DNA from: a virus
Length of the DNA: 64,000 nucleotides
Strand: one strand, 5' to 3'
IMG/VR virus record: IMGVR_UViG_3300028800_000059
Location: 113,319-177,318 of that record
The notes below the pieces were generated by a model. The model saw only the letters and a program-made list of their open reading frames with translations. It searched no databases and was not told the DNA's origin. The position numbers and the translations under genes are program-made. Of the stretch, positions 1 to 64,000 are shown one piece after another. Each line of letters starts with the position of its first letter. Position 1 is the stretch's first letter.

Positions 1-1
1 G

Positions 2-70
2 AAGAGATTCAAGAAATGGTTCTTCCGAGTGGAAGAAAAATATGGTCCTTGGGGCGGAATGCCCTGGTAG
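2..70 (+). CDS. C-terminal fragment of an upstream gene (5' end outside window)
   Basis: An open frame enters from the left edge and stops at TAG 68-70 after 22 codons. Its residues are basic and aromatic (KRFKKW..., ending GGMPW). In related phages a MoxR/CobS-type AAA+ ATPase often lies next to the VWA/metallopeptidase gene found here at 214, so this could be its C-terminus, but nothing in the fragment tests that. The 143 bases before the next gene hold only a weak 6-bp hairpin (81-86 with 94-99) and no clear promoter. Confidence 0.35.
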   Translation, partial: KRFKKWFFRVEEKYGPWGGMPW

Positions 71-213
71 AGTCGCCCTGCGGCTCGGGCATAGAGCCGT
101 GTTTTACTTGGGGAAGAATTGCTGCGGTTTGCGTGTTTTGGGTTTTCCCATTCCCATGACAGTTATGCAAAATCAGCGCGACTCTTCCTCCTTTTTTGTG
201 AGATAATGCCCCT

Positions 214-2502
214 ATGAACAATTCATTCAATCAATCTCAGGACATGCTCGCCAAACTGATGGCGAGTGAAAATTTAATCGTATCCCGTAAGGCTGGGGTC
301 GCAACAGCGTCCTTCACGCCCAAAACTCGGACACTGGTTCTGCCAATGTGGAATCATCTGAGTGAATCGGTCGAGGATGCTTTGATCGGTCACGAAATCG
401 GTCATGCTCTTTATACTCCGGCGACGGAAGATGATTTGGCTCATGCCAAAAGGATCGATCCGAAACAATTGAAAGCGGCTCATTCGTTTGTGAATGTGAC
501 GGAAGATGCTCGTATCGAAAAACTGGTCAAGCGTAAGTATCCAGGGATGCGGCGCATTTTCAATGAGGGTTATGCCGAATTGGAATCGAAAAACTTCTTC
601 GGTACTAAGGAGAAGTTTGTCGAGGACATGCGGCTAATCGACCGCATCAATCTTCACTTCAAATTAGGGGCTTCATACGGTATTCCTTTCTTCAACAAGG
701 AAGAAAAGAAGCTGGTCGATTTGGTCGCGGCTTCTGAAACGTTTGACCAGGCCATCGAGGCAGCCAAGGCCGTCTGGGTCTATATGAACGAACAGAATCA
801 GGAGGAAGAAGAAAATTCTCCTGGTGGCGAAGGTGAGGGCGGTCAGCCCGGCGATGAGGAAAAAGAAAGCGACAAATCTGGTAAGAGCCAGAAGAAATCT
901 TCCTCGCCCGATAAGGACGGGAAAGAGAAAAAAGAAAAGGGATCGGCGCCGTCGGATGGCGAAGGCGAAAACAAAGATGAGGATGGCGAAGGCGAAAGTG
1001 CCGGGGCCGACGGCGACGGCGAGGATGAAAGCGATGATAAATCGTCGGGCGGTCAGGACGATGGCGACGGCGAGGATGAAGGCAAAAACAATAATCCATC
1101 TGGCGATCAAAACGAAAGTGGTGGTAATAAAAAAGGCAAGGGTTCGGCGCCAGCAATGGCCGAGGCCGAGACTGACAAAGCTTCGAAGGAAGCCTTTGAA
1201 AAATTGGTCAATAACAAAGCTACTGACCCCATTTATATCAATCTGCAAAAGAAGGTCGATCTAAAGAATTATGTTCAGCCTTGGGAGAAACTTTACAAGG
1301 CGTTGGATAATTACTGGGTCAAGCTGGATGTGCGCGACCAAGAAGTTAGAAACAATCAATTCAAAAACTTCCGGGCTTCGGCACTCAAAGTAGTGTCGCA
1401 TATGGCCAAGGAATTTGAAGCCAAGAAAGCGGCTCGGTCGTATGCTCGGACTCAAATCTCAAAAACGGGTGTGATTAACACGAATAAGTTGTTTGCCGCG
1501 ACCTACTCCGAAGATATTTTCAAGCGGGTAGCGGTCGTGCCGCATGGCAAGAATCATGCTCTGGTCATGTATGTGGATTGGTCGTCGTCCATGGCAGGCA
1601 ATTTGCAAGAAACCTTGCAGCAATTGATGAACCTGATTTATTTCTGCCGTAAGATCAACATTCATTTCGAGGTCTATGCCTTTCAGGATGGATCAATGAT
1701 CTATCAGAATGGATATAATGGCGAAAACCAGAACGAAGGAATGGCCGCTGGACAAGGATTGACCTTGCTCAATCTGTTTTCCTCGAAAATGAATAATCAA
1801 CAGTTGGATCATATGGCGACCATGATGCTTTATGCTCGGGCCACGGCAAATCAGCCGGGAGAAGATCGGGTAAGTATTGGCATGGGCGGGACGCCTTTAA
1901 TCAAGGCGCTGGCTCTGATGCCGTGTGTTATCGAGGAACTTCAAAAGAGAACTCGGGCGGAAATCGTTCATGGAATTGTCCTGACGGACGGCGATGATAC
2001 CCATGGAATGAATTATTGGTCCAAAGGAAGTTATGGTGGCAAGTTTAGTCAGCGGAGTAACGCCTACATTCTGCGCGATCCAGTGACCCGGCACGAAATT
2101 GATGTGGATAAGGCTGGCGGTCACTTAAAGGCTTTGATCCAGTTAATTCGGAAGCGGTGCAACGTCACCATGACTGGGTTCTTTCTCATGGATAATCCTA
2201 CTGGCTGGTACATCGCCAACAAGGCCGGACTCGATAGGGGCGATCATACCGTGGTCGCAAAAATCAAACATGAAATGAAAGAGGAAGGTGTTTTCGCCGG
2301 GATCAATTCTGGATACGATGAATACTACTTCATTGATGCAACGCGGATGCGGGTTTCGGATACCAATATCATTGACACGATTACGGTCCATGATACCAAG
2401 GCTGCCATGAAGAAAAAGTTCCAAAAGCATTTCGAAAATCTGAAAATCAATCGGCAGATCATGACGCGGTTCATTCATCGGATCGCAAAGCATATGGAGT
2501 AA
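214..2502 (+). CDS. cobT: CobT-like protein: zinc metallopeptidase motif plus VWA domain
   Basis: This 762-residue protein has three parts. The N-terminal part has a gluzincin-like HEIGH motif at residues 60-64, followed by TEDARIE at 96-102, which could supply a third zinc ligand. Residues about 196-310 are a very acidic Glu/Asp/Gly/Ser/Lys linker. The C-terminal part is a von Willebrand A domain with the MIDAS motif DWSSS at 455-459 and a later LTDGDD. Phage proteins of this layout are usually annotated CobT because the C-terminus resembles the VWA subunit of aerobic cobaltochelatase. The HExxH part is not a chelatase feature, and no other cobalamin genes are present. In bacteria, VWA proteins commonly work with MoxR-type AAA+ ATPases. 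A role in remodelling or proteolysis is inference. The start has only a weak Shine-Dalgarno sequence. Confidence 0.8.
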   Translation: MNNSFNQSQDMLAKLMASENLIVSRKAGVATASFTPKTRTLVLPMWNHLSESVEDALIGHEIGHALYTPATEDDLAHAKRIDPKQLKAAHSFVNVTEDARIEKLVKRKYPGMRRIFNEGYAELESKNFFGTKEKFVEDMRLIDRINLHFKLGASYGIPFFNKEEKKLVDLVAASETFDQAIEAAKAVWVYMNEQNQEEEENSPGGEGEGGQPGDEEKESDKSGKSQKKSSSPDKDGKEKKEKGSAPSDGEGENKDEDGEGESAGADGDGEDESDDKSSGGQDDGDGEDEGKNNNPSGDQNESGGNKKGKGSAPAMAEAETDKASKEAFEKLVNNKATDPIYINLQKKVDLKNYVQPWEKLYKALDNYWVKLDVRDQEVRNNQFKNFRASALKVVSHMAKEFEAKKAARSYARTQISKTGVINTNKLFAATYSEDIFKRVAVVPHGKNHALVMYVDWSSSMAGNLQETLQQLMNLIYFCRKINIHFEVYAFQDGSMIYQNGYNGENQNEGMAAGQGLTLLNLFSSKMNNQQLDHMATMMLYARATANQPGEDRVSIGMGGTPLIKALALMPCVIEELQKRTRAEIVHGIVLTDGDDTHGMNYWSKGSYGGKFSQRSNAYILRDPVTRHEIDVDKAGGHLKALIQLIRKRCNVTMTGFFLMDNPTGWYIANKAGLDRGDHTVVAKIKHEMKEEGVFAGINSGYDEYYFIDATRMRVSDTNIIDTITVHDTKAAMKKKFQKHFENLKINRQIMTRFIHRIAKHME

Positions 2503-2507
2503 AGGAA

Positions 2508-2750
2508 ATGTCAACTGATTACAAATCAAGTCACGGTTTCATGAATGTTAAATGGTCCTCTGTTAAAGAATATGCAGGACTAATGAAACAATTCCAAACG
2601 ATGAAATGTAAAGAAGTTGATTCAATAGAAATTAAACGTCAAGGAGAAGACAGTGTTGAAATTTCCGTCACAAAAAATAATGAAATCCAATATGTTTTGA
2701 TTCAAATGGAAGATGAAAAGCTAACCTTGCGAACTGAGGCATTGCAATAA
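2508..2750 (+). CDS. hypothetical protein, 80 aa
   Basis: A small gene five bases after the CobT-like stop, with the ribosome site AAAGGA overlapping that stop, so it is probably co-translated. The product is charged and has no membrane segment or cysteine motif. Its second half (SVEISVTKNNEIQYVLIQME) reads like paired beta strands. I do not recognise a family. It belongs to the short plus-strand operon 214-3097. Confidence 0.6.
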   Translation: MSTDYKSSHGFMNVKWSSVKEYAGLMKQFQTMKCKEVDSIEIKRQGEDSVEISVTKNNEIQYVLIQMEDEKLTLRTEALQ

Positions 2751-2765
2751 AGGAGTAAAGGAAAA

Positions 2766-2993
2766 ATGGACGAGAATTTTGAAAAGGTAATGGACTTTAT
2801 TTTCAAGCTTCGAGACAAACGCCTAAAGCAAATGAATCAGACAGACAGTAAGTCCACTGAAATGTGGGCCGCCACCAGCGTATGCACGTTGGACGATGTT
2901 TATGGATATATGGTTGCTCTAAAGGCAAAAAACGAAGGACGCGGTGATAGTTGGACCGATCATATTCTAGAGGCGGGGATTCTTCAACAATGA
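2766..2993 (+). CDS. hypothetical protein, 75 aa
   Basis: Third gene of the plus-strand operon, preceded by a good ribosome site (AGGAG, seven bases before ATG). The protein is charged, has a helical N-terminus rich in Lys/Arg, and carries no recognised motif. Its stop TGA overlaps the ATG of the next small ORF (ATGA), a sign of translational coupling. Confidence 0.6.
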   Translation: MDENFEKVMDFIFKLRDKRLKQMNQTDSKSTEMWAATSVCTLDDVYGYMVALKAKNEGRGDSWTDHILEAGILQQ

Positions 2994-3097
2994 AACAGTT
3001 TCTAGTTGATTTTATTGTATGGGCCTGGCCCGTCATGCCTCGGCGCTTTCGCCTGTGGGCTTTCCTAAATGATGATATGGACGAATTGAAGGACTAA
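2990..3097 (+). CDS. small protein, 35 aa, amphipathic
   Basis: A short ORF starting in an ATGA overlap with the preceding stop. The product has a hydrophobic, tryptophan-rich first half (FLVDFIVWAWPVMP), a basic stretch (RRFR) and an acidic end (DDMDELKD). It could be a small membrane-associated peptide. Its last four bases overlap the end of the convergent methyltransferase gene. Coupling and composition favour a real gene, but the length leaves doubt. Confidence 0.45.
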   Translation: MKQFLVDFIVWAWPVMPRRFRLWAFLNDDMDELKD

Positions 3098-4695
3098 GGT
3101 TTGTAGAACACAAACACTGGCTCATATTTTCGATACAATCCATTCACGCGACAAATATTTTTCGTTGTCGCCTTAATATCCCCATTTTCATCGGTCACTA
3201 ATCTATTCCCTCCCGGCATTTGGCTCATAGCCATTTTCTCCACGCCGCGATATTCCATGCCTAGATCGGTAAGTATATTGATAGAGTCCTGTTCGAGTGG
3301 CAGGCGCTCCCCGGAGAAAACCACATCTGCAATATTCCACAAGAGATATCTATCGTTCCGGAGCCAATGGAATGCCGTCCAGAGTGTAGGTTCCAAAAAG
3401 CCTTTTTTCCAGGCATCATATTGTCCAAATTTTTTATAGGATTGTCCTTCATCTTCTGAATAAGCCTCCTTCGAAAAATATGGTGGGCTAGTGAACACCA
3501 TATCCACTTTCCCTTTCCACTTCTGGAAGTTTTTGTCCTGAGCAATTTCCTCAGACCCTAACTGATAAATTTCATAGGAATTCAGATGGGGAAAAAGTGA
3601 CGAGCCCTTATTAGTTTTATCATTAAAAAAATCAGCCAATTCGTGATATTTCGTCCGGCCGCCCACAGTATCATGATCCCGATTAGGATCAGTACCGATA
3701 TAATGAATGTTCCGATCATCGATAGAAAGAGCGCCAAGAAGACGGCCACCCCAACCAGCAGAAGGGTCATATAAAACCACTGTCTCATTGTTTTTGCAAT
3801 GCTCCGTATATTTTCCATAGAGATATTTAGCCGTTAGTGGAGGGAAGTTAGTCGCATACTGACAATACGACACGCGAAACGCCTTCAGACCAATTGGGAA
3901 AAGTTTTTGGCCGTGTTTGAAGACTCGGATATTGTATGTCTTATGTTTGCTGCCCGCCACATTAGTCAGAGCCTTGGCTGGAATAATATTCTGTAAAACA
4001 AACAAATCAGCCTCATTCAAAAAGAAATTTTTTCGATCTTTGAGTTCCTGATTATATCCTGTGTATGTTGCTGCCTCTTCCTTGGGCGCAATCCAATAGT
4101 CCCATTCTCCATGGGCACGATATTTTTTCTCGAATGTTTGAATCCAATCCTGGGCGTCCCTGGTGCAAGGAAGAAATTCGACACTTTCTTTATCCATAAC
4201 CTTAGCAGGATTTGAATAGGCATAAAAAGAATCTCGCTTAAAATGCCGCGATGCATAGGTTACGAAGGTGTCTAGGAGGATTGGGTCGGCAAAGTAATCA
4301 TAGATAGATCGCCCGGCATCAGGGTCTTTCGTGTAGTTAATACGAGTTTTCATCATGGTTGGAAAGAAACCATTGATTACGCCCGACATTTCAGACTGTG
4401 TGTTGTGAATGATATCGTTGTTGCCAGTCAGTTCATCCTTGACCACGAATTCATTGACTGGATAACCAATCATATGGTTCATAAGATCGATCATGGTTTC
4501 TTCGGACTTGCCTACAACAGGTGGCGTGCCCAACTTGTCCCAGGCATACACGACCACTTCCCGCAGTTCGACACACCACTGGCGAAATTCGTCTTTGGAC
4601 ATCCATAGGACCTGTTCAAAGGTCTTGTTGACCTCGTGATTTAACAGATAGGTATTTTTCTCATAGAAAAATTTATTCGCCATCAAGGGTTCCAT
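3094..4695 (-). CDS. DNA methyltransferase-like protein (DPxxGxGG / TSPPY)
   Basis: A 533-residue protein. The C-terminal half has an AdoMet-binding motif I, DPSAGWGGR (310-318), and a catalytic motif IV, TSPPYF (402-407). That combination is typical of amino-methyltransferases acting on cytosine N4 or adenine N6. Motif order (I before IV) suggests the beta or gamma layout's reverse is not used here, but the class cannot be fixed by eye. Residues 1-300 have no recognised domain and could carry target recognition or another activity. It is the last gene of a minus-strand cassette with a PLP enzyme and a 2OG oxygenase fusion, and its start overlaps the upstream gene by 23 bases. A methylase protecting phage DNA is the simple reading. 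A part in a more complex base modification is possible given the neighbours. Confidence 0.75.
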   Translation of the reverse strand: MEPLMANKFFYEKNTYLLNHEVNKTFEQVLWMSKDEFRQWCVELREVVVYAWDKLGTPPVVGKSEETMIDLMNHMIGYPVNEFVVKDELTGNNDIIHNTQSEMSGVINGFFPTMMKTRINYTKDPDAGRSIYDYFADPILLDTFVTYASRHFKRDSFYAYSNPAKVMDKESVEFLPCTRDAQDWIQTFEKKYRAHGEWDYWIAPKEEAATYTGYNQELKDRKNFFLNEADLFVLQNIIPAKALTNVAGSKHKTYNIRVFKHGQKLFPIGLKAFRVSYCQYATNFPPLTAKYLYGKYTEHCKNNETVVLYDPSAGWGGRLLGALSIDDRNIHYIGTDPNRDHDTVGGRTKYHELADFFNDKTNKGSSLFPHLNSYEIYQLGSEEIAQDKNFQKWKGKVDMVFTSPPYFSKEAYSEDEGQSYKKFGQYDAWKKGFLEPTLWTAFHWLRNDRYLLWNIADVVFSGERLPLEQDSINILTDLGMEYRGVEKMAMSQMPGGNRLVTDENGDIKATTKNICRVNGLYRKYEPVFVFYKP

Positions 4696-5077
4696 ATTCT
4701 CTTTCTAATCGTTCTAATGAATCTTGAAGTTTAGCATAGGCCTTTGGTGCTGTCAAATCCATTTTGGAAAGACCTGTACCAACACCATCAGTAGGAATAA
4801 TAACGGTCTGTCCAAGTTTTAAATGTAATTCAATTTGTTTAATGGGAAATATTATTTGATCCCAAAATTTATCAATTTGTGAATCCATAAAAAATGATTC
4901 GACAGTTCTTTCAGGTTTCCATTTGGTTGGAATTCCTATGGCATTTGGCTCGCCGCGCATTTCTTTTGCCTGACCACCCAGACCTCGACGCTGCATATTA
5001 TCTCCAAACACATAAATTGTTTTGGGATTATCCTGTAGATTTTTTCTTGTAATCCATTTTTGATGTTTGATTGGCAT
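4673..5077 (-). CDS. small GGQA-containing protein, macro-like family suspected
   Basis: A 134-residue protein with YVFGDN near residue 23, then RRGLGGQA, a GIPTKW segment and IIPTDGVGTG near residue 94. The pattern (FGxN, Gly-rich loop, IPTK, later Gly-rich loop) resembles small phage non-structural proteins such as those of the A1S_2505 type, which have a loosely macro-domain-like plan. Binding of ADP-ribose or a nucleotide is therefore a guess. The ATG follows directly after the stop of the PLP-enzyme gene, with AGGTG as ribosome site, and the 3' end overlaps the methyltransferase start, so the cassette is translated as one unit. Confidence 0.6.
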   Translation of the reverse strand: MPIKHQKWITRKNLQDNPKTIYVFGDNMQRRGLGGQAKEMRGEPNAIGIPTKWKPERTVESFFMDSQIDKFWDQIIFPIKQIELHLKLGQTVIIPTDGVGTGLSKMDLTAPKAYAKLQDSLERLEREYGTLDGE

Positions 5078-5845
5078 TTAAGCACCTACATTCCAAAATA
5101 ACGCACCACTTGATGCATACGCCTTTACAAAACTCCAAGCCTTGGCATCATACGTAGGTGCCGAAGGAAACGGAGGAATATCATCGCCTTTCACAGGGCG
5201 ATCAAATTTATATGGCGACACCCAAAGCTTGGCTCGTCCAATCTGTTCCGGTTTCATCTTATGCCCAACCTGCACCACGTTGAAATTTGCGTTAGGCCAG
5301 GCCAATTGCAGACCACGAGAAAGAGTTCCACTTGATCCTACTGTCCAAACCTCTTTGGGTTTGATATCGATTGCCTGCGCGACCTTCACAATGGCTTGTA
5401 GAATAACAGGGTGTTCCAACCCAAGCGGAAGTACCATTCGTCTAGTAGGCTCCACGATGGCATATTCTCTGGCGCGGGCCTGAGTCACATTCAACATACC
5501 ATCAGGAACCCAATGATATTCAGCACCCAAAGCAATTCCTTTTTTCTGATAATCCGTATAATTTTCTGGGTCTCGTTTCGCCATGAAAAGAATAGTTCGT
5601 TTTCCATATTTCGAACAGGCTGCCGGCAAAGATATTTGGGCATATCCTGTTGCTGGACACGACCCAAAGACCCATTTATCAATTTTTGGATAGGCATTAA
5701 TCAGCGCATCAAGGAAACGAATCTTTGATCCGTATCCAAGTTTATCGTCACGCACTACGTTGATATAACGATCATGATCAATCGCAGTGGGTTCCACGTA
5801 AGGTTTAGGATATGGATCGTTCCACTTACTTATGTCGAATTGCAT
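5078..5845 (-). CDS. PLP-dependent enzyme, fold type II (ACC deaminase / threonine synthase-like)
   Basis: A 255-residue protein. The segment VVRDD...GYGSKIR places a lysine at about residue 41 where fold type II enzymes bind pyridoxal phosphate. A GSSGT loop (about 170-174) matches the phosphate-binding loop of this fold. A central SCPATGYAQ...AAACSKYG stretch matches the typical helix after the substrate loop. It is shorter than bacterial ACC deaminase or D-cysteine desulfhydrase (about 330 residues). The substrate is unknown. PLP lyase-like genes occur in other tailed phages, often beside DNA-modification genes. I chose ATG 5845 because it has GAGGAT eight bases upstream. An in-frame TTG lies two codons earlier. 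Confidence 0.7.
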   Translation of the reverse strand: MQFDISKWNDPYPKPYVEPTAIDHDRYINVVRDDKLGYGSKIRFLDALINAYPKIDKWVFGSCPATGYAQISLPAACSKYGKRTILFMAKRDPENYTDYQKKGIALGAEYHWVPDGMLNVTQARAREYAIVEPTRRMVLPLGLEHPVILQAIVKVAQAIDIKPKEVWTVGSSGTLSRGLQLAWPNANFNVVQVGHKMKPEQIGRAKLWVSPYKFDRPVKGDDIPPFPSAPTYDAKAWSFVKAYASSGALFWNVGA

Positions 5846-5984
5846 CTTCAATATCCTCTAGGCGTCGGTGAATTTTTTCAGTTTCCATAAGTAATCTGAC
5901 CAACATATGGGGAGTTCCCATCAAATCCTGTTCGGCCAGTTTATTAAACTGTCTCAGAGTAAGTTTTAATTCTTCACTCGGCAT
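5826..5984 (-). CDS. small helical protein, 52 aa
   Basis: A short ORF that fills the gap between the hydroxylase fusion and the PLP enzyme and overlaps both (11 and 20 bases). The product is charged and looks fully alpha-helical (ends RRLEDIEDAIRHK, a possible coiled coil). The overlaps and the ribosome site for the PLP gene lying inside it support real translation. No family recognised. Confidence 0.5.
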   Translation of the reverse strand: MPSEELKLTLRQFNKLAEQDLMGTPHMLVRLLMETEKIHRRLEDIEDAIRHK

Positions 5985-7203
5985 TTTCCATCCTTTGTAT
6001 TAATTCAGGAGTCAACACAATGTCCACGACCAAATGAATACGATCCTCGGTTCCATTATTGATAGCGCGATGTGGCTTGCGAATATCCAGATACCAACAT
6101 TCGCCTTCTTTCATATTGACAGTGGTTGCCTTGCCATCAAAATCCCAGGACGTAAATTCAACACCAGGATTCGTCACAAGAGGGAAATGAAAACGCGCAA
6201 GTTTTCCAGGTGTCGCACCAAGATCAGGATCAACTTGATCGGTATGTCTTTCAAGTTCTCCGCCACCAGGCTTTAGTTTCATTAAGCGAATGCGATGCAC
6301 GTTGGTATAATCATCCTGTCCCAAAGATTTGAGAATAGGTTTTACGTGTTCCTCAAAGAAAGGCATGATGTAAGTATTTTGGATGAAGAATTTTTCGTTC
6401 TTATGTTTCTCTTGCCACTTGGCATTCATTTCAATTGGTTTTTCAATGAAATTATAATCATTCTTATATCCACGAAGTGCCAGGGCACTCCAGGACCGTT
6501 CCTTGTTGTAATTGGAATAATGATCGGTGTAACTAATATCGAATCTGCGGCCATCAGGAAGTTGATTGGTAATATGTAATCCAAAATCTTTAATTGCCTT
6601 CCAATTGGCGGCACGAAACAAAACTCGTTTGACTCCAGTTTTTTCTAGTGGACTCAAAACAGGATGTTTACGGGGTTCCCAGGTTCCAGGCAAAGCGTAG
6701 ATAGACGCCGGCATAGAATCTTCGCGGAAATAAATTCCCATGATCGATCCATAGGTGTCTATTTTCCCGCCAATATATTTGTAACCAATGGACAACAACA
6801 TTTCATGTTTGGCTTGATCTTCACGCCAAGAATAAACCCAGGACGTTCCATAGGTAATCATAAACCAATTTTTGAACATTGCATTTGAACAGGCGATGTG
6901 AGAATACACATTGTCGCCAGGCTCTTTATGGCCGATCACAACATCATCATAGGCAACGATATTGCCTTTAACCTTGACTCTTTTGACGCGCCAGATGGGT
7001 GTGTCTATACAACCTGTTTCATTAGAAAGTTTCAAATCCCCTTTTGATAAATCTTCGGCTATGCGATTTTTCTTATATTCAGCAAAGGGATTGCCACAGG
7101 CATACTTGTTATATTCGGCATAATGAGCCTCGATGGATTTTAGATAATCCAGGTCATATCCATGTTGCCATGGTTTAGTTTGTGCTGATAATGGTCCTGT
7201 CAT
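5974..7203 (-). CDS. fusion: acyltransferase-like N-terminus and aspartyl/asparaginyl beta-hydroxylase (2OG-Fe) domain
   Basis: A 409-residue protein. The C-terminal part (about 190-405) has the iron-binding triad of 2-oxoglutarate oxygenases in the Asp/Asn beta-hydroxylase arrangement: H320 and D322 in RHTDQ, H378 in KPHRA, with R388 as likely 2OG anchor. The N-terminal 165 residues differ from that family. The segment GYKYIGGKIDTYGS..GIYFRE resembles the last strands of GNAT-type acyltransferases, but this is weak. Known targets of such hydroxylases are proteins; some phage 2OG enzymes act on DNA bases. The ATG overlaps the deformylase stop (ATGA). Its position in a cassette with a methyltransferase and a PLP enzyme suggests a shared modification pathway. 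Confidence 0.7.
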   Translation of the reverse strand: MTGPLSAQTKPWQHGYDLDYLKSIEAHYAEYNKYACGNPFAEYKKNRIAEDLSKGDLKLSNETGCIDTPIWRVKRVKVKGNIVAYDDVVIGHKEPGDNVYSHIACSNAMFKNWFMITYGTSWVYSWREDQAKHEMLLSIGYKYIGGKIDTYGSIMGIYFREDSMPASIYALPGTWEPRKHPVLSPLEKTGVKRVLFRAANWKAIKDFGLHITNQLPDGRRFDISYTDHYSNYNKERSWSALALRGYKNDYNFIEKPIEMNAKWQEKHKNEKFFIQNTYIMPFFEEHVKPILKSLGQDDYTNVHRIRLMKLKPGGGELERHTDQVDPDLGATPGKLARFHFPLVTNPGVEFTSWDFDGKATTVNMKEGECWYLDIRKPHRAINNGTEDRIHLVVDIVLTPELIQRMENAE

Positions 7204-7826
7204 GTCGTCTTTATTGTAAGAGTTGATTTCTTATCGGCGGCTTCTAGTTTTTTCATAGCCTTCACTTTTCGCATGATTTTCTTCATGGTCTTGCGACGTT
7301 TTTCTTGTTTGATTTTCAGACTCAATGCCGGCACTCTTTCGGTAAACAAAATGCCATTGCAATGATCAACCTCATGTTGAATCAAACGAGCCGTCAGGCC
7401 CGAGAAACGTCCTTTCAGCCATACGCCTTTTTCATTCTGCCAAATAGCATCTATCTCTTTGGCGCGTTGCACGTTTAAAAACAACATAGGATAACTCAAA
7501 CATCCCTCACTGTCAAGGAGTTTTTCTTCGCTGGAAACAACAATTTCTGGATTGAAAAATGCCTGGTGCTGTTCATCGGTGCCGACAACAAAAACTTTGA
7601 CAGGAACTCCTACCTGGATTGCCGAAAGACCCAATCCCTTATAGTGTCGCATAGTCTGATAGAGCCGATGCACCAATTCTCCTGGATGCATCTGAGGATT
7701 ATTGAAATTGAAGTCCTCTGGTACAGTTCTCAAAATTGGATTGTTTTCATCGACTAAATTGAAAAGCGTCAGCGTCTTGGTTTGATCCTGTGATCCGGTA
7801 TCTATGCGGAGAAATTCTTCACTCAT
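7200..7826 (-). CDS. def: peptide deformylase
   Basis: A 208-residue protein with all three deformylase motifs: GLGLSAIQ (64-71), EGCLS (107-111, Cys metal ligand) and HEVDH (151-155, two His ligands and the catalytic Glu). It removes the formyl group from nascent proteins. Phage deformylases are known from marine myoviruses, where they are thought to help host or phage protein maturation. The C-terminal tail is lysine-rich and longer than the short cyanophage enzymes. ATG 7826 was chosen over an upstream in-frame ATG at 7868 because AAAGGA precedes it and the small ORF upstream ends at 7831. Confidence 0.92.
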   Translation of the reverse strand: MSEEFLRIDTGSQDQTKTLTLFNLVDENNPILRTVPEDFNFNNPQMHPGELVHRLYQTMRHYKGLGLSAIQVGVPVKVFVVGTDEQHQAFFNPEIVVSSEEKLLDSEGCLSYPMLFLNVQRAKEIDAIWQNEKGVWLKGRFSGLTARLIQHEVDHCNGILFTERVPALSLKIKQEKRRKTMKKIMRKVKAMKKLEAADKKSTLTIKTT

Positions 7827-7830
7827 TTTT

Positions 7831-7980
7831 TTAAGTTCCTTTAACCCATTCAGAATATGTCGTGGCATTACCTGCTAAAATTTCCTTATCAAATTCTTCT
7901 TGTAAAATTTCGTAGAGCGTTTTTTCCAAATCTAACACTGATTCTGAAATCTCACCCAACCAAAAATAATATGGCCACAT
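7831..7980 (-). CDS. small acidic protein, 49 aa
   Basis: A short ORF between gene 46 and the deformylase. The product begins with an aromatic cluster (WPYYFWLGE) followed by an acidic helix. Its ATG is two bases after the gene 46 stop, and its last codons contain the AAAGGA ribosome site of the deformylase, so it sits exactly between two genes. Function unknown. Confidence 0.5.
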   Translation of the reverse strand: MWPYYFWLGEISESVLDLEKTLYEILQEEFDKEILAGNATTYSEWVKGT

Positions 7981-7982
7981 TT

Positions 7983-9707
7983 TTACACCTTTGTCATTTG
8001 AGAAAATTCATTTTTCGTTTCGAATTTAATAGCCGATCTAAATTTATCAAACAGAATATCCGTATGATGACTGATGATGAAAATATTCACTTCTTCACCA
8101 AATTTTTGAATGATTTTCAAAAGCGCATCCGTGCCTTCCGGGTCCAGAGATGAATCAAAAACTTCATCCATAATCAATAGATTCGTTGACACTGAATTTT
8201 TCAATTTGGCAATTGCTCGCCATGTGAACAAAAGAGCCAGATCAATGCGTTGTTTCTGTCCTTCTGAAAAACTTTCGTAAGTAAAATCGTCGCGGTGGCG
8301 ACTCTTGATTTTTTCATTGAAATTTTCATCCAGCGTGAAATTAGCATAGAAATCCATGTCATCCAGATATTTGTTGACCAACTTATTGATCACTGGAATA
8401 TATTGCTTGATGATTTTTGTCTTCGGCCCATCATCCGACAAAAGATCAACCATGGCCTCATGATAGGAACGCTCATATATCATTTCAGTTCTATCAGCAT
8501 CCAAGGCAGTTAAATCCTTGATGGCATCATCTAATTGAGTTTGATAATCCTGGCCAGTGACAGGAGAGGCCCCTTTTAGGACACTGTTTTCATCTTGGAG
8601 TTTTTTGATATATTTTTCAATGGAATTGATTTGTTCATCAATCTTAGCCACTGATTTTTCATATTGAAGAATTTCACTCAAAACCTTGGCAATTTCAGAT
8701 CGGCGTTGTGTAAATTTGCCTAGATCGCTTTTAAGTTTGTCTCGACCTACTTCATATTTGTTCAACTTAATTTTTAAATCTTGGGTTGATTCCATTTTCT
8801 TGATGGGTGGAATTTCCTGTAAACAAGTCGGGCAGTTATCATTGTCTCGATAAAATTTCAATTGTTCTTTGTAAGTTTCAATGTTGTGGTCAAATTTTCC
8901 ACGATACCCTAACATGGCCTCAATTTTGTCGCTGTTTTCTTTTTGATCCAATATCGAATCTTTTAGAATTTTTATGTTATCAAGTTTGATTTGGCGATTA
9001 TCAGCCAGGGCAGCGGCTTCGATATCGTGCTTATCAATTTCTTCCTGGTTCTTATCGATCTTGGATTGATTGGAGATTTTCATATCCGCCAAATGCTGTT
9101 TCAGTAGACGAATTTTTTCATCCAAGAAACTCTTGGCCTTGCTATTATTTTCCAGAAGTTCTTTCAGAGCAATCAACTTCTGTTTGACCAACAAATTCAT
9201 TGGCGCAAAAATTTGAATGTCCAAAATATCTTCAATGATGCCACGGCGTGCGCCAGTCGTCAATCTCATAAATGCCGAGGCGCCTTTGGCCGAACCAAGA
9301 ATGACAATTTGATCGAAAGTCTTCTTCGACATTTTCAAGATAGACTTTTCCAGGTAATCTTGATAATCGCCTATCTTTGCATCTTGTTTGACAAGCACCC
9401 CGTTTTTCCAAATCTCAAAAACAGCAGGCTTCAATCCTCGAATGATTTTGTATTTGTTAGTGCCAATGGAAAATTCCAACTCAACCACTAGTTCTTTTTG
9501 GTTGATCGAATTGATTAGCTGTGGCAGATTGATATTACGGAAAGGCTTCTTCCATAGAGCAAAATCAATGGCGTCTAAAATTTGTGATTTGCCATGCCCA
9601 TTCTTTCCAACAATCAGAGTCGTGGAACTCTTATCCAAAACAATTTCAGTAAATGAATTGCCTGTGTTTAGGAGATTTTTCCACCGTACCACATGAAATT
9701 TTATCAT
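7983..9707 (-). CDS. 46: recombination nuclease subunit, Rad50/SbcC-like (T4 gp46)
   Basis: A 574-residue SMC-type ATPase: Walker A GKNGHGKS (34-41), coiled-coil arms, a zinc hook CPTC (292-295), the ABC signature in SEGQKQR near the C-terminus, and Walker B LLIMDE followed by a D-loop (SSLD). With gp47 it forms the nuclease that resects DNA ends for recombination-dependent replication and degrades host DNA. The length matches T4 gp46 (560). The ATG overlaps the gene 47 stop (TAATG), as expected for an obligate complex. Confidence 0.95.
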   Translation of the reverse strand: MIKFHVVRWKNLLNTGNSFTEIVLDKSSTTLIVGKNGHGKSQILDAIDFALWKKPFRNINLPQLINSINQKELVVELEFSIGTNKYKIIRGLKPAVFEIWKNGVLVKQDAKIGDYQDYLEKSILKMSKKTFDQIVILGSAKGASAFMRLTTGARRGIIEDILDIQIFAPMNLLVKQKLIALKELLENNSKAKSFLDEKIRLLKQHLADMKISNQSKIDKNQEEIDKHDIEAAALADNRQIKLDNIKILKDSILDQKENSDKIEAMLGYRGKFDHNIETYKEQLKFYRDNDNCPTCLQEIPPIKKMESTQDLKIKLNKYEVGRDKLKSDLGKFTQRRSEIAKVLSEILQYEKSVAKIDEQINSIEKYIKKLQDENSVLKGASPVTGQDYQTQLDDAIKDLTALDADRTEMIYERSYHEAMVDLLSDDGPKTKIIKQYIPVINKLVNKYLDDMDFYANFTLDENFNEKIKSRHRDDFTYESFSEGQKQRIDLALLFTWRAIAKLKNSVSTNLLIMDEVFDSSLDPEGTDALLKIIQKFGEEVNIFIISHHTDILFDKFRSAIKFETKNEFSQMTKV

Positions 9708-10798
9708 TATGCCGACTCCAATGCCAAGGCATCCGAATGAATTTTACGCATCAGAGATTTTAGTTTCTGTGGGTCTAATTCCGTCGGACAAGTTGCGTCA
9801 ATGGTTTCTTCCAATATTGTAACAATGTCTGATGATTTTTCGATCCCTTCTGTGGTGACTGAACCAGATGAATTTGAAGAAGGAGAATTATCAATATATT
9901 TTTCAACGATTGAAACATCGGCAACTCCAGCCTTGTATAGTGAATCTAAAAACACATCAAACCAATCGGGATGTTCCTTTTCGACAACCACAATTTTTAC
10001 GTAACAATTTTTAGTATAAGAAAAATCCAACTTATTCAAATTTTCCAATGTCTCTTTTCTGTCGTCATATACAATTTTGTGGAACATTCGATAGGGATTT
10101 TTGATGAACTGTAAATCCAATGTGTCGGTATCCAATACATGAAAGCCACGTGGATCATTCCAATCAGCCCAAGTAATCTCATAGGGATTTCCTAGATATG
10201 TGACAAGGCCATCCGTGGATCGATGATGAAAATGTCCACTTAGTACCATATCGAATTTATCAAACCATTTTCTTGGAGTAATTCCAGTGTGACAAAAATT
10301 TCCTTTGTCCATTTCGAAACCAGCTATTTCCAAATGTCCCATTACCAATCGCGCATCAGTTTCACGCAATAGCTTTTCAGTTTCTCCAATGTTTGTAGGA
10401 TTAACCCAAGGCAGCAAGATTGTTTTACGCCCATCCAGGTCTATCTCAACCGGGTCTGGATAAATTTTAACATTGGAATATTCAACGAAAATATCCTCAA
10501 TGGCATTAGGCGTATTGAATGTTTTCAAAGGACAGTCATGATTGCCTGGAATGTAGATACAATCCACTTCCATTTGTTTAAGTGGATTGCCAAATCTCTT
10601 GTGAATGGTATCCAAAATCTGGAGATTTATGAATTTGCGATGCTCGACAAAATCACCAAGGCAAGCCATTTGCTTTATGTTGTGATCCTTTAAGTAGGGA
10701 AAAAACACATTCTCATAAAACTTGAAAAAGAATTCATTGAAAATTGGCGAAGCCTGGCGCGCTCCAAAATGAAGATCGGTTATAATTGGAAGAAGCAT
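9707..10798 (-). CDS. 47: recombination nuclease subunit, Mre11/SbcD-like (T4 gp47)
   Basis: A 363-residue metallophosphoesterase with the motif series TDLHFG (near residue 7), GDFVEHR (about 48), GNHD (about 86), GHLE and SGHFHH. These supply the two-metal nuclease site. It pairs with gp46 encoded directly downstream. The start overlaps the stop of the HNH gene upstream (TAATG). The C-terminal 60 residues contain a serine-rich linker, likely between the nuclease core and the Rad50-binding segment. Confidence 0.95.
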   Translation of the reverse strand: MLLPIITDLHFGARQASPIFNEFFFKFYENVFFPYLKDHNIKQMACLGDFVEHRKFINLQILDTIHKRFGNPLKQMEVDCIYIPGNHDCPLKTFNTPNAIEDIFVEYSNVKIYPDPVEIDLDGRKTILLPWVNPTNIGETEKLLRETDARLVMGHLEIAGFEMDKGNFCHTGITPRKWFDKFDMVLSGHFHHRSTDGLVTYLGNPYEITWADWNDPRGFHVLDTDTLDLQFIKNPYRMFHKIVYDDRKETLENLNKLDFSYTKNCYVKIVVVEKEHPDWFDVFLDSLYKAGVADVSIVEKYIDNSPSSNSSGSVTTEGIEKSSDIVTILEETIDATCPTELDPQKLKSLMRKIHSDALALESA

Positions 10799-11181
10799 TA
10801 TTTCGCATCCATGAGATATTTAATACCAGATTTCAATAGCATTACACTATCCTTAAACATACCCAATGCCACATTACAATTATTGCAAAGAAATCCTCGA
10901 ACCTTATTTGTGACGTGATCGTGATCGATGACCAAATCACTATCGGTTTTGCATATGGCACATAGATTATTTTGCCCCGTCAATATTTCTGCATAGGTAT
11001 CAGGCGTCAATCCGTATCTGTATTTGATTTTATTCGTCCAATTTCTTTCCTTGATACAAGAAAAACATTTTCTAGTTTTTATGTCTCGTTTTGTTAATCC
11101 ACAATGACCACATGGGAGTCCATGGTAATATTTGGCGCCGCGGTTCTGCGCTTTTTGTAAATTACTTAATCTCTTTCGCAT
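10798..11181 (-). CDS. HNH nuclease of the recombination endonuclease VII family
   Basis: A 127-residue protein with two CxxC pairs in the N-terminal half (CGHC, CFSC) and a core CAIC ... VIDHDH ... VRGFLCNNCN that matches the zinc-bound beta-beta-alpha nuclease of T4 endonuclease VII. The core could be the phage's Holliday-junction resolvase (gene 49) or a stand-alone homing nuclease of the same fold. It lacks the long C-terminal dimer arm of T4 gp49 (157 aa). Its place directly before gene 47, overlapping it, fits either. There is no strong ribosome site. Confidence 0.75.
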   Translation of the reverse strand: MRKRLSNLQKAQNRGAKYYHGLPCGHCGLTKRDIKTRKCFSCIKERNWTNKIKYRYGLTPDTYAEILTGQNNLCAICKTDSDLVIDHDHVTNKVRGFLCNNCNVALGMFKDSVMLLKSGIKYLMDAK

Positions 11182-11250
11182 TTAACGAGAAGTGCCCTAT
11201 TACACTCAATACACGATATTCCACAAAAAATCATGTGAAATTTCAATGTC

Positions 11251-11496
11251 CTATCGACGGCTTTTTCGTTTTTCTTCTTTTCGTTGCGCTATTCTATATC
11301 CTGATGTAGAAGGTCCCTTATGATCCACTTTATCGTTGAACTCTCTTAGGTACTGATTTTGCGCCTTACCGATTTCATTCATGATATCAGTCAATTGGGA
11401 ATCGTAATTGTCACGCTGTTCAAACGGAATAGATTTGTCACGCAACTTTTCGATTAGATACATAATCTGGGTAGGCAGAAGAATATGCTTAGTCAT
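11251..11496 (-). CDS. hypothetical protein, 81 aa
   Basis: A charged, helical protein ending in a basic tail (RKEEKRKSRR). It has an excellent ribosome site (AAGGAG) and its own sigma70-like promoter at 11516-11544 that overlaps the end of gene 55. No recognised domain. The separate promoter suggests expression before or apart from gene 55. Confidence 0.6.
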   Translation of the reverse strand: MTKHILLPTQIMYLIEKLRDKSIPFEQRDNYDSQLTDIMNEIGKAQNQYLREFNDKVDHKGPSTSGYRIAQRKEEKRKSRR

Positions 11497-11515
11497 TGTT
11501 TTTACTCCTTGTCTT

Positions 11516-11544
11516 ATTATAGCGGACGCAACTAAAAATGTCTA
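11516..11544 (-). promoter_or_regulatory. sigma70-type promoter
   Basis: Read on the minus strand: -35 TAGACA (11539-11544), 17-base spacer, -10 TATAAT (11516-11521), followed 20 bases later by the ATG at 11496 with AAGGAG between. Five of six and six of six consensus matches. The -35 box overlaps the last codon of gene 55. Confidence 0.65.
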
Positions 11545-12156
11545 TCGCTTTTTCTTGTCCTTCTTTTTGGCTGCCTTTAACTTAATCACCGCAGCCTCTA
11601 ATTTTTTGGCCTTGCGTGCCTCTTCGTTTTTCTCATATACCGAAATGAATTCGGATATGTTGTCGTACACTTGTTTTGGTTTCATTCCATAATCTGCTAT
11701 GGTAGAATCATTTTCTAATCCAGATATATCATCCATGACGCCAGAATTGATTGCTGACTTATATTTCACATACATCTGTTTCTTTTCGCGCATGACACGC
11801 CGAATTGCGGCATAGTAAATGATCTGGGTGAAATAGGCAAAAGCATCGCCCTTCTTTGGATTGTAGTTGTGCCAATACATCAGACAATTTTCGACTCCAT
11901 CATGCACCATGTCCTGTTTATATTCAGGTGTATAGTCATAAAAATTAGGAGCCTTCATTAGGCCCCATCCAATCTTGGTCCATACTTGACAAAGATAATT
12001 TGGTATTGGAGGAACAGGCAACTTTTCTCGTTTAGCCTTTCGACATGCCTTCTGATAATCGATCAGAGTTTTTTCTAATACTGCCTTGTCTACATAATCT
12101 TCCTTTTTGCTTTTTCTCGGTGTCTTTGGTTTTTTTGGTGTAAAATTAACTTCCAT
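11542..12156 (-). CDS. 55: late-transcription sigma factor (T4 gp55)
   Basis: A 204-residue protein with the region-2-like core of T4 gp55 at about residues 80-130: NYNPKKGDAFAYFTQI..., then AIRR.MREKKQMYVKYK. gp55 replaces the host sigma on RNA polymerase and recognises TATAAATA. Such sites are present before many structural genes in this window. The N- and C-termini are lysine-rich. The ATG lacks a close Shine-Dalgarno sequence. Confidence 0.9.
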   Translation of the reverse strand: MEVNFTPKKPKTPRKSKKEDYVDKAVLEKTLIDYQKACRKAKREKLPVPPIPNYLCQVWTKIGWGLMKAPNFYDYTPEYKQDMVHDGVENCLMYWHNYNPKKGDAFAYFTQIIYYAAIRRVMREKKQMYVKYKSAINSGVMDDISGLENDSTIADYGMKPKQVYDNISEFISVYEKNEEARKAKKLEAAVIKLKAAKKKDKKKR

Positions 12157-12165
12157 CTTTTTTGA

Positions 12166-12193
12166 TTGACAACTCCGGGTTTTAGGATATAAT
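12166..12193 (+). promoter_or_regulatory. consensus sigma70 promoter facing rightward with no plus-strand gene
   Basis: TTGACA at 12166-12171, 16-base spacer, TATAAT at 12188-12193, both hexamers perfect. It lies in the 81-base gap between gene 55 and the next gene and points against all neighbouring genes. Any transcript would be antisense to the gene at 12238-12858. Spacer is one base shorter than ideal. Confidence 0.5.
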
Positions 12194-12237
12194 AAAGGAC
12201 CCCTTTAGACCTCCGTTATATTCCCCTGTAGGGTTTC

Positions 12238-12858
12238 TTAGTTCTTAGGCTTATCTTTGAGAGATTCGAAATGAGCATTGAAGTCTTCAAGAGAAACAAC
12301 ATTATTAGAAGCCTTGATTTCAACAATCTTTCCTTTCTCAGCATGAAGGGCCTTTTCTCTCACAAAATCCTCTTTCAGCTTATTAAATTCCTCTGATGTT
12401 GAATAATAGGCATTAGTCAATTCCTTAGAAGCCTTCTGCCATCCAAGAATGTGTGTTCCGTTGACTGGAAAATATTCACCATCATCAACTAAAACATCAA
12501 ATCTCCACCTAGTCAGAACAGGAACAATCCTGTCATCCGAAGTCATTACATAATTGATCTTCATTGGATTCTTGAACCAATAAAATTCTCCACTCTGTGG
12601 ACAGTCTGTAGGATCAATTTCTGAGGTCTGGTTTGCGAAAATAGACTTTTCTACCTTGCTCACATTACAAATGACATCATCATGTGTAATCAATCTAGTG
12701 AAAAAAAGAGTTTCGTGAACTGGTTCTTGTGGAACTTGTTGTTCTGGTAGCGAAGCAATAACTTCGGTTACCTTCTTATTCAATTCCTCTCGGGTCATGA
12801 AAGGAATCACATTATCATCAACTAAATCGTCTGTTACTGGCAGATTATCATCAAACAT
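12238..12858 (-). CDS. hypothetical protein, 206 aa
   Basis: Not recognised. The N-terminus is very acidic (DDNLPVTDDLVDDN), the middle is beta-rich with several tryptophans, and the C-terminal third is a charged helix. I chose ATG 12858 because a perfect AAGGAGG lies seven bases upstream. The frame stays open to ATGs at 12900 and 12930, and the upstream stretch contains a second DNLP, so a longer form is possible. It lies between uvsW and gene 55 in the early/middle gene block. Confidence 0.6.
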   Translation of the reverse strand: MFDDNLPVTDDLVDDNVIPFMTREELNKKVTEVIASLPEQQVPQEPVHETLFFTRLITHDDVICNVSKVEKSIFANQTSEIDPTDCPQSGEFYWFKNPMKINYVMTSDDRIVPVLTRWRFDVLVDDGEYFPVNGTHILGWQKASKELTNAYYSTSEEFNKLKEDFVREKALHAEKGKIVEIKASNNVVSLEDFNAHFESLKDKPKN

Positions 12859-12936
12859 TGTTTCCTCCTTGGGCAAATTGTCTACAAATAGTCGAGCCAT
12901 AATAAAAACACACTCCATCAGGACAGTCACATGGCA

Positions 12937-14505
12937 TCATAAATGGCTCCCCTTTAAATCGACGTTGTAAATTTTGTAAGGAAACTGTTCGCCATCATAT
13001 ATATCCACCCGTTCCAAGAAATGAGAGAGTGTATGATTAGGCGTACCAGGATTTCCTTGTTTATCATTAATTCTTAGATCATCGGTAATATCGTAAATTT
13101 TAAGTGTCTTGTCGTCTCCGAAAAGTCTAAGGCCACGGCCGATGGCCTGTCTCATTCTAATTCGACTTTTAAAGGCTGTGGCGAAAATGATATTGTGTAG
13201 ATTCTTGATGTTGATGCCCGTCGCAAATGTTCCATAGGATGCCAGGACTACACCATTTTCATCCTTTTCAATTTCGCCACGATATTTATTTCTTAGATCG
13301 GTATCAATGTCTCCATCCACATAATACAATGTACGCCAAGGTTCAAGTTTTTCTTTGAACATTTCTTCCAAAATACGTCCCTGTTTCTCCTTCAGATGAA
13401 AAAGAATCAAGGTGTTTTCTTTCATTGACAACCCAAGGTTGACAATGAAATTATTTCGAGCCTGACTGCCTACAAGAAATTTGATTTCTTGATCATATTG
13501 AACTGATTTATGTCCATTCAATCTGGCAATGTCTTTTAGTCCTTTGGCTACTGTCTGTGGATGAACTAGAACAATGCCTTTGATTTTTAGATTGGACAAT
13601 ACTTTTTGATCAATCAGGTCTTTCGTAAATACTTCTTGTATTGCCAGACCATGTAGACCTTCAATAATCCATTTATTAACCTTGTAGTCATCCAGAGTTC
13701 CTGTCATTCCTATACGATATTTTGCATTGATCATATTCGATAAAATGTATATAATGCTTTTTGCTTTGGCACCGTGGGCTTCGTCCGTAATCACATAATC
13801 AAATTGTTCCAACCATTCTTTAGATTGTGCGACGGCTGTTTGCCAGGTAGAAATTACTATATGTGCTTTGGTATTTGGGTCGCGGCCTTCATATAATCTA
13901 AAGGTGTCAGCAGTATAAAGATATGCCTTACCAGAATAATCATTGAAATCTTCATATAGTTGTTCTACTAACGTGGTAGTAGGTACAATAATCAATCCTT
14001 TTTTGCCTTCTTGTTTGTGCCATAACCATGAGACAATCAGATAGGCAATCAAACTCTTTCCACCACCAGTAGGAAATATAATAGTGCGGCGTTTATCACG
14101 AATTGCCTTGGCGAACTCTTTTATTTGATCGTCTCGAACAGTTATTTTTTCGCCTTTGGCTCCACGAATATCTAAAGACTCCACGAATGTCTTGGCCTCG
14201 GCCAATGAAAATTCAGTAGTGAGGTTCGCAGGATTTCTTTTATCATAGGTCACATTGTATCCGCGATCTTTCGCGAACTCTTCAATATGAGGAACAAGTC
14301 CCGCATACAACAAAGAAGTCTTGGCATGTAGAAGTCTGATTTTTCCGTCCCATTGCTTGGCTCTGACGCGAGGATCGAAATGCATTTTAGGAACATCGAA
14401 TGTGAAATGGTCTCTAAGTTCCATGAGAACTCCCATTTCAGCGGCCACATGTATCCAGGCTTCGTTTATTTTTGTGACGTGGATATTGTTATAATCCGTG
14501 CCCAT
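12937..14505 (-). CDS. uvsW: UvsW-type SF2 helicase
   Basis: A 522-residue helicase with motif I PTGGGKS (145-151), motif II DEAH (241-244), motif III-like GMTGTL and motif VI region RQAIGRGLR. The N-terminal 90 residues (FDPRVRAKQWDGKIRLL) match the DNA-binding domain of T4 UvsW. UvsW unwinds R-loops and branched DNA, controlling the switch from origin- to recombination-dependent replication. ATG 14505 was chosen; an in-frame TTG at 14526 is the alternative. It overlaps the end of uvsY, its functional partner. Confidence 0.93.
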   Translation of the reverse strand: MGTDYNNIHVTKINEAWIHVAAEMGVLMELRDHFTFDVPKMHFDPRVRAKQWDGKIRLLHAKTSLLYAGLVPHIEEFAKDRGYNVTYDKRNPANLTTEFSLAEAKTFVESLDIRGAKGEKITVRDDQIKEFAKAIRDKRRTIIFPTGGGKSLIAYLIVSWLWHKQEGKKGLIIVPTTTLVEQLYEDFNDYSGKAYLYTADTFRLYEGRDPNTKAHIVISTWQTAVAQSKEWLEQFDYVITDEAHGAKAKSIIYILSNMINAKYRIGMTGTLDDYKVNKWIIEGLHGLAIQEVFTKDLIDQKVLSNLKIKGIVLVHPQTVAKGLKDIARLNGHKSVQYDQEIKFLVGSQARNNFIVNLGLSMKENTLILFHLKEKQGRILEEMFKEKLEPWRTLYYVDGDIDTDLRNKYRGEIEKDENGVVLASYGTFATGINIKNLHNIIFATAFKSRIRMRQAIGRGLRLFGDDKTLKIYDITDDLRINDKQGNPGTPNHTLSHFLERVDIYDGEQFPYKIYNVDLKGSHL

Positions 14506-14935
14506 TGGTAAATTTCTGCCAATCAATAATGCTTCTTATTCCCCAATGCCTTTGGGAAATTTCCTTTATAATTCGGTCAAGACTATTCACTGCCAGATCA
14601 TGATAATCGCGCCTTATTTCTATTTTGGCGATTTCTTCATCACCATCGATAAAATCTTCGGCTTTCGGATCGGATAATTTCAATTGGAAAGGTTCCCATC
14701 CAAGCGAAGTCAATTCTTCGCGAGACAAAGCGCCTTTGACCCATTTCCATTTGTTGACGCGCAGCCGCTTTAAATCAAAAGCTGCCTTGGATGCGCCTTT
14801 TTTATGGGCAACATAATATTTCAGATATTTTGAATGAAGCTTTCCAGTACGAGTTTCTTCCCGCGCTGGCTCAGTTTCATCCAAAGATGAATCTGTTTCC
14901 CATTCTTCCAGAATGTCTTCTAGTGTTTTTATCAT
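14489..14935 (-). CDS. uvsY: UvsY-like recombination mediator
   Basis: A 148-residue protein resembling T4 UvsY (137 aa) in length and layout: N-terminal LEDILEEW, a basic middle with YSKYLKYY-type residues, and a C-terminal helix pair ending GIRSIIDWQKF, which parallels the AIKHIQDMRAF end of UvsY. UvsY loads the UvsX recombinase onto gp32-coated single strands. Placement directly before uvsW is the usual T4-like order. The start overlaps the upstream stop (ATGA). Confidence 0.8.
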   Translation of the reverse strand: MIKTLEDILEEWETDSSLDETEPAREETRTGKLHSKYLKYYVAHKKGASKAAFDLKRLRVNKWKWVKGALSREELTSLGWEPFQLKLSDPKAEDFIDGDEEIAKIEIRRDYHDLAVNSLDRIIKEISQRHWGIRSIIDWQKFTNGHGL

Positions 14936-15126
14936 GTTTTATAGATATTAACTTTGCCGTCTTTTTCTAATACAACCTGGCATCTAATATCTGGTGGATA
15001 GACCTGAAAAGTATAGACCAGTTCCGTGTCGCCAGGTTCTACCTTTCCTAATCGAACTGCCTCGGACAATAATTCCAATACTTTTTGTATGTGATAGATG
15101 GTATCTTTGTTTTCAATCAGCTTCAT
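14932..15126 (-). CDS. hypothetical protein, 64 aa
   Basis: A small acidic protein between the promoter-proximal gene and uvsY, coupled to uvsY by an ATGA overlap. It has a helical first half and a beta-like second half (TFQVYPPDIRCQVVLEKDGKVNIY). No family recognised. Part of the operon from promoter 15335-15363. Confidence 0.6.
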   Translation of the reverse strand: MKLIENKDTIYHIQKVLELLSEAVRLGKVEPGDTELVYTFQVYPPDIRCQVVLEKDGKVNIYKT

Positions 15127-15135
15127 GATTTTCTC

Positions 15136-15315
15136 TTACTTGGAATTTTTGATTTGATTGTGGAATCTCAAATGAGTCATGGAAGCCTCCAAGGCTTGAT
15201 CCCAGGTATGTCCTGTATCTACATAAACCTGTCCATCGGCAAGATATACAGTAGAATTGAAAATATCTCCTGCCTTTACAACTTCAATGGTATATAATTT
15301 AATAGCATCTGTCAT
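15136..15315 (-). CDS. small protein, 59 aa
   Basis: First gene of the uvsY-uvsW operon, with ribosome site AGAGGTGA seven bases before ATG and a consensus promoter just upstream. The predicted protein is beta-strand rich at the start (IKLYTIEVVKAGDIF..TVYLADGQVYVD) and ends in a basic helix. No family recognised. Confidence 0.6.
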   Translation of the reverse strand: MTDAIKLYTIEVVKAGDIFNSTVYLADGQVYVDTGHTWDQALEASMTHLRFHNQIKNSK

Positions 15316-15334
15316 ATTTCACCTCTAGTTGCAT

Positions 15335-15363
15335 ATTATATATTGACAACCAATAATTGTCAA
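15335..15363 (-). promoter_or_regulatory. consensus sigma70 promoter for the uvsY/uvsW operon, with overlapping palindrome
   Basis: On the minus strand TTGACA (15358-15363), 17-base spacer, TATAAT (15335-15340): a perfect host-type promoter. The -35 box is one arm of an inverted repeat TTGACAA-N7-TTGTCAA (15343-15363), which could be an operator or a chance mirror of the -35. It marks the border between late structural genes and the early/middle block. Confidence 0.8.
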
Positions 15364-15371
15364 GCGGGGAT

Positions 15372-15911
15372 TTAACTTAAAGGCTGTCCCATGCGTTCTA
15401 CTTCCAGGTAGAAATATCGAAATGTTGCGTCGCAAGTGAGCGCGGTTTCACCTGAATCAGTGGTAGTCATGTTGAATTGTGAAAGACTTGTTGGCCAGGC
15501 ATCCGTAAATCTTACTCTTACTCTAGGAGTGTTTTGATTTGAGTTGATTACCAATATCAAATCTGAGTAAAGAGTGTTTTGTTTTTCCAAAAGGAGTCTT
15601 CGTTCTTTGAAGGACGACATATTACCAACAGCCATCATCCAACTTGCTAATTCCCACCAATTCCAAATTTCTTCATCTAAAATGAAAGTAATAGTCAACG
15701 GATCGAGTGTGATTTTATTACCAGCGACCGGCCTATCAACAAAAGGAGTTAGTTGAACGGCTTCATTCAAATTCAATCCTGGCATGAATATGTTTTGGAC
15801 TGTCCAAATCATGTTTGGAAATTTGTCCAAATGAACGTTGAATTTGTTGGCCTGGAGTTGATTTAAGGACTTTGGTAGTTGTGAAAGAGCATTGTCTTTG
15901 GATGAAGTCAT
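15372..15911 (-). CDS. 3: tail completion protein, T4 gp3-like (tail-tube-fold)
   Basis: A 179-residue protein with the pattern of T4-like gp3 and related tube proteins: LDPLTITFILDE near residue 71, W..LASWM, then RVRFTDAWPTSLSQF..TTTDS and a final ATFRYFYLEV. gp3 caps the head-proximal end of the tail tube and stabilises the sheath. The assignment leans on position (between gene 23 and uvsY, the usual gp3 place) and on this pattern. A second tube-like protein, the clear gp19, is at 28448. Its ATG follows the SPRY gene stop by two bases. Confidence 0.6.
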   Translation of the reverse strand: MTSSKDNALSQLPKSLNQLQANKFNVHLDKFPNMIWTVQNIFMPGLNLNEAVQLTPFVDRPVAGNKITLDPLTITFILDEEIWNWWELASWMMAVGNMSSFKERRLLLEKQNTLYSDLILVINSNQNTPRVRVRFTDAWPTSLSQFNMTTTDSGETALTCDATFRYFYLEVERMGQPLS

Positions 15912-15913
15912 GA

Positions 15914-16552
15914 TTATCCCCAGGCACTGAAACCGGCAGGAATTGATCCATTAAATCCTGCGCCGTTCATGTTTATTGTTAAACTATTATTATCACTATC
16001 TCTAGCACCACCTTCGACAAAAAATGTGCTGCCTGACAATGCTGCATAACTAACACCGCCAACGCCGGTTGCTGGATCGGCTGAACCACCTTGATTCCAA
16101 ACAGTAGGTGCGTTGTTATTGCGCCACCAAATTAATTTGGCATCAAGATCGACGGCTACACCACCAAAATCTCCAGTTGAAAATGAAGGACCGACAATAA
16201 TACCTCCACCATTTATAAATGATAATCCATTGTTAGTAGAGCCAAGATGAATACCATATGAATCAGAACTAGCTCCACCACCGGGACATGTGCTTAAAGA
16301 TGCGCTGCCTTTGGCAATACCAACCGCAAGCAATCCAGAATTTGTCCCAACATGACATTCGAAATATTTTTTGCCGGTCGAATTGGATTTTATAGAACGA
16401 ATTGCTGATTCTGTTCCACCCAACCCATCATTAGTAAACGTCAAATTATTGTTTGACAGAATAAGATGGGAGTTTTTATCTGAGGGATTCCAAGTTGAAC
16501 TGGCTACAGCAGCAGCCGCGGCAGCATAAAAAGTAACTGGAAAAACGAACAT
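15914..16552 (-). CDS. SPRY-domain virion/adhesin protein
   Basis: A 212-residue protein. After an alanine-rich start, residues about 30-210 show the SPRY/concanavalin-like pattern: GKKYFECHV, SYGIHLG, GGVAVDLDAKLIWWRNN, and a terminal PAGFSAWG. Domains of this type occur in phage fibre and surface proteins and bind proteins or sugars. No signal peptide is expected in a phage virion protein. It sits next to a fibre-like gene outside the main tail cluster, so it may be a decoration or receptor-binding protein of the accessory island. Confidence 0.6.
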   Translation of the reverse strand: MFVFPVTFYAAAAAAVASSTWNPSDKNSHLILSNNNLTFTNDGLGGTESAIRSIKSNSTGKKYFECHVGTNSGLLAVGIAKGSASLSTCPGGGASSDSYGIHLGSTNNGLSFINGGGIIVGPSFSTGDFGGVAVDLDAKLIWWRNNNAPTVWNQGGSADPATGVGGVSYAALSGSTFFVEGGARDSDNNSLTINMNGAGFNGSIPAGFSAWG

Positions 16553-16555
16553 TTT

Positions 16556-17041
16556 TTAGGCCAAATTAGTCGTGGCAACACCATACATGTTTGTGCCATC
16601 GCAAATCAATGTAATGATATCCTTGGAGTTGTTCGCCGTGGACAGAGTTGGTGGTGTTCCATTCGACCATTTGAATACAGGGTTCCATGTTACGAGCCAA
16701 TTACCTCCATTGGCCTGATTAAGAATCAGAGCATGGGTTCTAAATCTCATTCCAGTAGGAGCATTGACGTTTGCGTTTGCCGTCAAAGTCAAAGTTGCTA
16801 TTTGAATTGTTTCCAAATTCCAAGAAACATTTGCGGCAAAAGTTAGATTGGCTGATGGACCTCCTTGGGAGACCACAAATGGATTGTATCTATTTTCCAT
16901 AACATTGGCAGTATATAATGCCATGTTTGCCGTAGAAATAGAATTGGATGATATATTGACATTGGCTGTTTCCAACAATTCGTTGCCGGTCATTGAAGAA
17001 AGAGCCAGAGTTTGTAACTGAGAGATTTTTGTATTTGCCAT
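16556..17041 (-). CDS. fibre-like structural protein, 161 aa
   Basis: Low-complexity, Asn/Ala/Thr-rich, beta-type sequence. The C-terminus (IITLICDGTNMYGVAT) matches the end of the protein at 46519-47595 (ILTFLSDGTYMYGVAT), so both carry one C-terminal module. A TATAAATA late promoter lies only seven bases before the ATG, with no ribosome site between them. Confidence 0.6.
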   Translation of the reverse strand: MANTKISQLQTLALSSMTGNELLETANVNISSNSISTANMALYTANVMENRYNPFVVSQGGPSANLTFAANVSWNLETIQIATLTLTANANVNAPTGMRFRTHALILNQANGGNWLVTWNPVFKWSNGTPPTLSTANNSKDIITLICDGTNMYGVATTNLA

Positions 17042-17048
17042 GGTCTAG

Positions 17049-17056
17049 TATTTATA
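17049..17056 (-). promoter_or_regulatory. late promoter TATAAATA
   Basis: Exact T4-type late core on the minus strand, intergenic, seven bases before ATG 17041 and directly after the terminator at 17058-17090. The expected start of transcription would fall about two bases before the ATG. Confidence 0.75.
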
Positions 17057-17057
17057 C

Positions 17058-17090
17058 AAAAAAATCTCGGACAAATTTCTCTGTCCGAGA
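17058..17090 (-). terminator. rho-independent terminator
   Basis: Minus-strand reading: a perfect 9-bp stem (17082-17090 pairing with 17065-17073, TCTCGGACA type), 8-base loop, then seven U residues (17058-17064). It closes transcripts coming from the NADAR region before the late promoter at 17049. Confidence 0.9.
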
Positions 17091-17401
17091 CTTCTTGTTC
17101 ATCAAATATGATCGGGGAGTGCTACCCGTCCCACCAATCCTATCTCGGCCTCCCTAACTTAGGGGCCTGATTGTATCAGGCAGACCAAACCTTGACAGGA
17201 TATTCCATGACTCCCTTGTGATTTATTAGACCTCCAAGATCGTCGTCATATACCCGACTAGTAATGGTTTTCTTGCCTACCAAATACATTTCCGTTTTCC
17301 CTTAACGGATCATGGTCGTGTGAAAGGCCGCCATGATTTATTTGGCCTACTTTAAAGGCCGCGTTGTTCCACTACGTTAAAACGCCATCATACTTGATTT
17401 C
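17091..17401 (-). ncRNA. structured leader/intergenic RNA region
   Basis: The 311 bases between the terminator and the NADAR gene fold into many short stems on the minus strand: GGCCT/AGGCC near 17350, ATCATGG/CCATGAT (17306-17337 area), CCGTT/AACGG near 17300, CCTGAT/ATCAGG near 17175, and a GGCC-CCTAA/TTAGG-GGCC hairpin near 17150. It contains the 37-codon ORF at 17176-17289. No tRNA cloverleaf or known riboswitch was seen. Calling it an RNA gene is tentative. Confidence 0.3.
17176..17289 (-). CDS. small protein, 37 aa
   Basis: A short ORF with a purine-rich ribosome site (AAGGGAAAACGG) before ATG. The product (starts MYLVGKKTITSRVYDDD, ends EYPVKVWSA) has a believable soluble composition. 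It is framed by stem-loops on both sides and followed by the terminator at 17058-17090. No homologue recognised. Confidence 0.45.
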   Translation of the reverse strand: MYLVGKKTITSRVYDDDLGGLINHKGVMEYPVKVWSA

Positions 17402-17905
17402 CTATTCCTCTACCTGCCAATCAAATGGAGTGTTTCCTCGTAAATTTTCACGGACTCGCATTAGAACACGGCCAAGATGATTTTCTCCTTCGCCTTGATA
17501 CACGCCCCAATAGCGATCCTTCCAGGTATTGCCTTCGATCAATTCTCGGTCGCCAGTCGCAAGAAGTTTTTCGCCTAAGTCTTTGTGTGATTCAAATTTA
17601 GTCAGAACATATCGTTCCATAACTTCGATTTTAATTTCATCCCAATCTTTTCTTTTGGTCACTTTTTGTCCAAGTTTTTTTGCTTTTCCTGGAGTTGATG
17701 CTTCGAAAACTTTATGTGCTTCAACAATAGAATTGGTTTTGGCTGCCTGATAGGCATGTTCTACTGTTTTGACAAGTCTCCATTTTTCATCAGGATCGTT
17801 ATAGAGCCAAGGATGATTAATTCGAATAGGGCTGAAATAGAAATTGCTTAGAAAAACATTTTCACCATCGAAATGATCAATGGCATCATTTGAAAATAGA
17901 GTCAT
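17402..17905 (-). CDS. NADAR-domain protein (YbiA-like, ADP-ribose related)
   Basis: A 167-residue protein covering the whole NADAR domain: FLSNFYFSP (18-26), the signature EHAYQAAK (49-56), TPGKAKKLG (71-79), then EGN.WKD.YWG (124-134). NADAR proteins act on N-glycosidic bonds. YbiA-type members are linked to riboflavin intermediates, and other members remove ADP-ribose from guanine in DNA, countering DarT-type toxins. In a phage it could undo ADP-ribosylation placed by host defence or protect NAD pathways; this is inference. It overlaps the upstream 71-aa gene (ATGA) in the island behind promoter 18807. Confidence 0.85.
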   Translation of the reverse strand: MTLFSNDAIDHFDGENVFLSNFYFSPIRINHPWLYNDPDEKWRLVKTVEHAYQAAKTNSIVEAHKVFEASTPGKAKKLGQKVTKRKDWDEIKIEVMERYVLTKFESHKDLGEKLLATGDRELIEGNTWKDRYWGVYQGEGENHLGRVLMRVRENLRGNTPFDWQVEE

Positions 17906-18117
17906 TCAGAATACTCCCACCAAGTATAGCAACCATCATAGGAACTACCGGCTAGAATTCCTTGGCGCTTGATTGTTTTAAACCAACACCATGGTCCTTT
18001 TCTACATGCAATTTCACATGGCCCCGGGAGAATATCATCTGGTGTAGATAATTTTACAGGGCGCCAAGCAAACCATGAATGTTTATCGGTTATGTATTTG
18101 CTCATTTGGTCAATCAT
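17902..18117 (-). CDS. hypothetical protein, 71 aa
   Basis: A tryptophan- and cysteine-containing small protein (WFAWRPVKL near the start; CEIACRKGPWCWFKTI; YTWWEYSE at the end). It is coupled to the NADAR gene by an ATGA overlap and starts just after the GIY-YIG stop. A second ATG four codons in is an alternative start. Co-expression with NADAR suggests a related role, but no family was recognised. Confidence 0.55.
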   Translation of the reverse strand: MIDQMSKYITDKHSWFAWRPVKLSTPDDILPGPCEIACRKGPWCWFKTIKRQGILAGSSYDGCYTWWEYSE

Positions 18118-18120
18118 ACA

Positions 18121-18777
18121 CTAGATTGCAGGCAAATCCAAGATATTTTTTTTCTTTTCATTTAATCGTTCACATTTAAATCCTTTGGCTTGTTTTAAAA
18201 TACCATCGGCAACTTTTACCATATTACCTTGACCAATATTATAGAGTTTGCAGAAAGCGGTAAGATTGGTGATTTTTTCTTGTTCGCCTGTTGGGTATGT
18301 GATTAACCATTCTCTTTGATTTGCTTTGCGGGCCTGGGATCGTTGATATTCAGAAGAGGTTCCTCCTTTGCGGACTTCGGAAGCTTTTTCAACTGATTTG
18401 AGCCATTTGATTCTTGTTTCTGGATTAGCTTTAGCCCATCGCTCTTTATTTGAAACGGCTATTTTATCTTTGATTTCTTGTGACATATGATTGGAAACAA
18501 GGGAAGTATTATATCCATCAGGGAGAAGACTATTTTCGGTTCTAATATGAAAAACTTCACGGTCATTGACCTGTTCTAAATTTAGACATTCTTCTAAAAT
18601 TTCAAAAGAAAAATTATCAGGTCCAAATTCTCTAAGTGCTTTGCAGAATGGAGTGTTTTTAAATTGAGCATCTTTAAGATGATTTGATTTTCTAGTATAA
18701 AGATCAGTAGTTTGACCAATGTATTTTTTTCCATTGATTCGATTTTTCCAACAATAAATGTAATATGTCTTTTCCAT
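18121..18777 (-). CDS. GIY-YIG homing endonuclease
   Basis: A 218-residue protein with the GIY-YIG core: YIYCWKN...GKKYIGQT (6-23), R29 in the LYTRKSNH helix, and the catalytic Glu in NDREVFHI (about 74). The C-terminal half is a DNA-recognition tail with helical NUMOD-like segments (ITNLTAFCKLYNI). Such free-standing enzymes cut phage genomes lacking the insert and spread by gene conversion. It has its own perfect sigma70 promoter and an AGGAGA ribosome site, and lies directly after the gene 23 terminator. Confidence 0.9.
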   Translation of the reverse strand: MEKTYYIYCWKNRINGKKYIGQTTDLYTRKSNHLKDAQFKNTPFCKALREFGPDNFSFEILEECLNLEQVNDREVFHIRTENSLLPDGYNTSLVSNHMSQEIKDKIAVSNKERWAKANPETRIKWLKSVEKASEVRKGGTSSEYQRSQARKANQREWLITYPTGEQEKITNLTAFCKLYNIGQGNMVKVADGILKQAKGFKCERLNEKKKNILDLPAI

Positions 18778-18806
18778 TACACTTCTCCTGATTGATTTAA
18801 GGTATC

Positions 18807-18835
18807 ATTATATCAAATTTGAAATTAAATGTCAA
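18807..18835 (-). promoter_or_regulatory. consensus sigma70 promoter for the GIY-YIG gene
   Basis: Minus strand: TTGACA (18830-18835), 17-base spacer, TATAAT (18807-18812), followed by AGGAGA and the ATG at 18777. Both boxes are perfect. It probably transcribes GIY-YIG, the 71-aa gene and NADAR early, up to terminator 17058-17090. Confidence 0.85.
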
Positions 18836-18845
18836 GTAGTATAAC

Positions 18846-18869
18846 AAAAAAGGGAATTTTCATTCCCTT
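18846..18869 (-). terminator. rho-independent terminator after the major capsid gene
   Basis: Minus strand: 8-bp stem AAGGGAAT / ATTCCCTT with a GAAA loop (18850-18869) and a run of U from 18851 down to 18846. It ends the gene 23 transcript, 32 bases after the stop codon. Confidence 0.88.
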
Positions 18870-18900
18870 ATCTGCTAAGTCATTGAAAAGATTGACTTTT

Positions 18901-20244
18901 TTACATGAGATTGCGAACCCTGAAGATTCGGTAGTAGATGTTAGCCTGACCAGCGGTGTTACGATCACCAACTACGCCGTCGCCGTTTGTAGTTGCGAAA
19001 GGATTGGCAACCATGCCGTATCGTGTCTTGAAACCGATACGTGGCTGGAAGGTATCCTGACCAACGGCACGTACCATCTGTAGTGGGACGTATGGACAGT
19101 AGAAGATACCAGCGTCATAAGGAGAAGTTCCCTTGTAACCAACCAGTGCTAGTTCGTCGCCGCTTGAAGAACCACCGAAGTATGGATCGATGTAAACTTT
19201 TACGCGACCACCGTGCATTGTACCAGCGAAGGTGTTGCCAGTGTCGTCAACGGATAGATTTGCATCCAGGTTTGGAGTGTACGTTAGAATTCCAGTCATG
19301 GACATTGCCGATGCTACGTCCGAAGAAACTAGAATAACGTTACCCTTGCCTCGACGTGTTGCTTTTGCAATAGCGTTGGCTTCACGTTCGATCTGGAAAA
19401 TCAGACCCTTGAACTTTTCACCCATCCAACGACCATTTGCGTCGGTGTCAAGGTCGAAAGTACCAGAGGTGGTTGTGCCGTAGGTGCAACCAACAGTTGC
19501 CGTACGATAGATTGTACGAATAACTTCACGATTGATTTCGGCAAGAACTTCTGTGGACAGAATGTTTGCCAATTCAGTTTCAGCGTCAAGACCATGAATA
19601 GCCTTCAAGTCTTGTGCCAATTCCATCGAGTATTCAGCCTTCAATGCTCGGCTACGTGCTGTTACAGTGACCTTGTCGATCTTGAATGCCATTTCAGCAA
19701 ACAGGTTTGCGCCAGTGTCTCCCAATGCTTCGGCAGATGCCGTGGACATTGCGTTACCAGTCGTATAGGCAATTGAGTTTGCAGTATTGATAACTGGGTC
19801 AGTACCAGTGTTGGTTAACTGGACGCCGGCTGTGTTACCTGCCTTGTTGCTGGAGGAGAAAGTCGTATCAGCTTCGTTGAACAACGCTTCTGTTCCACCC
19901 TGAGTTGAATAAGTGGAACGCATTGCGAAGATAAGCCCTGTTGGACCTGTCATTGGCTGAACGCCGCAAACATCATACGCAATCAAATTTGGTAGAGCGC
20001 GACGAACCAATGAAATCAGGATTGGATCGTAGTTGTTGATCGATGCACCAGTTGAGTTCGTTGGTGCCGATTCAGACAACATGTTTGGACGGGAGAAAAT
20101 ATCATTTTCTGTTGCCAAAACCTGGGTCTGGGTTTCCATGCAGAGTGCGGTGACCGCTCTCTTGTATGGGTCCTTGATCTTTGGTAGTGCTGGATGATCC
20201 AGAATTCCGGCCCATTTCTTTTCGATTGCTTCGTTAAGTAACAT
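18901..20244 (-). CDS. 23: major capsid protein (T4 gp23)
   Basis: A 447-residue HK97-fold capsid protein of the T4 type. Diagnostic segments are SRPNMLSESAPTN(S/T)TGA near residues 52-66, DPILISLVRRALPNLIAYDVCGVQPMTGP, and a C-terminus with QPRIGFKTRYGMVANPF. It builds the hexamers of the head. The N-terminus MLLNE|A contains an LxE tripeptide of the type the gene 21 protease cuts in T4. It has a strong late promoter at 20286, a CGGAGAG ribosome site, and its own terminator, as expected for the most abundant late product. Confidence 0.97.
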   Translation of the reverse strand: MLLNEAIEKKWAGILDHPALPKIKDPYKRAVTALCMETQTQVLATENDIFSRPNMLSESAPTNSTGASINNYDPILISLVRRALPNLIAYDVCGVQPMTGPTGLIFAMRSTYSTQGGTEALFNEADTTFSSSNKAGNTAGVQLTNTGTDPVINTANSIAYTTGNAMSTASAEALGDTGANLFAEMAFKIDKVTVTARSRALKAEYSMELAQDLKAIHGLDAETELANILSTEVLAEINREVIRTIYRTATVGCTYGTTTSGTFDLDTDANGRWMGEKFKGLIFQIEREANAIAKATRRGKGNVILVSSDVASAMSMTGILTYTPNLDANLSVDDTGNTFAGTMHGGRVKVYIDPYFGGSSSGDELALVGYKGTSPYDAGIFYCPYVPLQMVRAVGQDTFQPRIGFKTRYGMVANPFATTNGDGVVGDRNTAGQANIYYRIFRVRNLM

Positions 20245-20285
20245 TTTTTTTCTCTCCGTGATTTTTGTTTTTGTTGTTACGTTTT

Positions 20286-20293
20286 TATTTATA
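20286..20293 (-). promoter_or_regulatory. late promoter TATAAATA for gene 23
   Basis: Exact core on the minus strand in the gap between genes 22 and 23, about 42 bases before the gene 23 ATG, leaving room for a normal leader and ribosome site. Confidence 0.85.
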
Positions 20294-20309
20294 ATTCCTG
20301 GAATTTCAA

Positions 20310-21494
20310 TTATTTCTTGAAACGATCTAGGAACGCAAGTGTTGACTGCATTTCTGGGTCAACCTTGTCGTGGTTGGTATTATCTTCGGCAAGCATTTTT
20401 GCATTTTCTGGATCGCCAGCGTCTCTTGCGGCATCATCCAATTCTGCGCTAACGTTTGTCTTGTTGGCTGGGAAATAACTTTCCTTTAGAACTTCAAGCT
20501 TGGTTGCGAATTCTTCGTCGGTTGTGAATTCAGTTCCTTCGGCTAGCTGATAAACTTTTGCTGCCTGTACGTCAGTTAATTCCTTACAAGATTCCTTGAT
20601 GATAAGAACTTTCTTGACTTCGTTAAGTTCTTTCTTGGTATCGATCCCGCGCTGAATTTCTTCATTCAACTTGGTTTCCAATTCGTCAGCCTTGGCTGCC
20701 AATTCTTCGACAACATCAACCTTGTCTTCTGGAATGTCGATGTAGTGTTCGGCAAATAGTTTCTTTAGACCGGCCATGAAATCTTCGGTCAATTCTGTGC
20801 GGATGCCAGCTTCTACGGCGAGTTCATTGTCGGCAACCCACTGTTCGGCAACATAGCCCATATAATCATTGACTTTGTTTTCTAGGTCTTCACGAATAAC
20901 AGCCACAGCATCAGATAGTTCCTGTTGAGTCTGTTTGCGAAGAATTGTATAGGCTTCGGTTACGCGAGCGATAACGGCCGCTTCGAAAATTGTTTCGGCG
21001 CGGGTTTTGAATTCTTCGGATAGATCATCCTGGCCAGCCAATAGAGCATCAACATCTTCCTTGATGGCATCTTTCTTGACAACCTTCTTGATCAATTCCT
21101 TGTCTTCTTCTTCGTCATTGTGACCTTCAGTAATTTCATCGGCTTCGACAACGCGGGACTGCATTCCATGTTCGGAACCAGTATCACCAGACTGAGAATG
21201 TGTGCCGTCTACAAGCGATTCGGCACCTTCTTCGCTGTTTCCGTTACCAAACTGGTTTCCTGGATAAACGTGACGTGGTTCGTTTCCTACTGGAGGAGTT
21301 GCACCTGGAGGAGTTGCTGTTGGTGCACCGTGAGTTGCGGCCTGAGCCTTGTCGGCTGGATGACTTGGTGTTGGGCCACCAATTTCAGCTTCACCGTCCT
21401 GTGACAATTTCTTTGGCTTGTCTTCCTTGCCCTGTGCGGTATGAACAGAAGCGTTTAGAATGTCGGCTGCATCTTCTAGAAGTGTTCTTGCCAT
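20310..21494 (-). CDS. 22: prohead core scaffolding protein (T4 gp22-like)
   Basis: A 394-residue, highly charged protein. A disordered Gly/Pro/Ser-rich region (about 25-115) is followed by a long acidic helical part with coiled-coil character (KADELETKLNEEI...), as in T4-like gp22. It forms the scaffold core that shapes the prohead and is degraded by the gene 21 protease. The N-terminus MARTLLE|D carries an LxE site. It lies between genes 21 and 23 with a late promoter 43 bases upstream and CGGAGAA as ribosome site. Confidence 0.85.
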   Translation of the reverse strand: MARTLLEDAADILNASVHTAQGKEDKPKKLSQDGEAEIGGPTPSHPADKAQAATHGAPTATPPGATPPVGNEPRHVYPGNQFGNGNSEEGAESLVDGTHSQSGDTGSEHGMQSRVVEADEITEGHNDEEEDKELIKKVVKKDAIKEDVDALLAGQDDLSEEFKTRAETIFEAAVIARVTEAYTILRKQTQQELSDAVAVIREDLENKVNDYMGYVAEQWVADNELAVEAGIRTELTEDFMAGLKKLFAEHYIDIPEDKVDVVEELAAKADELETKLNEEIQRGIDTKKELNEVKKVLIIKESCKELTDVQAAKVYQLAEGTEFTTDEEFATKLEVLKESYFPANKTNVSAELDDAARDAGDPENAKMLAEDNTNHDKVDPEMQSTLAFLDRFKK

Positions 21495-21536
21495 GGTAGA
21501 TATTCTCCGTAATTCAAATTGATTGTTTGGTGAAAT

Positions 21537-21544
21537 TATTTATA
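21537..21544 (-). promoter_or_regulatory. late promoter TATAAATA for gene 22
   Basis: Exact core on the minus strand. Its TAA is the stop codon of gene 21 (21540-21542), so the promoter is built over the end of the upstream gene, 42 bases before the gene 22 ATG. Confidence 0.7.
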
Positions 21545-22199
21545 CTTTTGATAACTTTGAGAAAAACGCATCCATTACTTTAATAGCGCGAGTTTCATAG
21601 TCTTTTTGATTTTTAGACTCGTTCAAATACTTGACGGCCTTGGATTGACTTGCTGGCAACCATTGCTTGTTTTCATAGACCCATTCGGCGCCTTCGTAAA
21701 TGCCATTGACAAAGGCATCCGGGGCGGATGGATCGATTACGATATCGGCTGCTGTCATTAGGCGAAGGTCTGGTTGGACTATCGAGGCACCATTTGATTC
21801 TTTCAGCGAACCAAGAGCCCGGGAAGAAGCTGCAAGTTGGCCACCGTCATTTAGGATTGCGCGAACGATATTACCCTGTGGAGTTGTTCCAATTTTGGCT
21901 TTGCCAATCCAGTTGTCGCCGTCTTCTTTCAAAGAAGTGATACGGTGGGAAATTCTATCTTCATTGATTTTTGGTGTGTCTGGATGCCCTAGTTCGCCGT
22001 AGGCACGATTACGATTTACGTATTGCGTGATATAACGGGCACATTCATTTCGCAACGTTTCTTTTGGATAGATACGGCCATTCTTATTGAGTTTATTGGC
22101 CTGCATGAAAATGCCGTGGATGTAGTAATCCTTGCCTCCTGTTGAAGTGGCTTCGGTTAGGACTTCGAATTCTTGAATATCTTCTTTGATTAATAACAT
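21540..22199 (-). CDS. 21: prohead maturation protease (T4 gp21)
   Basis: A 219-residue serine protease of the T4 prohead protease family. Visible marks are NKNGRIYPKETL, the GELGHPDTP segment carrying the catalytic His, and SSRALGSL carrying the catalytic Ser. It cleaves capsid and scaffold proteins after (L/I)xE, then destroys itself. Its own N-terminus has FEVLTE|A, a matching site. The C-terminal tail (about 180-219) is basic and probably needed for assembly. Confidence 0.93.
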   Translation of the reverse strand: MLLIKEDIQEFEVLTEATSTGGKDYYIHGIFMQANKLNKNGRIYPKETLRNECARYITQYVNRNRAYGELGHPDTPKINEDRISHRITSLKEDGDNWIGKAKIGTTPQGNIVRAILNDGGQLAASSRALGSLKESNGASIVQPDLRLMTAADIVIDPSAPDAFVNGIYEGAEWVYENKQWLPASQSKAVKYLNESKNQKDYETRAIKVMDAFFSKLSKV

Positions 22200-22210
22200 A
22201 GTGGTATTAT

Positions 22211-22837
22211 TTATTCTTTCGCAGTTGCAGGACCGTGGTGTTTTAGGATTGCATTTTTCAAATCTTCATAGGCACTTGCATGTTGACTAGGTATTTGTGT
22301 TAGACGGAGAGTGCCTGATTTTTTTGATTGCGCCATTTTTTCAACATAATTATGTAAATGTTTATCAACTTCTGGATGAAGTCCATTATAATGTCTAGTA
22401 TCGTCTCCAGGAATCATGACCTTAACTGGTCCTCGTTTCCCAGCAATTGTATAGGAAGGAGTATGCGTTGGATGTGCTTCGATTCCTGCTTGATGAATTC
22501 CTGCACGTCCTGGATTATCGAAAGATCGACCATCGGAAGTCTTGAAACGATTTTCCCATTCGACATTGCGCCGACCTGGACCGGCTTCATTCAAAGAAGA
22601 TTCATTATAGGTTTTGCGTTTTCCTGTGCCTTTGCAAATTTCACATGTAATGGTTTTCTTCGGTCTTGTGTCGGGGCCTCCTCCACCATATGGTAAATGA
22701 ACTTGATATTTTCCTTTACCATTACATTTAGAACATGTCTTGTTTTTTTCATCTTCACCTTTAAGAAATTTATCATGGGCTCGCGCATTATCGCGTCCTG
22801 GAGACATTTCTGTTATATAAGTCTTGAATGATTTCAT
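22211..22837 (-). CDS. head-region protein with two CxxCxGxG zinc motifs and a capsid-targeting-like N-terminus
   Basis: A 208-residue protein. It begins MKSFKTYITE, a ten-residue peptide that closely resembles the T4 internal-protein capsid-targeting sequence ending in (L/I)xE. Next come two DnaJ-type motifs, CSKCNGKG (about 35) and CEICKGTG (about 65), which together could bind one zinc. The C-terminal part (GLHPEVDKHL ... LKNAILKHHGP) matches the C-terminus of the protein at 29020. A packaged head protein is suggested. It is coupled to the gene upstream by an ATGA overlap. Confidence 0.65.
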   Translation of the reverse strand: MKSFKTYITEMSPGRDNARAHDKFLKGEDEKNKTCSKCNGKGKYQVHLPYGGGGPDTRPKKTITCEICKGTGKRKTYNESSLNEAGPGRRNVEWENRFKTSDGRSFDNPGRAGIHQAGIEAHPTHTPSYTIAGKRGPVKVMIPGDDTRHYNGLHPEVDKHLHNYVEKMAQSKKSGTLRLTQIPSQHASAYEDLKNAILKHHGPATAKE

Positions 22838-23337
22838 GCTCGCAGCCCTAGTGCCTTTCTTTTCCGTAGTGACCTTTTCAAGGCCATTCTTGTTCTACTT
22901 CTTTTTGATTTTCTTTTTCGGACGGCCTTTCGAGCGCCCATTTTTCTAGCCCGTCTTTCAGCCGAACTCATTCTAACTAATCGTCCACCGCGTAACGTAT
23001 AACCTTTCACATTCGATAATCTTTTTCGGCGCTGGATTTTTCCACGGCGAATTCGAATTCTAATGATCTTGATCCGTGGAGCCTCTTCTAGATTTTCTTC
23101 TTTTCTCAAGGCTGGTTCACGATAATCTATAGTTTCATCATATTCAGGATCACTCATTCCAAAGGAATCTTCGTCCACAACATATTTCTTTGCCGAGTAG
23201 GCCTTCTTGGCTTCTTCGACCTTTTTGGCACAAATCTTTTTTATCTGTTCTTTAAATTCTTCACCAAGTCGAACGCGATTTCCCGTAATGATATGGTCAA
23301 GAAGTTTTTTATTATTGAGACCCGACACCAGTACCAC
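22834..23337 (-). CDS. basic prohead core / internal protein (T4 gp67-68 position)
   Basis: A 167-residue protein with an acidic middle (DEDSFGMSDPEYDETIDYREP) and a strongly basic C-terminal third (about 25 Arg/Lys in the last 70 residues, ending RKRKALGLRA). Arg/Lys-rich tails of this kind occur in T4-like prohead core proteins and would bind DNA or the scaffold. There is no ATG at the start. GTG 23337 or, better spaced behind GGGGTGG, GTG 23328 must be used. It overlaps the upstream gene by 26 bases. Confidence 0.6.
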   Translation of the reverse strand: MVLVSGLNNKKLLDHIITGNRVRLGEEFKEQIKKICAKKVEEAKKAYSAKKYVVDEDSFGMSDPEYDETIDYREPALRKEENLEEAPRIKIIRIRIRRGKIQRRKRLSNVKGYTLRGGRLVRMSSAERRARKMGARKAVRKRKSKRSRTRMALKRSLRKRKALGLRA

Positions 23338-23884
23338 CCCGAGGTGATCTTACTCCGGCGTTGAATGCCATAGGATCGGCTGTCTGGCCCATGTCATAAT
23401 CTGTTCCAATCCACTGACCAGTCTTTCGGCCTTCAATGATTACTGTATAACCAGTGTTGGCAACCATGCCCAATGTCTGCAATCCAATATCGCCTTTTGT
23501 ATTGGCGGCCGGAAGATTGTTTTTGAATACATCCACATCCGAAGCAGATTCGAACAAGGCGGTACCAAGACCAGCGGCCACGATTGTTGCATTTGCTACG
23601 TTGGTTGGATCAGTCGAGGCCCAGAATATAATTACTTCACCAGCAAGACCGTTTACAGTAATATTAATACGTTTGATTGTTGTCCGATATGTGGACAAGT
23701 AAACACTGTTAGCGTTGCCGGCAGCAATCAAACCATTGGTGTCCAATGCACCCTGTAGATTAGCGACATGAATTTTTGTATTTGATGTTTCCTGCCCGTT
23801 TGCACCATCAAATCGTCCGATAAGTTTGATTACAAATCGACGTGAATTGTCTTCTAATGTTTGAGTTTCGAATATGTTTGCCAT
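23312..23884 (-). CDS. virion structural protein, 190 aa
   Basis: A beta-rich, Ala/Thr/Gly-rich protein without low-complexity repeats, typical of capsid decoration or tail-associated proteins (FVIKLIGRFDG near residue 17, a Gly-rich C-terminus). The position in the head cluster between genes 21 and 20 favours a head role. It has the ribosome site AGAGGAT and a TCTAAATA late-type element just upstream. Family not recognised. Confidence 0.55.
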   Translation of the reverse strand: MANIFETQTLEDNSRRFVIKLIGRFDGANGQETSNTKIHVANLQGALDTNGLIAAGNANSVYLSTYRTTIKRINITVNGLAGEVIIFWASTDPTNVANATIVAAGLGTALFESASDVDVFKNNLPAANTKGDIGLQTLGMVANTGYTVIIEGRKTGQWIGTDYDMGQTADPMAFNAGVRSPRGGTGVGSQ

Positions 23885-23901
23885 GGGTTATCCTCTTCGT
23901 C

Positions 23902-24204
23902 TTATTTAGATTTTAGGCTGGTTATAATTTTGGAAACCCTGGTAGATTCAGGCTTATAGGATTCACTTACCGTAGAAATATCATCGTCTTTACCCGACAC
24001 GTTATATGGTACCGAAATATATTTGTCAATTGCGGTTATGTAATAAAGAGCAATTCGTTTTCCTTGAGGAAATGTCCGAATTGCTGTTCGCCGCATTATA
24101 AGGGTTGGTGGAGGATCGCGGTGTGACGTTGATGGTGTGTTATCATCGTCCTTCTCGTTGGCGCTCTCCACCAATTCTGATTTGAATACTTCAAGGGTTT
24201 TCAT
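23902..24204 (-). CDS. hypothetical head-region protein with targeting-like N-terminus, 100 aa
   Basis: Starts MKTLEVFKSELVE|S, which again looks like a T4 capsid-targeting peptide ending at an LxE cleavage site. The middle is disordered and acidic, the rest beta-like (RIALYYITAIDKYISVPYNV). Coupled to the gene upstream (TAATG). No recognised domain. Confidence 0.5.
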   Translation of the reverse strand: MKTLEVFKSELVESANEKDDDNTPSTSHRDPPPTLIMRRTAIRTFPQGKRIALYYITAIDKYISVPYNVSGKDDDISTVSESYKPESTRVSKIITSLKSK

Positions 24205-25607
24205 TAGGCAATCCTAAATGCTTCCCCGTGTTTTGGATTATCTAATTTGTGTCTTTCGATAGGTGCTGTTGTTGGATGTCTTTTTCTATGACCAAGAATA
24301 GTCGAAGCATCATTCACTTGATCCAAATATTTTGCTTCGGCCTTTGGATCGTGACTTTGTACGGCCTTGGCTGCTTCTCCAGCATCCTTGATGATATAAT
24401 GCAATTCAGCATCAGATTTTTTATGATACGGGTGATGTAGAAGGGGAGTGGAATAACGCGCTTCCTTTAAGGCATGTTTTTTAGCCGACTCTTCATTTGT
24501 AAAGAATCCTAATTTACCTTTTTTGTTTTTGGCCGTCCAAAGAGGCTGGGAATGTGGATGAATCTTTGGTGCTTCTTTATATTCACCAGGCTTTAATTCG
24601 CTCTTGGTTTTGTAATTGATCTTAGAATCTTCGCTGAGTCTATCCGTAGCCTTGGAAATTCCACGGAGTCTCTTTTCGGTTCGGTCATGTTCTTTATTGG
24701 CCAATGTTGGTCTTCCGGCCGTGTGCATCCCGGCCCGCGTTGCGCTCATTTGAATATCAGCCGCAGCACGTTTTACATATGAGCCAAGAGTCTTCTTTGA
24801 AAGCTCGGTTAGAACCGCTTCGCCTAGTTTTACTTTTCCAGACCCGGCACAATTTTTGCAGGTTACATCGCCCATTTCTACTTCGCCTTTTTTATTGCTA
24901 GAAAAGGCATGTGTTTTTCCTGTACCCTGACATGGCCGACAAGTTCCCATAGTTGGCTTTAACATGGACTCAACAACATATTCCTTGAATGATTTTAGAG
25001 CCTTTTGTTTTCCGGTTCCTTCACATGTTTTGCAAAGATAGGCTCTTGGTCCATATATCTTATCGCCTCTTCTACCAGTTCCCTTGCAATCAGGACATTC
25101 TTTTTTATTTTCTTCTTTGCCGCTACTTTCTCCAATGCGATATGGACCAGAATGATGAAAATGATGTGCCCAGGCATTGCCTTCGGTCTTTCGGACCATA
25201 TGTTCTGGAACCTTGGCTGATTCGTAGTCGCCATGATCAATCACAACAAAAGGAGAACCATGTGGATCGCCTTTATCGTGTCGCACAACCAGACCGCTTT
25301 TCATTTTTCCTTTGTGCGGGAAGCTTACTTTGTCGCCAGGGTTGAAAGATTCTCCAAATGCCCGATCACCATCACCATTGTTGGCCTTGATATCGCCCGT
25401 GTTTGTTGCTGGCTGGGCATCATCCATTAGCGATGTTTTCTTTGCATAGCTTTTTGTTGGATCAAGTTTTAGTTGTGGCGCTGGTTTCTCAGGTTCTGGT
25501 GCCGCGGCTGGCTTTGAAGGCAGCGCACGATTGATGATAGCATGAAGCTGGGCGCTACGAATAACACCATCGCTTTCGGACAGAAATTGAGAAAGAGTTT
25601 TAGCCAT
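24204..25607 (-). CDS. head-region protein with a full set of four DnaJ-type CxxCxGxG motifs
   Basis: A 467-residue protein starting MAKTLSQFLSE|S, a targeting-like peptide with an LxE site. Residues about 75-140 form a small KOW/SH3-like stretch (GDKVSFPHKGKMKSG..). Then come CPDCKGTG, CKTCEGTG, CRPCQGTG and CKNCAGSG, the same number as in the DnaJ cysteine-rich domain, which binds two zincs and unfolded protein. There is no J-domain. The C-terminal half is basic and charged. ATG 25607 is preceded by GGAG; it overlaps the upstream stop (TAATG). A chaperone-like role in head assembly or an injected protein are both open. Confidence 0.65.
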   Translation of the reverse strand: MAKTLSQFLSESDGVIRSAQLHAIINRALPSKPAAAPEPEKPAPQLKLDPTKSYAKKTSLMDDAQPATNTGDIKANNGDGDRAFGESFNPGDKVSFPHKGKMKSGLVVRHDKGDPHGSPFVVIDHGDYESAKVPEHMVRKTEGNAWAHHFHHSGPYRIGESSGKEENKKECPDCKGTGRRGDKIYGPRAYLCKTCEGTGKQKALKSFKEYVVESMLKPTMGTCRPCQGTGKTHAFSSNKKGEVEMGDVTCKNCAGSGKVKLGEAVLTELSKKTLGSYVKRAAADIQMSATRAGMHTAGRPTLANKEHDRTEKRLRGISKATDRLSEDSKINYKTKSELKPGEYKEAPKIHPHSQPLWTAKNKKGKLGFFTNEESAKKHALKEARYSTPLLHHPYHKKSDAELHYIIKDAGEAAKAVQSHDPKAEAKYLDQVNDASTILGHRKRHPTTAPIERHKLDNPKHGEAFRIA

Positions 25608-26500
25608 TAGGAACTCCAATATGCTTCGGATTCTGGACTTGCGTTATAACGTGCCTGGCGTTGATTAAAATCGTTTCTCCATTGTGATTTGTTCATGCCA
25701 GTGCCCTTACAAGATTTACATGATTCTATATCGACACCACTGGTATGAACTTTTCCAGTGCCATGACACGCCCGGCAGCCATATTTTACTTTCTTGTCGG
25801 CTGCTGGTGTATTCTTGGTTGCGGCTACGACATTTTTAGCTGCCTTTGTTGGTTCTGGCTCGCTCCAACTTACCTTAATTGCTTCGCCAAAAATCTTCCC
25901 GGCAACTTCGACGCGCTTTAGGAGTAGATTGTCCTTGACGTGGGCGCCAATTGCTCCCTGGAAGACCTCCGCGATTGCGGATGGGTTTTCCATGATTGCA
26001 AAATCAATAATCTGTGCTGCATTGGATGGGGTTTCGTTGTCTGTCATGTTTGTTTCCTTAATATGATTTCGGCCAAGTTTGCCTGATGCCTTTGATGATC
26101 CATAACCACGTCTTACTACATCACCCATCATTTTATCGTTGTTCAATTCACTGCCTTTTTCTCTGTGACGTAATGCTCGACGTTTCAATGTTTTATTTTG
26201 TCCTTTGGTTTTTTCATCCAAAGCAACTCCTTCAGCCATTTGAGTTGGATATAAATGATGAATGTATTTGCCGTGGATCATGTTCTGATATGGCCGGTGT
26301 CTATCTGGAAGAGAACCTTCCTTGTTCCGGGATCTAATGATTTTCTTGGTGTTGGCGTGTTCTTCTTCGGTTCCAAAATGTTTGGCGAGTAAGGCAATGT
26401 TTTCAGAATGATAGTTTTGATCCTCGTTTTTTTCGTATTCAGATTTGATTTTATCAATGGTGGCACCTTTTCGTGCTTCTTCTAATGTTTCTACAGTCAT
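25607..26500 (-). CDS. head-region protein: unknown N-terminus, prohead-core-like middle, two CxxCxGxG motifs
   Basis: A 297-residue protein. Residues 1-150 are basic and unknown. Residues 152-225 (IIDFAIMENPSAIAEVFQGAIGAHV...KRVEVAGKIFGE) resemble small T4-like prohead core proteins. The end has CRACHGTG and CKSCKGTG. An internal ATG at 26047 has its own strong ribosome site (AAGGAAAC), so a shorter 146-residue product starting at the core-like part is likely as well. It lies directly after gene 20, where T4 gene 67 lies. Confidence 0.6.
   Translation of the reverse strand: MTVETLEEARKGATIDKIKSEYEKNEDQNYHSENIALLAKHFGTEEEHANTKKIIRSRNKEGSLPDRHRPYQNMIHGKYIHHLYPTQMAEGVALDEKTKGQNKTLKRRALRHREKGSELNNDKMMGDVVRRGYGSSKASGKLGRNHIKETNMTDNETPSNAAQIIDFAIMENPSAIAEVFQGAIGAHVKDNLLLKRVEVAGKIFGEAIKVSWSEPEPTKAAKNVVAATKNTPAADKKVKYGCRACHGTGKVHTSGVDIESCKSCKGTGMNKSQWRNDFNQRQARYNASPESEAYWSS
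26053..26059 (-). promoter_or_regulatory. internal ribosome binding site
   Basis: Minus strand AAGGAAA followed by CAAAC and the in-frame ATG 26045-26047. Spacing and match are better than at most annotated starts in this region, suggesting a second start inside the gene. Confidence 0.5.
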
Positions 26501-26502
26501 GT

Positions 26503-28416
26503 TTATTTCCCTGGTTTCTTTGGTGCCGTGGTAACTTTATTTAGATTTCCCTGAGGTTTCTTTACTGGTAGTGATGCGTTTGATTGTTTCGCGGCTCCAC
26601 TATTCGCTCCTACATCGGCCGTCTTATCGTCAAACGGTGTTGGAGCATCGGCTGAACCTCCTACTGGCCGATCCGGAGTTTCTCCTTCTTCTGGAGGCAT
26701 ACCAGTTCCCATGCCACCTGGACCAAATCCAGCCGCCTTTTGTTCCTCCATCAATTCTTTTTCTTCTTCAATTTCTTTGTCAATTTGCTTGATTTCTTCT
26801 TCGTCTTGATGCAGGACGTTCTTACGAATCCATTGCTGTGAGTAATAAACTCCCTTGAATGGTTCGACCAGTGACAACACCGACAACCGATTCATCAGTA
26901 GTTCGGCTTCTTTCAACTCAGTGAAATTGTTGTCCTTTAAGAAGTCATAGTAAATATTTTCGCGAATTTGGCGCCATTCGGAAACTGAGCAAATACCCTT
27001 CAATGAAAGTTGAATTCGCATAGCTTCATCGAACACAGTCGCAAATCTATTTCTCAGACGAGTAATGAATTTGGAGAACTTAACTTCGTCTCGCGTAATT
27101 TCTGTGGTACGACCAAGACCCATACCACCATGTTCCTCGCCTTGTTCGACACGGCTATAAGGAACCGAAAGGGCCTTGTAGAGTTTCTTTTCGAAATACT
27201 TTACATCGGCCAATTCGCCTAGATTTTGTCCAGCCGGCAGAGTAGAAATTTCTGTGCCTTTTGAACCTTCACGGCGAGGCAACCAGAAGTCTTCCAACAT
27301 GGCCATGTATTTACGGTCGTTTCGAATTTCGCCAGTGTTGGCATCATAGACCAGTTTGTTTCTATACTTGGTCATTAGATCGCGAAGATATTGTTCGGCC
27401 TTGACCTTTGGAAGTGAACCAACATCCACATAGAAAATTCGCCGTTCTGGCGCACGAGACAACCGATAAATTACGATGGCGTCTTCGGTCATACGCAACT
27501 GATTAAGCGGCTTGATGGCCTTGTCAAGATAAGATAAAACAATTGCGCGGCGAGAGTCCATCAATCCAGATGCCACCGAAATAATGCTGTCGGTTGCAAT
27601 TCGAAGGCCTAGATTAGAATAGGCACCAATGACGCCGCGCTCGTTATAGACGTAGTATTCATTGACGGCTCGAATGATTTCGGCGCCGCTCTTTGGGTCT
27701 TTTGTTTTTTGGACTTCACGGACCTTACGGATACGTCTTGGATCAATGTAGCGAAGTTCCTTGATGCCAGCCTTTGGATTTGTTTCGTCCAAAATTACGT
27801 GGAAGAAAATTCGTCCATCGACATACCAGCGGCGAAACAGTTCATCGCCCATGTTAGAGAAATTCAAAAGCTTTAGAATAACGTCGAATTGCTCGTTGAT
27901 TTTTGTTTTGATGTTGTCTGGTTGTTCAAGGTTGTCCAACATCATTGTAACAGATTTGCCAGTTTCATCATGGACAATGGCTTCGTTTACAATGTCGTCA
28001 ATACAAGATTCGCATTCTGGCTGCCGCGCCATTTCACGATATTTCGTGATAAGTTTTACTTCGTCACGGACAATACCTTCAAGATCAACGAATGTGCCAT
28101 AGTAGGCACCTGATTGAATAACAACGGCACCGTCGTCATTGGATGGTAGCGCGAATGATTTTGTGTTTCCAGATGCAAGTGTATCCTGAGAAACAACTGT
28201 GTTTCCGCTCATGCCGGCTGGCTGAATTTGAAAGCCGAACATGTTGAAAAGAGATTCGTTTAGTTTTTGAATTTCCAGAGCCCGCTGGACAGGATTAGCA
28301 GTAGAAAGAGCCGGCCGAAACAATTCTGTGAGAGAATCGTTTGGTAGTGAAATGGTTTCTTTTAGACGGCTCTTTGTAGCAGCAGGACTCTTTTTCCGTT
28401 GCGTTGTTTTGGCCAT
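26503..28416 (-). CDS. 20: portal vertex protein (T4 gp20)
   Basis: A 637-residue T4-type portal. Typical segments are RYIDPRRIRKVREV, the tripeptide-rich VDVGSLPKVKAEQYLRD, and EVKFSKFITRLRNRFATVFDEAMR in the stem/clip part. The dodecamer starts prohead assembly and is the channel for DNA packaging. The C-terminal 90 residues are a Gly/Pro/Lys-rich tail, longer than in T4 (524 aa in total there). It sits between the tail tube gene and the prohead core genes as in T4. Confidence 0.95.
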   Translation of the reverse strand: MAKTTQRKKSPAATKSRLKETISLPNDSLTELFRPALSTANPVQRALEIQKLNESLFNMFGFQIQPAGMSGNTVVSQDTLASGNTKSFALPSNDDGAVVIQSGAYYGTFVDLEGIVRDEVKLITKYREMARQPECESCIDDIVNEAIVHDETGKSVTMMLDNLEQPDNIKTKINEQFDVILKLLNFSNMGDELFRRWYVDGRIFFHVILDETNPKAGIKELRYIDPRRIRKVREVQKTKDPKSGAEIIRAVNEYYVYNERGVIGAYSNLGLRIATDSIISVASGLMDSRRAIVLSYLDKAIKPLNQLRMTEDAIVIYRLSRAPERRIFYVDVGSLPKVKAEQYLRDLMTKYRNKLVYDANTGEIRNDRKYMAMLEDFWLPRREGSKGTEISTLPAGQNLGELADVKYFEKKLYKALSVPYSRVEQGEEHGGMGLGRTTEITRDEVKFSKFITRLRNRFATVFDEAMRIQLSLKGICSVSEWRQIRENIYYDFLKDNNFTELKEAELLMNRLSVLSLVEPFKGVYYSQQWIRKNVLHQDEEEIKQIDKEIEEEKELMEEQKAAGFGPGGMGTGMPPEEGETPDRPVGGSADAPTPFDDKTADVGANSGAAKQSNASLPVKKPQGNLNKVTTAPKKPGK

Positions 28417-28447
28417 GATTTACATTCCCAAGTGAAACGCAAGGTTA

Positions 28448-28996
28448 TTAGAAAATTGTATTAGAGATATCTGTCCAATACTGATATTCCAACGTGACTG
28501 TGAATTCTTCAATTTGATCATTTGATCCCCATGAAACTTCGATTGGACTTACATCATTAGGAAACATACCAATAAACTGATATGTCTTGATTACGTTGCC
28601 CGTCTTTGAATACTGTCGAACAACCGCATCGACGCCGTAGGAAATTGGAGAGGCAGCAGCCGCCAATCTTTCATTTCCTTGCATGGAGTTAATTGCGTTG
28701 AGCCAACTTTCGAATGAATTTCGGATTCCAAAATCTTCGTCATTATAAACTGTAATTGTCCATGGCTGGAATGTTCTGTTGCCAGCAAACTTTAATTCAC
28801 GACCGAAATACATCAAAGGAACAACACCGACCGTTGAACCTGGCAACTGGGCTGAATGAGCCTTGAATTGCAAATCCGTTACGGACGCTCCTGCATTAAT
28901 AGCAAAGGCTGGAAGTGGAAGCAATATGTCGAATAGATTAGCGCGAGCGCCATCTAACTTCATATTGGATCGGAATGCGTTTACGTCGAATGCCAT
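28448..28996 (-). CDS. 19: tail tube protein (T4 gp19)
   Basis: A 182-residue tube protein: AFRSNMKLDGARANLFDILLP at the start, GRELKFAGNRTFQPWTITVYNDEDF in the middle and EFTVTLEYQYW at the end are diagnostic of T4-like gp19. Hexamer rings stack to form the inner tube. The ribosome site is AGGAG. Located between the sheath gene and portal gene, the standard order apart from one extra gene at 29020. Confidence 0.95.
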   Translation of the reverse strand: MAFDVNAFRSNMKLDGARANLFDILLPLPAFAINAGASVTDLQFKAHSAQLPGSTVGVVPLMYFGRELKFAGNRTFQPWTITVYNDEDFGIRNSFESWLNAINSMQGNERLAAAASPISYGVDAVVRQYSKTGNVIKTYQFIGMFPNDVSPIEVSWGSNDQIEEFTVTLEYQYWTDISNTIF

Positions 28997-29019
28997 TTCT
29001 TAGTTTCTCCTAGTTGTTT

Positions 29020-29418
29020 TTACTTACGGTGTGGACCATGATGATGTAGAATTGCTGCCTTCAATAAGTCATGGTGTTTATCGGACATTTGAGCCCAATA
29101 TGTTCTATCCTTTTGGCCGTTAGATGATCCATGATGATATGCTGCGCTCATGGCTCCTTCCAGGTGTCTCAAAACCTCTGGATGAAGTCCTGGTTGTGGA
29201 TTAGTTGGGCCCTCAAATTCAGCAGCCGCTTCGGCTCCGGCATGATGCCGGCGTTCGGCTGCATGTCTCGCTGGTCTTGGAGAAGGATGGTTCTCCCAAG
29301 GAGAAGTTCCATCTACATCTTCTTCTTTAAAAAGTGCCGCGCGAATTTCTTCTGTAGTTTCTTTTGGTTCTACAGTGATTCCTTGAATCAAATAACGCTC
29401 TAATGTGTCTCTTGCCAT
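29020..29418 (-). CDS. histidine-rich protein sharing a C-terminal module with the 22211 gene
   Basis: A 132-residue protein inserted between sheath (18) and tube (19) genes. The middle is rich in His, Ala and Pro (RPARHAAERRHHAGAEAAA). The C-terminus (LHPEVLRHLEGA...LLKAAILHHHGP) matches the end of the 208-aa protein at 22211. The shared module spans about 55 residues with conserved HPEV and HHGP. It has AGGAGA as ribosome site and a GATAAATA late-type element (29424-29431). Function unknown. Confidence 0.55.
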   Translation of the reverse strand: MARDTLERYLIQGITVEPKETTEEIRAALFKEEDVDGTSPWENHPSPRPARHAAERRHHAGAEAAAEFEGPTNPQPGLHPEVLRHLEGAMSAAYHHGSSNGQKDRTYWAQMSDKHHDLLKAAILHHHGPHRK

Positions 29419-29440
29419 GGTATTATTTATCTCCTAAATC

Positions 29441-31354
29441 TTAGAATGTTCCGACAATTTCAGTGAAGGCAACACCTTGAGGCGAAGCCACGAAGTTCAA
29501 CTGAATACCACGGATGCTTTCGGCAGCCTTGATGTAGATATCACCGATGAAGTTCTTGGACTGGACAACAATTGGAGTGTTGTTTGTGTCGTCACATACA
29601 ACCAAGAAACTATTGATACCACCAAGCCCCTGGACCTGTCGTAGGAATGGATTGACAAGATTCAGGAAGGCATTCTGTGTTGCATGATTGTTGAATTTGA
29701 ATAGTGAGAACTTGGATGCCGAAGCAATCGCCTGTTCAAGAATGATGAACAAGAAACGAATACCAATGGCATTAAAGTCACTGTTTTCAGACAACATCGT
29801 TGTATCACCAAACAACATTGGTCCAAATCCAGGGAATGTAACGGCTGGATTTACACAGGCTGGGAACAACAAATCTCTGTCCACCTGGGATGGGTTCCAA
29901 GAAAGCTTCACAGCATTCTTGATGATACCGCGTTCATAGCCAGCACCTGGAGCCCATGGTGCTGTTGTGATTGCCGACTGAGCCTGGAGGCCAGCCGAGT
30001 CACCACAAAGAGGAATCCAACGATACACGTCATTGTATTTGTCATAGACATATTTCCATGAACTGTCCATGAAGCCATAAGAAGATGATGGCAACTGATT
30101 ACGATAAGCCAGGATTGCCGTATCTTCGTTTCCGGCGTTGTTGACAACATCGGAGAAGTTTGGTGAAATATAGGCCACGCAATCCTTTCGGACTTCGGCA
30201 ATATTTTCGATTAGATATTCGGCTATGTTCAAATCAGCATCGACGCCAATCAAGAAACGAACAGTCACATCATCTGTATTCAAGAAGTATGAATAGGCGG
30301 TTTCTTTATCGCCATCAGTCGAAGTGCCTTCAACACCACCAGATAGGCTTGCGTATTCTGGAACATTGATTTGTGTGAATGTATTTCCAGATGCCGACTG
30401 GCCCCAATTTGTGCCAGCAGAGTTGTTTTGCATCCAATAGGCATATTTTGATTTCTGGAACAGGACGTTTCTGTAGTAATTTGATGTTCCGTCCACATTC
30501 TTGGCATCAGATGCCAGAGATAGATATGGGAATACTTCTAACACTGTATTTGCGGTGCCGGTGAACTGACCACCTTGATCGACCACGATTACGTGAATTT
30601 GATCGTTTGCTCCGTTGACTTGGGAAGCAAAGCGTGAAGTGCCTGGCGCACCAGCAAAATATTTGGACCAAGCCCAACGGCGTTTTGCTGTATTGGCAAC
30701 CAAGGTTGCATTGATAATTGCGGTAGAGTTTACGGTAGCGTTAGAATTAGAACCGTTTGACTGGACTTTAATGACTAATGCTTCACCCAAGGTACCAACC
30801 TGTAGAAGGTCGCCTGGAGTTAGGGTTCCGACAACGTTTCCGCTGAAAGTAACTAGATTGCTTCCGGCTGTAGTATTAGCCGTAAGAGATAATGTATCGC
30901 TGAAGGCATTTGCCGAAGGACAAGATGAAACCAACAGAGAATTTCCAAGAGCGCCAGCATAACGAGCGGCATAATCACCAACCGAAGCACCACCAGCATA
31001 ATAGCTGGCTTCGTATGTGTCACGATTTGCGATATACAAACCAGAACCATCGGCGGTTGCGTTTTTGTAAATGGTATTTCCAGAGCGAACAACCCAAAGG
31101 GAACCTGAATAAGACAGGAACTGTGCGGCCGTCAAGAATGCCAAGTAGGCACTATCATTTGGCTTAAAGAAAGTGTTCACCAAACTTGTTGCTGATGCGT
31201 TTTCGGTATCAACCAAAACTCTCTTGTTGATTGGACCCCAACGGAATTGCCCAGCAATACCAGCGGCAATTGTAGGAACTGCCGGAATGGTTGTTGTTAG
31301 ATTGAATTCGTTGACCTTGACACCTGGCGAAAGGAAAAAAGGAATGTTTGCCAT
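29441..31354 (-). CDS. 18: tail sheath protein (T4 gp18)
   Basis: A 637-residue contractile sheath protein: N-terminal FLSPGVKVNEFNLT with the RWGP segment, a variable central domain, and the conserved C-terminal part (ARGIIKNAVKLSW-type, PVNPF.R.V.G-type, ending GIQLNFVASPQGVAFTEIVGTF). It contracts to drive the tube through the cell envelope. AGGAGAG ribosome site, and a TCTAAATA late-type element in the gap after gene 17. Confidence 0.96.
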   Translation of the reverse strand: MANIPFFLSPGVKVNEFNLTTTIPAVPTIAAGIAGQFRWGPINKRVLVDTENASATSLVNTFFKPNDSAYLAFLTAAQFLSYSGSLWVVRSGNTIYKNATADGSGLYIANRDTYEASYYAGGASVGDYAARYAGALGNSLLVSSCPSANAFSDTLSLTANTTAGSNLVTFSGNVVGTLTPGDLLQVGTLGEALVIKVQSNGSNSNATVNSTAIINATLVANTAKRRWAWSKYFAGAPGTSRFASQVNGANDQIHVIVVDQGGQFTGTANTVLEVFPYLSLASDAKNVDGTSNYYRNVLFQKSKYAYWMQNNSAGTNWGQSASGNTFTQINVPEYASLSGGVEGTSTDGDKETAYSYFLNTDDVTVRFLIGVDADLNIAEYLIENIAEVRKDCVAYISPNFSDVVNNAGNEDTAILAYRNQLPSSSYGFMDSSWKYVYDKYNDVYRWIPLCGDSAGLQAQSAITTAPWAPGAGYERGIIKNAVKLSWNPSQVDRDLLFPACVNPAVTFPGFGPMLFGDTTMLSENSDFNAIGIRFLFIILEQAIASASKFSLFKFNNHATQNAFLNLVNPFLRQVQGLGGINSFLVVCDDTNNTPIVVQSKNFIGDIYIKAAESIRGIQLNFVASPQGVAFTEIVGTF

Positions 31355-31411
31355 GAGTTATATGCTCTCCTAGTTTTTATTGTTGCTGATTTTATTTAGA
31401 AAAAATAGGAG

Positions 31412-33151
31412 TTACGCTCGCAAGGCCCTATCAAAATCGAGGTCCCAGGAATCACCATCAAATGGGTAATACTGTCTTCGATGTTCCTGATATAATTCTT
31501 CTCTTTCTGTCTGGGCTTCTTCCTTTTCGCGTTCGGCGTCGTCCACTCCATCATCTACAACGAATGGAACAATGTCGTCATCTTCAAGATTGAGATATTC
31601 TTTTTGGAGAATTTCTCGAATATTCATATCCACGGCGTCTTTGAAATATCTCTGAGCCATTAGCCATGAAAAAATTACTAGGCCCATTACAAGATCATCA
31701 TGGTATCCCTGTTCGGCAGCAAACGATTCTTGACTGGCGATGAATGTGGTCATTTCCCCAATTGTCTGTGAATCATAAGTTACCAATTTATCCATTTCGA
31801 TCAAAGTTTTAAGGTTGGCACAACCAATTCTTTTAGTGGCCTTGGATTGTTTTAGACCGGTTTGCATCTTGCCTTTGGATTGATATCCCTGAGAAATTTG
31901 TTGTCCTAATTTTCCCTTTGCAGTAATTTTAATCAGATTTTCATAGGCAATATCAAAATGCAATAGATCACCAACTTGGAGGCCAATTGTCGAAATTTCT
32001 AAAAGCACATAGGCACTATTATATCGATTGGCGAACTCCCAAATGATTGTTGGAAACAACAGCGGCGATATATCATTTCGCCGGAATGTGGCCACTACTT
32101 CATATGGTAGATAAGTAACATCAATCATTTGAATAGTAGAATAGTCTTGACCCTGTCCTTCGGCCACGTCCACACAGGCAACATAGATATGCGGTCGTTG
32201 AACAAGTTTTCCGTCTTCGGTTCGTTTTTCGATGATAGGGTCTTTCCAATATCTGAAGCCGCCTTCTTCTCGAATAGGATTTCTTTCGACCATGTTTCGG
32301 AGTTTGCCGGCACTAATTAATGTATTACTCGATCCCAGGAAGGCCAAATTATGTTCCTGTTCGAACTTAACTGGTCCGAGAGTTTCGATTTGGTCGCGCA
32401 TCCATTTCTCGTCACGACCAGGAACTTCTGTCCAGTGAACGATAATAGGAACGAATCCGTTCTTACCAGCTTCGGCCGACTTCCACATTCGATAGAAGTG
32501 ATTCATGCCTTTTGGAGTAGAAGTGATAAAGATTTTTGTATTTTTACCTTGAGAAAGAGTAGGATAAACCGAAGTAAAGAAATCCTCGGCTAAATTATTT
32601 TGAATGTGAGCAAATTCGTCAAGATATAGAATGTTGATTGTGAAAGATCGTAGTGCGTCAACGGATGTTGCTGCTGAAACAAGTCGGCTACCGTTTTCCA
32701 ACCAGATGCTCATTTTGTTCCATTCTTGAACACCTTGTTGGAGCCACTTTGGAAGACTCATATAACAAAAGGCTGCCCGGTTCATCAATTCTTTGGCTGT
32801 ATCTTGTTTGTTGGCCATGATGGCTACTGTCTTTGTTTTGTGAAACAGAATATACCAAATGAAAAACGCTGCCACGACAGTTGTTTTACCAGATTGCCGA
32901 GCGGCCATGACAATTACTTTTCGGTTCTTGTGCATTCCATCTACAATTTTGCGCTGATATGGACGCAAAATACATGGAACTTTATTACCATCGGCGTCTA
33001 GAACGCTGACGTAAGTTTCAATAAAATAGATTGGGTCTTTTCGACACTTGATCCATTCACGTTTTTGATCGGGAGTGAACGCCATGGTCACTCCCACCTG
33101 TTTCAGAAATGGATTTTTTCTGAAAAAATCTTGCCGTGATAGATCGCCCAT
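31412..33151 (-). CDS. 17: terminase large subunit (T4 gp17)
   Basis: A 579-residue packaging motor. The ATPase domain has Walker A AARQSGKTT (83-91) and Walker B ILYLDE (174-179), followed by the coupling motif TSTP. The nuclease domain has the acidic site DVAEGQGQDYS and a later DDLVMGL. It cuts concatemeric DNA and drives it into the prohead through gp20. The start overlaps the gene 16 stop (TAATG). Length is close to T4 gp17 (610). Confidence 0.96.
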   Translation of the reverse strand: MGDLSRQDFFRKNPFLKQVGVTMAFTPDQKREWIKCRKDPIYFIETYVSVLDADGNKVPCILRPYQRKIVDGMHKNRKVIVMAARQSGKTTVVAAFFIWYILFHKTKTVAIMANKQDTAKELMNRAAFCYMSLPKWLQQGVQEWNKMSIWLENGSRLVSAATSVDALRSFTINILYLDEFAHIQNNLAEDFFTSVYPTLSQGKNTKIFITSTPKGMNHFYRMWKSAEAGKNGFVPIIVHWTEVPGRDEKWMRDQIETLGPVKFEQEHNLAFLGSSNTLISAGKLRNMVERNPIREEGGFRYWKDPIIEKRTEDGKLVQRPHIYVACVDVAEGQGQDYSTIQMIDVTYLPYEVVATFRRNDISPLLFPTIIWEFANRYNSAYVLLEISTIGLQVGDLLHFDIAYENLIKITAKGKLGQQISQGYQSKGKMQTGLKQSKATKRIGCANLKTLIEMDKLVTYDSQTIGEMTTFIASQESFAAEQGYHDDLVMGLVIFSWLMAQRYFKDAVDMNIREILQKEYLNLEDDDIVPFVVDDGVDDAEREKEEAQTEREELYQEHRRQYYPFDGDSWDLDFDRALRA

Positions 33152-33651
33152 TATTCTGCCTGTGGAATATTATTTGCCGTAGAAACCAACTCAGACTCTA
33201 CGTCAATAACTCCCAATTCTTCTTCCATTTTATCGAAAAATTGGGCGCTTGTGCCAGTGAATTCAATTTTTTCTACATTGAATTGTGTAATTGTTGCTGG
33301 TACAACTTCATTGTTTGATTTTGGTTCTGATCCTGGAACTGGCATTTGATCCATGAATTCGATTTCACGAATGTTTTTTTGAGTTTGAAGTAATTTTTCG
33401 GCAATTTCTCCAAGATTTTTTAGAAGTCCACTAGCTACTTCAAAAGCCCGTGGATGTTCGCTGTCTTCGGCAATGTCGATGGATTTTTCAAAGGCTGTTT
33501 GACCTAATTCTAATAGGTCGTGCATGGCCTTTCGAGCCTTTTGATAGTCTTCGGCTGTGTCGGCTTCAGAAGTATATTTAATAATTTTTTTGCTAACTTC
33601 TTCAATAGGAATAATATTATTGTTAGCATTTACTGATTCTAATAAAATCAT
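33151..33651 (-). CDS. 16: terminase small subunit (T4 gp16)
   Basis: A 166-residue helical protein with the T4 gp16 core: DLLELGQTAFEKSIDIAEDSEHPRAFEVASGLLKNLGEIAEKLL. It regulates gp17 and recognises the packaging start. ATG 33651 was chosen (a longer frame reaches 33678) because AAGGAAAA precedes it and the ATG overlaps the stop of the HNH gene (TAATG). Confidence 0.9.
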   Translation of the reverse strand: MILLESVNANNNIIPIEEVSKKIIKYTSEADTAEDYQKARKAMHDLLELGQTAFEKSIDIAEDSEHPRAFEVASGLLKNLGEIAEKLLQTQKNIREIEFMDQMPVPGSEPKSNNEVVPATITQFNVEKIEFTGTSAQFFDKMEEELGVIDVESELVSTANNIPQAE

Positions 33652-33977
33652 TATATTTTCCTTATTCCTTTGTTCCAAGGAATTTGTCCTTGTTTTGATT
33701 TACTTATTTTCAATCGAGTTTCTATAGATTTTTTTCTTCCTTTCATTTCTTTTTTATCTATTTGTTTAGTCATTCCCAAATATGCAAGTTTATCGCCAAT
33801 TCTACTAAATGAATTCCACATCATATGATGACAGTCAATATGTTCCTGTTCGGTTAAATGAATAATATTAATGGGATGATTAATGCCTCGCCCAGTTTCA
33901 TCTAAGGCTTTTAAAGAACCATATCGACGTTTCCATTCATGTTTAGGAATGATATGGTGTTTTTGATTGTATATCAT
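33651..33977 (-). CDS. HNH homing endonuclease (small)
   Basis: A 108-residue protein with KHHIIPKHEWKRRYGSL at the start and LTEQEHIDCHHMMW further on, giving the His-rich HNH centre, and a C-terminal helix (ETRLKISKSKQGQIPWNKG) typical of NUMOD DNA-binding modules. It is a shorter paralogue of the plus-strand HNH genes at 35313 and 44028. It lies directly upstream of and overlaps gene 16. No own promoter is evident, though terminator 33985 just upstream isolates it from the next transcript. Confidence 0.8.
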   Translation of the reverse strand: MIYNQKHHIIPKHEWKRRYGSLKALDETGRGINHPINIIHLTEQEHIDCHHMMWNSFSRIGDKLAYLGMTKQIDKKEMKGRKKSIETRLKISKSKQGQIPWNKGIRKI

Positions 33978-33984
33978 AACAATG

Positions 33985-34014
33985 AAAAAGAAAGAGGATC
34001 GAAATCCTCTTTCT
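33985..34014 (-). terminator. rho-independent terminator
   Basis: Minus strand: perfect 11-bp stem AGAAAGAGGAT / ATCCTCTTTCT with a TTCG tetraloop (33989-34014), followed by a U run. It ends the short transcript of the membrane protein gene just upstream. Confidence 0.92.
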
Positions 34015-34024
34015 GTTCGTTATA

Positions 34025-34189
34025 TTAGAACCAGCCTAAAGTAAAGTGTTCAAGCAAGTATAATGCTACAGCTACAATTGCTGCACCGCCAACCCACTTC
34101 AACCAGTTTGTGTTGTGTTCAACCAAGCTTGTTGCTTCATTACTTACAGCATTTCCTACGGAATTAACTGTGTTTGCTACGTTTGCCAT
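34025..34189 (-). CDS. small single-span membrane protein, 54 aa
   Basis: Begins MANVANTVNSVGNAVSNEA, followed by a likely transmembrane helix (WVGGAAIVAVALYLLEHF, about residues 32-49). It has AGGAGA as ribosome site, a CATAAATA late-type promoter at 34214-34221 and its own strong terminator, so it is an independently transcribed, probably abundant late gene between neck gene 15 and terminase. A pinholin-like or virion/membrane role is possible; no lysis genes are nearby to help. Confidence 0.65.
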   Translation of the reverse strand: MANVANTVNSVGNAVSNEATSLVEHNTNWLKWVGGAAIVAVALYLLEHFTLGWF

Positions 34190-34213
34190 GTTTTGTTTCT
34201 CCTTTTCAATAGT

Positions 34214-34221
34214 TATTTATG
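34214..34221 (-). promoter_or_regulatory. late promoter variant CATAAATA
   Basis: Seven of eight matches to TATAAATA on the minus strand, 24 bases before the ATG of the small membrane protein and overlapping no stop codon. Confidence 0.6.
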
Positions 34222-34222
34222 A

Positions 34223-35242
34223 TTAAAGTTGAGGGTATTCAGTGATAGTTGTATGGTATCCATAGGAACTATTGGCATTGGCATTGGCTGGATCGGGTGT
34301 TACCACAATTCTACTCATTGGTGTAGGCACTTCTTCGGCAGTAAATACGATATAACCAGATGCATTTGATTCGGCTGACTTGATGACAACATTCGACAAG
34401 AAGTGTCCAGAAGAAACATTTGCCAATCTCAGATGCCCAAGATTGGCGTTCCATTCGGCTACTTCGCCTTGAACATAGGATTCATTTAATGTTCGACCTT
34501 GGTAAACAATTTCGCCTGTTTTAAAAGACCCAGTTCCAGTGTTTGCATAAAATTCCAAATCAACGAATTCATCGAACAATCCATAGGCATTATACATGGT
34601 CGTGGTGACGGTAGTAATTAATGGAGTATTAGCCACAGGTCCATAATAAGTAGCCTTCATTATGAAATTGAGGTCCCATTGGATCATACGAATTGTTTCA
34701 TATGGACCTTCATATTCAATATTTGTATCCATTCCTTGAAGTATCAGAGGAAAATTTTTCTTTCCAGCCTCACCCATTTCTGGCATGACGTTTATTGACA
34801 AGGTGTAATCTTGCCGAAAGAACGGGATGATTTGTTCAATTACTTGATAGGCATCATCGATGTTTCTGGCAAACAAAGATAGAGTGAATGATAAATCCCA
34901 CGGTGCGCCTGTGAACATGGATAGAAGATGATCCGAAGCACCACCAACGTTTGCCATTTTGTTTGTCATTTGCAGGGCGCGTTGTGGGTCATAATTCATT
35001 GATGGTTGATCATATGAAAGCTGTGGAAGGACCACTTCAACCTGACGCGATAGATTTGGGTCCTGTCTCAGCCGGGATAGATATTTTTCTTTAGGTCCGT
35101 AATTGATAGGAACGCGCACACGATAAAACTCATTCGATTTGTCTTTACTGGCTCTAACAATCGAGATATCTTTAAAGATTGAACCAAAGGCAGTAATAGC
35201 CTTTCGCGTTATTTGGTTATAAAATGGTTGATTTCCAAGAAT
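34223..35242 (-). CDS. 15: tail completion / sheath terminator protein (T4 gp15), non-ATG start
   Basis: T4 gp15 pattern: RVPINYG with a following KEKYLSRL, then DLSFTLSLFARNIDDAYQVIEQIIPFFRQDY. A naive start is GTG at 35119, but the frame continues upstream for 41 codons encoding LGNQPFYNQITRKAITAFGS and so on, the conserved gp15 N-terminus, up to a stop at 35255-35257. No ATG, GTG or TTG occurs there. An ATT at 35240-35242 with AAAGGA eight bases upstream is the likely start. The C-terminal 100 residues add a module (GEIVYQG...EWN) shared with gp14 and gp8 here. gp15 joins tail to head. Confidence 0.85.
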   Translation of the reverse strand: MLGNQPFYNQITRKAITAFGSIFKDISIVRASKDKSNEFYRVRVPINYGPKEKYLSRLRQDPNLSRQVEVVLPQLSYDQPSMNYDPQRALQMTNKMANVGGASDHLLSMFTGAPWDLSFTLSLFARNIDDAYQVIEQIIPFFRQDYTLSINVMPEMGEAGKKNFPLILQGMDTNIEYEGPYETIRMIQWDLNFIMKATYYGPVANTPLITTVTTTMYNAYGLFDEFVDLEFYANTGTGSFKTGEIVYQGRTLNESYVQGEVAEWNANLGHLRLANVSSGHFLSNVVIKSAESNASGYIVFTAEEVPTPMSRIVVTPDPANANANSSYGYHTTITEYPQL

Positions 35243-35255
35243 GGGAGTATTCCTT

Positions 35256-35263
35256 TATAAATA
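35256..35263 (+). promoter_or_regulatory. late promoter TATAAATA for the HNH gene
   Basis: Exact core on the plus strand, 50 bases before the HNH ATG at 35313, with CTTGGAGG as ribosome site between. It is the only exact plus-strand copy found between genes. Confidence 0.75.
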
Positions 35264-35312
35264 AAGCATAGGTCGCGGATTGGCGTCCCACCTATTCTAA
35301 CTTGGAGGAACC

Positions 35313-35909
35313 ATGTCAGCTAACAATCATATTTATCATATCCATCATATCATACCCAAACATCGCTGGAAAGAACTCTATGGTTCTTTGGATGGCATTA
35401 ACGTGCCATGGAACACAATTCGATTAACTATATCCGAACATGCCGAATACCATAAAAAATTATGGAAAGAATTTGGTCGTTGGCAAGATGAATATGCGTG
35501 GAATTACTTATCTGGATTAATTGGTAAAGATTTGGTGTTAAAAGAAATATATAAGCAAAATGGTTTGAAGAGAATTGGTATAAAACAATCAGTAGAAACA
35601 CAAGATAAAAAACGAATTAAATTAAAAGGGATTCCCTTATCAAAGGAAACAAAAAAGAAAATGAGTGAGGCGGCTAAGAAACGTTGTCAAAATCCTTTGG
35701 AAAAGAAAAGATTGCAGAAAATGGCTAATAATTGGCTAGGCAAACATCATAAAACCGAAAGCAAAATAAAAATAAGTCAAGCCAATAAAGGACAAAATTT
35801 AGGTGGTAAATTATCTCAATCAACTAAAGATAAAATTCGTCAAAGCATGATTTTATTTGGTCAGAGAAAAAAAATTAATCGGGCGATCCAAATGGATTCA
35901 CTTCATTAA
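35313..35909 (+). CDS. HNH homing endonuclease
   Basis: A 198-residue protein on the strand opposite to all its neighbours. It starts with HIHHIIPKHRWKELYGSL and LTISEHAEYHKKLWKEFGR, the HNH core. It ends with repeated NUMOD3-like units (SKETKKKMSEAAKK, TESKIKISQANKG, STKDKIRQSM) that read DNA. Closely related to the gene at 44028. It has a late promoter and a good ribosome site. Its last 35 bases overlap the end of gene 14, so the neck genes 14 and 15 were separated without loss of either. Confidence 0.92.
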   Translation: MSANNHIYHIHHIIPKHRWKELYGSLDGINVPWNTIRLTISEHAEYHKKLWKEFGRWQDEYAWNYLSGLIGKDLVLKEIYKQNGLKRIGIKQSVETQDKKRIKLKGIPLSKETKKKMSEAAKKRCQNPLEKKRLQKMANNWLGKHHKTESKIKISQANKGQNLGGKLSQSTKDKIRQSMILFGQRKKINRAIQMDSLH

Positions 35910-36786
35910 AATTGATTACTTGATTTCCTTCGATTTGCAATTCTTCACCATCCGAAACAGTAAATGTTTCAGTATTGGCAATATCTAATTCATCAAAACT
36001 CGAAAGCAATCTAATTGTATTAGAAACACTACCGGAAACATTGATGCTTTCTTGGAATTCTCCTTTTGGAGGATATACAATAAGAGTATTGGTTGGGGCG
36101 TTCCAGCTTTTAACTTCGGCCGAAGCAAAGGAGGTATTCACGTTTGATCCTCCCTGATAAACAATTTCTCCCGAAATGTAATTACCACTACCTGCTGATA
36201 AATGCAGCGAAATAGCATAAGCCAATTCTTGCCGTACGGCATCGATATCGTCCACGCCTGTCTCCAATACTTCCTGAGAGTAACGAAAGGTTTCCACGGA
36301 TAATTCGTACACGTAGGATTCCTTGAAGGATTTGCCCAAGGTGCCAAAATTATATTCTTCATTGACGAATTTGATTTCGAACAATTTATCGAATACAGGA
36401 ATAAAAATGAGGTCGCCTTCTCTTGGAACTATAGCCAAATTTGTTGGCATTACTTTTTTGAATGTTCGGCGTGATATAATTAGGCTCGTGGAGTCTCGTA
36501 CCTCTAATCCAAATTTTGTGAAGAATTCTGAATCGCCAGTGAATCCATCCACTTTGTTAATATACATCGGCATCAGAAATGATCGCTTGAATTTCTTGAC
36601 TGGGTCTTCCCCAAATAATAAATCTACTTGATCTTGGCTTTCCCGCACAATATAATATACTGGCGCGGCGTGCATAATGATGACTTCTTCCAATAGGTCC
36701 TCGATCAATTCAGTTTCGTTTGATCGCCCAGCTTTAGGATAAAGGTCAAAATATTTGTTGAATAGTGGAGTCGCTTGTTGAGGCAT
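35875..36786 (-). CDS. 14: neck protein (T4 gp14)
   Basis: A 303-residue protein. Residues 20-170 match T4 gp14: NETELIEDLLEEVIIMHAAPVYYI, DLLFGEDPVKKF, FFTKFGLEVRD and PREGDLIFIP. The C-terminal part (about 204-260, GEIVYQGGS...EVKSWN) is an extra module also present in gp15 and gp8 of this phage. gp13 and gp14 seal the portal after packaging and allow tail joining. The 3' end overlaps the convergent HNH gene. Confidence 0.9.
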   Translation of the reverse strand: MPQQATPLFNKYFDLYPKAGRSNETELIEDLLEEVIIMHAAPVYYIVRESQDQVDLLFGEDPVKKFKRSFLMPMYINKVDGFTGDSEFFTKFGLEVRDSTSLIISRRTFKKVMPTNLAIVPREGDLIFIPVFDKLFEIKFVNEEYNFGTLGKSFKESYVYELSVETFRYSQEVLETGVDDIDAVRQELAYAISLHLSAGSGNYISGEIVYQGGSNVNTSFASAEVKSWNAPTNTLIVYPPKGEFQESINVSGSVSNTIRLLSSFDELDIANTETFTVSDGEELQIEGNQVINFNEVNPFGSPD

Positions 36787-36789
36787 GTA

Positions 36790-37572
36790 TTACCCAACAA
36801 AAAATTCTGGTGGAAATTGAACTGCGTTTTCTATATGATCTTTGGCGGCCTGTTCTTCCCGTGTAGCCTCATCATAAATCTGTTGTCCGTTCATAGTGAC
36901 ACCACCAATCAAGGCCACGCCTGAGAACTTCTTTAGATTTTGTCCCCATTGTTTTTTGACCAGGGCGGTCGCCAAAGTTTTCAAGGCTCGGTCGTTATAT
37001 ACATCCAAAAAGGTATCCGGTGAAACTATCTGGGTGGCTTCGTATATGATAAACTGGCCTGATAATTGGGCGCCTGTTGCCGAATCGGACCAATCCATAT
37101 CAATGTATAGTCTGTTATTGTGTCTATTATACCGAACTGGTGCTTCTCCATTGAATAACATATCGAGCAAGCGTAAATGTGTCATTGTGGTCCAATAGTT
37201 GACTACCGAAGTTGTGGTAAAATCATATAGATCATTCAATCGAATTTGATAACGAATATCGAACATGTTTAACGTAGAATTTCCATCGGTTGGTGGAAAA
37301 ATTCTTGACACCCCAACTACTGAATCTGGAATTGGTATCCATTTGTTCGCCACGTCCGTATCCGTGAGTTGATATTTGTTATAGACTTTTTCGGTTGCGT
37401 CCACATGATAATCTTGGAACCATTGCATGGCATCATCTACACAATCTTCCAATTGCATATCATCAATATTGATTTTAATGACCGGCGCTCCACACTTTCT
37501 AAGACAATAATCCTTTAGGTCTTGTCTGGATGCAAGCGAGAAATAAAGTCCTGTATTTGCTGAATCTGCCAT
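36790..37572 (-). CDS. 13: neck protein (T4 gp13)
   Basis: A 260-residue protein with the gp13 marks INIDDMQLEDCVDDAMQWFQDYH near residue 34, RIFPP, and the C-terminal TLATALVKKQWGQNLKKFSGVALIGG. It works with gp14 in the head-tail connector. Start ATG 37572 lies seven bases after a TATAAATA core, without a ribosome site. Confidence 0.92.
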   Translation of the reverse strand: MADSANTGLYFSLASRQDLKDYCLRKCGAPVIKINIDDMQLEDCVDDAMQWFQDYHVDATEKVYNKYQLTDTDVANKWIPIPDSVVGVSRIFPPTDGNSTLNMFDIRYQIRLNDLYDFTTTSVVNYWTTMTHLRLLDMLFNGEAPVRYNRHNNRLYIDMDWSDSATGAQLSGQFIIYEATQIVSPDTFLDVYNDRALKTLATALVKKQWGQNLKKFSGVALIGGVTMNGQQIYDEATREEQAAKDHIENAVQFPPEFFVG

Positions 37573-37579
37573 GATGTAG

Positions 37580-37587
37580 TATTTATA
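37580..37587 (-). promoter_or_regulatory. late promoter TATAAATA before gene 13
   Basis: Exact core on the minus strand, containing the stop codon of the upstream adhesin gene (37583-37585) and only seven bases from the gene 13 ATG. Confidence 0.65.
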
Positions 37588-38827
37588 GTTCCAAATAAAA
37601 TACTAAAGCCTGAGTTATGTTGATTACTGGTACTGGATAGCCAAAATAAAGAACTTCATTGATTAATTTCCAGGCAGAGTTTTTTGATATATTGGTGACT
37701 AGGGCACCTGCCGGTCCTCTATTCGACCCTGCTAGTCCTCGACCATAACTGTATAATCTTGGATCGTTTGTGTAGGGAGTTGCTGGACTATAATCAACTA
37801 TTACCCAAACATCTTCCACAGTAGTTAGATTACCATCAGCGGCCTTTGTTACTCCAGCCTCCAACAAATCAAGATTAGAAGAGGCCGTTGTCCAAATACC
37901 ATCATCGAAATAAGCATCGGATGTGGTGGCTGTAATTGCTGTATTGGTTGTTGTTCCATTAATACGCCGTAAGATAGATGGGTTGCCAGAAGTAGCCCTT
38001 TTTATTATTACGGCAGTTTTACAGGCATTAATGGTATCTATATTACGGATAACTTCGGTGCCGTGACCGGTTTGAATAATAGAAAACGGATTAATGACCA
38101 TACTCTGCGAAGAACCGCTTGTAGAACTAGTGCAATTAGAAGTAGCAACAAATGGAGTGTCTGACCAAAGAGTATAGGCTGTTGTGCCTGTTGATTTAGT
38201 CCAGGCATCATAGGTTGGAGTTCCTATTCGGCCTTGTCGAGCTAATATTTTACCTGATGCGACAAATGTTGTTGTACCGGTATCAATACGAACATCGTCA
38301 TAATATAGATTAGAATTTGAAACTACGAAATTGGCAGCGCGCCATTGATCTGTGGGGGAACCAGTAACATCGTTTGAATGTGTAGTGTTGACAATGTTTA
38401 CACCATCAAGATAAAATTGAACTACGCCGCCTGCTGCCAAATCAAATACATAGTTAATTGTATACCATTGATTAGGATTTAATATGTTACTAGGAATTTG
38501 CGTGGACATACCAATAGTTCCACCAGCATCAGATATATTTAAGACGCCAGTGGTTCTGAGAACTGCTTGAAGTCGAGAACTGCCTGACGTAGGAGCCTCT
38601 GAAAAGAAAGCCACGTCATTAGTAGGTAAGGCATCAAAGAAAAATCGAATTCGTGTTGATGATTGTGTAGCAGCAAGTCCCTTTACAAAGGTTGTGCGGC
38701 CTTGATTTGACGCGATTTTAAGAGCATAATTACCACTAGATACTATGGTACTTTGAATAGTTCCAGTAAGTGTATTTACTTCGCTGCCATCACCGGTTTC
38801 GAATCCACAAATATATGCTACAGCCAT
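37583..38827 (-). CDS. lectin-like (LamG/concanavalin-fold) virion adhesin
   Basis: A 414-residue protein. Residues 1-200 follow the laminin-G-like jelly-roll plan: GFETGD near the start, NQWYTINYVFDLAAGGVVQFYLDGV, and NLYYDDVRID at the end of the domain. The rest is Thr/Ser/Asn-rich beta structure, common in receptor-binding or decoration proteins. It opens the fibre/adhesin block that follows the neck genes. The ligand is unknown. Confidence 0.6.
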   Translation of the reverse strand: MAVAYICGFETGDGSEVNTLTGTIQSTIVSSGNYALKIASNQGRTTFVKGLAATQSSTRIRFFFDALPTNDVAFFSEAPTSGSSRLQAVLRTTGVLNISDAGGTIGMSTQIPSNILNPNQWYTINYVFDLAAGGVVQFYLDGVNIVNTTHSNDVTGSPTDQWRAANFVVSNSNLYYDDVRIDTGTTTFVASGKILARQGRIGTPTYDAWTKSTGTTAYTLWSDTPFVATSNCTSSTSGSSQSMVINPFSIIQTGHGTEVIRNIDTINACKTAVIIKRATSGNPSILRRINGTTTNTAITATTSDAYFDDGIWTTASSNLDLLEAGVTKAADGNLTTVEDVWVIVDYSPATPYTNDPRLYSYGRGLAGSNRGPAGALVTNISKNSAWKLINEVLYFGYPVPVINITQALVFYLEL

Positions 38828-39097
38828 TTACTGTTGCCACCAATTAGGATCAAGAGGTGAATTGCTAATACAAATAAATCCCTGTAATGGAACAACTGAA
38901 ATTAAATGTATTCCAACATACTCTGCACCCTGTAGTTTGGTCTGAATAAAAGTTGTGGCCACATTTTCTAATTGCGCTGGTGTCATTAGTTTCTGCGCTG
39001 GCGTTAAATCATTGCTTGTAATTGTATGACTCGCGCCGTTGGTTGTCACAACAGTAAATCCATCAGTTAAAGAAATTATAGAACGAACAAGAGGCAT
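38828..39097 (-). CDS. hypothetical virion-associated protein, 89 aa
   Basis: A small beta-rich protein ending in DPNWWQQ. It lies directly between two adhesin-type genes, with its stop abutting the next start, so it is part of the same late operon. No domain recognised. Confidence 0.5.
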   Translation of the reverse strand: MPLVRSIISLTDGFTVVTTNGASHTITSNDLTPAQKLMTPAQLENVATTFIQTKLQGAEYVGIHLISVVPLQGFICISNSPLDPNWWQQ

Positions 39098-39098
39098 A

Positions 39099-39905
39099 TT
39101 ACAAACTACTCACTTCAATTTGAAGGTTTGGCACTCCGCTGCCTGTACCATCGGCAGCTACAGTCATAAAGAGTGCTGAATTGGCATAAACTATAGGAAG
39201 TCCAGTTTTATCCAGTCCATGAACATCCGCCTCATGGTTAAATCTACAACGGCCTTGCCAGAGAGGTCGGAGGATCAGAACATTGAAAGTTCCTTGTGTT
39301 GCTACTGTTGATTGAATTGATTGTATAGATGATACTCCGTTATCTCCAGCTTGTAGTGGCATCCTAAACATTCGGCCAAGAGTGGGGGCAATTCCTGTTG
39401 CAATCACGCCAGTCTGTTGGCCGGCTACGCCTAGATCATTAGTATAACCAATATTACAGGATTGCAAACCAGTAAAGGCAGTTACGGTTTCTAACCAGAT
39501 TTGATTTCCTCGGCCAAAAGTATTAGGCGCGCTATAATCTGGCATTCGGCCTTCAAATGAAGGAGGACTAGTAATTGTATTGGATGTGGCGGCGTTGTAG
39601 GCCCCGGCCTTCCAAAGCATATCATAAAGATAAATTCTTCCAGAAACAGAAGAATTAAAATCTACAAGAGAAATATATCCAGTGGCTCTTGCACCAAATG
39701 GATCAATAGCTGGTGTTCCTGCTGTAGTATCATCAGGTACTACTCCAGCACTAGTATTCGACCCGGCTAAAGTACCAGGACCAGTACCAGCAAGATCAAT
39801 TAATGAAAATTGGATGCTCGCAACGGTAGTTCTTGCACCAGACTTAAAAAAATTGATTGATTGTTTTTGGGCATTAATATAATCACCAGTAGAAGTAATA
39901 GTCAT
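39099..39905 (-). CDS. virion protein, first of a tandem paralogous pair
   Basis: A 268-residue protein. Shared with the next gene are GRIYLYDMLWKAG, the PPSFEGRMPD segment, GNQIWLETVTAFTGLQ, GRMFRMPLQAGDNGVS, FNVLILRPLWQGR and GLDKTGLPIVYANSALF. The conserved blocks run along the full length, so the two arose by duplication. Composition fits a structural or fibre-associated protein. Family not recognised. Confidence 0.6.
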   Translation of the reverse strand: MTITSTGDYINAQKQSINFFKSGARTTVASIQFSLIDLAGTGPGTLAGSNTSAGVVPDDTTAGTPAIDPFGARATGYISLVDFNSSVSGRIYLYDMLWKAGAYNAATSNTITSPPSFEGRMPDYSAPNTFGRGNQIWLETVTAFTGLQSCNIGYTNDLGVAGQQTGVIATGIAPTLGRMFRMPLQAGDNGVSSIQSIQSTVATQGTFNVLILRPLWQGRCRFNHEADVHGLDKTGLPIVYANSALFMTVAADGTGSGVPNLQIEVSSL

Positions 39906-39917
39906 ATAGAAAGTCCT

Positions 39918-40730
39918 TTATTTATTTGCAAATTCTATTTGTAATTCTGGCACGCCACTGGAAGTCGAATCGGTTGATGTTGTGACAAATAATGCAGAAT
40001 TAGCATATACAATTGGAAGTCCGGTCTTATCAATGCCATGACAATCCCCACCATTAACAACAATAATTCTTCCTTGCCACAATGGCCGTAGAACCAAGAC
40101 ATTAAAGGTTCCTATTGTAGAAACATAACTTCTAACTGCTGTAATGTTAGAAACTCCGTTATCTCCAGCGGCCAATGGCATCCTAAACATACGATTAATA
40201 CCAGGTGCTACGCCTGTTGCTACGTTTCCTGTAAACTGTCCAGCCGTTCCTTGAGCATTAGTATAACTGATGTTGGCAGTTTGCAAACCAGTAAAGGCTG
40301 TAACAGTTTCTAACCAGATTTGATTTCCCATACCATATGCTAATGGGGTCGAAGGATTAAAATCTGGCATTCGGCCTGAATACGATGGTGGATTAACTGT
40401 TACAACAGAGTTGAAATTATAAGGTCCACCTTTCCAGACCATATCATAAAGATAAAGTCGGCCGGCTACTGTGGAAGCAAAATCAACCGTAGAAAGATAT
40501 CCAGTTGATCCTGTATTGAAAGAGTAAATATTTGGAGTACCTGCCGTATTCGCATCAGGAATTACACCAATCGAGGTATTGGAACCACCAAGCACGCCGC
40601 TACCCGGGCTACCCAAAAGATTGAATAAAGAAAATTGAATGCCGGCTACAGTTGTTATGCTATTGCTTTTAAAATAAGTAAGAACTTGTTTTGTGGATGC
40701 AATATAATCGTCAAGAGAGGCAATCGTCAT
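39918..40730 (-). CDS. virion protein, second of a tandem paralogous pair
   Basis: A 270-residue paralogue of the 39099 gene with the same conserved blocks (GRLYLYDMVWKGG, GNQIWLETVTAFTGLQ, RMFRMPLAAGDNGVS, GIDKTGLPIVYANSALF). Divergence is greatest in the first 90 residues and around the middle. Two related proteins may form a hetero-oligomer or offer alternate surfaces. Function unknown. Confidence 0.6.
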   Translation of the reverse strand: MTIASLDDYIASTKQVLTYFKSNSITTVAGIQFSLFNLLGSPGSGVLGGSNTSIGVIPDANTAGTPNIYSFNTGSTGYLSTVDFASTVAGRLYLYDMVWKGGPYNFNSVVTVNPPSYSGRMPDFNPSTPLAYGMGNQIWLETVTAFTGLQTANISYTNAQGTAGQFTGNVATGVAPGINRMFRMPLAAGDNGVSNITAVRSYVSTIGTFNVLVLRPLWQGRIIVVNGGDCHGIDKTGLPIVYANSALFVTTSTDSTSSGVPELQIEFANK

Positions 40731-40742
40731 TTCGTTTTCCTT

Positions 40743-41333
40743 TTATACTAATAATAAGTTTAGAGTAATATTTAATTGGGTTGGAGATAATAATACTGAA
40801 GAAAGATTCACAGCAATAGAATTACCAGTGGCAATAGTATTGGCGCCAGTAGCAATATTAATAGTTGGGGTTGAACTAACAGCAATGGCACTTAGATTTG
40901 ATACGGCCGCGCCATTAATCCAAATATTTGCAGAGCAGGTTCCATTTGCTGTGAAACAATTTGCTGAAACAATTTGGGCATTCTTCGGTGCCGCTCCCAT
41001 AAAATAATATAATCCACCTACAGGATTTAATAAACACATATGAAGTGCCGCGGGTATTCCTATCACGTTTGTTGCATTGACCACGTTTACATAAACATTG
41101 CCGCTTCCATCGCGTTCAACGCCGGTGCTTGCACTATTGGCAACCGAAAAAGTGGCGTTGCCAGCAGCCGAAGAATTGGCTGTGAGTACCCACATGATGG
41201 TATTTGAATCGTCTTTGAAATATAATTTACCGTCATGTTGATTCATGGCGATCTGACCATTGGCTACTTGGCCAAGGGTTGGACCGCGTCCAGCAGTAAT
41301 TGTTCGTAAATCTTGAATTACAGTATTAGCCAT
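40743..41333 (-). CDS. fibre-like structural protein, 196 aa
   Basis: Begins like many phage fibre N-termini: GRGPTLGQVANGQIAMNQHDGKLYFKD, an attachment-type segment. The rest is Asn/Ala/Ser/Val-rich beta structure. It probably forms a small fibre or a fibre base. Part of the 37583-42099 late block. Confidence 0.55.
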   Translation of the reverse strand: MANTVIQDLRTITAGRGPTLGQVANGQIAMNQHDGKLYFKDDSNTIMWVLTANSSAAGNATFSVANSASTGVERDGSGNVYVNVVNATNVIGIPAALHMCLLNPVGGLYYFMGAAPKNAQIVSANCFTANGTCSANIWINGAAVSNLSAIAVSSTPTINIATGANTIATGNSIAVNLSSVLLSPTQLNITLNLLLV

Positions 41334-41340
41334 TTTTCAC

Positions 41341-42099
41341 TTAATCGAATTTTTCTGCTAATACTGGATTTGGTATTTTTTCAGATTTAGCAAACAATCC
41401 TTTTTTCTTTTTCGTTGGCAAAGAGGCCTTTAATGCTTCTTGCACAGTAATATAATCTGCCGCGGCCTTAATTAGTTGCTGATCTTTTGCTTGAATATCT
41501 AGTGTCAATATTTCATTTTTATTTTGTGCATCAATAAGATTGGATTGAAGAATTTTAACCTGTGCTTCCAAATTAATGATATTGTCGGCACTGTCTTGAC
41601 GTTCTTTATTATTTCTTCGAATTTCATTTTCAAGTTCGGTGATCTTGTTTCCAAATTGAGTTTCTAAGGTTGTTTTTTCCTGATTATTCCGACGGATTTC
41701 ATTTTCAAGTTCGGTGATCTTGTTTCCATTTTGAGTTTCTATATGCGAAATTCTTTCTTCGTGTTGTCTTTTTAATTTTCCAAGATCATGTTTATAATTA
41801 TCGCTGGCATTTGTTTTATTTTTTTCTGTGGTTTGCTGAAATTCTTCTATTTTTTGCACAGCCGATTTCAAGGCATTATTCAAACCATCATTTTGTGTTT
41901 TGAAATGAAGAATTGTTTTTTCAAATACTTTTTGGTTGACTTCTTGAATAAGAAGTTCATGTGTCAATCCAGTAATTCTATTTTTTAAGGACTCGACATA
42001 TGTATTCAAATAATCTCTTTGAATATCATTTGTATTAATGGTAGTAATAGGTTGATCTTCGGCTGACGTAGTAGCGGGTGCAAAATCGTCGTCACTCAT
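41341..42099 (-). CDS. coiled-coil protein with an internal 25-residue repeat, 252 aa
   Basis: Residues about 25-220 are a nearly continuous coiled coil. Two copies of a 25-residue unit (ETQxGNKITELENEIRRNN...) follow each other. The C-terminus is basic (PTKKKKGLFAKSEKIP). It could be a chaperone for fibre assembly, a length-determining rod or a structural linker. It has an exact late promoter 44 bases upstream and AAGGA as ribosome site. Confidence 0.6.
   Translation of the reverse strand: MSDDDFAPATTSAEDQPITTINTNDIQRDYLNTYVESLKNRITGLTHELLIQEVNQKVFEKTILHFKTQNDGLNNALKSAVQKIEEFQQTTEKNKTNASDNYKHDLGKLKRQHEERISHIETQNGNKITELENEIRRNNQEKTTLETQFGNKITELENEIRRNNKERQDSADNIINLEAQVKILQSNLIDAQNKNEILTLDIQAKDQQLIKAAADYITVQEALKASLPTKKKKGLFAKSEKIPNPVLAEKFD
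41621..41741. repeat. direct repeat, two 46-bp copies at 75-bp period
   Basis: Copies at 41621-41666 and 41696-41741 are identical except for two bases near the right end. They encode the repeated 25-residue coiled-coil unit. The near identity at DNA level points to a recent duplication. Confidence 0.85.
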
Positions 42100-42142
42100 T
42101 GTTCAAATATCCTTCTTTATAATCTAGAGTTTAATAATGTAA

Positions 42143-42150
42143 TATTTATA
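42143..42150 (-). promoter_or_regulatory. late promoter TATAAATA for the coiled-coil gene
   Basis: Exact core on the minus strand, between the fibre gene stop (42160) and the ATG at 42099, 43 bases before the start and not overlapping any coding sequence. Confidence 0.8.
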
Positions 42151-42159
42151 TCGGATTTA

Positions 42160-43947
42160 TTAGAACGTCCCACAATCAACCATGCCGAAGGCTGGATTTC
42201 CATTAACGTCTATTTGGAATAATGTTCCTTGTGCACCAAGTTGGGCTTCAACAAAGGCGGCTGTTGTGCTACCCAATAGAATTGTGTTAGAACCAAATGT
42301 CTGTTTACCAGTACCGCCTTGACCAACACCAAGTCCCGAATCAAATATCACGTTACCAGTGGCGCGTAGTGTGCCTGATACATGTAATGTGGAGGTTGGA
42401 GCGATGATGTTGATACCGACGTTACCAGCAGGATCAATACGGACACGTTCTAGCGCGACGTTGGCTGCCAATGCACTTGTTAAGAAGCGAATATAAGTGC
42501 CCTTGTTTACATCGGTGAATGCCTGAGCCGCAGCAAATTCAATGGCTGCCAGAGTGTTTGCATCATATGTAGTTGTACCAAATCCAAATCCTCGAATAGA
42601 CAAAAGTTTATCGTCGGTTGCGAGAGCCAGAGGAATTGCAATATTACCGTCGGCACGTCTTGCGCTAATTACTGGTGCGCCAGCAAACCCATCAATTAAC
42701 ATGCCAGCCTGTGAACCATTTTGTCCAATGATATGGACGTTAGTGTTGGTTGAAGTAAGAGGACCTGTACCAGTGTTTGGTACGGCAACAGAATTTGTGT
42801 TGGCATCAACAGTAAATAGTGCATCCATTAAGTTGGTGCCTACACCAACTCGTCCACCTATGTTATCGACAACTAGAAGCGATGCCGTTCCTAAGCTGAC
42901 GTTAGATAGAGATTGGAATATACCATTAGATAGGAATGTTCCTTTGGTGTTTGCAATTTCAGTGGAGATGCCGCGAGTAGTAAATGTAATTTCCCCACCT
43001 TGCGAACGGAAGAATCCTACGTTTGCTTCGTTAGTAAAGGTGAAAGATGGTGCCGCTAAGTTTCCGTCGGCAACAAACAATCTACCCCATTGAGAATCGC
43101 CATCGGTGCCTGCCCATACGCCAGCAGCATTACCGGCATCCGGAAGAAACTTAAATCTATGTGTGGTATTGGACCAACCAAAGAAACCTGTGTTTTGTGT
43201 GTTGGCTTGTTGACCACCAAAGCCACCGTTGTACCACATGAAGGCAATACCGCGATCAAATCCATCGTTAGTTGCCAAATTAGCACTTGGACCAGCACCC
43301 AATGTAAGAATTGGGTCCTCAACAGTAACAGTGTTTGCATTAACTGTTATGAAGGCTCCAGCAACAGTCAAATTACCATTAAGAGTTATGTCCGACGTGA
43401 ATGTTTTTGCTCCGCCAATTGTTTGCACGCCTGTTGTTCTAACAACGGTTGAGTCAACGTTAAGAGTGCCGCCATTGGCAGTGCTGAGCCCGTCACCCAC
43501 GTTAATAGAAATAGTGGCTGCCGAGCCTAATCCAATAGCCGCAAGATTGGTGCTAAGGCCAGTGCCTGTATTAATTTGAATTGTAGAATTTTGAAGTTTG
43601 GCGTTGGTTACGGAACCATCAGACAGAGTGATTGTTCCTGTTACGTTACCAAAAATAACATTGAAGCTGGCCGAACCATTTGCGTCACGTCTGACGATTC
43701 TTCCAGCAGTCGCCGCATCAGTGGCATTATCTAATTGTAAAGTATAGAAACGGCCGCCGACATTGATGGCAGAGTTGCCAGCCGAGGCACCAGAGACACC
43801 AAATTGCGGTCCTAAGAAAAGAACATCTGAGCCGGTGCCGTGGGCATTCGAACCATAAGAATAGGCTAATTCAGCGACGTTTAATGTATTGGCGCCTGGA
43901 ACGCCTGTGGTATTAGAACGACGGATGGATACAACAGTATTAGACAT
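42160..43947 (-). CDS. tail fibre-like protein, 595 aa
   Basis: A long beta-rich protein with the hallmarks of T4-like marine phage fibres: an N-terminal VAELAYSYG...GTGSDVLFLG attachment segment, TIGGAKTF and NGNLTVAG strand motifs (triple beta-helix type), VGINIIAPTSTLHVSGTL, GQGGTGKQTF near the end, and a C-terminal DCGTF similar to the GGTF end of the 44425 gene. It probably trimerises. The final segment could be a foldon or intertwined tip. The receptor is unknown. Confidence 0.7.
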   Translation of the reverse strand: MSNTVVSIRRSNTTGVPGANTLNVAELAYSYGSNAHGTGSDVLFLGPQFGVSGASAGNSAINVGGRFYTLQLDNATDAATAGRIVRRDANGSASFNVIFGNVTGTITLSDGSVTNAKLQNSTIQINTGTGLSTNLAAIGLGSAATISINVGDGLSTANGGTLNVDSTVVRTTGVQTIGGAKTFTSDITLNGNLTVAGAFITVNANTVTVEDPILTLGAGPSANLATNDGFDRGIAFMWYNGGFGGQQANTQNTGFFGWSNTTHRFKFLPDAGNAAGVWAGTDGDSQWGRLFVADGNLAAPSFTFTNEANVGFFRSQGGEITFTTRGISTEIANTKGTFLSNGIFQSLSNVSLGTASLLVVDNIGGRVGVGTNLMDALFTVDANTNSVAVPNTGTGPLTSTNTNVHIIGQNGSQAGMLIDGFAGAPVISARRADGNIAIPLALATDDKLLSIRGFGFGTTTYDANTLAAIEFAAAQAFTDVNKGTYIRFLTSALAANVALERVRIDPAGNVGINIIAPTSTLHVSGTLRATGNVIFDSGLGVGQGGTGKQTFGSNTILLGSTTAAFVEAQLGAQGTLFQIDVNGNPAFGMVDCGTF

Positions 43948-43967
43948 TTTTTATTATTCCTTTTTTT

Positions 43968-44012
43968 TTAGAAGGTTCCGCCGTTTATTGATTGTTCGGC
44001 TGTGTATTTAGC
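43968..44012 (-). pseudogene. orphan 3' end of a fibre-type gene (AKYTAE..INGGTF-stop)
   Basis: Fourteen codons plus TAA encoding a peptide nearly the same as the C-terminus of the intact gene at 44425 (AKYTAE..INGGTF), but with many synonymous base differences. A TAG lies directly before it, so it is not part of a longer gene. The plus-strand HNH gene at 44028 stands between this remnant and the intact gene, suggesting the nuclease insertion or a recombination event split or replaced a fibre gene. Confidence 0.6.
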
Positions 44013-44027
44013 CTAAATAAATCCTCA

Positions 44028-44444
44028 ATGTCTGTATTTCATATTCACCATATCATACCCAAACATCGTTGGAAAGAATTACATGGTTCTCTTGAAGGCA
44101 TAAATGTACCATGGAACATTATTAGACTTACTGTTCCTGAACACGCCGAATATCATAGAAGATTATGGGAGGAATGGGGTAGATGGCAGGATGAACTAGC
44201 ATGGAAAACTCTTACTGGACAAATTACAAACGCTGAGTCTATTAAAGAGGCACAGAGACGAGGCCAATTAGGAAAACCTAAATCAGAAGAGACTAAAAAA
44301 AGAATGAGTATAGCTTTAACAAATCCATCCGAAGAAACTCGTAGCAAAATGAGAGACGCTAAAAGAAATTATGTGCCGTGGAATAAAGGGAAAAAAACAA
44401 ATTTAATTCCTTGGAATAAAGGAATTAAAACGTCCCTCCGTTAA
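44028..44444 (+). CDS. HNH homing endonuclease
   Basis: A 138-residue paralogue of the 35313 enzyme: HIHHIIPKHRWKELHGSLEG..., LTVPEHAEYHRRLWEEWGR, followed by NUMOD3-like units and the repeated PWNKG motif. ATG 44028 was preferred to an upstream in-frame TTG because the HNH core starts here. It is on the strand opposite to its neighbours, has a CCTAAATA late-type element upstream (44012-44019), and its last 20 bases overlap the end of the structural gene at 44425. Confidence 0.9.
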   Translation: MSVFHIHHIIPKHRWKELHGSLEGINVPWNIIRLTVPEHAEYHRRLWEEWGRWQDELAWKTLTGQITNAESIKEAQRRGQLGKPKSEETKKRMSIALTNPSEETRSKMRDAKRNYVPWNKGKKTNLIPWNKGIKTSLR

Positions 44445-44667
44445 TCATGTCTTCTGCCGTATACTTTGCTGTGTTGGCATCGTAAATTATAGGCGACCCA
44501 TCTTCTACGGCCGACACATCAACATCTGTCAAGTCAGAAAATTTTGTGGCTCCAGCACCAGAACTGCTGCCACCTCCAGGAAATGAAACTCCAACTGTAG
44601 GAGCCGATCCTGATTGAACAGTGGCATTTGTAAGGCCCTTGGTTATTACGGTGACTTTGATTCCCAT
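44425..44667 (-). CDS. small structural protein, 80 aa (GGTF C-terminus)
   Basis: A Gly/Ser-rich linker separates an N-terminal beta segment from KFSDLTDVDVSAVEDGSPIIYDANTAKY..., a unit common in T4-like virion fibres (DLTDVD...DG..L.YD). It ends INGGTF. The last codons lie antisense to the end of the HNH gene. It has the element TCTAAATA over the upstream stop. Confidence 0.6.
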   Translation of the reverse strand: MGIKVTVITKGLTNATVQSGSAPTVGVSFPGGGSSSGAGATKFSDLTDVDVSAVEDGSPIIYDANTAKYTAEDMINGGTF

Positions 44668-44678
44668 GATAAGGGTAT

Positions 44679-45017
44679 TTAGACTGTCACTTGGCCGTCG
44701 TTGGTAATAATACCTTCAATCACTCGGGTTTTAATATTGGCCGGTGAATTTAATTTCACATCGAAATAATATCGTCCTGGTTTAATATTTGCGGAATTAG
44801 CTGACGTGAGCGCCATCTGTAAATTTCCATTTGGAGCATCACTAAAGGAACATTGAAAATAGAAACTGGCATTGGCCTGGGCAATAGATGCTTTGGCGGC
44901 TGAATTGGCTGTGTAACCAACCAAATTCATAGGATTGCCTGTAGCATCATCTGTTAGAACAATGCTTGCATTAAAATCTGTTCCTTGATCTAATAGGAGT
45001 TCTACCCAACCTGCCAT
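44679..45017 (-). CDS. virion structural protein, 112 aa
   Basis: A beta-sandwich-like protein of a type frequent next to T4-like fibre genes: LLLDQGTDFNASIVLTDDATG, GYTANSAAKASI, and GRYYFDVKLNSP...RVIEGIITN. Probably a baseplate- or fibre-associated domain. No enzyme motif. The late-type element TCTAAATA overlaps the stop upstream, seven bases before the ATG. Confidence 0.6.
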   Translation of the reverse strand: MAGWVELLLDQGTDFNASIVLTDDATGNPMNLVGYTANSAAKASIAQANASFYFQCSFSDAPNGNLQMALTSANSANIKPGRYYFDVKLNSPANIKTRVIEGIITNDGQVTV

Positions 45018-45027
45018 AATATATTAT

Positions 45028-46515
45028 TTAGACAACTGATAGTGTGATTGGAGAAAAATCATCCAGTAATTGATCATATGCAAAAATACCAGATTGATTG
45101 TGAACATGTCTTTGATATAATCGTAGGGTTCTAGCACCGGAAGCAATATTGCCAGCAAGAGATTGTTGTGTCCATGATCCTGATGTAGAATTAGCATCGG
45201 CGGCCCGAAGAAGACCTGTAGAAACATTTCCTAAATCACTTCCATTTTGATCCAGAAAATGAATAGTTACGGCTATTTGATCGACCGAGGAGCCAATTGG
45301 ATCGCCGGTTCCGACCTGCCAATAAGTAACATTGCATTTTGCGTGACCAGTATCTATGGCATTAAACCAATCAGGAGGTAATGTTATATCTTGATATGCC
45401 TCACTCAATCCTGTAAACAATTCTCCAATAAACGTCAATGCACCATTATGTGGTGTTGTTGGATGTCCAACAGGAAATACTATTGGCCCGCCGTGAACAT
45501 TAGGAATAGTTTGAACCCAATTATTAGCAATGCCGGCCGTTTGAAATCCTTGATCTGTGAATTCGGCACTAGGATTCAATATAGTCACATTTGTATTGCT
45601 AGAAGGAAGTGGTGGAAAGAATTGGGCTGGAGGCAATCCACTCCATCTAGGAGCTATTTGAGTATATATTTCATCCAATTCATTCTTAGTTAATGCCTGT
45701 CCAGACCATAAAATTATTCCAGCCAATCGTCCTCCCGTCACAAGGGATTCATTCTGGCCGCCCTGATTCATTATTTGTAGAGTATAAGCAGCATTTCCAG
45801 CGGACGGATTTGTCATGCTTGCATTGAATGTATTATTTCCTGTTGTATTGTCATAGCTACCATCAAGATAGAAAAATCCTGTATTGCTGGTTGAATCATA
45901 ACTTAGGCCTATTACATGCCAAGAATTAGTCGAAATGGTATTAGATGCTTGGACACTTAAAACGGTTGATCCTCCATTTGTAATAGTAATTTTTTGAGGA
46001 CTTGGAGGATTAGCATAAGGCAGTTCCCATTTGAATCCTGTGCCTAAAGAAGTAGGGGCATTGCCGCCGCAATTTCCTATAATAGAACCACCGCTTGAAC
46101 CAAAAACAGGGGAAGAAGGAAACCAGACCACGGCCAATAATGTAAATTTTGCATTGAGTTGATGAATATCCTGCAATTCGGCAGGAGCGGCCGCTGCCAA
46201 TTGAAATTGAGCCTGTCCCTGTCCACCACCGCCTCGCGTCAACCAAAACTCGTTTGATGTTACATGCCCTGCCGCCCCGGAAAAAGCAGGATCGCCAGGA
46301 TTTTCAACAGAAGAAGTTGATCCTAAGAAAAAATTTACATTAGAGCTAGAAACGTCTTTCCATAATTGTCCAGAACCGTTCCATGATGCAATATCTCCAG
46401 CATCTAATACAAACACTGTATTGGAATTTAAGTAGGCACGTTGAACGGCTTCGCTCAGTTTCGTGTTTTCAAATTTTGTTCCTTGGGAAAATCCAATACT
46501 CAAAAATGAAGGCAT
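45028..46515 (-). CDS. lectin-like adhesin with two beta-sandwich domains, 495 aa
   Basis: Residues about 30-290 follow a LamG/concanavalin plan: VFVLDAGDIASWNGSGQLWKD at the start, FTLLAVVWFPS, NSWHVIGLSYDSTSNTGFFYLDG, and GRLAGIILWSGQALTKNELDEIY, the usual closing helix. Residues about 310-490 form a second galactose-binding-like domain (SNTNVTILNPSAEF..., SGARTLRLYQRH). A receptor- or polysaccharide-binding role on the virion is likely. Confidence 0.65.
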   Translation of the reverse strand: MPSFLSIGFSQGTKFENTKLSEAVQRAYLNSNTVFVLDAGDIASWNGSGQLWKDVSSSNVNFFLGSTSSVENPGDPAFSGAAGHVTSNEFWLTRGGGGQGQAQFQLAAAAPAELQDIHQLNAKFTLLAVVWFPSSPVFGSSGGSIIGNCGGNAPTSLGTGFKWELPYANPPSPQKITITNGGSTVLSVQASNTISTNSWHVIGLSYDSTSNTGFFYLDGSYDNTTGNNTFNASMTNPSAGNAAYTLQIMNQGGQNESLVTGGRLAGIILWSGQALTKNELDEIYTQIAPRWSGLPPAQFFPPLPSSNTNVTILNPSAEFTDQGFQTAGIANNWVQTIPNVHGGPIVFPVGHPTTPHNGALTFIGELFTGLSEAYQDITLPPDWFNAIDTGHAKCNVTYWQVGTGDPIGSSVDQIAVTIHFLDQNGSDLGNVSTGLLRAADANSTSGSWTQQSLAGNIASGARTLRLYQRHVHNQSGIFAYDQLLDDFSPITLSVV

Positions 46516-46518
46516 TGA

Positions 46519-47595
46519 TTATCTTGGATATCCTAGTGTTGCAACGCCATACATATACGTGCCATCAGAAAGGAAGGTCAAAATAGTTGAAGTATTGGCC
46601 GTCTGAGAAATTTGTGGCGCTACGTTTCCTGGCCATATATATTGGGTGCCGAATGTCAAAATTCGAGAACCAACAGAATCTTGTTTTACTCGTAATGAGT
46701 AGGTGGCTCCTGATTGTATACCAGTGGCATTTGATAGTTGACGATTGCCTGAAATTTTTACGTTTGCTGATGGTCCAGATGATACGTTCCAGGTTATTAG
46801 TGCCTGGTCCGTCAATCCATATTCAGCAATGATTTGTCCACCGGCATTGGCGGCGGTATAGGCAGCGTTAGCCTGATTGTATGCTTGAACAATAGTTTGA
46901 TTTACTGTGTTGACTGAATTTGGAGTTGCAGCATTAGAAATTGAAGTAGAAGAAATAGAATCTTGCAATAAGATAATACCTCTTGTAGATAAAGAAGCCA
47001 CATTAACATTTAATGTTACGCCAGCGCCCAATAGAATATTTACTGCACCACCAGTTAATGCAGAGTTTGCCGCAGTATTTACAGAAATAGAGTCGGCACT
47101 AAGGAATGCAATTGGAAGAGTGCCTGTTGCAATGGACGCGGCATTCAATCCTGTTAAATGTGATCCATCAGCATATAAGCTACCAGCCGTCAAATCAACA
47201 TTAGCACCAGAAGTAACAATTAAAGATACTACATTCAAAGTCAGGGTGTTGGCGATTAATGTAGGAACGTGTATATTACCGCTTACGGCAATTGTAGGAA
47301 CTGCAATGTTTCCACCAACGACCAATTGCGTACCAACATTTACAGCATTTTGAAAAGTGGCTAGCTGTCCATAAAGATTTAATGTCTCGCCGTTTGTTTT
47401 AAGAAGTCTGATGGTTCCTGTGAATTCAAAATCAGAAATAACATTCAATCCAACAACACCAGGATTGGTCAAGGTGATATTAGCTTGACTTAGTAGATTG
47501 CCTTCTGTCAATTCATTGCAGACGACAATAGTTTGGTTTGTTCGGGTTAACCAACTAAAAAATGTATCTAACAAGGAGACATTGGCAATAGCCAT
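46519..47595 (-). CDS. fibre-like structural protein, 358 aa
   Basis: Asn/Thr/Val/Ala-rich beta-helical sequence (NGETLNLYGQL, VVGGNIAVPTIAVSGNI, SLYADGSHLTGLNAASI...GTLP, a motif shared by many T4-like fibres). The C-terminal 100 residues end in STILTFLSDGTYMYGVAT, the same module as in the protein at 16556. Start overlaps the small ORF upstream (TAATG). Confidence 0.65.
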   Translation of the reverse strand: MAIANVSLLDTFFSWLTRTNQTIVVCNELTEGNLLSQANITLTNPGVVGLNVISDFEFTGTIRLLKTNGETLNLYGQLATFQNAVNVGTQLVVGGNIAVPTIAVSGNIHVPTLIANTLTLNVVSLIVTSGANVDLTAGSLYADGSHLTGLNAASIATGTLPIAFLSADSISVNTAANSALTGGAVNILLGAGVTLNVNVASLSTRGIILLQDSISSTSISNAATPNSVNTVNQTIVQAYNQANAAYTAANAGGQIIAEYGLTDQALITWNVSSGPSANVKISGNRQLSNATGIQSGATYSLRVKQDSVGSRILTFGTQYIWPGNVAPQISQTANTSTILTFLSDGTYMYGVATLGYPR

Positions 47596-47714
47596 TATTT
47601 AAATCCTTTTCTTTTTACCCAGGCTGCCTTTTTTCTTTTAGGCCAATGACTATCAAATCCAATATATCCTTTGGTAGGATTGGATTTAAGATATGCGTGA
47701 TATATGGTAAACAT
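47595..47714 (-). pseudogene. probable remnant of a GIY-YIG homing endonuclease, 39 codons
   Basis: The ORF starts FTIYHAYLKSNPTKGYIGFDSHWPKRKKAAW, which matches the GIY...YIG N-terminal strand-helix pattern of phage GIY-YIG nucleases (Y-I-G, then R in the following helix). It then stops after a short basic tail, lacking the catalytic Glu region. It is still intact as a small ORF overlapping the next start (TAATG). It may be non-functional or retained as a small protein. Confidence 0.5.
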
Positions 47715-47727
47715 GATGTATTATTTA

Positions 47728-47970
47728 TTACCCTACCAAAAGTTGATTTATATCAAAATGATGTTTGGCGTTTTTTAGACCATCAACAACCTCACGCAAT
47801 TCATTAAGTTCACGGCGAAGCGAAGTAATTTCTTCACTATCAGTTTTTAGTTTAGCAAATAGCTTTTGCCGTTGCATATAAGAATCTCTTTCTTTTGTAT
47901 CAGTAAGAACGATGCCTTTGGAATGCATGTCTCGTTGTAATGGTCTGTCTTTGATTTGAACTCGCCGCAT
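47728..47970 (-). CDS. small coiled-coil protein, 80 aa
   Basis: Starts MRRVQIKDRPLQRDMHSKGIVLTD, followed by a heptad-like stretch (ITSLRRELNELREVVDGL). Proteins with this plan occur next to baseplate genes in T4-like marine phages. The function is unknown. It ends just before a run of late elements and lies directly after the giant DUF4815 gene. Confidence 0.55.
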   Translation of the reverse strand: MRRVQIKDRPLQRDMHSKGIVLTDTKERDSYMQRQKLFAKLKTDSEEITSLRRELNELREVVDGLKNAKHHFDINQLLVG

Positions 47971-47982
47971 TTTTTTCCCTTT

Positions 47983-50900
47983 TTAACTTGATGCTGGTAA
48001 CGCAATTGCTCGCATATCCATAACCAACGGAATTAATGTAGTAGAAGCTGCATTCATTACAATTTTTATTTGATATGTATTGAATGAAGTAAAGATGGCC
48101 CCGCCGTATTGATAAGAAATTGAATTTCCATTATTAGAGGCATTATATTGATATTCAATGAAATCGTTTGGTGCCGAAGAAAATGAGGTTGCCAAAGTAG
48201 ATTGGGTCATTCGTGTCCATGGCTTGTTATCAAGCGTGTCTGGATCATCCTTGGATAGAATTTTATAGTAGACTTCAATATCCGTGCCTACTGGTTTGTA
48301 AGCATCCAAATATACACGAATATCACCAGCATTAAATCCTGATGCCAATGTAACAGCGCGAGTAATATATCGAGCCTTGGAGTTTCCTCCTCGTTGCGCG
48401 GCTTCGCTTGCCAATACGAATGTTGCGTTGGATGTTGCACCACCGCCCGTTACTGTACCATTTGCCTGTCCCACATAACTATCGCCGGCCACATTGATAG
48501 CAATCGTGACTACGTTACTGTTGGCAATGGCTGCTACATAGGCATTGGCACCTGAGCCGTTACCGCCTGTGATTGCAACCGATAGATTAGAAATGTTGGT
48601 GACGTTTAGACCTGGGAATGTAATTGTTATATCACTATTAGAAAATCCACCATTGTTGATTATGTTTTCAATAGCCAGTAGATTTGTTCTGGTCGTGTCG
48701 ATGACAGGAGAAACAAATGATGACACAGATGACATGCTTGCCTGTAGACGATACGATCCATCAACACTGCCTAGAATAGTTCGTCGGCCAGATGCATCCG
48801 AGAATGGATAGTTCTGATTAATGTTGAATGAGGTCCATGAACCTTCCAATGTCGAACCTACGGTTGATTTAAATGCCCAGTCAATTTCTGTTGAATTGAA
48901 ATTTAGAACCTGTGCCGAAGCAAAGGCTAAATCCATTGGAACATTGGCAGCAGGAGCAGCATTTAGGAATGTTGGTATTCCTACTACGCCAGTATTGAAA
49001 TCGCAACGATTAAGAACAAACATTAAATCTTCAAGCTGGAATGGTGTCCACGTAGAAGAATTTTGACTCTTGAATAGAGAACCAATATATGGCTGTGAAC
49101 TAATTTCACGATCCGTGCCAATAATGTTTTCTCCCAATTCACCAACCCAACAATTATAATCAGCCGAGTTTGTGCCACAAACGATTGCATATTGTCCAGG
49201 CTGTAGATAAACAGGAGATTCAAAGGTGAACCGTGTGGCAGTTGCTGAATTCAAAGTATTAGGTAGAACAGTTTTCCCATCTGCCACCTTGACGCTTGCA
49301 GGATACAAAGTGACCATTGAGAATGGAAGAATTGTGTCGGTATCAGGATATCCATTTAATGTTGGACAAATATAGACATAAACAGGTAAGGACGAATCTT
49401 TAGTTGCAAAGAATAGATCAATCGAGGAAAGGAATACGCCTTCTGGATAGATTGTAGAATCAACAAAGAAAGTTTCTGCCAATGGATCATTTCGTCCACC
49501 ACTACCACCATTGCCGCCTGCACCGCCGCTGTTTCCTCCGCCGTGACCTGGTCCGTTTGGTGAAGCTGACCCATTTGTACGTGGAATAATAGTGTTAGCT
49601 TGAGGTGTTGGATTATTCACAACTGGTGGTTGTGTTGAAACTTTTTGTGGTTCTTCGGTGTCTAATAGGCCTTCGGCATAATATGTTGCCGAGGCTACGC
49701 AAGATGCGGTCGATGGATCATCCGTAGAATTATCAATCACAGTAAATATTCTTGATCCTGTATGGAATCGAGCGGCAGTAGTTGAAGGAATAACGAAGGT
49801 TCCGCTTACTGCTCCACTATCTCCACTCTTGGCCTGACCAATAGAATAACGAGTTGTTGAATTTGGTGTTGTGGTCCAGCTACCAGATATTGTAGCGACT
49901 TTTGTTACAGAGTTATAGGCAGTGATCGATGCTTGTGTACCAATACCAGCGCCAGCGACAACATATATTGTATTCCCAACATAATCTAAATTGCTTGTAT
50001 TTGCATTAGCCCATGTTGCCAATGAGATAGTATTAGAAGTTCCAGATTGTGCCGTACCGCTCCAATGAGAAATTGATGCAACAACGCCTGATATAGAACC
50101 ATCGGTCCATGTTTGACCTACAACTATGTTTCCCTTGACATTAGCAACATAAGAAGCGTTATCTTGAACAACAAGGACGGTTGCTGAATTTGATCCAGAA
50201 CTAATTTTTTCTTCATGCGCATCATCAAATAATGCGGTGGCAGCGAAAGTAATTTTGTTAGTTCGCTGACAATAATTCTGTACGGCCACTCCATCGAAGA
50301 AGAAATATACAGGAATTGTTGGTCTTAGGTGTCTTGCAACAAAGAATACATCGCGAGAGCGAATATATGGAATTACAGATACATCAACAGTCAGATTACC
50401 GACTGTCTGTGTAATAGTTTGTGGAGCCTGTGTGGCTGTAATGGCCGAACCTGATGATGGCTTATCTGTAACAGATGGTGTTGTGCGATTAATAGAATTG
50501 TTATTGAATCCAGTCGATCCAGAGGAGGCCTGTTGTTGTGCAAGTTTCTGTTGATTCTTATCGATACCATTCCAACCAGCCTGCCAATAGTTCCAACGAG
50601 TACCAAAAGGATTACGTGAGTCGTTATTGCTTGTTCCGCCTGATTGTCCTACTGCAACCCAGGCATCATTCTGGCCCGTAGTATTTGTGACGACAGTTGG
50701 CGCGACGTTAGTTTCGACCCAAACATCAGTGGTTGGATTCAAATTCAATACAGCAACGAAATTTGCGAAAGTGTATGGATTTGCATTTTCAATATGACTT
50801 GCCAAATTCTGTGAGATAAATGGCACTTGATTATAAGGCAGAGTTAATAGGTCACCTGTTTGAGTAACGGATGCTGAATTGGCCGTATCATAATACATTA

Positions 50901-53900
50901 AATCTGAAACAGTATTAAATGAACACTGGAGAGTTGTAGCTTCAAAATCAATAGCACATTTATAGTCTAGATTTTGTACGTCACCAATAGAATGCCCATT
51001 GAAATCATCAACAATGAAACCATACTTAGTTCTTTCAAGTCCATTTGAATCAGTAATTGATTGATTATATGTGGCTGCCTCTAAGAGACTCAATGCTGTA
51101 TAATATTCAAGATTTGAAATTCTCTGTTCAAGAGTTCCAATATCTCTCATGGTGTATCGTTTGTTTTCGATGAAGGTGACGGCAACGTTTGCAGGACTAA
51201 ATGTATAGGCAGGTAGATTTAATTGATACAGAGTCATTGCACCCTTTAGATCATTGGGCGGCAATGGAGCCTGTCCAGAAATTCCTTCTAATACAAGGAA
51301 ATTCAAATCTTTTGTCAATACTAATTTATCGACACGAGCCAAATAATAAGAATAATTCAATCCAAAATTAGTATCTGGAATTGGAAAGCGAACCCCTTGC
51401 AATGTAAAACTTGGGGATGTATTCACGGCATCCTGCCGGCGTGGTCTAAAATCAATACAATCACGCAACTGATATACATCTCCTGATGTTGGAGAAGTGT
51501 AGGCAGGAATTGCAGCATATCCATTTGATGTGGATGCATTTGGATATGAATCGACAGAGAAATATCCTAGACCATCCGAGGTTCCAGACCCATGTGAATA
51601 GTAATTGAATACAACAACGATTGGACCCTGTGGAGCCGCCACACCAGATTTTAATGTGAGGTGACCGTGATCATAATAACCATCGCGTTGACCTGTATCC
51701 AAAATATAATTATTAGTGATTTCTGTTGCAGACCCAGGCAATGACGCGCCAGACCCAATCGAATTAGTACCAAAATCGAATACATTCAATAGTGCCGTAA
51801 CGTCTGAAATATAGAGCCAATCATTTCCACCTGGGATTTTATTTGGATTGGTGAAATGAACCTGTCCATAATTCAAATGGACGTTTGCAAATCCTGTAGA
51901 AACGTTTCCAAATGTAGCATTTGGTGAGGTGCTTGGTGTGGCCGTGGTCAATCCTGCAACCAATGTTTTAAGTTTTGGATTTTCTTCCTGGCCTGTATTA
52001 ATATTGACTGTTGCTAGAATATCGGCTGTATAAGTATCACCGGGTAGATTTGTTGTGAATGTTACTGTGTTGCCTGATGATACGTTGACAGAACGACCCA
52101 ATGCCGAAACATATGACAATACTTGACCATTTGAAATATTGGCTGAACCTGAGTTATTCTTGACAACGACGATATAATCAGTTAATACTTGTGTATCAGG
52201 AAGAATTCCATTTCCATTAAATGCTTCACCGGTAGCTGCTGTAATAGTTCCAACGCCAGCATTAAATGTTCGTGCGCCAAATAATTTACGATATGAATAT
52301 TGTTGTGAAGAAATCGAAGCTGCAACAATAGGACTCTGTGGGAATGTGAATAATAGAGTATCAAAGGCAGTTTCAAATATTTGTGTGTTACCGGCTGCTG
52401 TTAATGTATCTTTGGCTTCTGTTGCAATATTAGCACGTTGACTTAAAGTTGTTGGAGTGCCGACTACAGCAATAACCATTGACTCAGTTTGTTTAAAGTT
52501 AAACTGTAGTTGATATGCCGAAGTGGCGTCAGGAGTTGTGCTCCAATTATTTGCAAGATTAGCGACCGCAGTTCCTCCATTATATCCCACAATATATTTC
52601 GATTGTCCAGCACCAGTACCTGATGCGATTGTGACTGTGGCACCAAAATAAGCATTAACCTGATTTGAAACTAGGTTAGCTTGAAGTGTGATAGTATTAA
52701 CTGTGGCGGATTGTGTGTTGCCATTAATTGAAATGAAACGTGTATCATCAATATAGGCACGATAATTATAGGTGTTGCCCTGTTGTGTATTGGATGAATC
52801 AGAATAGACCAAAGAACGTATTCTAGCCGTACCAATTTTCGTTGTATTATATGTACCAGAATTTGTCAGGTTGATTTGTGCATCAGGAACACAATGAAGA
52901 TCAATAAAGGAAGTATTAGTGATATCAAAAAGGCCCGATAGAGGACCGATGATCGTATAATTTCCATAGTCCATAGCCAAATCAAAATTATTGACAGTGG
53001 TTGTATCCTGGGCACGTCGCACTGGTACATTTGTTGGTGCTATCGTTTGAAATTCATATCCTAATACATAAGCCTTGCCTGGATCGAGTGTGGCAGAAAT
53101 TTGTGCTGTATTTCCACCTACATCATCTTGAACGCGCAATTTGAACGGACGAACTGTCCATGATCCAGATTGATCAAAGGTTCGCCGCGCCATTGTATCG
53201 CCTAATTCAGAATAAGTAGGATACAATACTTCCTGAGTGATTACGCCATTGGCTACACGCAACAATTCAATGAAGGAAGAATCATCAGTTGAATCTAATG
53301 TACGAGTTGCCAACACAAGATCAATTTTGTATCGGGCAGCACCAGGCGCCTGGGCATTTGAGGTCTGCAATGCAGGGTCAAGCAAGGATGTATCTTGTGC
53401 TTCGGTAATGATAGTTTCTTCGAATTGTAGACCAATACGCAATGAAGGCGTTGTGCTAAAAGGATCAAGAATTACAGTCTGGGTTGGTGTTTTAACAAAG
53501 AAGCCGTTAATGTAAAACACGCCGGCTTGAATAGATGCAAGAGTACCAGCATTATTTGAATTTGAAGATGCTAAATTAGCATATACGTTTTGTCCTGGTA
53601 TTTGAATAGTATCATTAGAGCCGAATTCATTACCAGTCAAGTATTTAATAGCCAATACAGGAGTGGCGCCATTGGCTGCCGTTGTAGTAGATAGAACCAC
53701 GGCCCGAACAGTATTAGCTCCAAAGATATCCGTGATTTGAGAACCATTGAATGCTGAGGCAGATACATCCGTATTGGCATATTGTGTAGCCAAATTAATG
53801 AATGTGGCTCCATAATAAGAAATCTGCCCGCCTGTTACAAGCGATCCGTTTTTATAAACAGAATCACCAAAACGCTGAATTTGCTTTTGCCCTATTGTTT

Positions 53901-54039
53901 GATCTTGTGTTAATTCACGGCCTTGGACGGCATGACCAGGACGATACAGAATTCTATAGAATCCTTTATCTTCGCTATAGTCATCATAGAAAGGGGAAAC
54001 AGTTGTTGCAATAGGAACTATTGTATCGTTTGCGGCCAT
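47983..54039 (-). CDS. giant DUF4815-type baseplate/fibre structural protein, 2018 aa
   Basis: The largest gene in the window. The N-terminus (SPFYDDYSEDKGFYRILYRPGHAVQGRELTQDQTI..QIQRFGDSVYKNGS) is the DUF4815 signature of T4-like marine phages. A later TLEQRISNLEYYTALSLLE segment and a Gly-rich linker (GPGHGGGNSGGAGGNGG, near residue 1500) divide the protein. The C-terminal part is beta-rich. It lies between gene 8 and the fibre genes, where T4 has genes 9-12, and may serve as baseplate-to-fibre connector. A late promoter ends four bases before its ATG. Confidence 0.8.
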   Translation of the reverse strand: MAANDTIVPIATTVSPFYDDYSEDKGFYRILYRPGHAVQGRELTQDQTIGQKQIQRFGDSVYKNGSLVTGGQISYYGATFINLATQYANTDVSASAFNGSQITDIFGANTVRAVVLSTTTAANGATPVLAIKYLTGNEFGSNDTIQIPGQNVYANLASSNSNNAGTLASIQAGVFYINGFFVKTPTQTVILDPFSTTPSLRIGLQFEETIITEAQDTSLLDPALQTSNAQAPGAARYKIDLVLATRTLDSTDDSSFIELLRVANGVITQEVLYPTYSELGDTMARRTFDQSGSWTVRPFKLRVQDDVGGNTAQISATLDPGKAYVLGYEFQTIAPTNVPVRRAQDTTTVNNFDLAMDYGNYTIIGPLSGLFDITNTSFIDLHCVPDAQINLTNSGTYNTTKIGTARIRSLVYSDSSNTQQGNTYNYRAYIDDTRFISINGNTQSATVNTITLQANLVSNQVNAYFGATVTIASGTGAGQSKYIVGYNGGTAVANLANNWSTTPDATSAYQLQFNFKQTESMVIAVVGTPTTLSQRANIATEAKDTLTAAGNTQIFETAFDTLLFTFPQSPIVAASISSQQYSYRKLFGARTFNAGVGTITAATGEAFNGNGILPDTQVLTDYIVVVKNNSGSANISNGQVLSYVSALGRSVNVSSGNTVTFTTNLPGDTYTADILATVNINTGQEENPKLKTLVAGLTTATPSTSPNATFGNVSTGFANVHLNYGQVHFTNPNKIPGGNDWLYISDVTALLNVFDFGTNSIGSGASLPGSATEITNNYILDTGQRDGYYDHGHLTLKSGVAAPQGPIVVVFNYYSHGSGTSDGLGYFSVDSYPNASTSNGYAAIPAYTSPTSGDVYQLRDCIDFRPRRQDAVNTSPSFTLQGVRFPIPDTNFGLNYSYYLARVDKLVLTKDLNFLVLEGISGQAPLPPNDLKGAMTLYQLNLPAYTFSPANVAVTFIENKRYTMRDIGTLEQRISNLEYYTALSLLEAATYNQSITDSNGLERTKYGFIVDDFNGHSIGDVQNLDYKCAIDFEATTLQCSFNTVSDLMYYDTANSASVTQTGDLLTLPYNQVPFISQNLASHIENANPYTFANFVAVLNLNPTTDVWVETNVAPTVVTNTTGQNDAWVAVGQSGGTSNNDSRNPFGTRWNYWQAGWNGIDKNQQKLAQQQASSGSTGFNNNSINRTTPSVTDKPSSGSAITATQAPQTITQTVGNLTVDVSVIPYIRSRDVFFVARHLRPTIPVYFFFDGVAVQNYCQRTNKITFAATALFDDAHEEKISSGSNSATVLVVQDNASYVANVKGNIVVGQTWTDGSISGVVASISHWSGTAQSGTSNTISLATWANANTSNLDYVGNTIYVVAGAGIGTQASITAYNSVTKVATISGSWTTTPNSTTRYSIGQAKSGDSGAVSGTFVIPSTTAARFHTGSRIFTVIDNSTDDPSTASCVASATYYAEGLLDTEEPQKVSTQPPVVNNPTPQANTIIPRTNGSASPNGPGHGGGNSGGAGGNGGSGGRNDPLAETFFVDSTIYPEGVFLSSIDLFFATKDSSLPVYVYICPTLNGYPDTDTILPFSMVTLYPASVKVADGKTVLPNTLNSATATRFTFESPVYLQPGQYAIVCGTNSADYNCWVGELGENIIGTDREISSQPYIGSLFKSQNSSTWTPFQLEDLMFVLNRCDFNTGVVGIPTFLNAAPAANVPMDLAFASAQVLNFNSTEIDWAFKSTVGSTLEGSWTSFNINQNYPFSDASGRRTILGSVDGSYRLQASMSSVSSFVSPVIDTTRTNLLAIENIINNGGFSNSDITITFPGLNVTNISNLSVAITGGNGSGANAYVAAIANSNVVTIAINVAGDSYVGQANGTVTGGGATSNATFVLASEAAQRGGNSKARYITRAVTLASGFNAGDIRVYLDAYKPVGTDIEVYYKILSKDDPDTLDNKPWTRMTQSTLATSFSSAPNDFIEYQYNASNNGNSISYQYGGAIFTSFNTYQIKIVMNAASTTLIPLVMDMRAIALPASS

Positions 54040-54043
54040 GTTT

Positions 54044-54051
54044 TATTTATA
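54044..54051 (-). promoter_or_regulatory. late promoter TATAAATA before the DUF4815 gene
   Basis: Exact core on the minus strand, intergenic (between stop 54062 and ATG 54039), with only four bases between it and the ATG and no ribosome site. Confidence 0.65.
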
Positions 54052-54061
54052 CCTGATAATA

Positions 54062-55396
54062 TTAGAAATTAACAACTATTTGAAAGGCATCAGTTTGATT
54101 TTCGTTTCGTTGAACCGCCACAATGTTTGCCAAATACAATAAATCTCCTGTATATGGCTCTAAATCAGGTTGTTTTACATTCGTCACGAAATATGCTGCA
54201 CCAGAATTGATGCCTAACAACAAGGATGAATCAGGAACACCAGAAATGTTTGTTACACGTAGGATATTATCGGCAGGCTTCCATTCTAATACGTCAGCCG
54301 AGAATGTTGCGCCTGCAAGACTTGATCCTTGAAATACTACTTCATCCAAGGAATAGTTCACTCCTGATCCAGCAAGTGTCAAATCCATAGTCTGTGAAAA
54401 CACAAGATTGGCTGATACTGTATTTGTAGATGAAATAAATGGATCACGAATTATAGCGATTTGTCTATATTCATTAGCCACAGAAATAACATTGGCTTCT
54501 GACCCATCAATCAACATATCAATCATTACCGCCGCAGCGCCTAATTCTTTAGAAGGGTTTGCACCATGTCCTCCCTTTGGTGGCACTACTACTTCAAATG
54601 ATGCTCCGCTGCCTGGAACTCCTGATCTATCCGTCAACGAAACATTGGCTCTGGTATATAATGCACCAGGTGTTGATATTGTAGAATTGGCGATGCTATT
54701 TGATGTATTTACTTGAACCAAGATAGTTGCTCCAGCACCATCGCCTGTAATGATGGCCGAAATGTTGGCCACATTCGTAAAGCCTGTTCCTCCATTTAAT
54801 ACCTTAATGACGTTAAGTCCGCCATCAATTGCATTTTGTTGGACGTTCCATTGTAATGATCCATCATCCAATCCCAAGGTTCGCACTGGTATCCAATTGT
54901 TTGTTAAAAATCTTTGTTGATCGTTTGATGATAGCTGATACATGAATTTCCACATGTATCCATCAGTAGTGATTTGCACATTATTGTTGGAAGTAGAATT
55001 AGGCATTACAGTCGAATTGGCACTGCCATTATTGAAAAGACATTTGTATACATTAAAATCTGTAGTCAATACATAGAATTTTGTATTGGCAGTATCATAT
55101 AGATTATTGGCGGCTTGATCATATGGTGTGTATACTGTATTGGCAGTCCAATCTATTCGTGGAATGACAAGACTCATGTCCGATAATACGACCTGTTTAC
55201 CACCATACATATTGTTCCACACATCAAATTCTTGATTTACTGTTGTTTGTGGAACATCAGGGGAGTTTTCATTGCTCCATGGTTCTTCGCGTCCTAATGT
55301 CACATAAAAAATAGTATTGGCGTCAGCCAACGCTACTGATTTCATGAACAGTTGGGCGTTATTAAGTGAAAGAGCCTGTGTATGAATTGATCCCAT
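54062..55396 (-). CDS. 8: baseplate wedge protein (T4 gp8)
   Basis: A 444-residue protein. The N-terminal 180 residues match gp8: TIFYVTLGREEPWSNENSPDVP, then VIPRIDWTANTVYTPYD, FYVLTTDFNVYKCLFN and TDGYMWKFMYQLSS. The C-terminal part adds residues 347-406 (DEVVFQGSSLAGATFSADVLEWK), the module shared with gp14 and gp15. T4 gp8 is 334 aa, so the extension is about 110 residues. It forms part of the wedge with 6, 7, 10, 25 and 53. Confidence 0.88.
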   Translation of the reverse strand: MGSIHTQALSLNNAQLFMKSVALADANTIFYVTLGREEPWSNENSPDVPQTTVNQEFDVWNNMYGGKQVVLSDMSLVIPRIDWTANTVYTPYDQAANNLYDTANTKFYVLTTDFNVYKCLFNNGSANSTVMPNSTSNNNVQITTDGYMWKFMYQLSSNDQQRFLTNNWIPVRTLGLDDGSLQWNVQQNAIDGGLNVIKVLNGGTGFTNVANISAIITGDGAGATILVQVNTSNSIANSTISTPGALYTRANVSLTDRSGVPGSGASFEVVVPPKGGHGANPSKELGAAAVMIDMLIDGSEANVISVANEYRQIAIIRDPFISSTNTVSANLVFSQTMDLTLAGSGVNYSLDEVVFQGSSLAGATFSADVLEWKPADNILRVTNISGVPDSSLLLGINSGAAYFVTNVKQPDLEPYTGDLLYLANIVAVQRNENQTDAFQIVVNF

Positions 55397-55412
55397 TGTA
55401 ATTTCCTTTTAT

Positions 55413-57383
55413 TTATTCAACAGTTCGAACAGAACCGGCTTCTGTCACACGGATAATATTATCTTCGGTAATTATACTATTTAATACAGTTGTTTCTTTA
55501 TCTAACACAACATTAGTTCGCACATCAATATTGTCTTGAAATCTATATTGTCCCCACATCTTTAAGCCAGCAGGATGTAATAGATTCTTCACGATTTTTG
55601 TGTAACTATCAAATGACTCTTGGGCGCGAATGACATAAGAATATGTTTGGTAATAATCAAAGTTTTCTAAGAACTTTGCGCTCGAAAGAAATCCAGATTG
55701 ATCCAAGAATCTACCTGGATATGTAAACACACCAGCAGACACACTTGCATTAGCCAATGCTGTTCCATCGCCTGATGCTTTCAAATTAATATGTGGAGGA
55801 TCATTGGGAAGAAATCCTTGCCCGGCCTTATCAATACGAATAGTCAAAATAGTTCCTACTGAATCAGTATTGGCAGTAAATTTGGCACCATCACCCAAGA
55901 TAGCATCTACAACAATTTTTCCGCCAGTGCCAGAGACGCTATTAATGGTAATTGTAGGTAAATGATTTTGATCCCAGCCAATACCTCCTACTGGAAATCC
56001 TGATACAGGTATCCAATATACTGAAACTATTCCACCTGCTCCATCAACAGCCGTAACATTCGCCGCAGCACCTGTGCCATAGCCACCAAATACATTATGA
56101 AATACAAGTTTATCTCCTACCAAATAATTGGCGCCATTGGATGCAATTGTCATTTTACCTAGAATACCAATGCCATGAACAATTGTGTTTGAAATGACGC
56201 TAATACTAGGAATGCCTGAGAATCCACTGCCGCCATCATTAAGTTTAGTTTTTAGAACTGGACCTGTTGGTCCATAAGTAAATGTTGTGAAGGCATTAGC
56301 CAATACAGTATTTGCATTGGCATTGGATGGCATTGCAGGAAATCCATATGATGCTGAATTTAAAACTACATTGGCATAAGGGAGAATAATATCTACGGAA
56401 ATTTGATATGTATTAGGATGATAGAAATTATTTGCGCTTACTGTTTGAATATAACCGTTGGCGCCTGAGCCACCACCACCTACAAACAACAATTCATCAT
56501 TGGCAAGAAATCCAGCACCATCATCTGTAGGAATAATATCCAATAGGCCACCGGATGATACAGCGGCAACCGAAGCAATGGCTCCTCCTCCAGTATTACT
56601 TTCAATGCCTACAATATCTCCTACTTTGTAATTATGTCCTCCATATATCAAATGAATAGACGAAAGAATACCAGAGAGAATTTGGGCAGTAAAGACATGC
56701 GGAACATTTGTTATCACATCTGTATAGGCAACAGTTATTGTTTCTCCATTTTCAAAATTGCCATTTATCTGAGAAAGAAATATTTCATTGACTTTGGCGC
56801 CGCCTTCATAATCAATTATAACATTTTCAACAGCAGCAGTAGCCAATGAAGTGTTGCCAGTAATTACGAAACCAACTAATTTATTAAGAGCAATAAGTGA
56901 ATCATCAACAACACCATCAATTACAACGTTATTGATACGTAATGATTTTTGAATGAACCATTTGCCATCTGATACTTTTAATATATCACTGGCTGGATAA
57001 TAGAAATCAATTTCTTCACCAAATAGAATTCGAAACAATAATCTATAAGATTTTTCAGTGCCACGCGCTCTATAAAATTGTTGAACGTGTTTTAAGAGTT
57101 TTGTTTTATCTGCCTGAATATTTGTAGGAATTAAGGCTAGAAATTCTTTATAGAAATGCTGTGAAAAGGCATCAATAGTTTTGTCCACATCCAAATAATC
57201 GAGCATGTTTTTGGCTCGTTCAATTGGTTGTCCTTTATCTATTACTGGTTCATATTGTTCCAAGAATTCATAGTATGCTTCAAGAAAAGCGACAAACGTA
57301 GGATTATCGTCCCTCACAAATTGAGGAACTTGTTTTGATACCAGGGACGAGATTTTTTGAAAGGTTCCGTTAGGAGTGGTCAT
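55413..57383 (-). CDS. baseplate structural protein in the gp7 position, 656 aa
   Basis: The N-terminus (QVPQFVRDDNPTFVAFLEAYYEFLEQ..., NMLDYLDVDKTIDAF, HVQQFYRARGTEKSYRLLFRILFGEEIDFYYPASD) is a signature found next to gene 6 in T4-like marine phages. Repeated beta modules with GGxGxGA (GGSGFSGIPSI, GGYGTGAAANV) fill the middle. It lies between genes 6 and 8, where T4 has gene 7. Whether it does the gp7 job is inference. Confidence 0.7.
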   Translation of the reverse strand: MTTPNGTFQKISSLVSKQVPQFVRDDNPTFVAFLEAYYEFLEQYEPVIDKGQPIERAKNMLDYLDVDKTIDAFSQHFYKEFLALIPTNIQADKTKLLKHVQQFYRARGTEKSYRLLFRILFGEEIDFYYPASDILKVSDGKWFIQKSLRINNVVIDGVVDDSLIALNKLVGFVITGNTSLATAAVENVIIDYEGGAKVNEIFLSQINGNFENGETITVAYTDVITNVPHVFTAQILSGILSSIHLIYGGHNYKVGDIVGIESNTGGGAIASVAAVSSGGLLDIIPTDDGAGFLANDELLFVGGGGSGANGYIQTVSANNFYHPNTYQISVDIILPYANVVLNSASYGFPAMPSNANANTVLANAFTTFTYGPTGPVLKTKLNDGGSGFSGIPSISVISNTIVHGIGILGKMTIASNGANYLVGDKLVFHNVFGGYGTGAAANVTAVDGAGGIVSVYWIPVSGFPVGGIGWDQNHLPTITINSVSGTGGKIVVDAILGDGAKFTANTDSVGTILTIRIDKAGQGFLPNDPPHINLKASGDGTALANASVSAGVFTYPGRFLDQSGFLSSAKFLENFDYYQTYSYVIRAQESFDSYTKIVKNLLHPAGLKMWGQYRFQDNIDVRTNVVLDKETTVLNSIITEDNIIRVTEAGSVRTVE

Positions 57384-57385
57384 TA

Positions 57386-59458
57386 TTAACTTATTTCAGC
57401 CTGCATATTTACAACAATTGAAGTTGGATCATTAGCATCCAATGTCATAATTCTATTCTGATTAGGACCAATAACAGTTACATCAGGTTTGAAGTTGATT
57501 GTCATTACTCCATCAGGATATGATTCATTCTTCGTAATAGAAATAGGATCGAAGTTTGTCAATGTCACAATACCATTCAAATAATCAACAGTTCCAGCAT
57601 TAGAGTTGATGATGATTTTTTCTCCGGCATTAGAGAAATAGAATGTCTCTAATGTTCCATGTTGCGAGGATAGAATGGCTGTTGCCTGGGCACCAAATCC
57701 ATTTCCGTCCTGACTGATTAAATTGACTTCGCAAATAGTGTAATTGATGCCTGGTGTATCTTGAACAATACTTGAAACTCGGCCATTAACAATAATGGCA
57801 TGACCTGTTGCTCCTGTGCCATCACCAATATACACAACCAATGGAGGTTTAGTATAATTCTGTCCAGGATTTACTACGTCTGTGCTATCAACGCCTGTGA
57901 ATGATTGATTGACTTCATCGATTTGAGCCGTGCGTGTAATTCCCTGTGAGTCTGATATTTGAAATGAAGGGAATGAAAACATCTTATCGGACAATTCTCC
58001 ATGTCTTAATGGCACGCCAAAAGTCAATGCATAATTTTGTGCTACATTCAATGTAGGTTGAAATCTCTTTTGAATGAATACAGACATATTATCTGAAAGA
58101 ATTGATTGTTCTGTTTTGTCAACCTGAGTCTGTAATATTGATTGTCTAAATGTTGATTTGAACATGTTCAAATTTTTAGTGACATAATTTTGAATTGTTG
58201 TCCGTACAAGCGAGGCCAATTGTGTTTGTGAGTTATTAGTCAAATCAGGATTGTAATAGACTGTTGTATTAAACAAGAAATACAAATAATCAGGATCAAT
58301 AATTATTGGGGTGACTGTGACTACTGATTTGTTTGCCACAATATCACTAATGATATTGGCCTTTTCTACGGTTGTGATAGCATATCCATCCTTTGGTTGA
58401 ATAGATATGAAAACTGTTCCAAAGATAGGAGGATCATTTTCTTCTCCACCCCATACATTTATGCTTTGGGCAAATGGATATTTCTTTGTTAATAGTTCAT
58501 TATAATCATCCGTGGTGACGGCACGATTTTGTGTAGTAAATGCCAATGGGGCTCTGAATCTCACCTGTTCAATATCTTCTACTTCAGCACCACCAACCGC
58601 AGGTGAAATAGGTTGAACCGTCACATTTGCAAATGTTCCAATAGGTGTCATTGCCGTGAATGAATTGGCTTGATTGGCTGGATCGCCTGCCGTGGACAAA
58701 TAAGTCAAGTTTACGATGTTCCCATTATCAAGCGCCTTACCAATAAAATCATCACCAAAATAGATATTGTATAATCCTTGGGCATCCGCATCGATCCAAT
58801 AAGACTGTGAATTGCCTGTGATTTGTGTGATATCATCTGCCAATGTAAATATTCGAAGGGATGAATTAGAAATGCTCTGTTGTATGGAAACAACTAATGT
58901 TGTGGTGTCCACATTGGCATTAGGTATTTGAAATGTTTGAGAAGGATTTGTAGAATCAACAACAAATTGTGATGACAATGGAATGCCCTGTGTTAATGCT
59001 GTATTTGCAAACACAAAACTTCCATTGGCTATTGTAGTGGCCAATGTTTCAGTAGTGCAGAATTGATAATTGATTCCTTGAATTGCCTGTGATTGAAAAG
59101 GAGTAAATGCCGGCATAGTCAATGATGTTTGAGTATTGCCAAGTGGAGGCGTAACAATAATATTTGCAAAGGCCACGGCACCCTTTCTGGATGATGCTGT
59201 GTATCCTAATGCCTTGGCTCTTGATAATACGGATGCGCGTAATTGTGCTGAGTCCAAAAATGCTTCGGATGCCACAAAGTTCATATAAACCGCTTGATAG
59301 TGTGTGTTTAAAGCTAGAAGATTGATTAAAACATCCAATCCAGCACCCTGGAAATTATAATCCTTAAATATAGTCTGGTTTTGTAAATAGGTTATCAGGT
59401 TTGTTTTGATGCTATCAAAATCTAGTTCTGTAACTCTAAATGCTGTATTGGCTGTCAT
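57386..59458 (-). CDS. 6: baseplate wedge protein (T4 gp6, baseplate J-like)
   Basis: A 690-residue protein with the gp6 N-terminus: ELDFDSIKTNLITYLQNQTIFKDYNFQGAGLDVLINLLALNTHY, FLDSAQLRASVLSRAKALGY, then the J-like core VRFRAPLAFTTQNRAVTTDDY. gp6 forms the dodecameric ring holding the wedges. Length close to T4 gp6 (660). Next to gene 25, as in T4. Confidence 0.95.
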   Translation of the reverse strand: MTANTAFRVTELDFDSIKTNLITYLQNQTIFKDYNFQGAGLDVLINLLALNTHYQAVYMNFVASEAFLDSAQLRASVLSRAKALGYTASSRKGAVAFANIIVTPPLGNTQTSLTMPAFTPFQSQAIQGINYQFCTTETLATTIANGSFVFANTALTQGIPLSSQFVVDSTNPSQTFQIPNANVDTTTLVVSIQQSISNSSLRIFTLADDITQITGNSQSYWIDADAQGLYNIYFGDDFIGKALDNGNIVNLTYLSTAGDPANQANSFTAMTPIGTFANVTVQPISPAVGGAEVEDIEQVRFRAPLAFTTQNRAVTTDDYNELLTKKYPFAQSINVWGGEENDPPIFGTVFISIQPKDGYAITTVEKANIISDIVANKSVVTVTPIIIDPDYLYFLFNTTVYYNPDLTNNSQTQLASLVRTTIQNYVTKNLNMFKSTFRQSILQTQVDKTEQSILSDNMSVFIQKRFQPTLNVAQNYALTFGVPLRHGELSDKMFSFPSFQISDSQGITRTAQIDEVNQSFTGVDSTDVVNPGQNYTKPPLVVYIGDGTGATGHAIIVNGRVSSIVQDTPGINYTICEVNLISQDGNGFGAQATAILSSQHGTLETFYFSNAGEKIIINSNAGTVDYLNGIVTLTNFDPISITKNESYPDGVMTINFKPDVTVIGPNQNRIMTLDANDPTSIVVNMQAEIS

Positions 59459-59463
59459 TTATT

Positions 59464-59865
59464 TTACCTTGGGCGTTTTAATAGGAATGTGGCGGTAACC
59501 GGTAGAGCCTGATTAACAATAAAGAAATTGATCACTACTGTAAATGCCTTGTCTCCAGGACTCCATGTCACAGTGACTGTTAGTGTGGCAGGATCAACTC
59601 TTGGTTCAAAGTTCTTTATTACATCACTAATTGATCGTTGTAAAAAAGCTGCGGTCAAAGGTGTAGCAGGTTCAAATAATTGTTTCATTACTGATGAACC
59701 AATCTCAGGATGAAATGGACTCTCATAATGATTAGTTTGTACCAAATTCATTACGGCACGAATGATTGCCTGTGTATCCGTCAATGGCTTAATATCGCCT
59801 GTTACAGGCAAGGCAATGAAGTTTAAATCCAAATCAGAATAGCTAGGTGCAATGTTTTGTGGCAT
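59464..59865 (-). CDS. 25: baseplate wedge protein (T4 gp25)
   Basis: A 133-residue protein of the GPW/gp25 family: SDLDLNFIALPVTGDIKPLTDTQAI..AVMNLVQTNHYESPFHPEIGS with the conserved ESPFHPEIG segment. It links the wedge to the sheath initiator region. Its start lacks a ribosome site, and the CCTAAATA element lies upstream. Confidence 0.93.
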   Translation of the reverse strand: MPQNIAPSYSDLDLNFIALPVTGDIKPLTDTQAIIRAVMNLVQTNHYESPFHPEIGSSVMKQLFEPATPLTAAFLQRSISDVIKNFEPRVDPATLTVTVTWSPGDKAFTVVINFFIVNQALPVTATFLLKRPR

Positions 59866-59886
59866 GATTTATTATTTAGGGTAATT

Positions 59887-60177
59887 TTATGGTCCGGCAA
59901 ATACATCTGGGCTGCCAGCAGCCACGGACGTGCATCCACTTATTGCATCACCTATTCTTCCAGCACCACGACTATTTACAAATACTGTTGTTGATCCCGT
60001 CTCAATAGGTGCAGCATGGGTCGGACAAGGATCACCTGGTAATAGATGTGGCACATTATCATCGCCTTGTCTTGACCATGGTATACTATTTACTGAAACA
60101 TTCGGTGATCCTTCGGCTCGTACCATTGAACTGCAATGCGGAACGTCCGAATCACCAATTCTAGTTGCTGCTGGCAT
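59887..60177 (-). CDS. PAAR-domain spike tip protein
   Basis: A 96-residue protein: MPAATRIGDSDVPHC.., repeated His/Cys-rich turns (DNVPHLLPGDPCPTHAAP) and TVFVNSRGAGRIGDAISGC, the PAAR pattern that binds one metal with three His and one Cys. It caps the central spike. ATG 60177 was chosen over 60201 because AAGGAAC precedes it. It sits between gene 25 and the spike gene, the natural place. Confidence 0.9.
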   Translation of the reverse strand: MPAATRIGDSDVPHCSSMVRAEGSPNVSVNSIPWSRQGDDNVPHLLPGDPCPTHAAPIETGSTTVFVNSRGAGRIGDAISGCTSVAAGSPDVFAGP

Positions 60178-60367
60178 TTTGTTCCTTTTCCAGCAATTCA
60201 TGTAATTTACGATTCAATGTTTCAATGAATAGATGATCCTTGTTACTGTGTGGTGGAGGAGGATAATCAGGACAGAATGTAATGAGTCTATCAAATTGTT
60301 CTGGGATTTCTTCCACCTTATCGAAGCTATGAATTTTATTGCCTATTCTTACCTGAAATATTGCCAT
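60161..60367 (-). CDS. hypothetical protein, 68 aa, between spike and PAAR genes
   Basis: An acidic small protein (MAIFQVRIGNKIHSFDKVEEIPEQF...) with a proline-rich middle (DYPPPPHS) and a helical end. It overlaps the PAAR start by 17 bases, so translation is coupled. Small genes here in related phages suggest a helper of hub assembly. No family recognised. Confidence 0.55.
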   Translation of the reverse strand: MAIFQVRIGNKIHSFDKVEEIPEQFDRLITFCPDYPPPPHSNKDHLFIETLNRKLHELLEKEQNASSN

Positions 60368-60376
60368 GATTGGTCC

Positions 60377-61405
60377 TTATGGATTTAGATCGATTGGATT
60401 ACCCTTGACAGTCAAGTGACCATCAATTGTTGTTGTTTGATCGCCATTTACTTGTTCGGTCACATTACCTTCAACGGTGCGTTTGAAATTGCCTTTGATT
60501 GTTTCGGTCTTGTTTCCATCCACTAATAGAGTAAGGTCTTTTTGTACGTAAATATTCGCATCGCCTTGAACAGTAATATTCACCTTACCCATAATATACA
60601 CATCTTTGTCGCTCATGATGATTTCATAATCATTCTTTACGACTTTAGTTATTCGTGTGCCATCTTTTTGTATTTCTTCAAAGGTGCCTGATCGATGTGA
60701 TTTGGATAATCTTTCGGCTCCTGGTGTATCATCCATTTCAACTATGTGACCGCTTTCTGTTTCGGTCACGATATTGAATGGATACACGGCAGCATATCCA
60801 GGTGCAGGTTCGGCCCATGTTCCGCTATCGGCAGTAGGCACAGATTTAACCTGATTGTCTTTGCGTGTTTGAACAAATGTTTTGTCTATTGATTCATTGC
60901 GTGCCAATCGTGGCGTCATTGGTTCATTAAGTGTGGATGGATAACGTGGTGCGCTTCCTTGTTCATTAACAACAACGCCTGACCCATCTGTTTTATATGT
61001 GACGGATGCTGGTACTCGTGGACTTGCTTTCAATTCGGCTGCCGTGCGTTGATCTGAGAAACCTATGGCTGTTGGTGGTGTTGTTTCAGGTATACCGAAA
61101 TAAATGCCGGCGATTACAGGATATTGTGAATGTTCTCCATCCATGAAATATCCCCATACCCATTGTCCTTCCTTAGGTGGGACAACAGGTCCATGAGTAC
61201 CATTCACTGGATGGGATGCCAGTGCCCATTGCAAGTCTTTTGTGGGTATCATTTGCAAGTTGGAGGTGTGGATTGCCTGTATTCGAACTTGAACACGCCC
61301 AAGAAAGAGAGGGTCCTTGCGATTCTCAACTACACCTATCCACCAATAGAATCCTGAGAACCCGGCAAAGTTTTGTTCGGAATGTGGATCGTTAGGTTGT
61401 GCCAT
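60377..61405 (-). CDS. 5: central spike protein, gp5-like without lysozyme domain
   Basis: A 342-residue protein. The N-terminal OB-fold (GFYWWIGVVENRKDPLFLGRVQVRIQAIHT, EGQWVWGYFMDGEHSQYPVIAGIYFG) matches gp5. The C-terminal 100 residues are the spike beta-helix (KVNITVQGDANIYVQKDLTLLVDGNKTETIKGN...). The lysozyme domain that joins the two in T4 gp5 (575 aa) is absent; a 100-residue linker replaces it. It starts in a stop/start overlap with the hub gene (61405). Confidence 0.88.
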   Translation of the reverse strand: MAQPNDPHSEQNFAGFSGFYWWIGVVENRKDPLFLGRVQVRIQAIHTSNLQMIPTKDLQWALASHPVNGTHGPVVPPKEGQWVWGYFMDGEHSQYPVIAGIYFGIPETTPPTAIGFSDQRTAAELKASPRVPASVTYKTDGSGVVVNEQGSAPRYPSTLNEPMTPRLARNESIDKTFVQTRKDNQVKSVPTADSGTWAEPAPGYAAVYPFNIVTETESGHIVEMDDTPGAERLSKSHRSGTFEEIQKDGTRITKVVKNDYEIIMSDKDVYIMGKVNITVQGDANIYVQKDLTLLVDGNKTETIKGNFKRTVEGNVTEQVNGDQTTTIDGHLTVKGNPIDLNP

Positions 61406-62832
61406 TACATATTCACCAAGTTTTTCACTTTGGCATTGCCTGATGCTGCCGGTATGCCTGTCTTTGTTGTGTCCTTTGTGATATCAAGGATTGTCTCATA
61501 TTTATACTGGTCTATTTTATGACGAACACCAGTGATTAGATAACGTCCTGAATAATATGTGTCCAATATTCTATCACTGGATGTTTCGGCTTCAATTGAT
61601 GGTAGATTGAATTCAATAATTTCTCCAACCTTACGCGCCACATCACCAGGCACTGTAATGATTAGATGCAACCCATTAAGCGAGGCCATTTGACTTTTAC
61701 GTGCCGGCAACCATTTCTCGATATCATCCGGATATATGTCCTTTTGATGGCTCTTGATATAGGCTGATTCAGTTGTTTGGCCCAGCCGTGTAGGCATGAA
61801 GTGAACAAGACTCATTGGTGTTTCATTTGCCGCATCACCCAGTCTATTTTGAATCTTGGCCATCCATGATGTTGATTGCTTGGGTTCCACATGTTTCCAA
61901 TCATTGTATTTGGAGTCATAGTCAAAATTGTTTGTGGTGAATGTTTGGCGTATTGGATCAAACGTCTTTAGATTGGATGCATACATGCCGGATACTATAT
62001 TTTTGAACACATCAAAGTTTTGATCTATTCTAAATTCTTTCACGGCCACGAAATCAACCGGCAGGTCACTAATACGATAGTCCGAAAGACTTTGCACATT
62101 CTTGATTGAGAAATTATAGGTCTGTGCAACAGAGCCTACATCAAATAGACCTTCAACCGTCTTGAAGTGAAATCCATCCCTGTTTTCAAAGGACACATAG
62201 GAGGCACCTGTGTATTTGTGACTCTGGGCTCGCCGTGCCAACCAATTGAGTGTTTGAAATGGGCGAATATATGGAACTACATAATCCTTGGTTCCAGTGG
62301 TTGTTTCAATATTGCTCACATCAAATCTTGTCCCACTGACCTTTAGATAGTTCTGATAGATATCCGTAACAATGTCCGATATGAGTTTGCCCTTGTAACT
62401 CTTGGAGACCAAATACTGATGATTGAGTATTTTCTCCTCCGAACAGAAATGAACCAAATAGGATTCGTTTTTGTCCTGGACCAGGCCACGCTTTGATATC
62501 TTGTGAATACGAAATACACGTTGAATAGGATTGGAGTATGGTTGAGGTTTATCAAAGGTCACAACCAAATATTCAAAGCCGGTGAGTGGCAGATGCATGA
62601 TATGAGAAAGCGAATCATTCAGGACCACGTCGCCTGTCACTACATCACCGACCATTGTTTCATAGATGTTTAGTTCCTCCAGAATAAACCGAATATCCGT
62701 GGTCAATCCTGTTGATGACACGATGACTGCCGATTGCAGGAAATAGTCCTGGGCAAACAACATGCCCTTGGGTTGTTGTGCCGGTAAAGAGAACCCACCG
62801 GCGCTTGTGCCACTACCTGATAGAGCAACCAT
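61405..62832 (-). CDS. 27: baseplate hub protein (T4 gp27-like)
   Basis: A 475-residue protein of the gp27 / late-control-D type: strands FILEELNIYETMVGDVVTGDVVLND, a hub ring core with FEYLVVTFDKP...RVFRIHKISKR, then the helical YIRPFQTLNWLARRAQS, and a C-terminal GRYLITGVRHKIDQYKYETILDITKD. Hub trimers hold the gp5 spike, encoded directly downstream with overlapping stop and start. T4 gp27 has 391 aa. Confidence 0.82.
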   Translation of the reverse strand: MVALSGSGTSAGGFSLPAQQPKGMLFAQDYFLQSAVIVSSTGLTTDIRFILEELNIYETMVGDVVTGDVVLNDSLSHIMHLPLTGFEYLVVTFDKPQPYSNPIQRVFRIHKISKRGLVQDKNESYLVHFCSEEKILNHQYLVSKSYKGKLISDIVTDIYQNYLKVSGTRFDVSNIETTTGTKDYVVPYIRPFQTLNWLARRAQSHKYTGASYVSFENRDGFHFKTVEGLFDVGSVAQTYNFSIKNVQSLSDYRISDLPVDFVAVKEFRIDQNFDVFKNIVSGMYASNLKTFDPIRQTFTTNNFDYDSKYNDWKHVEPKQSTSWMAKIQNRLGDAANETPMSLVHFMPTRLGQTTESAYIKSHQKDIYPDDIEKWLPARKSQMASLNGLHLIITVPGDVARKVGEIIEFNLPSIEAETSSDRILDTYYSGRYLITGVRHKIDQYKYETILDITKDTTKTGIPAASGNAKVKNLVNM

Positions 62833-62840
62833 TTATTCTA

Positions 62841-63482
62841 TTATCTCTTTGGTTGAATAGCCATGAGTGCCACGAATTCCTGTTGAATGCGTGAAATCAA
62901 CTCTGGCCGGATGATCTTGATCTGGCGCTTGGCTTCGTTTAGTTCAAATTCATGCTCATAGTTGGTCACGGCATCTGTTGTTATCTCCATATGAACCGTA
63001 GTGCCATCGACCAGATTAAATGTTTCGACTGTATCCACGGGTGTGTTGGCATAGGTACCGGCATCCAATACAAAGGTCTGATTTGTGACTGTGCCAGTGG
63101 TACTATCCGTGGTTGAAATAGTTTCGGTGTAATGATGTATACCACTCTCGGCATTGGCCAGACTATCATACTTATTAGAGACAAACTTGATGAATGTGCC
63201 ATAGTCCATAGGCCAGTCATAGTTAGGATCGATCATGTCATTGGCCGCCAATATAACCCAGTGTTTCTCTGGGTCGCCATATATCTTGGAGGCTACAATC
63301 TCGGGTGTATCCGAATCCTTTACTGGATACAAATAAAAGTCCAAAGTATTATTCTTGATTGCCTTGAGTAGCGCAATACGTGCCGTTATGTTTGTCAGTA
63401 CCTCATAATCAGGGATTTGATCCTTGCCGCGCTCGCTTGTATCAACCAGTACCTTTGGGAAGAAATTGAAATAGGATGGCAT
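62841..63482 (-). CDS. 53: baseplate wedge protein (T4 gp53)
   Basis: A 213-residue protein: MPSYFNFFPKVLVD at the start, TLDFYLYPVKDSDTPEIVASKIYGDPEKHWVILAANDMIDPNYDWPMDY in the middle, and ELNEAKRQIKIIRPELISRIQQEF at the end, all matching gp53. It closes the wedge around the hub. ATG 63482 fits the family start; the frame is open further upstream, but that part is not conserved. Confidence 0.9.
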   Translation of the reverse strand: MPSYFNFFPKVLVDTSERGKDQIPDYEVLTNITARIALLKAIKNNTLDFYLYPVKDSDTPEIVASKIYGDPEKHWVILAANDMIDPNYDWPMDYGTFIKFVSNKYDSLANAESGIHHYTETISTTDSTTGTVTNQTFVLDAGTYANTPVDTVETFNLVDGTTVHMEITTDAVTNYEHEFELNEAKRQIKIIRPELISRIQQEFVALMAIQPKR

Positions 63483-63487
63483 TTTCT

Positions 63488-63976
63488 TTATTGCTCCGTC
63501 GGTAACAAACCAGAATAGTATTTCTTTGCATTGGCATTGGATGCCTTGATGTTCGAACTCCAATGTTGAATGGCCGTGAAAGCCGCAGCATCCCGCTTGT
63601 GTGCCTTATAGCGTGGATCATGTAATCCTGTTGCAACCACAGGATGTTTAGGATCGAATTGGCCATGGGTTACATCCAATATTTTATCGTCATGTTCGAC
63701 CCAGCAATGACAATCAAAAGGATCAAATGGAACTGCGCCGGCATCACCATATTTGGAATAACTACCAAGAACAAAATGAGAGTCCTTGCCTTGATTGACT
63801 AGATGATTATGGAGTGCCCAACTTGCCGCACCACATGTCCCAATGCATTCGGTCTTATTACCTGGTCCACCATTATACAGTCTATTATAATGATCCACCG
63901 CCTTGCCTCTAAAGTGTTCAAGGACCTTAGAAGATAAAGCCTCTTTCAAAGATGTTAGGAAGGATCGCATGTCCAT
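63488..63976 (-). CDS. protease/transglutaminase-like protein with a capsid-targeting-like N-terminus, 162 aa
   Basis: Begins MDMRSFLTSLKE|A, similar to the T4 internal-protein targeting peptide with an LxE-type site. The core shows a plausible Cys-His-Asp triad: CIGTCGAASWALHNHL (Cys at about 48), then HCWVEHDDKILDVTHGQF (His about 90, Asp about 101), as in transglutaminase-like, NAT or papain-fold proteins. The basic C-terminal part is Lys/His-rich. It is co-transcribed with gene 53. It could be a virion protease or an injected effector. Function is inference. Confidence 0.55.
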   Translation of the reverse strand: MDMRSFLTSLKEALSSKVLEHFRGKAVDHYNRLYNGGPGNKTECIGTCGAASWALHNHLVNQGKDSHFVLGSYSKYGDAGAVPFDPFDCHCWVEHDDKILDVTHGQFDPKHPVVATGLHDPRYKAHKRDAAAFTAIQHWSSNIKASNANAKKYYSGLLPTEQ

Positions 63977-64000
63977 TATTTAGTCCTTATTTCCAATAGA

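Follow-up and report, generated by a model that had tools for sequence, protein, structure and literature searches.

Do proteins encoded among the head genes of this phage begin with peptides that would direct them into the capsid, there to be removed by the gene 21 protease? The question arises from a stretch of 64,000 nucleotides (the window; positions 113,319 to 177,318 of IMG/VR record IMGVR_UViG_3300028800_000059), whose numbering is used below unless the prefix G000 is given. The internal proteins of T4 (IPI, IPII and IPIII) have a capsid-targeting sequence (Mullaney and Black 1996; see review PMC9026906); mutagenesis indicates that targeting is driven by leader residues 4 and 7 and processing by residues 8 and 10, with gp21 cleavage occurring after L/I-x-E (PMC9026906). 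A first-pass annotation proposed similar peptides for several proteins of the window, and all N-termini that it quoted could be located on the minus strand. We estimate a probability of about 0.86 that six proteins, namely the 208-aa and 467-aa proteins of the window and at least four encoded at G000 64.0-73.7 kb, carry T4-like capsid-targeting sequences that are cleaved by gp21.

The leader motif in this phage and in T4-like genomes

The strict motif M-x(2,3)-[FYW]-x2-[FYW]-[ILV]-x-E, with an aromatic at 4 and 7, I/L/V at 8 and E at 10, was set in advance from the published T4 IPIII mutagenesis. It is matched by the starts of 5 of the 283 ORFs of the 177-kb phage, where ~0.1 is expected (null of 0.09-0.13, from shuffles), and by none of 916 internal Met contexts. 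One of the five lies inside the window (22211-22837) and the other four in the second cluster, which is outside the window, distant from the core genes, and contains the strongest cases; the 467-aa protein stands beside them as a clear sixth leader protein. When the 53,097 9-mers of the predicted proteome are scored, the top six are all N-terminal. With a profile built from T4 and KVP40 only (5 peptides), the top 7 of 283 ORFs are the 467-aa, 100-aa and 208-aa proteins and four outside-window proteins; with a profile built without T4, the four best-scoring of the 274 T4 ORFs are gp61.1, ipII, ipIII and ipI. The first-pass annotation had suggested looking for a shared N-terminal profile in related phages, and such a profile does transfer both to and from T4.

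The motif is specific in its residues as well as its spacing. In 19 T4-like genomes with 4,110 ORFs, 28 leader matches are obtained at the true spacing vs at most 9 at each of 19 other spacings; 23 of the 28 have the aromatic fixed at residue 4, and swapping the E for D, K or Q reduces the matches from 28 to 4, 1 and 4, respectively. The leader is a real feature of these N-termini and not a product of chance.

Head genes and leader proteins

The window encodes a cognate protease, the gene 21 product (21540..22199, minus strand; Peptidase_S77, E 9e-33), which is 37% identical to T4 gp21, conserves GELxHP and SSRxLGSL, and is presumed to cut the leaders. It lies with the gene 22 scaffold (20310..21494, minus; T4_CASP, E 1e-64), the gene 23 major capsid protein precursor (18901..20244, minus), and the gene 20 portal protein (26503..28416, minus), the latter assigned by a megablast match to cyanophage portal genes and by gene order, the T4 order used for comparison being 20-67-68-21-22-23. 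Late promoters of the form TATAAATA are found upstream of genes 22 and 23, and none directly before 22211 or 24204, both of which are inside the gene 20-23 run. The LxE motifs pointed out near the starts of genes 22 and 23 are both present (MARTLLE and MLLNE), and the N-terminal [LI]xE of gp22 is retained in most close relatives, but MLLNE is rejected as the gp23 cut site. Maturation of gp23 is instead predicted at LSE58, before S (20071..20079, minus); an [LI]xE is found at residues 52-65 in 16/16 gp23s compared, and LSE58/SAPTN, cut after E58, corresponds to T4 LTE65/AEIGG, cut after E65.

The 208-aa predicted packaged protein (22211..22837, minus) starts with the leader MKSFKTYITE (22808..22837, minus), a strict-motif match and the second-best 9-mer of the whole proteome, which has its aromatics exactly at the targeting residues 4 and 7 and ends in the cleavage motif ITE10. 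The leader is followed by one CxxCxGxG pair (Pfam DnaJ_CXXCXGXG, E 0.0025, under cut-off) and a C-terminal GLHPEV...HHGP domain that is also found by BLASTP in 29020-29418, where it occurs without a leader. In the case of the 467-aa predicted packaged protein (24204..25607, minus; two CxxCxGxG pairs, mature pI 9.5), the start is the ATG at 25607, four codons within the longer ORF 24204-25619. Its leader, MAKTLSQFLSE (25575..25607, minus), has a profile score of 18.1, for which zero are expected by chance, ranks 4/283 with the T4+KVP40 profile, carries Leu at the first targeting position with a one-residue shift, and ends in the cleavage motif LSE11. A second, internal leader-like site, KSFKEYVVE/SM (24969..24995, minus; slash, cut after E), is the ninth-best of the 53,097 9-mers, a score equalled by several unrelated internal sites, and is a possible gp21 cut that would split the protein. 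The earlier reading of the 208-aa and 467-aa proteins as bearers of T4-type capsid-targeting peptides is borne out by the residue-specific motif, the spacing and position controls and the transferable profile, and is backed also by the gp21 homologue, the T4-type head gene order and the virion proteomics of related cyanophages.

The 100-aa protein (23902..24204, minus), a predicted head-core protein conserved in relatives that insert a domain after the leader, probably has a T4-type capsid-targeting peptide as well, as had been proposed. Its leader, MKTLEVFKSELVE (24166..24204, minus), is a variant form with L4/F7 that ends in the cleavage motif LVE13, ranks 6/283 with the same profile, and is kept in orthologues located between genes 20 and 21, which start with MKSLKDFLQREVIEE, MKSLKDFLQKEIKED and MKTIKQILSE. 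The mature pI values of the window leader proteins are 9.6, 9.5 and 9.3. Also in this region are a 190-aa protein of the gene 20-21 cassette that has no leader (23312..23884, minus; conserved, E 8e-24 and weaker in relatives), a basic protein at the T4 gp68 position (22834..23337, minus; phrog_3503 head scaffolding, E 3e-4; kept in six relatives), and a leaderless 297-aa protein at the T4 gp67 position (25607..26500, minus) with a C-terminal CxxCxGxG pair, of which residues 178-223 resemble a Mosig protein adjoining its portal gene (E 1e-4).

The 160-aa protein at the far end of the window (63488..63970, minus), which had been put forward as both capsid-targeted and protease-like, is a different matter. 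The candidate leader MRSFLTSLKE (63941..63970, minus), read from the second Met, scores 7.4, and is unproven because about one ORF per genome reaches such a score by chance; residue 7, one of the two targeting positions, is Ser rather than an aromatic. The Cys/His/Asp residues are in transglutaminase-like order, but the protease likeness is weak, with Pfam Transglut_core3 (PF13471) at E 0.0066, under cut-off, an AlphaFold model of pLDDT 42 that is unusable for fold search, and no relative in PDB.

The description of the zinc-finger proteins as DnaJ-like holds only as far as the CxxCxGxG motif, of which the phage has ten (five pairs), all within four proteins; Pfam scores are under cut-off, and no J domain was matched by Pfam in 22211, 24204, 25607 or G000 68011. 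IMG/VR contained no homologues of the 208-aa, 467-aa and 160-aa proteins, and the phage collection yielded only one match, a short and weak one between P-RSM6 and the 467-aa protein; the G000 73288 cargo likewise has no homologue in IMG/VR, and PDB and NCBIfam searches returned nothing useful.

In the second cluster, the leader gene at G000 64292 is preceded, at a distance of 13 bases, by a late promoter of the form TATAAATA. The predicted cargo 65641 (outside the window) is acidic (pI 4.2), unlike the T4 IPs. The cluster also includes a 650-aa protein (G000 70660-72612). It resembles T4 Alt, an injected ADP-ribosyltransferase, through its ADP-ribosyltransferase domain (PF03496, E 7e-17); unlike in Alt, this domain is fused to a zeta-toxin-like kinase domain (PF06414, E 1e-13). 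The aromatic pair is absent from the start of the protein, MTKSILQE, and its candidacy as a leader protein is unsupported because this start matches that of the stand-alone HTVC008M kinase.

Virion enzymes, proposed pathway and alternatives

For S-CREM2, the three virion enzymes detected by mass spectrometry and classed as "regulatory" by that study's authors (PMC10665884 Table 3) are exactly ranks 1-3 of 215 ORFs with the leader profile. Taken over the full set of S-CREM2 virion proteins, the enrichment is modest (P ~0.01), as expected where most virion proteins are structural. Among enzymes detected in virions of other cyanophages, leaders also start the S-CRM01 kinase (MISFDQFLSE), the S-SM1 cytidylyltransferase (MKKFSAFLNE), the S-SCSM1 NMNAT (MKSFLQFLKE) and, in shortened form, the S-SZBM1 cytidylyltransferase (MRFRQFIIE), while the small leader-bearing family SSZBM1_191/SSCSM1_30 (only ~105 aa) was not detected in virions of its phages. 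The authors of these studies invoked no targeting peptide and left open carry-over contamination (PMC10665884, PMC9602691), and in open-access PMC papers, a T4 review excepted, we found none linking capsid targeting to cyanophages.

By extension from T4 and cyanophage proteomics, the hydrophobic face of the leader (aromatics 4 and 7) would attach the protein to the scaffold core of gp22 during prohead assembly, and activated gp21 would cut after E10 or E11, or at LVE13 for the variant leader of the 100-aa protein, so that the mature protein is released within the shell. DNA would then be packaged around the mature protein, which would be ejected with it into the host; injection and a role against host defences are suggested in this phage by analogy only.

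An alternative, which we consider unlikely, is that the leaders mark degraded scaffold or core proteins similar to gp67, gp68 and gp22, which join the core and undergo cleavage, their mature parts then being broken down or kept as structural components rather than injected. The position of three window proteins among the core genes between 20 and 21, the conservation of the 100-aa protein there, and the cleavage of T4 gp22 and gp67 into small peptides (PMC9958956) would fit such an arrangement. However, leaders are also present on virion-detected enzymes (SAM hydrolase, kinases, NMNAT), and four cargo genes of the phage are far from the core genes.

It is highly improbable that the shared N-termini arose because whole proteins were recently duplicated or are homologous, with no leader module. 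Some cargo domains are indeed common (the 22211 and 29020 C-termini, and the CxxCxGxG modules), but without their leaders the 28 proteins from the 19 genomes fall into 23 groups of unrelated mature parts, and the common domain occurs in 29020 without a leader; this explanation is already contradicted by sequence. Even less credence attaches to chance or translation-start composition, whereby short Lys/aromatic-rich N-termini would recur without function; weak members such as 63488 do score at chance level, but the six strong members are very unlikely to be due to chance, given the spacing, residue and position controls, the shuffles, the cross-lineage profile transfer and the virion proteomics.

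Relation to known systems and implications

Capsid-targeting peptides on these proteins would resemble those of the T4 IPs in being ten-residue N-terminal peptides with aromatic 4 and 7, I/L at 8 and E at 10, in the accompanying gp21-type protease, and in heading mature proteins that are mostly basic and mutually unrelated. They differ in belonging to a far more distant, uncultured phage, and in their cargo, which is larger (<=456 aa after the leader), contains zinc-knuckle modules and, in one instance, has a possible second, internal site. The cyanophage virion enzymes (the SAM hydrolase and APH/ChoK-like kinase of S-CREM2, the PKN8 kinase of S-CRM01, and the NMNAT/cytidylyltransferases) have the same leader, with cargo domains unlike those found here, and were identified by mass spectrometry in purified virions. 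The mechanism is already known from T4, with the cargo and the cyanophage link appearing to be new.

We lean towards the view that T4-like phages in general, cyanophages among them, use the T4 capsid-targeting peptide as a modular export tag for loading diverse enzymes into the head and delivering them at infection; injected effectors would therefore be readable from genome sequence alone. The cargo range so defined spans SAM hydrolase, protein kinases, NMNAT/cytidylyltransferases and zinc-knuckle proteins, and possibly a Cas9-like nuclease and the ligase-like DUF6267. Should the leader be functional in these phages, N-termini would predict the packaged, and probably injected, proteome, ocean cyanophages included. 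This would settle whether the kinases, SAM hydrolase and NAD-synthesis enzymes of cyanophage virions are cargo or contamination, and would yield a candidate list of early-infection effectors against host defences.

Probable targeting leaders at the starts of predicted head proteins

The window covers positions 113,319-177,318 of a virus record 177,318 bases long, from a T4-like phage. Its gp23 shares 58-64% identity with those of Pelagibacter, Methylophilales, Stenotrophomonas and cyanobacterial T4-like phages, and up to 78% with those of uncultured contigs. The minus-strand head region follows the T4 gene order (20, core cassette, 21, 22, 23), with a T4-type scaffold gp22 (E 1e-64) and a Peptidase_S77 gp21 (E 9e-33) in which the T4 gp21 motifs GELxHP and SSRxLGSL are retained. 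In T4, cleavage by gp21 occurs after L/I-x-E (PMC9026906). The N-terminal LxE that the first-pass annotation pointed out in gp22 is retained in most close relatives, and the LIxE start of gp21 in nearly all relatives. MLLNE is not the gp23 site: each of the 16 gp23 sequences compared has a conserved [LI]xE within residues 52-65, which is LSE58 in this phage and LTE65 in T4.

The N-termini quoted in that annotation are all present. To avoid fitting a motif to the data, a strict motif was defined not from the phage's own peptides but from published mutagenesis of T4 IPIII, where residues 4 and 7 determine targeting and residues 8 and 10 processing (PMC9026906). This motif occurs at 5 of 283 ORF starts, versus 0.09-0.13 in shuffles, and at none of 916 internal Met contexts. 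One of the five is the 208-aa protein (22211-22837, minus strand); the others (MSKTYSKFIKE, MKSYNSFLKE, MKLFKDWLKE, and MKSFKTFIQE) lie in a second cluster outside the window, at 64,045-73,701 of the full record (G000). The 467-aa protein (24204-25607, minus strand), with Leu where the first aromatic is expected, joins them by profile, and the N-termini of these six proteins are the top six 9-mers among 53,097 in the predicted proteome.

The 100-aa protein (23902-24204, minus strand) starts with MKTLEVFKSELVE, a leader to which the main profile gives a weak score. Orthologues in the same place have leader-like starts in three relatives (MKSLKDFLQREVIEE, MKSLKDFLQKEIKED, and MKTIKQILSE), and in a fourth only if a putative GTG start is used (VKTLKELRSLNE); three of the four carry a different stretch between leader and common domain. 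The leader claimed for the 160-aa Cys/His/Asp protein (63488-63970, minus strand) scores at chance level, with Ser at residue 7 and about one ORF expected to do equally well by chance, and the protein's protease- or transglutaminase-like assignment is weak (PF13471, E 0.0066; structure model unusable).

The second cluster adjoins holin (GTA_holin_3TM) and endolysin (GH108) genes. A late promoter, TATAAATA, lies 13 bases upstream of the MKSYNSFLKE gene, and another 98 bases upstream of a gene (G000 70660-72612; L085:10660-12612) for a 650-aa fusion of a zeta-toxin-like kinase (PF06414) and an ADP-ribosyltransferase domain (PF03496), a possible Alt analogue.

A modular tag and its predicted cargo

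Across 19 T4-like genomes (4,110 ORFs), the true motif spacing yields 28 matches, versus 0-9 for 19 alternative spacings, and replacing E by D, K or Q leaves 4, 1 and 4. Residue 4 is aromatic in 23 of the 28 proteins. Without their leaders, the 28 fall into 23 unrelated groups, so the tag is a module and not evidence of common ancestry of whole proteins. The leader profile transfers in both directions: with a profile trained without T4, the four highest-ranked of 274 T4 ORFs are gp61.1, ipII, ipIII and ipI, and one built from T4 and KVP40 alone ranks seven proteins of this phage 1-7 (four from the second cluster and the 467-aa, 100-aa and 208-aa proteins). The best T4 match, gp61.1 (18966-19130; 54 aa; MKTFKEFIKE), is annotated only as hypothetical. 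Elsewhere, DUF6267 proteins (L122:14494-15690, L110:12316-13551, and G001 36560-37792) combine a leader with a KYDG motif as in nucleotidyltransferase ligases.

All ten CxxCxGxG motifs in the genome fall within four proteins. Three of these proteins (208 aa, 467 aa and 297 aa) belong to the core cassette and the fourth (584 aa) to the second cluster; two of the four carry leaders. The motifs of the proposed DnaJ-like zinc fingers are present, but the J domain is absent, and membership among chaperones is therefore not claimed. The 297-aa protein (25607-26500, minus strand), at the gp67 position, is extended at its N-terminus and ends with a CxxCxGxG pair in its C-terminal part. The 467-aa protein contains another leader-like site, KSFKEYVVE, which separates its two zinc modules and might allow this cargo to be cleaved into two parts; single internal sites that score this well also arise by chance. 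Amid the tail genes, a 132-aa protein (29020-29418) without a leader shares the C-terminal GLHPEV...HHGP domain of the 208-aa cargo.

Leaders on virion enzymes and the predicted fate of the cargo

The virion proteins of cyanophage S-CREM2 have been determined by mass spectrometry (PMC10665884 Table 3). With a profile from whose training set S-CREM2 was absent, its three regulatory virion enzymes occupy exactly ranks 1-3 of 215 ORFs: a cytidylyltransferase (MKNFSSFLTE), a SAM hydrolase (MKDFDSFLEE), and an APH/ChoK-like kinase (VKRFDAFLTE, GTG start). Measured against the full set of S-CREM2 virion proteins, the enrichment is modest (P about 0.01), since leaders are not needed on proteins of the tail and shell. 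ORF111, the sole S-CREM2 protein with a CxxCxGxG pair, is also among the virion proteins. Virion-detected enzymes of other cyanophages start similarly, namely the S-CRM01 kinase (MISFDQFLSE), the S-SM1 cytidylyltransferase (MKKFSAFLNE), and the S-SCSM1 NMNAT (MKSFLQFLKE), with a shortened leader in S-SZBM1 (MRFRQFIIE). The S-CREM2 (PMC10665884) and S-SCSM1 papers left carry-over of these enzymes during purification as a possibility; a targeting leader argues against it. In the open-access literature searched, no paper linking cyanophage virion enzymes to a targeting leader was found. Close to the N-terminus of a virion-detected Cas9-like nuclease of S-CREM2 (ORF12, L219 4205-6814) is the peptide RFASFMAE, which may be a non-canonical leader.

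On the basis of T4 genetics and the sequence, profile and virion tests here, the leaders of this phage should bind the core and then be cut off by gp21. The cargo would thereby be left free in the head and, by analogy, may be injected.
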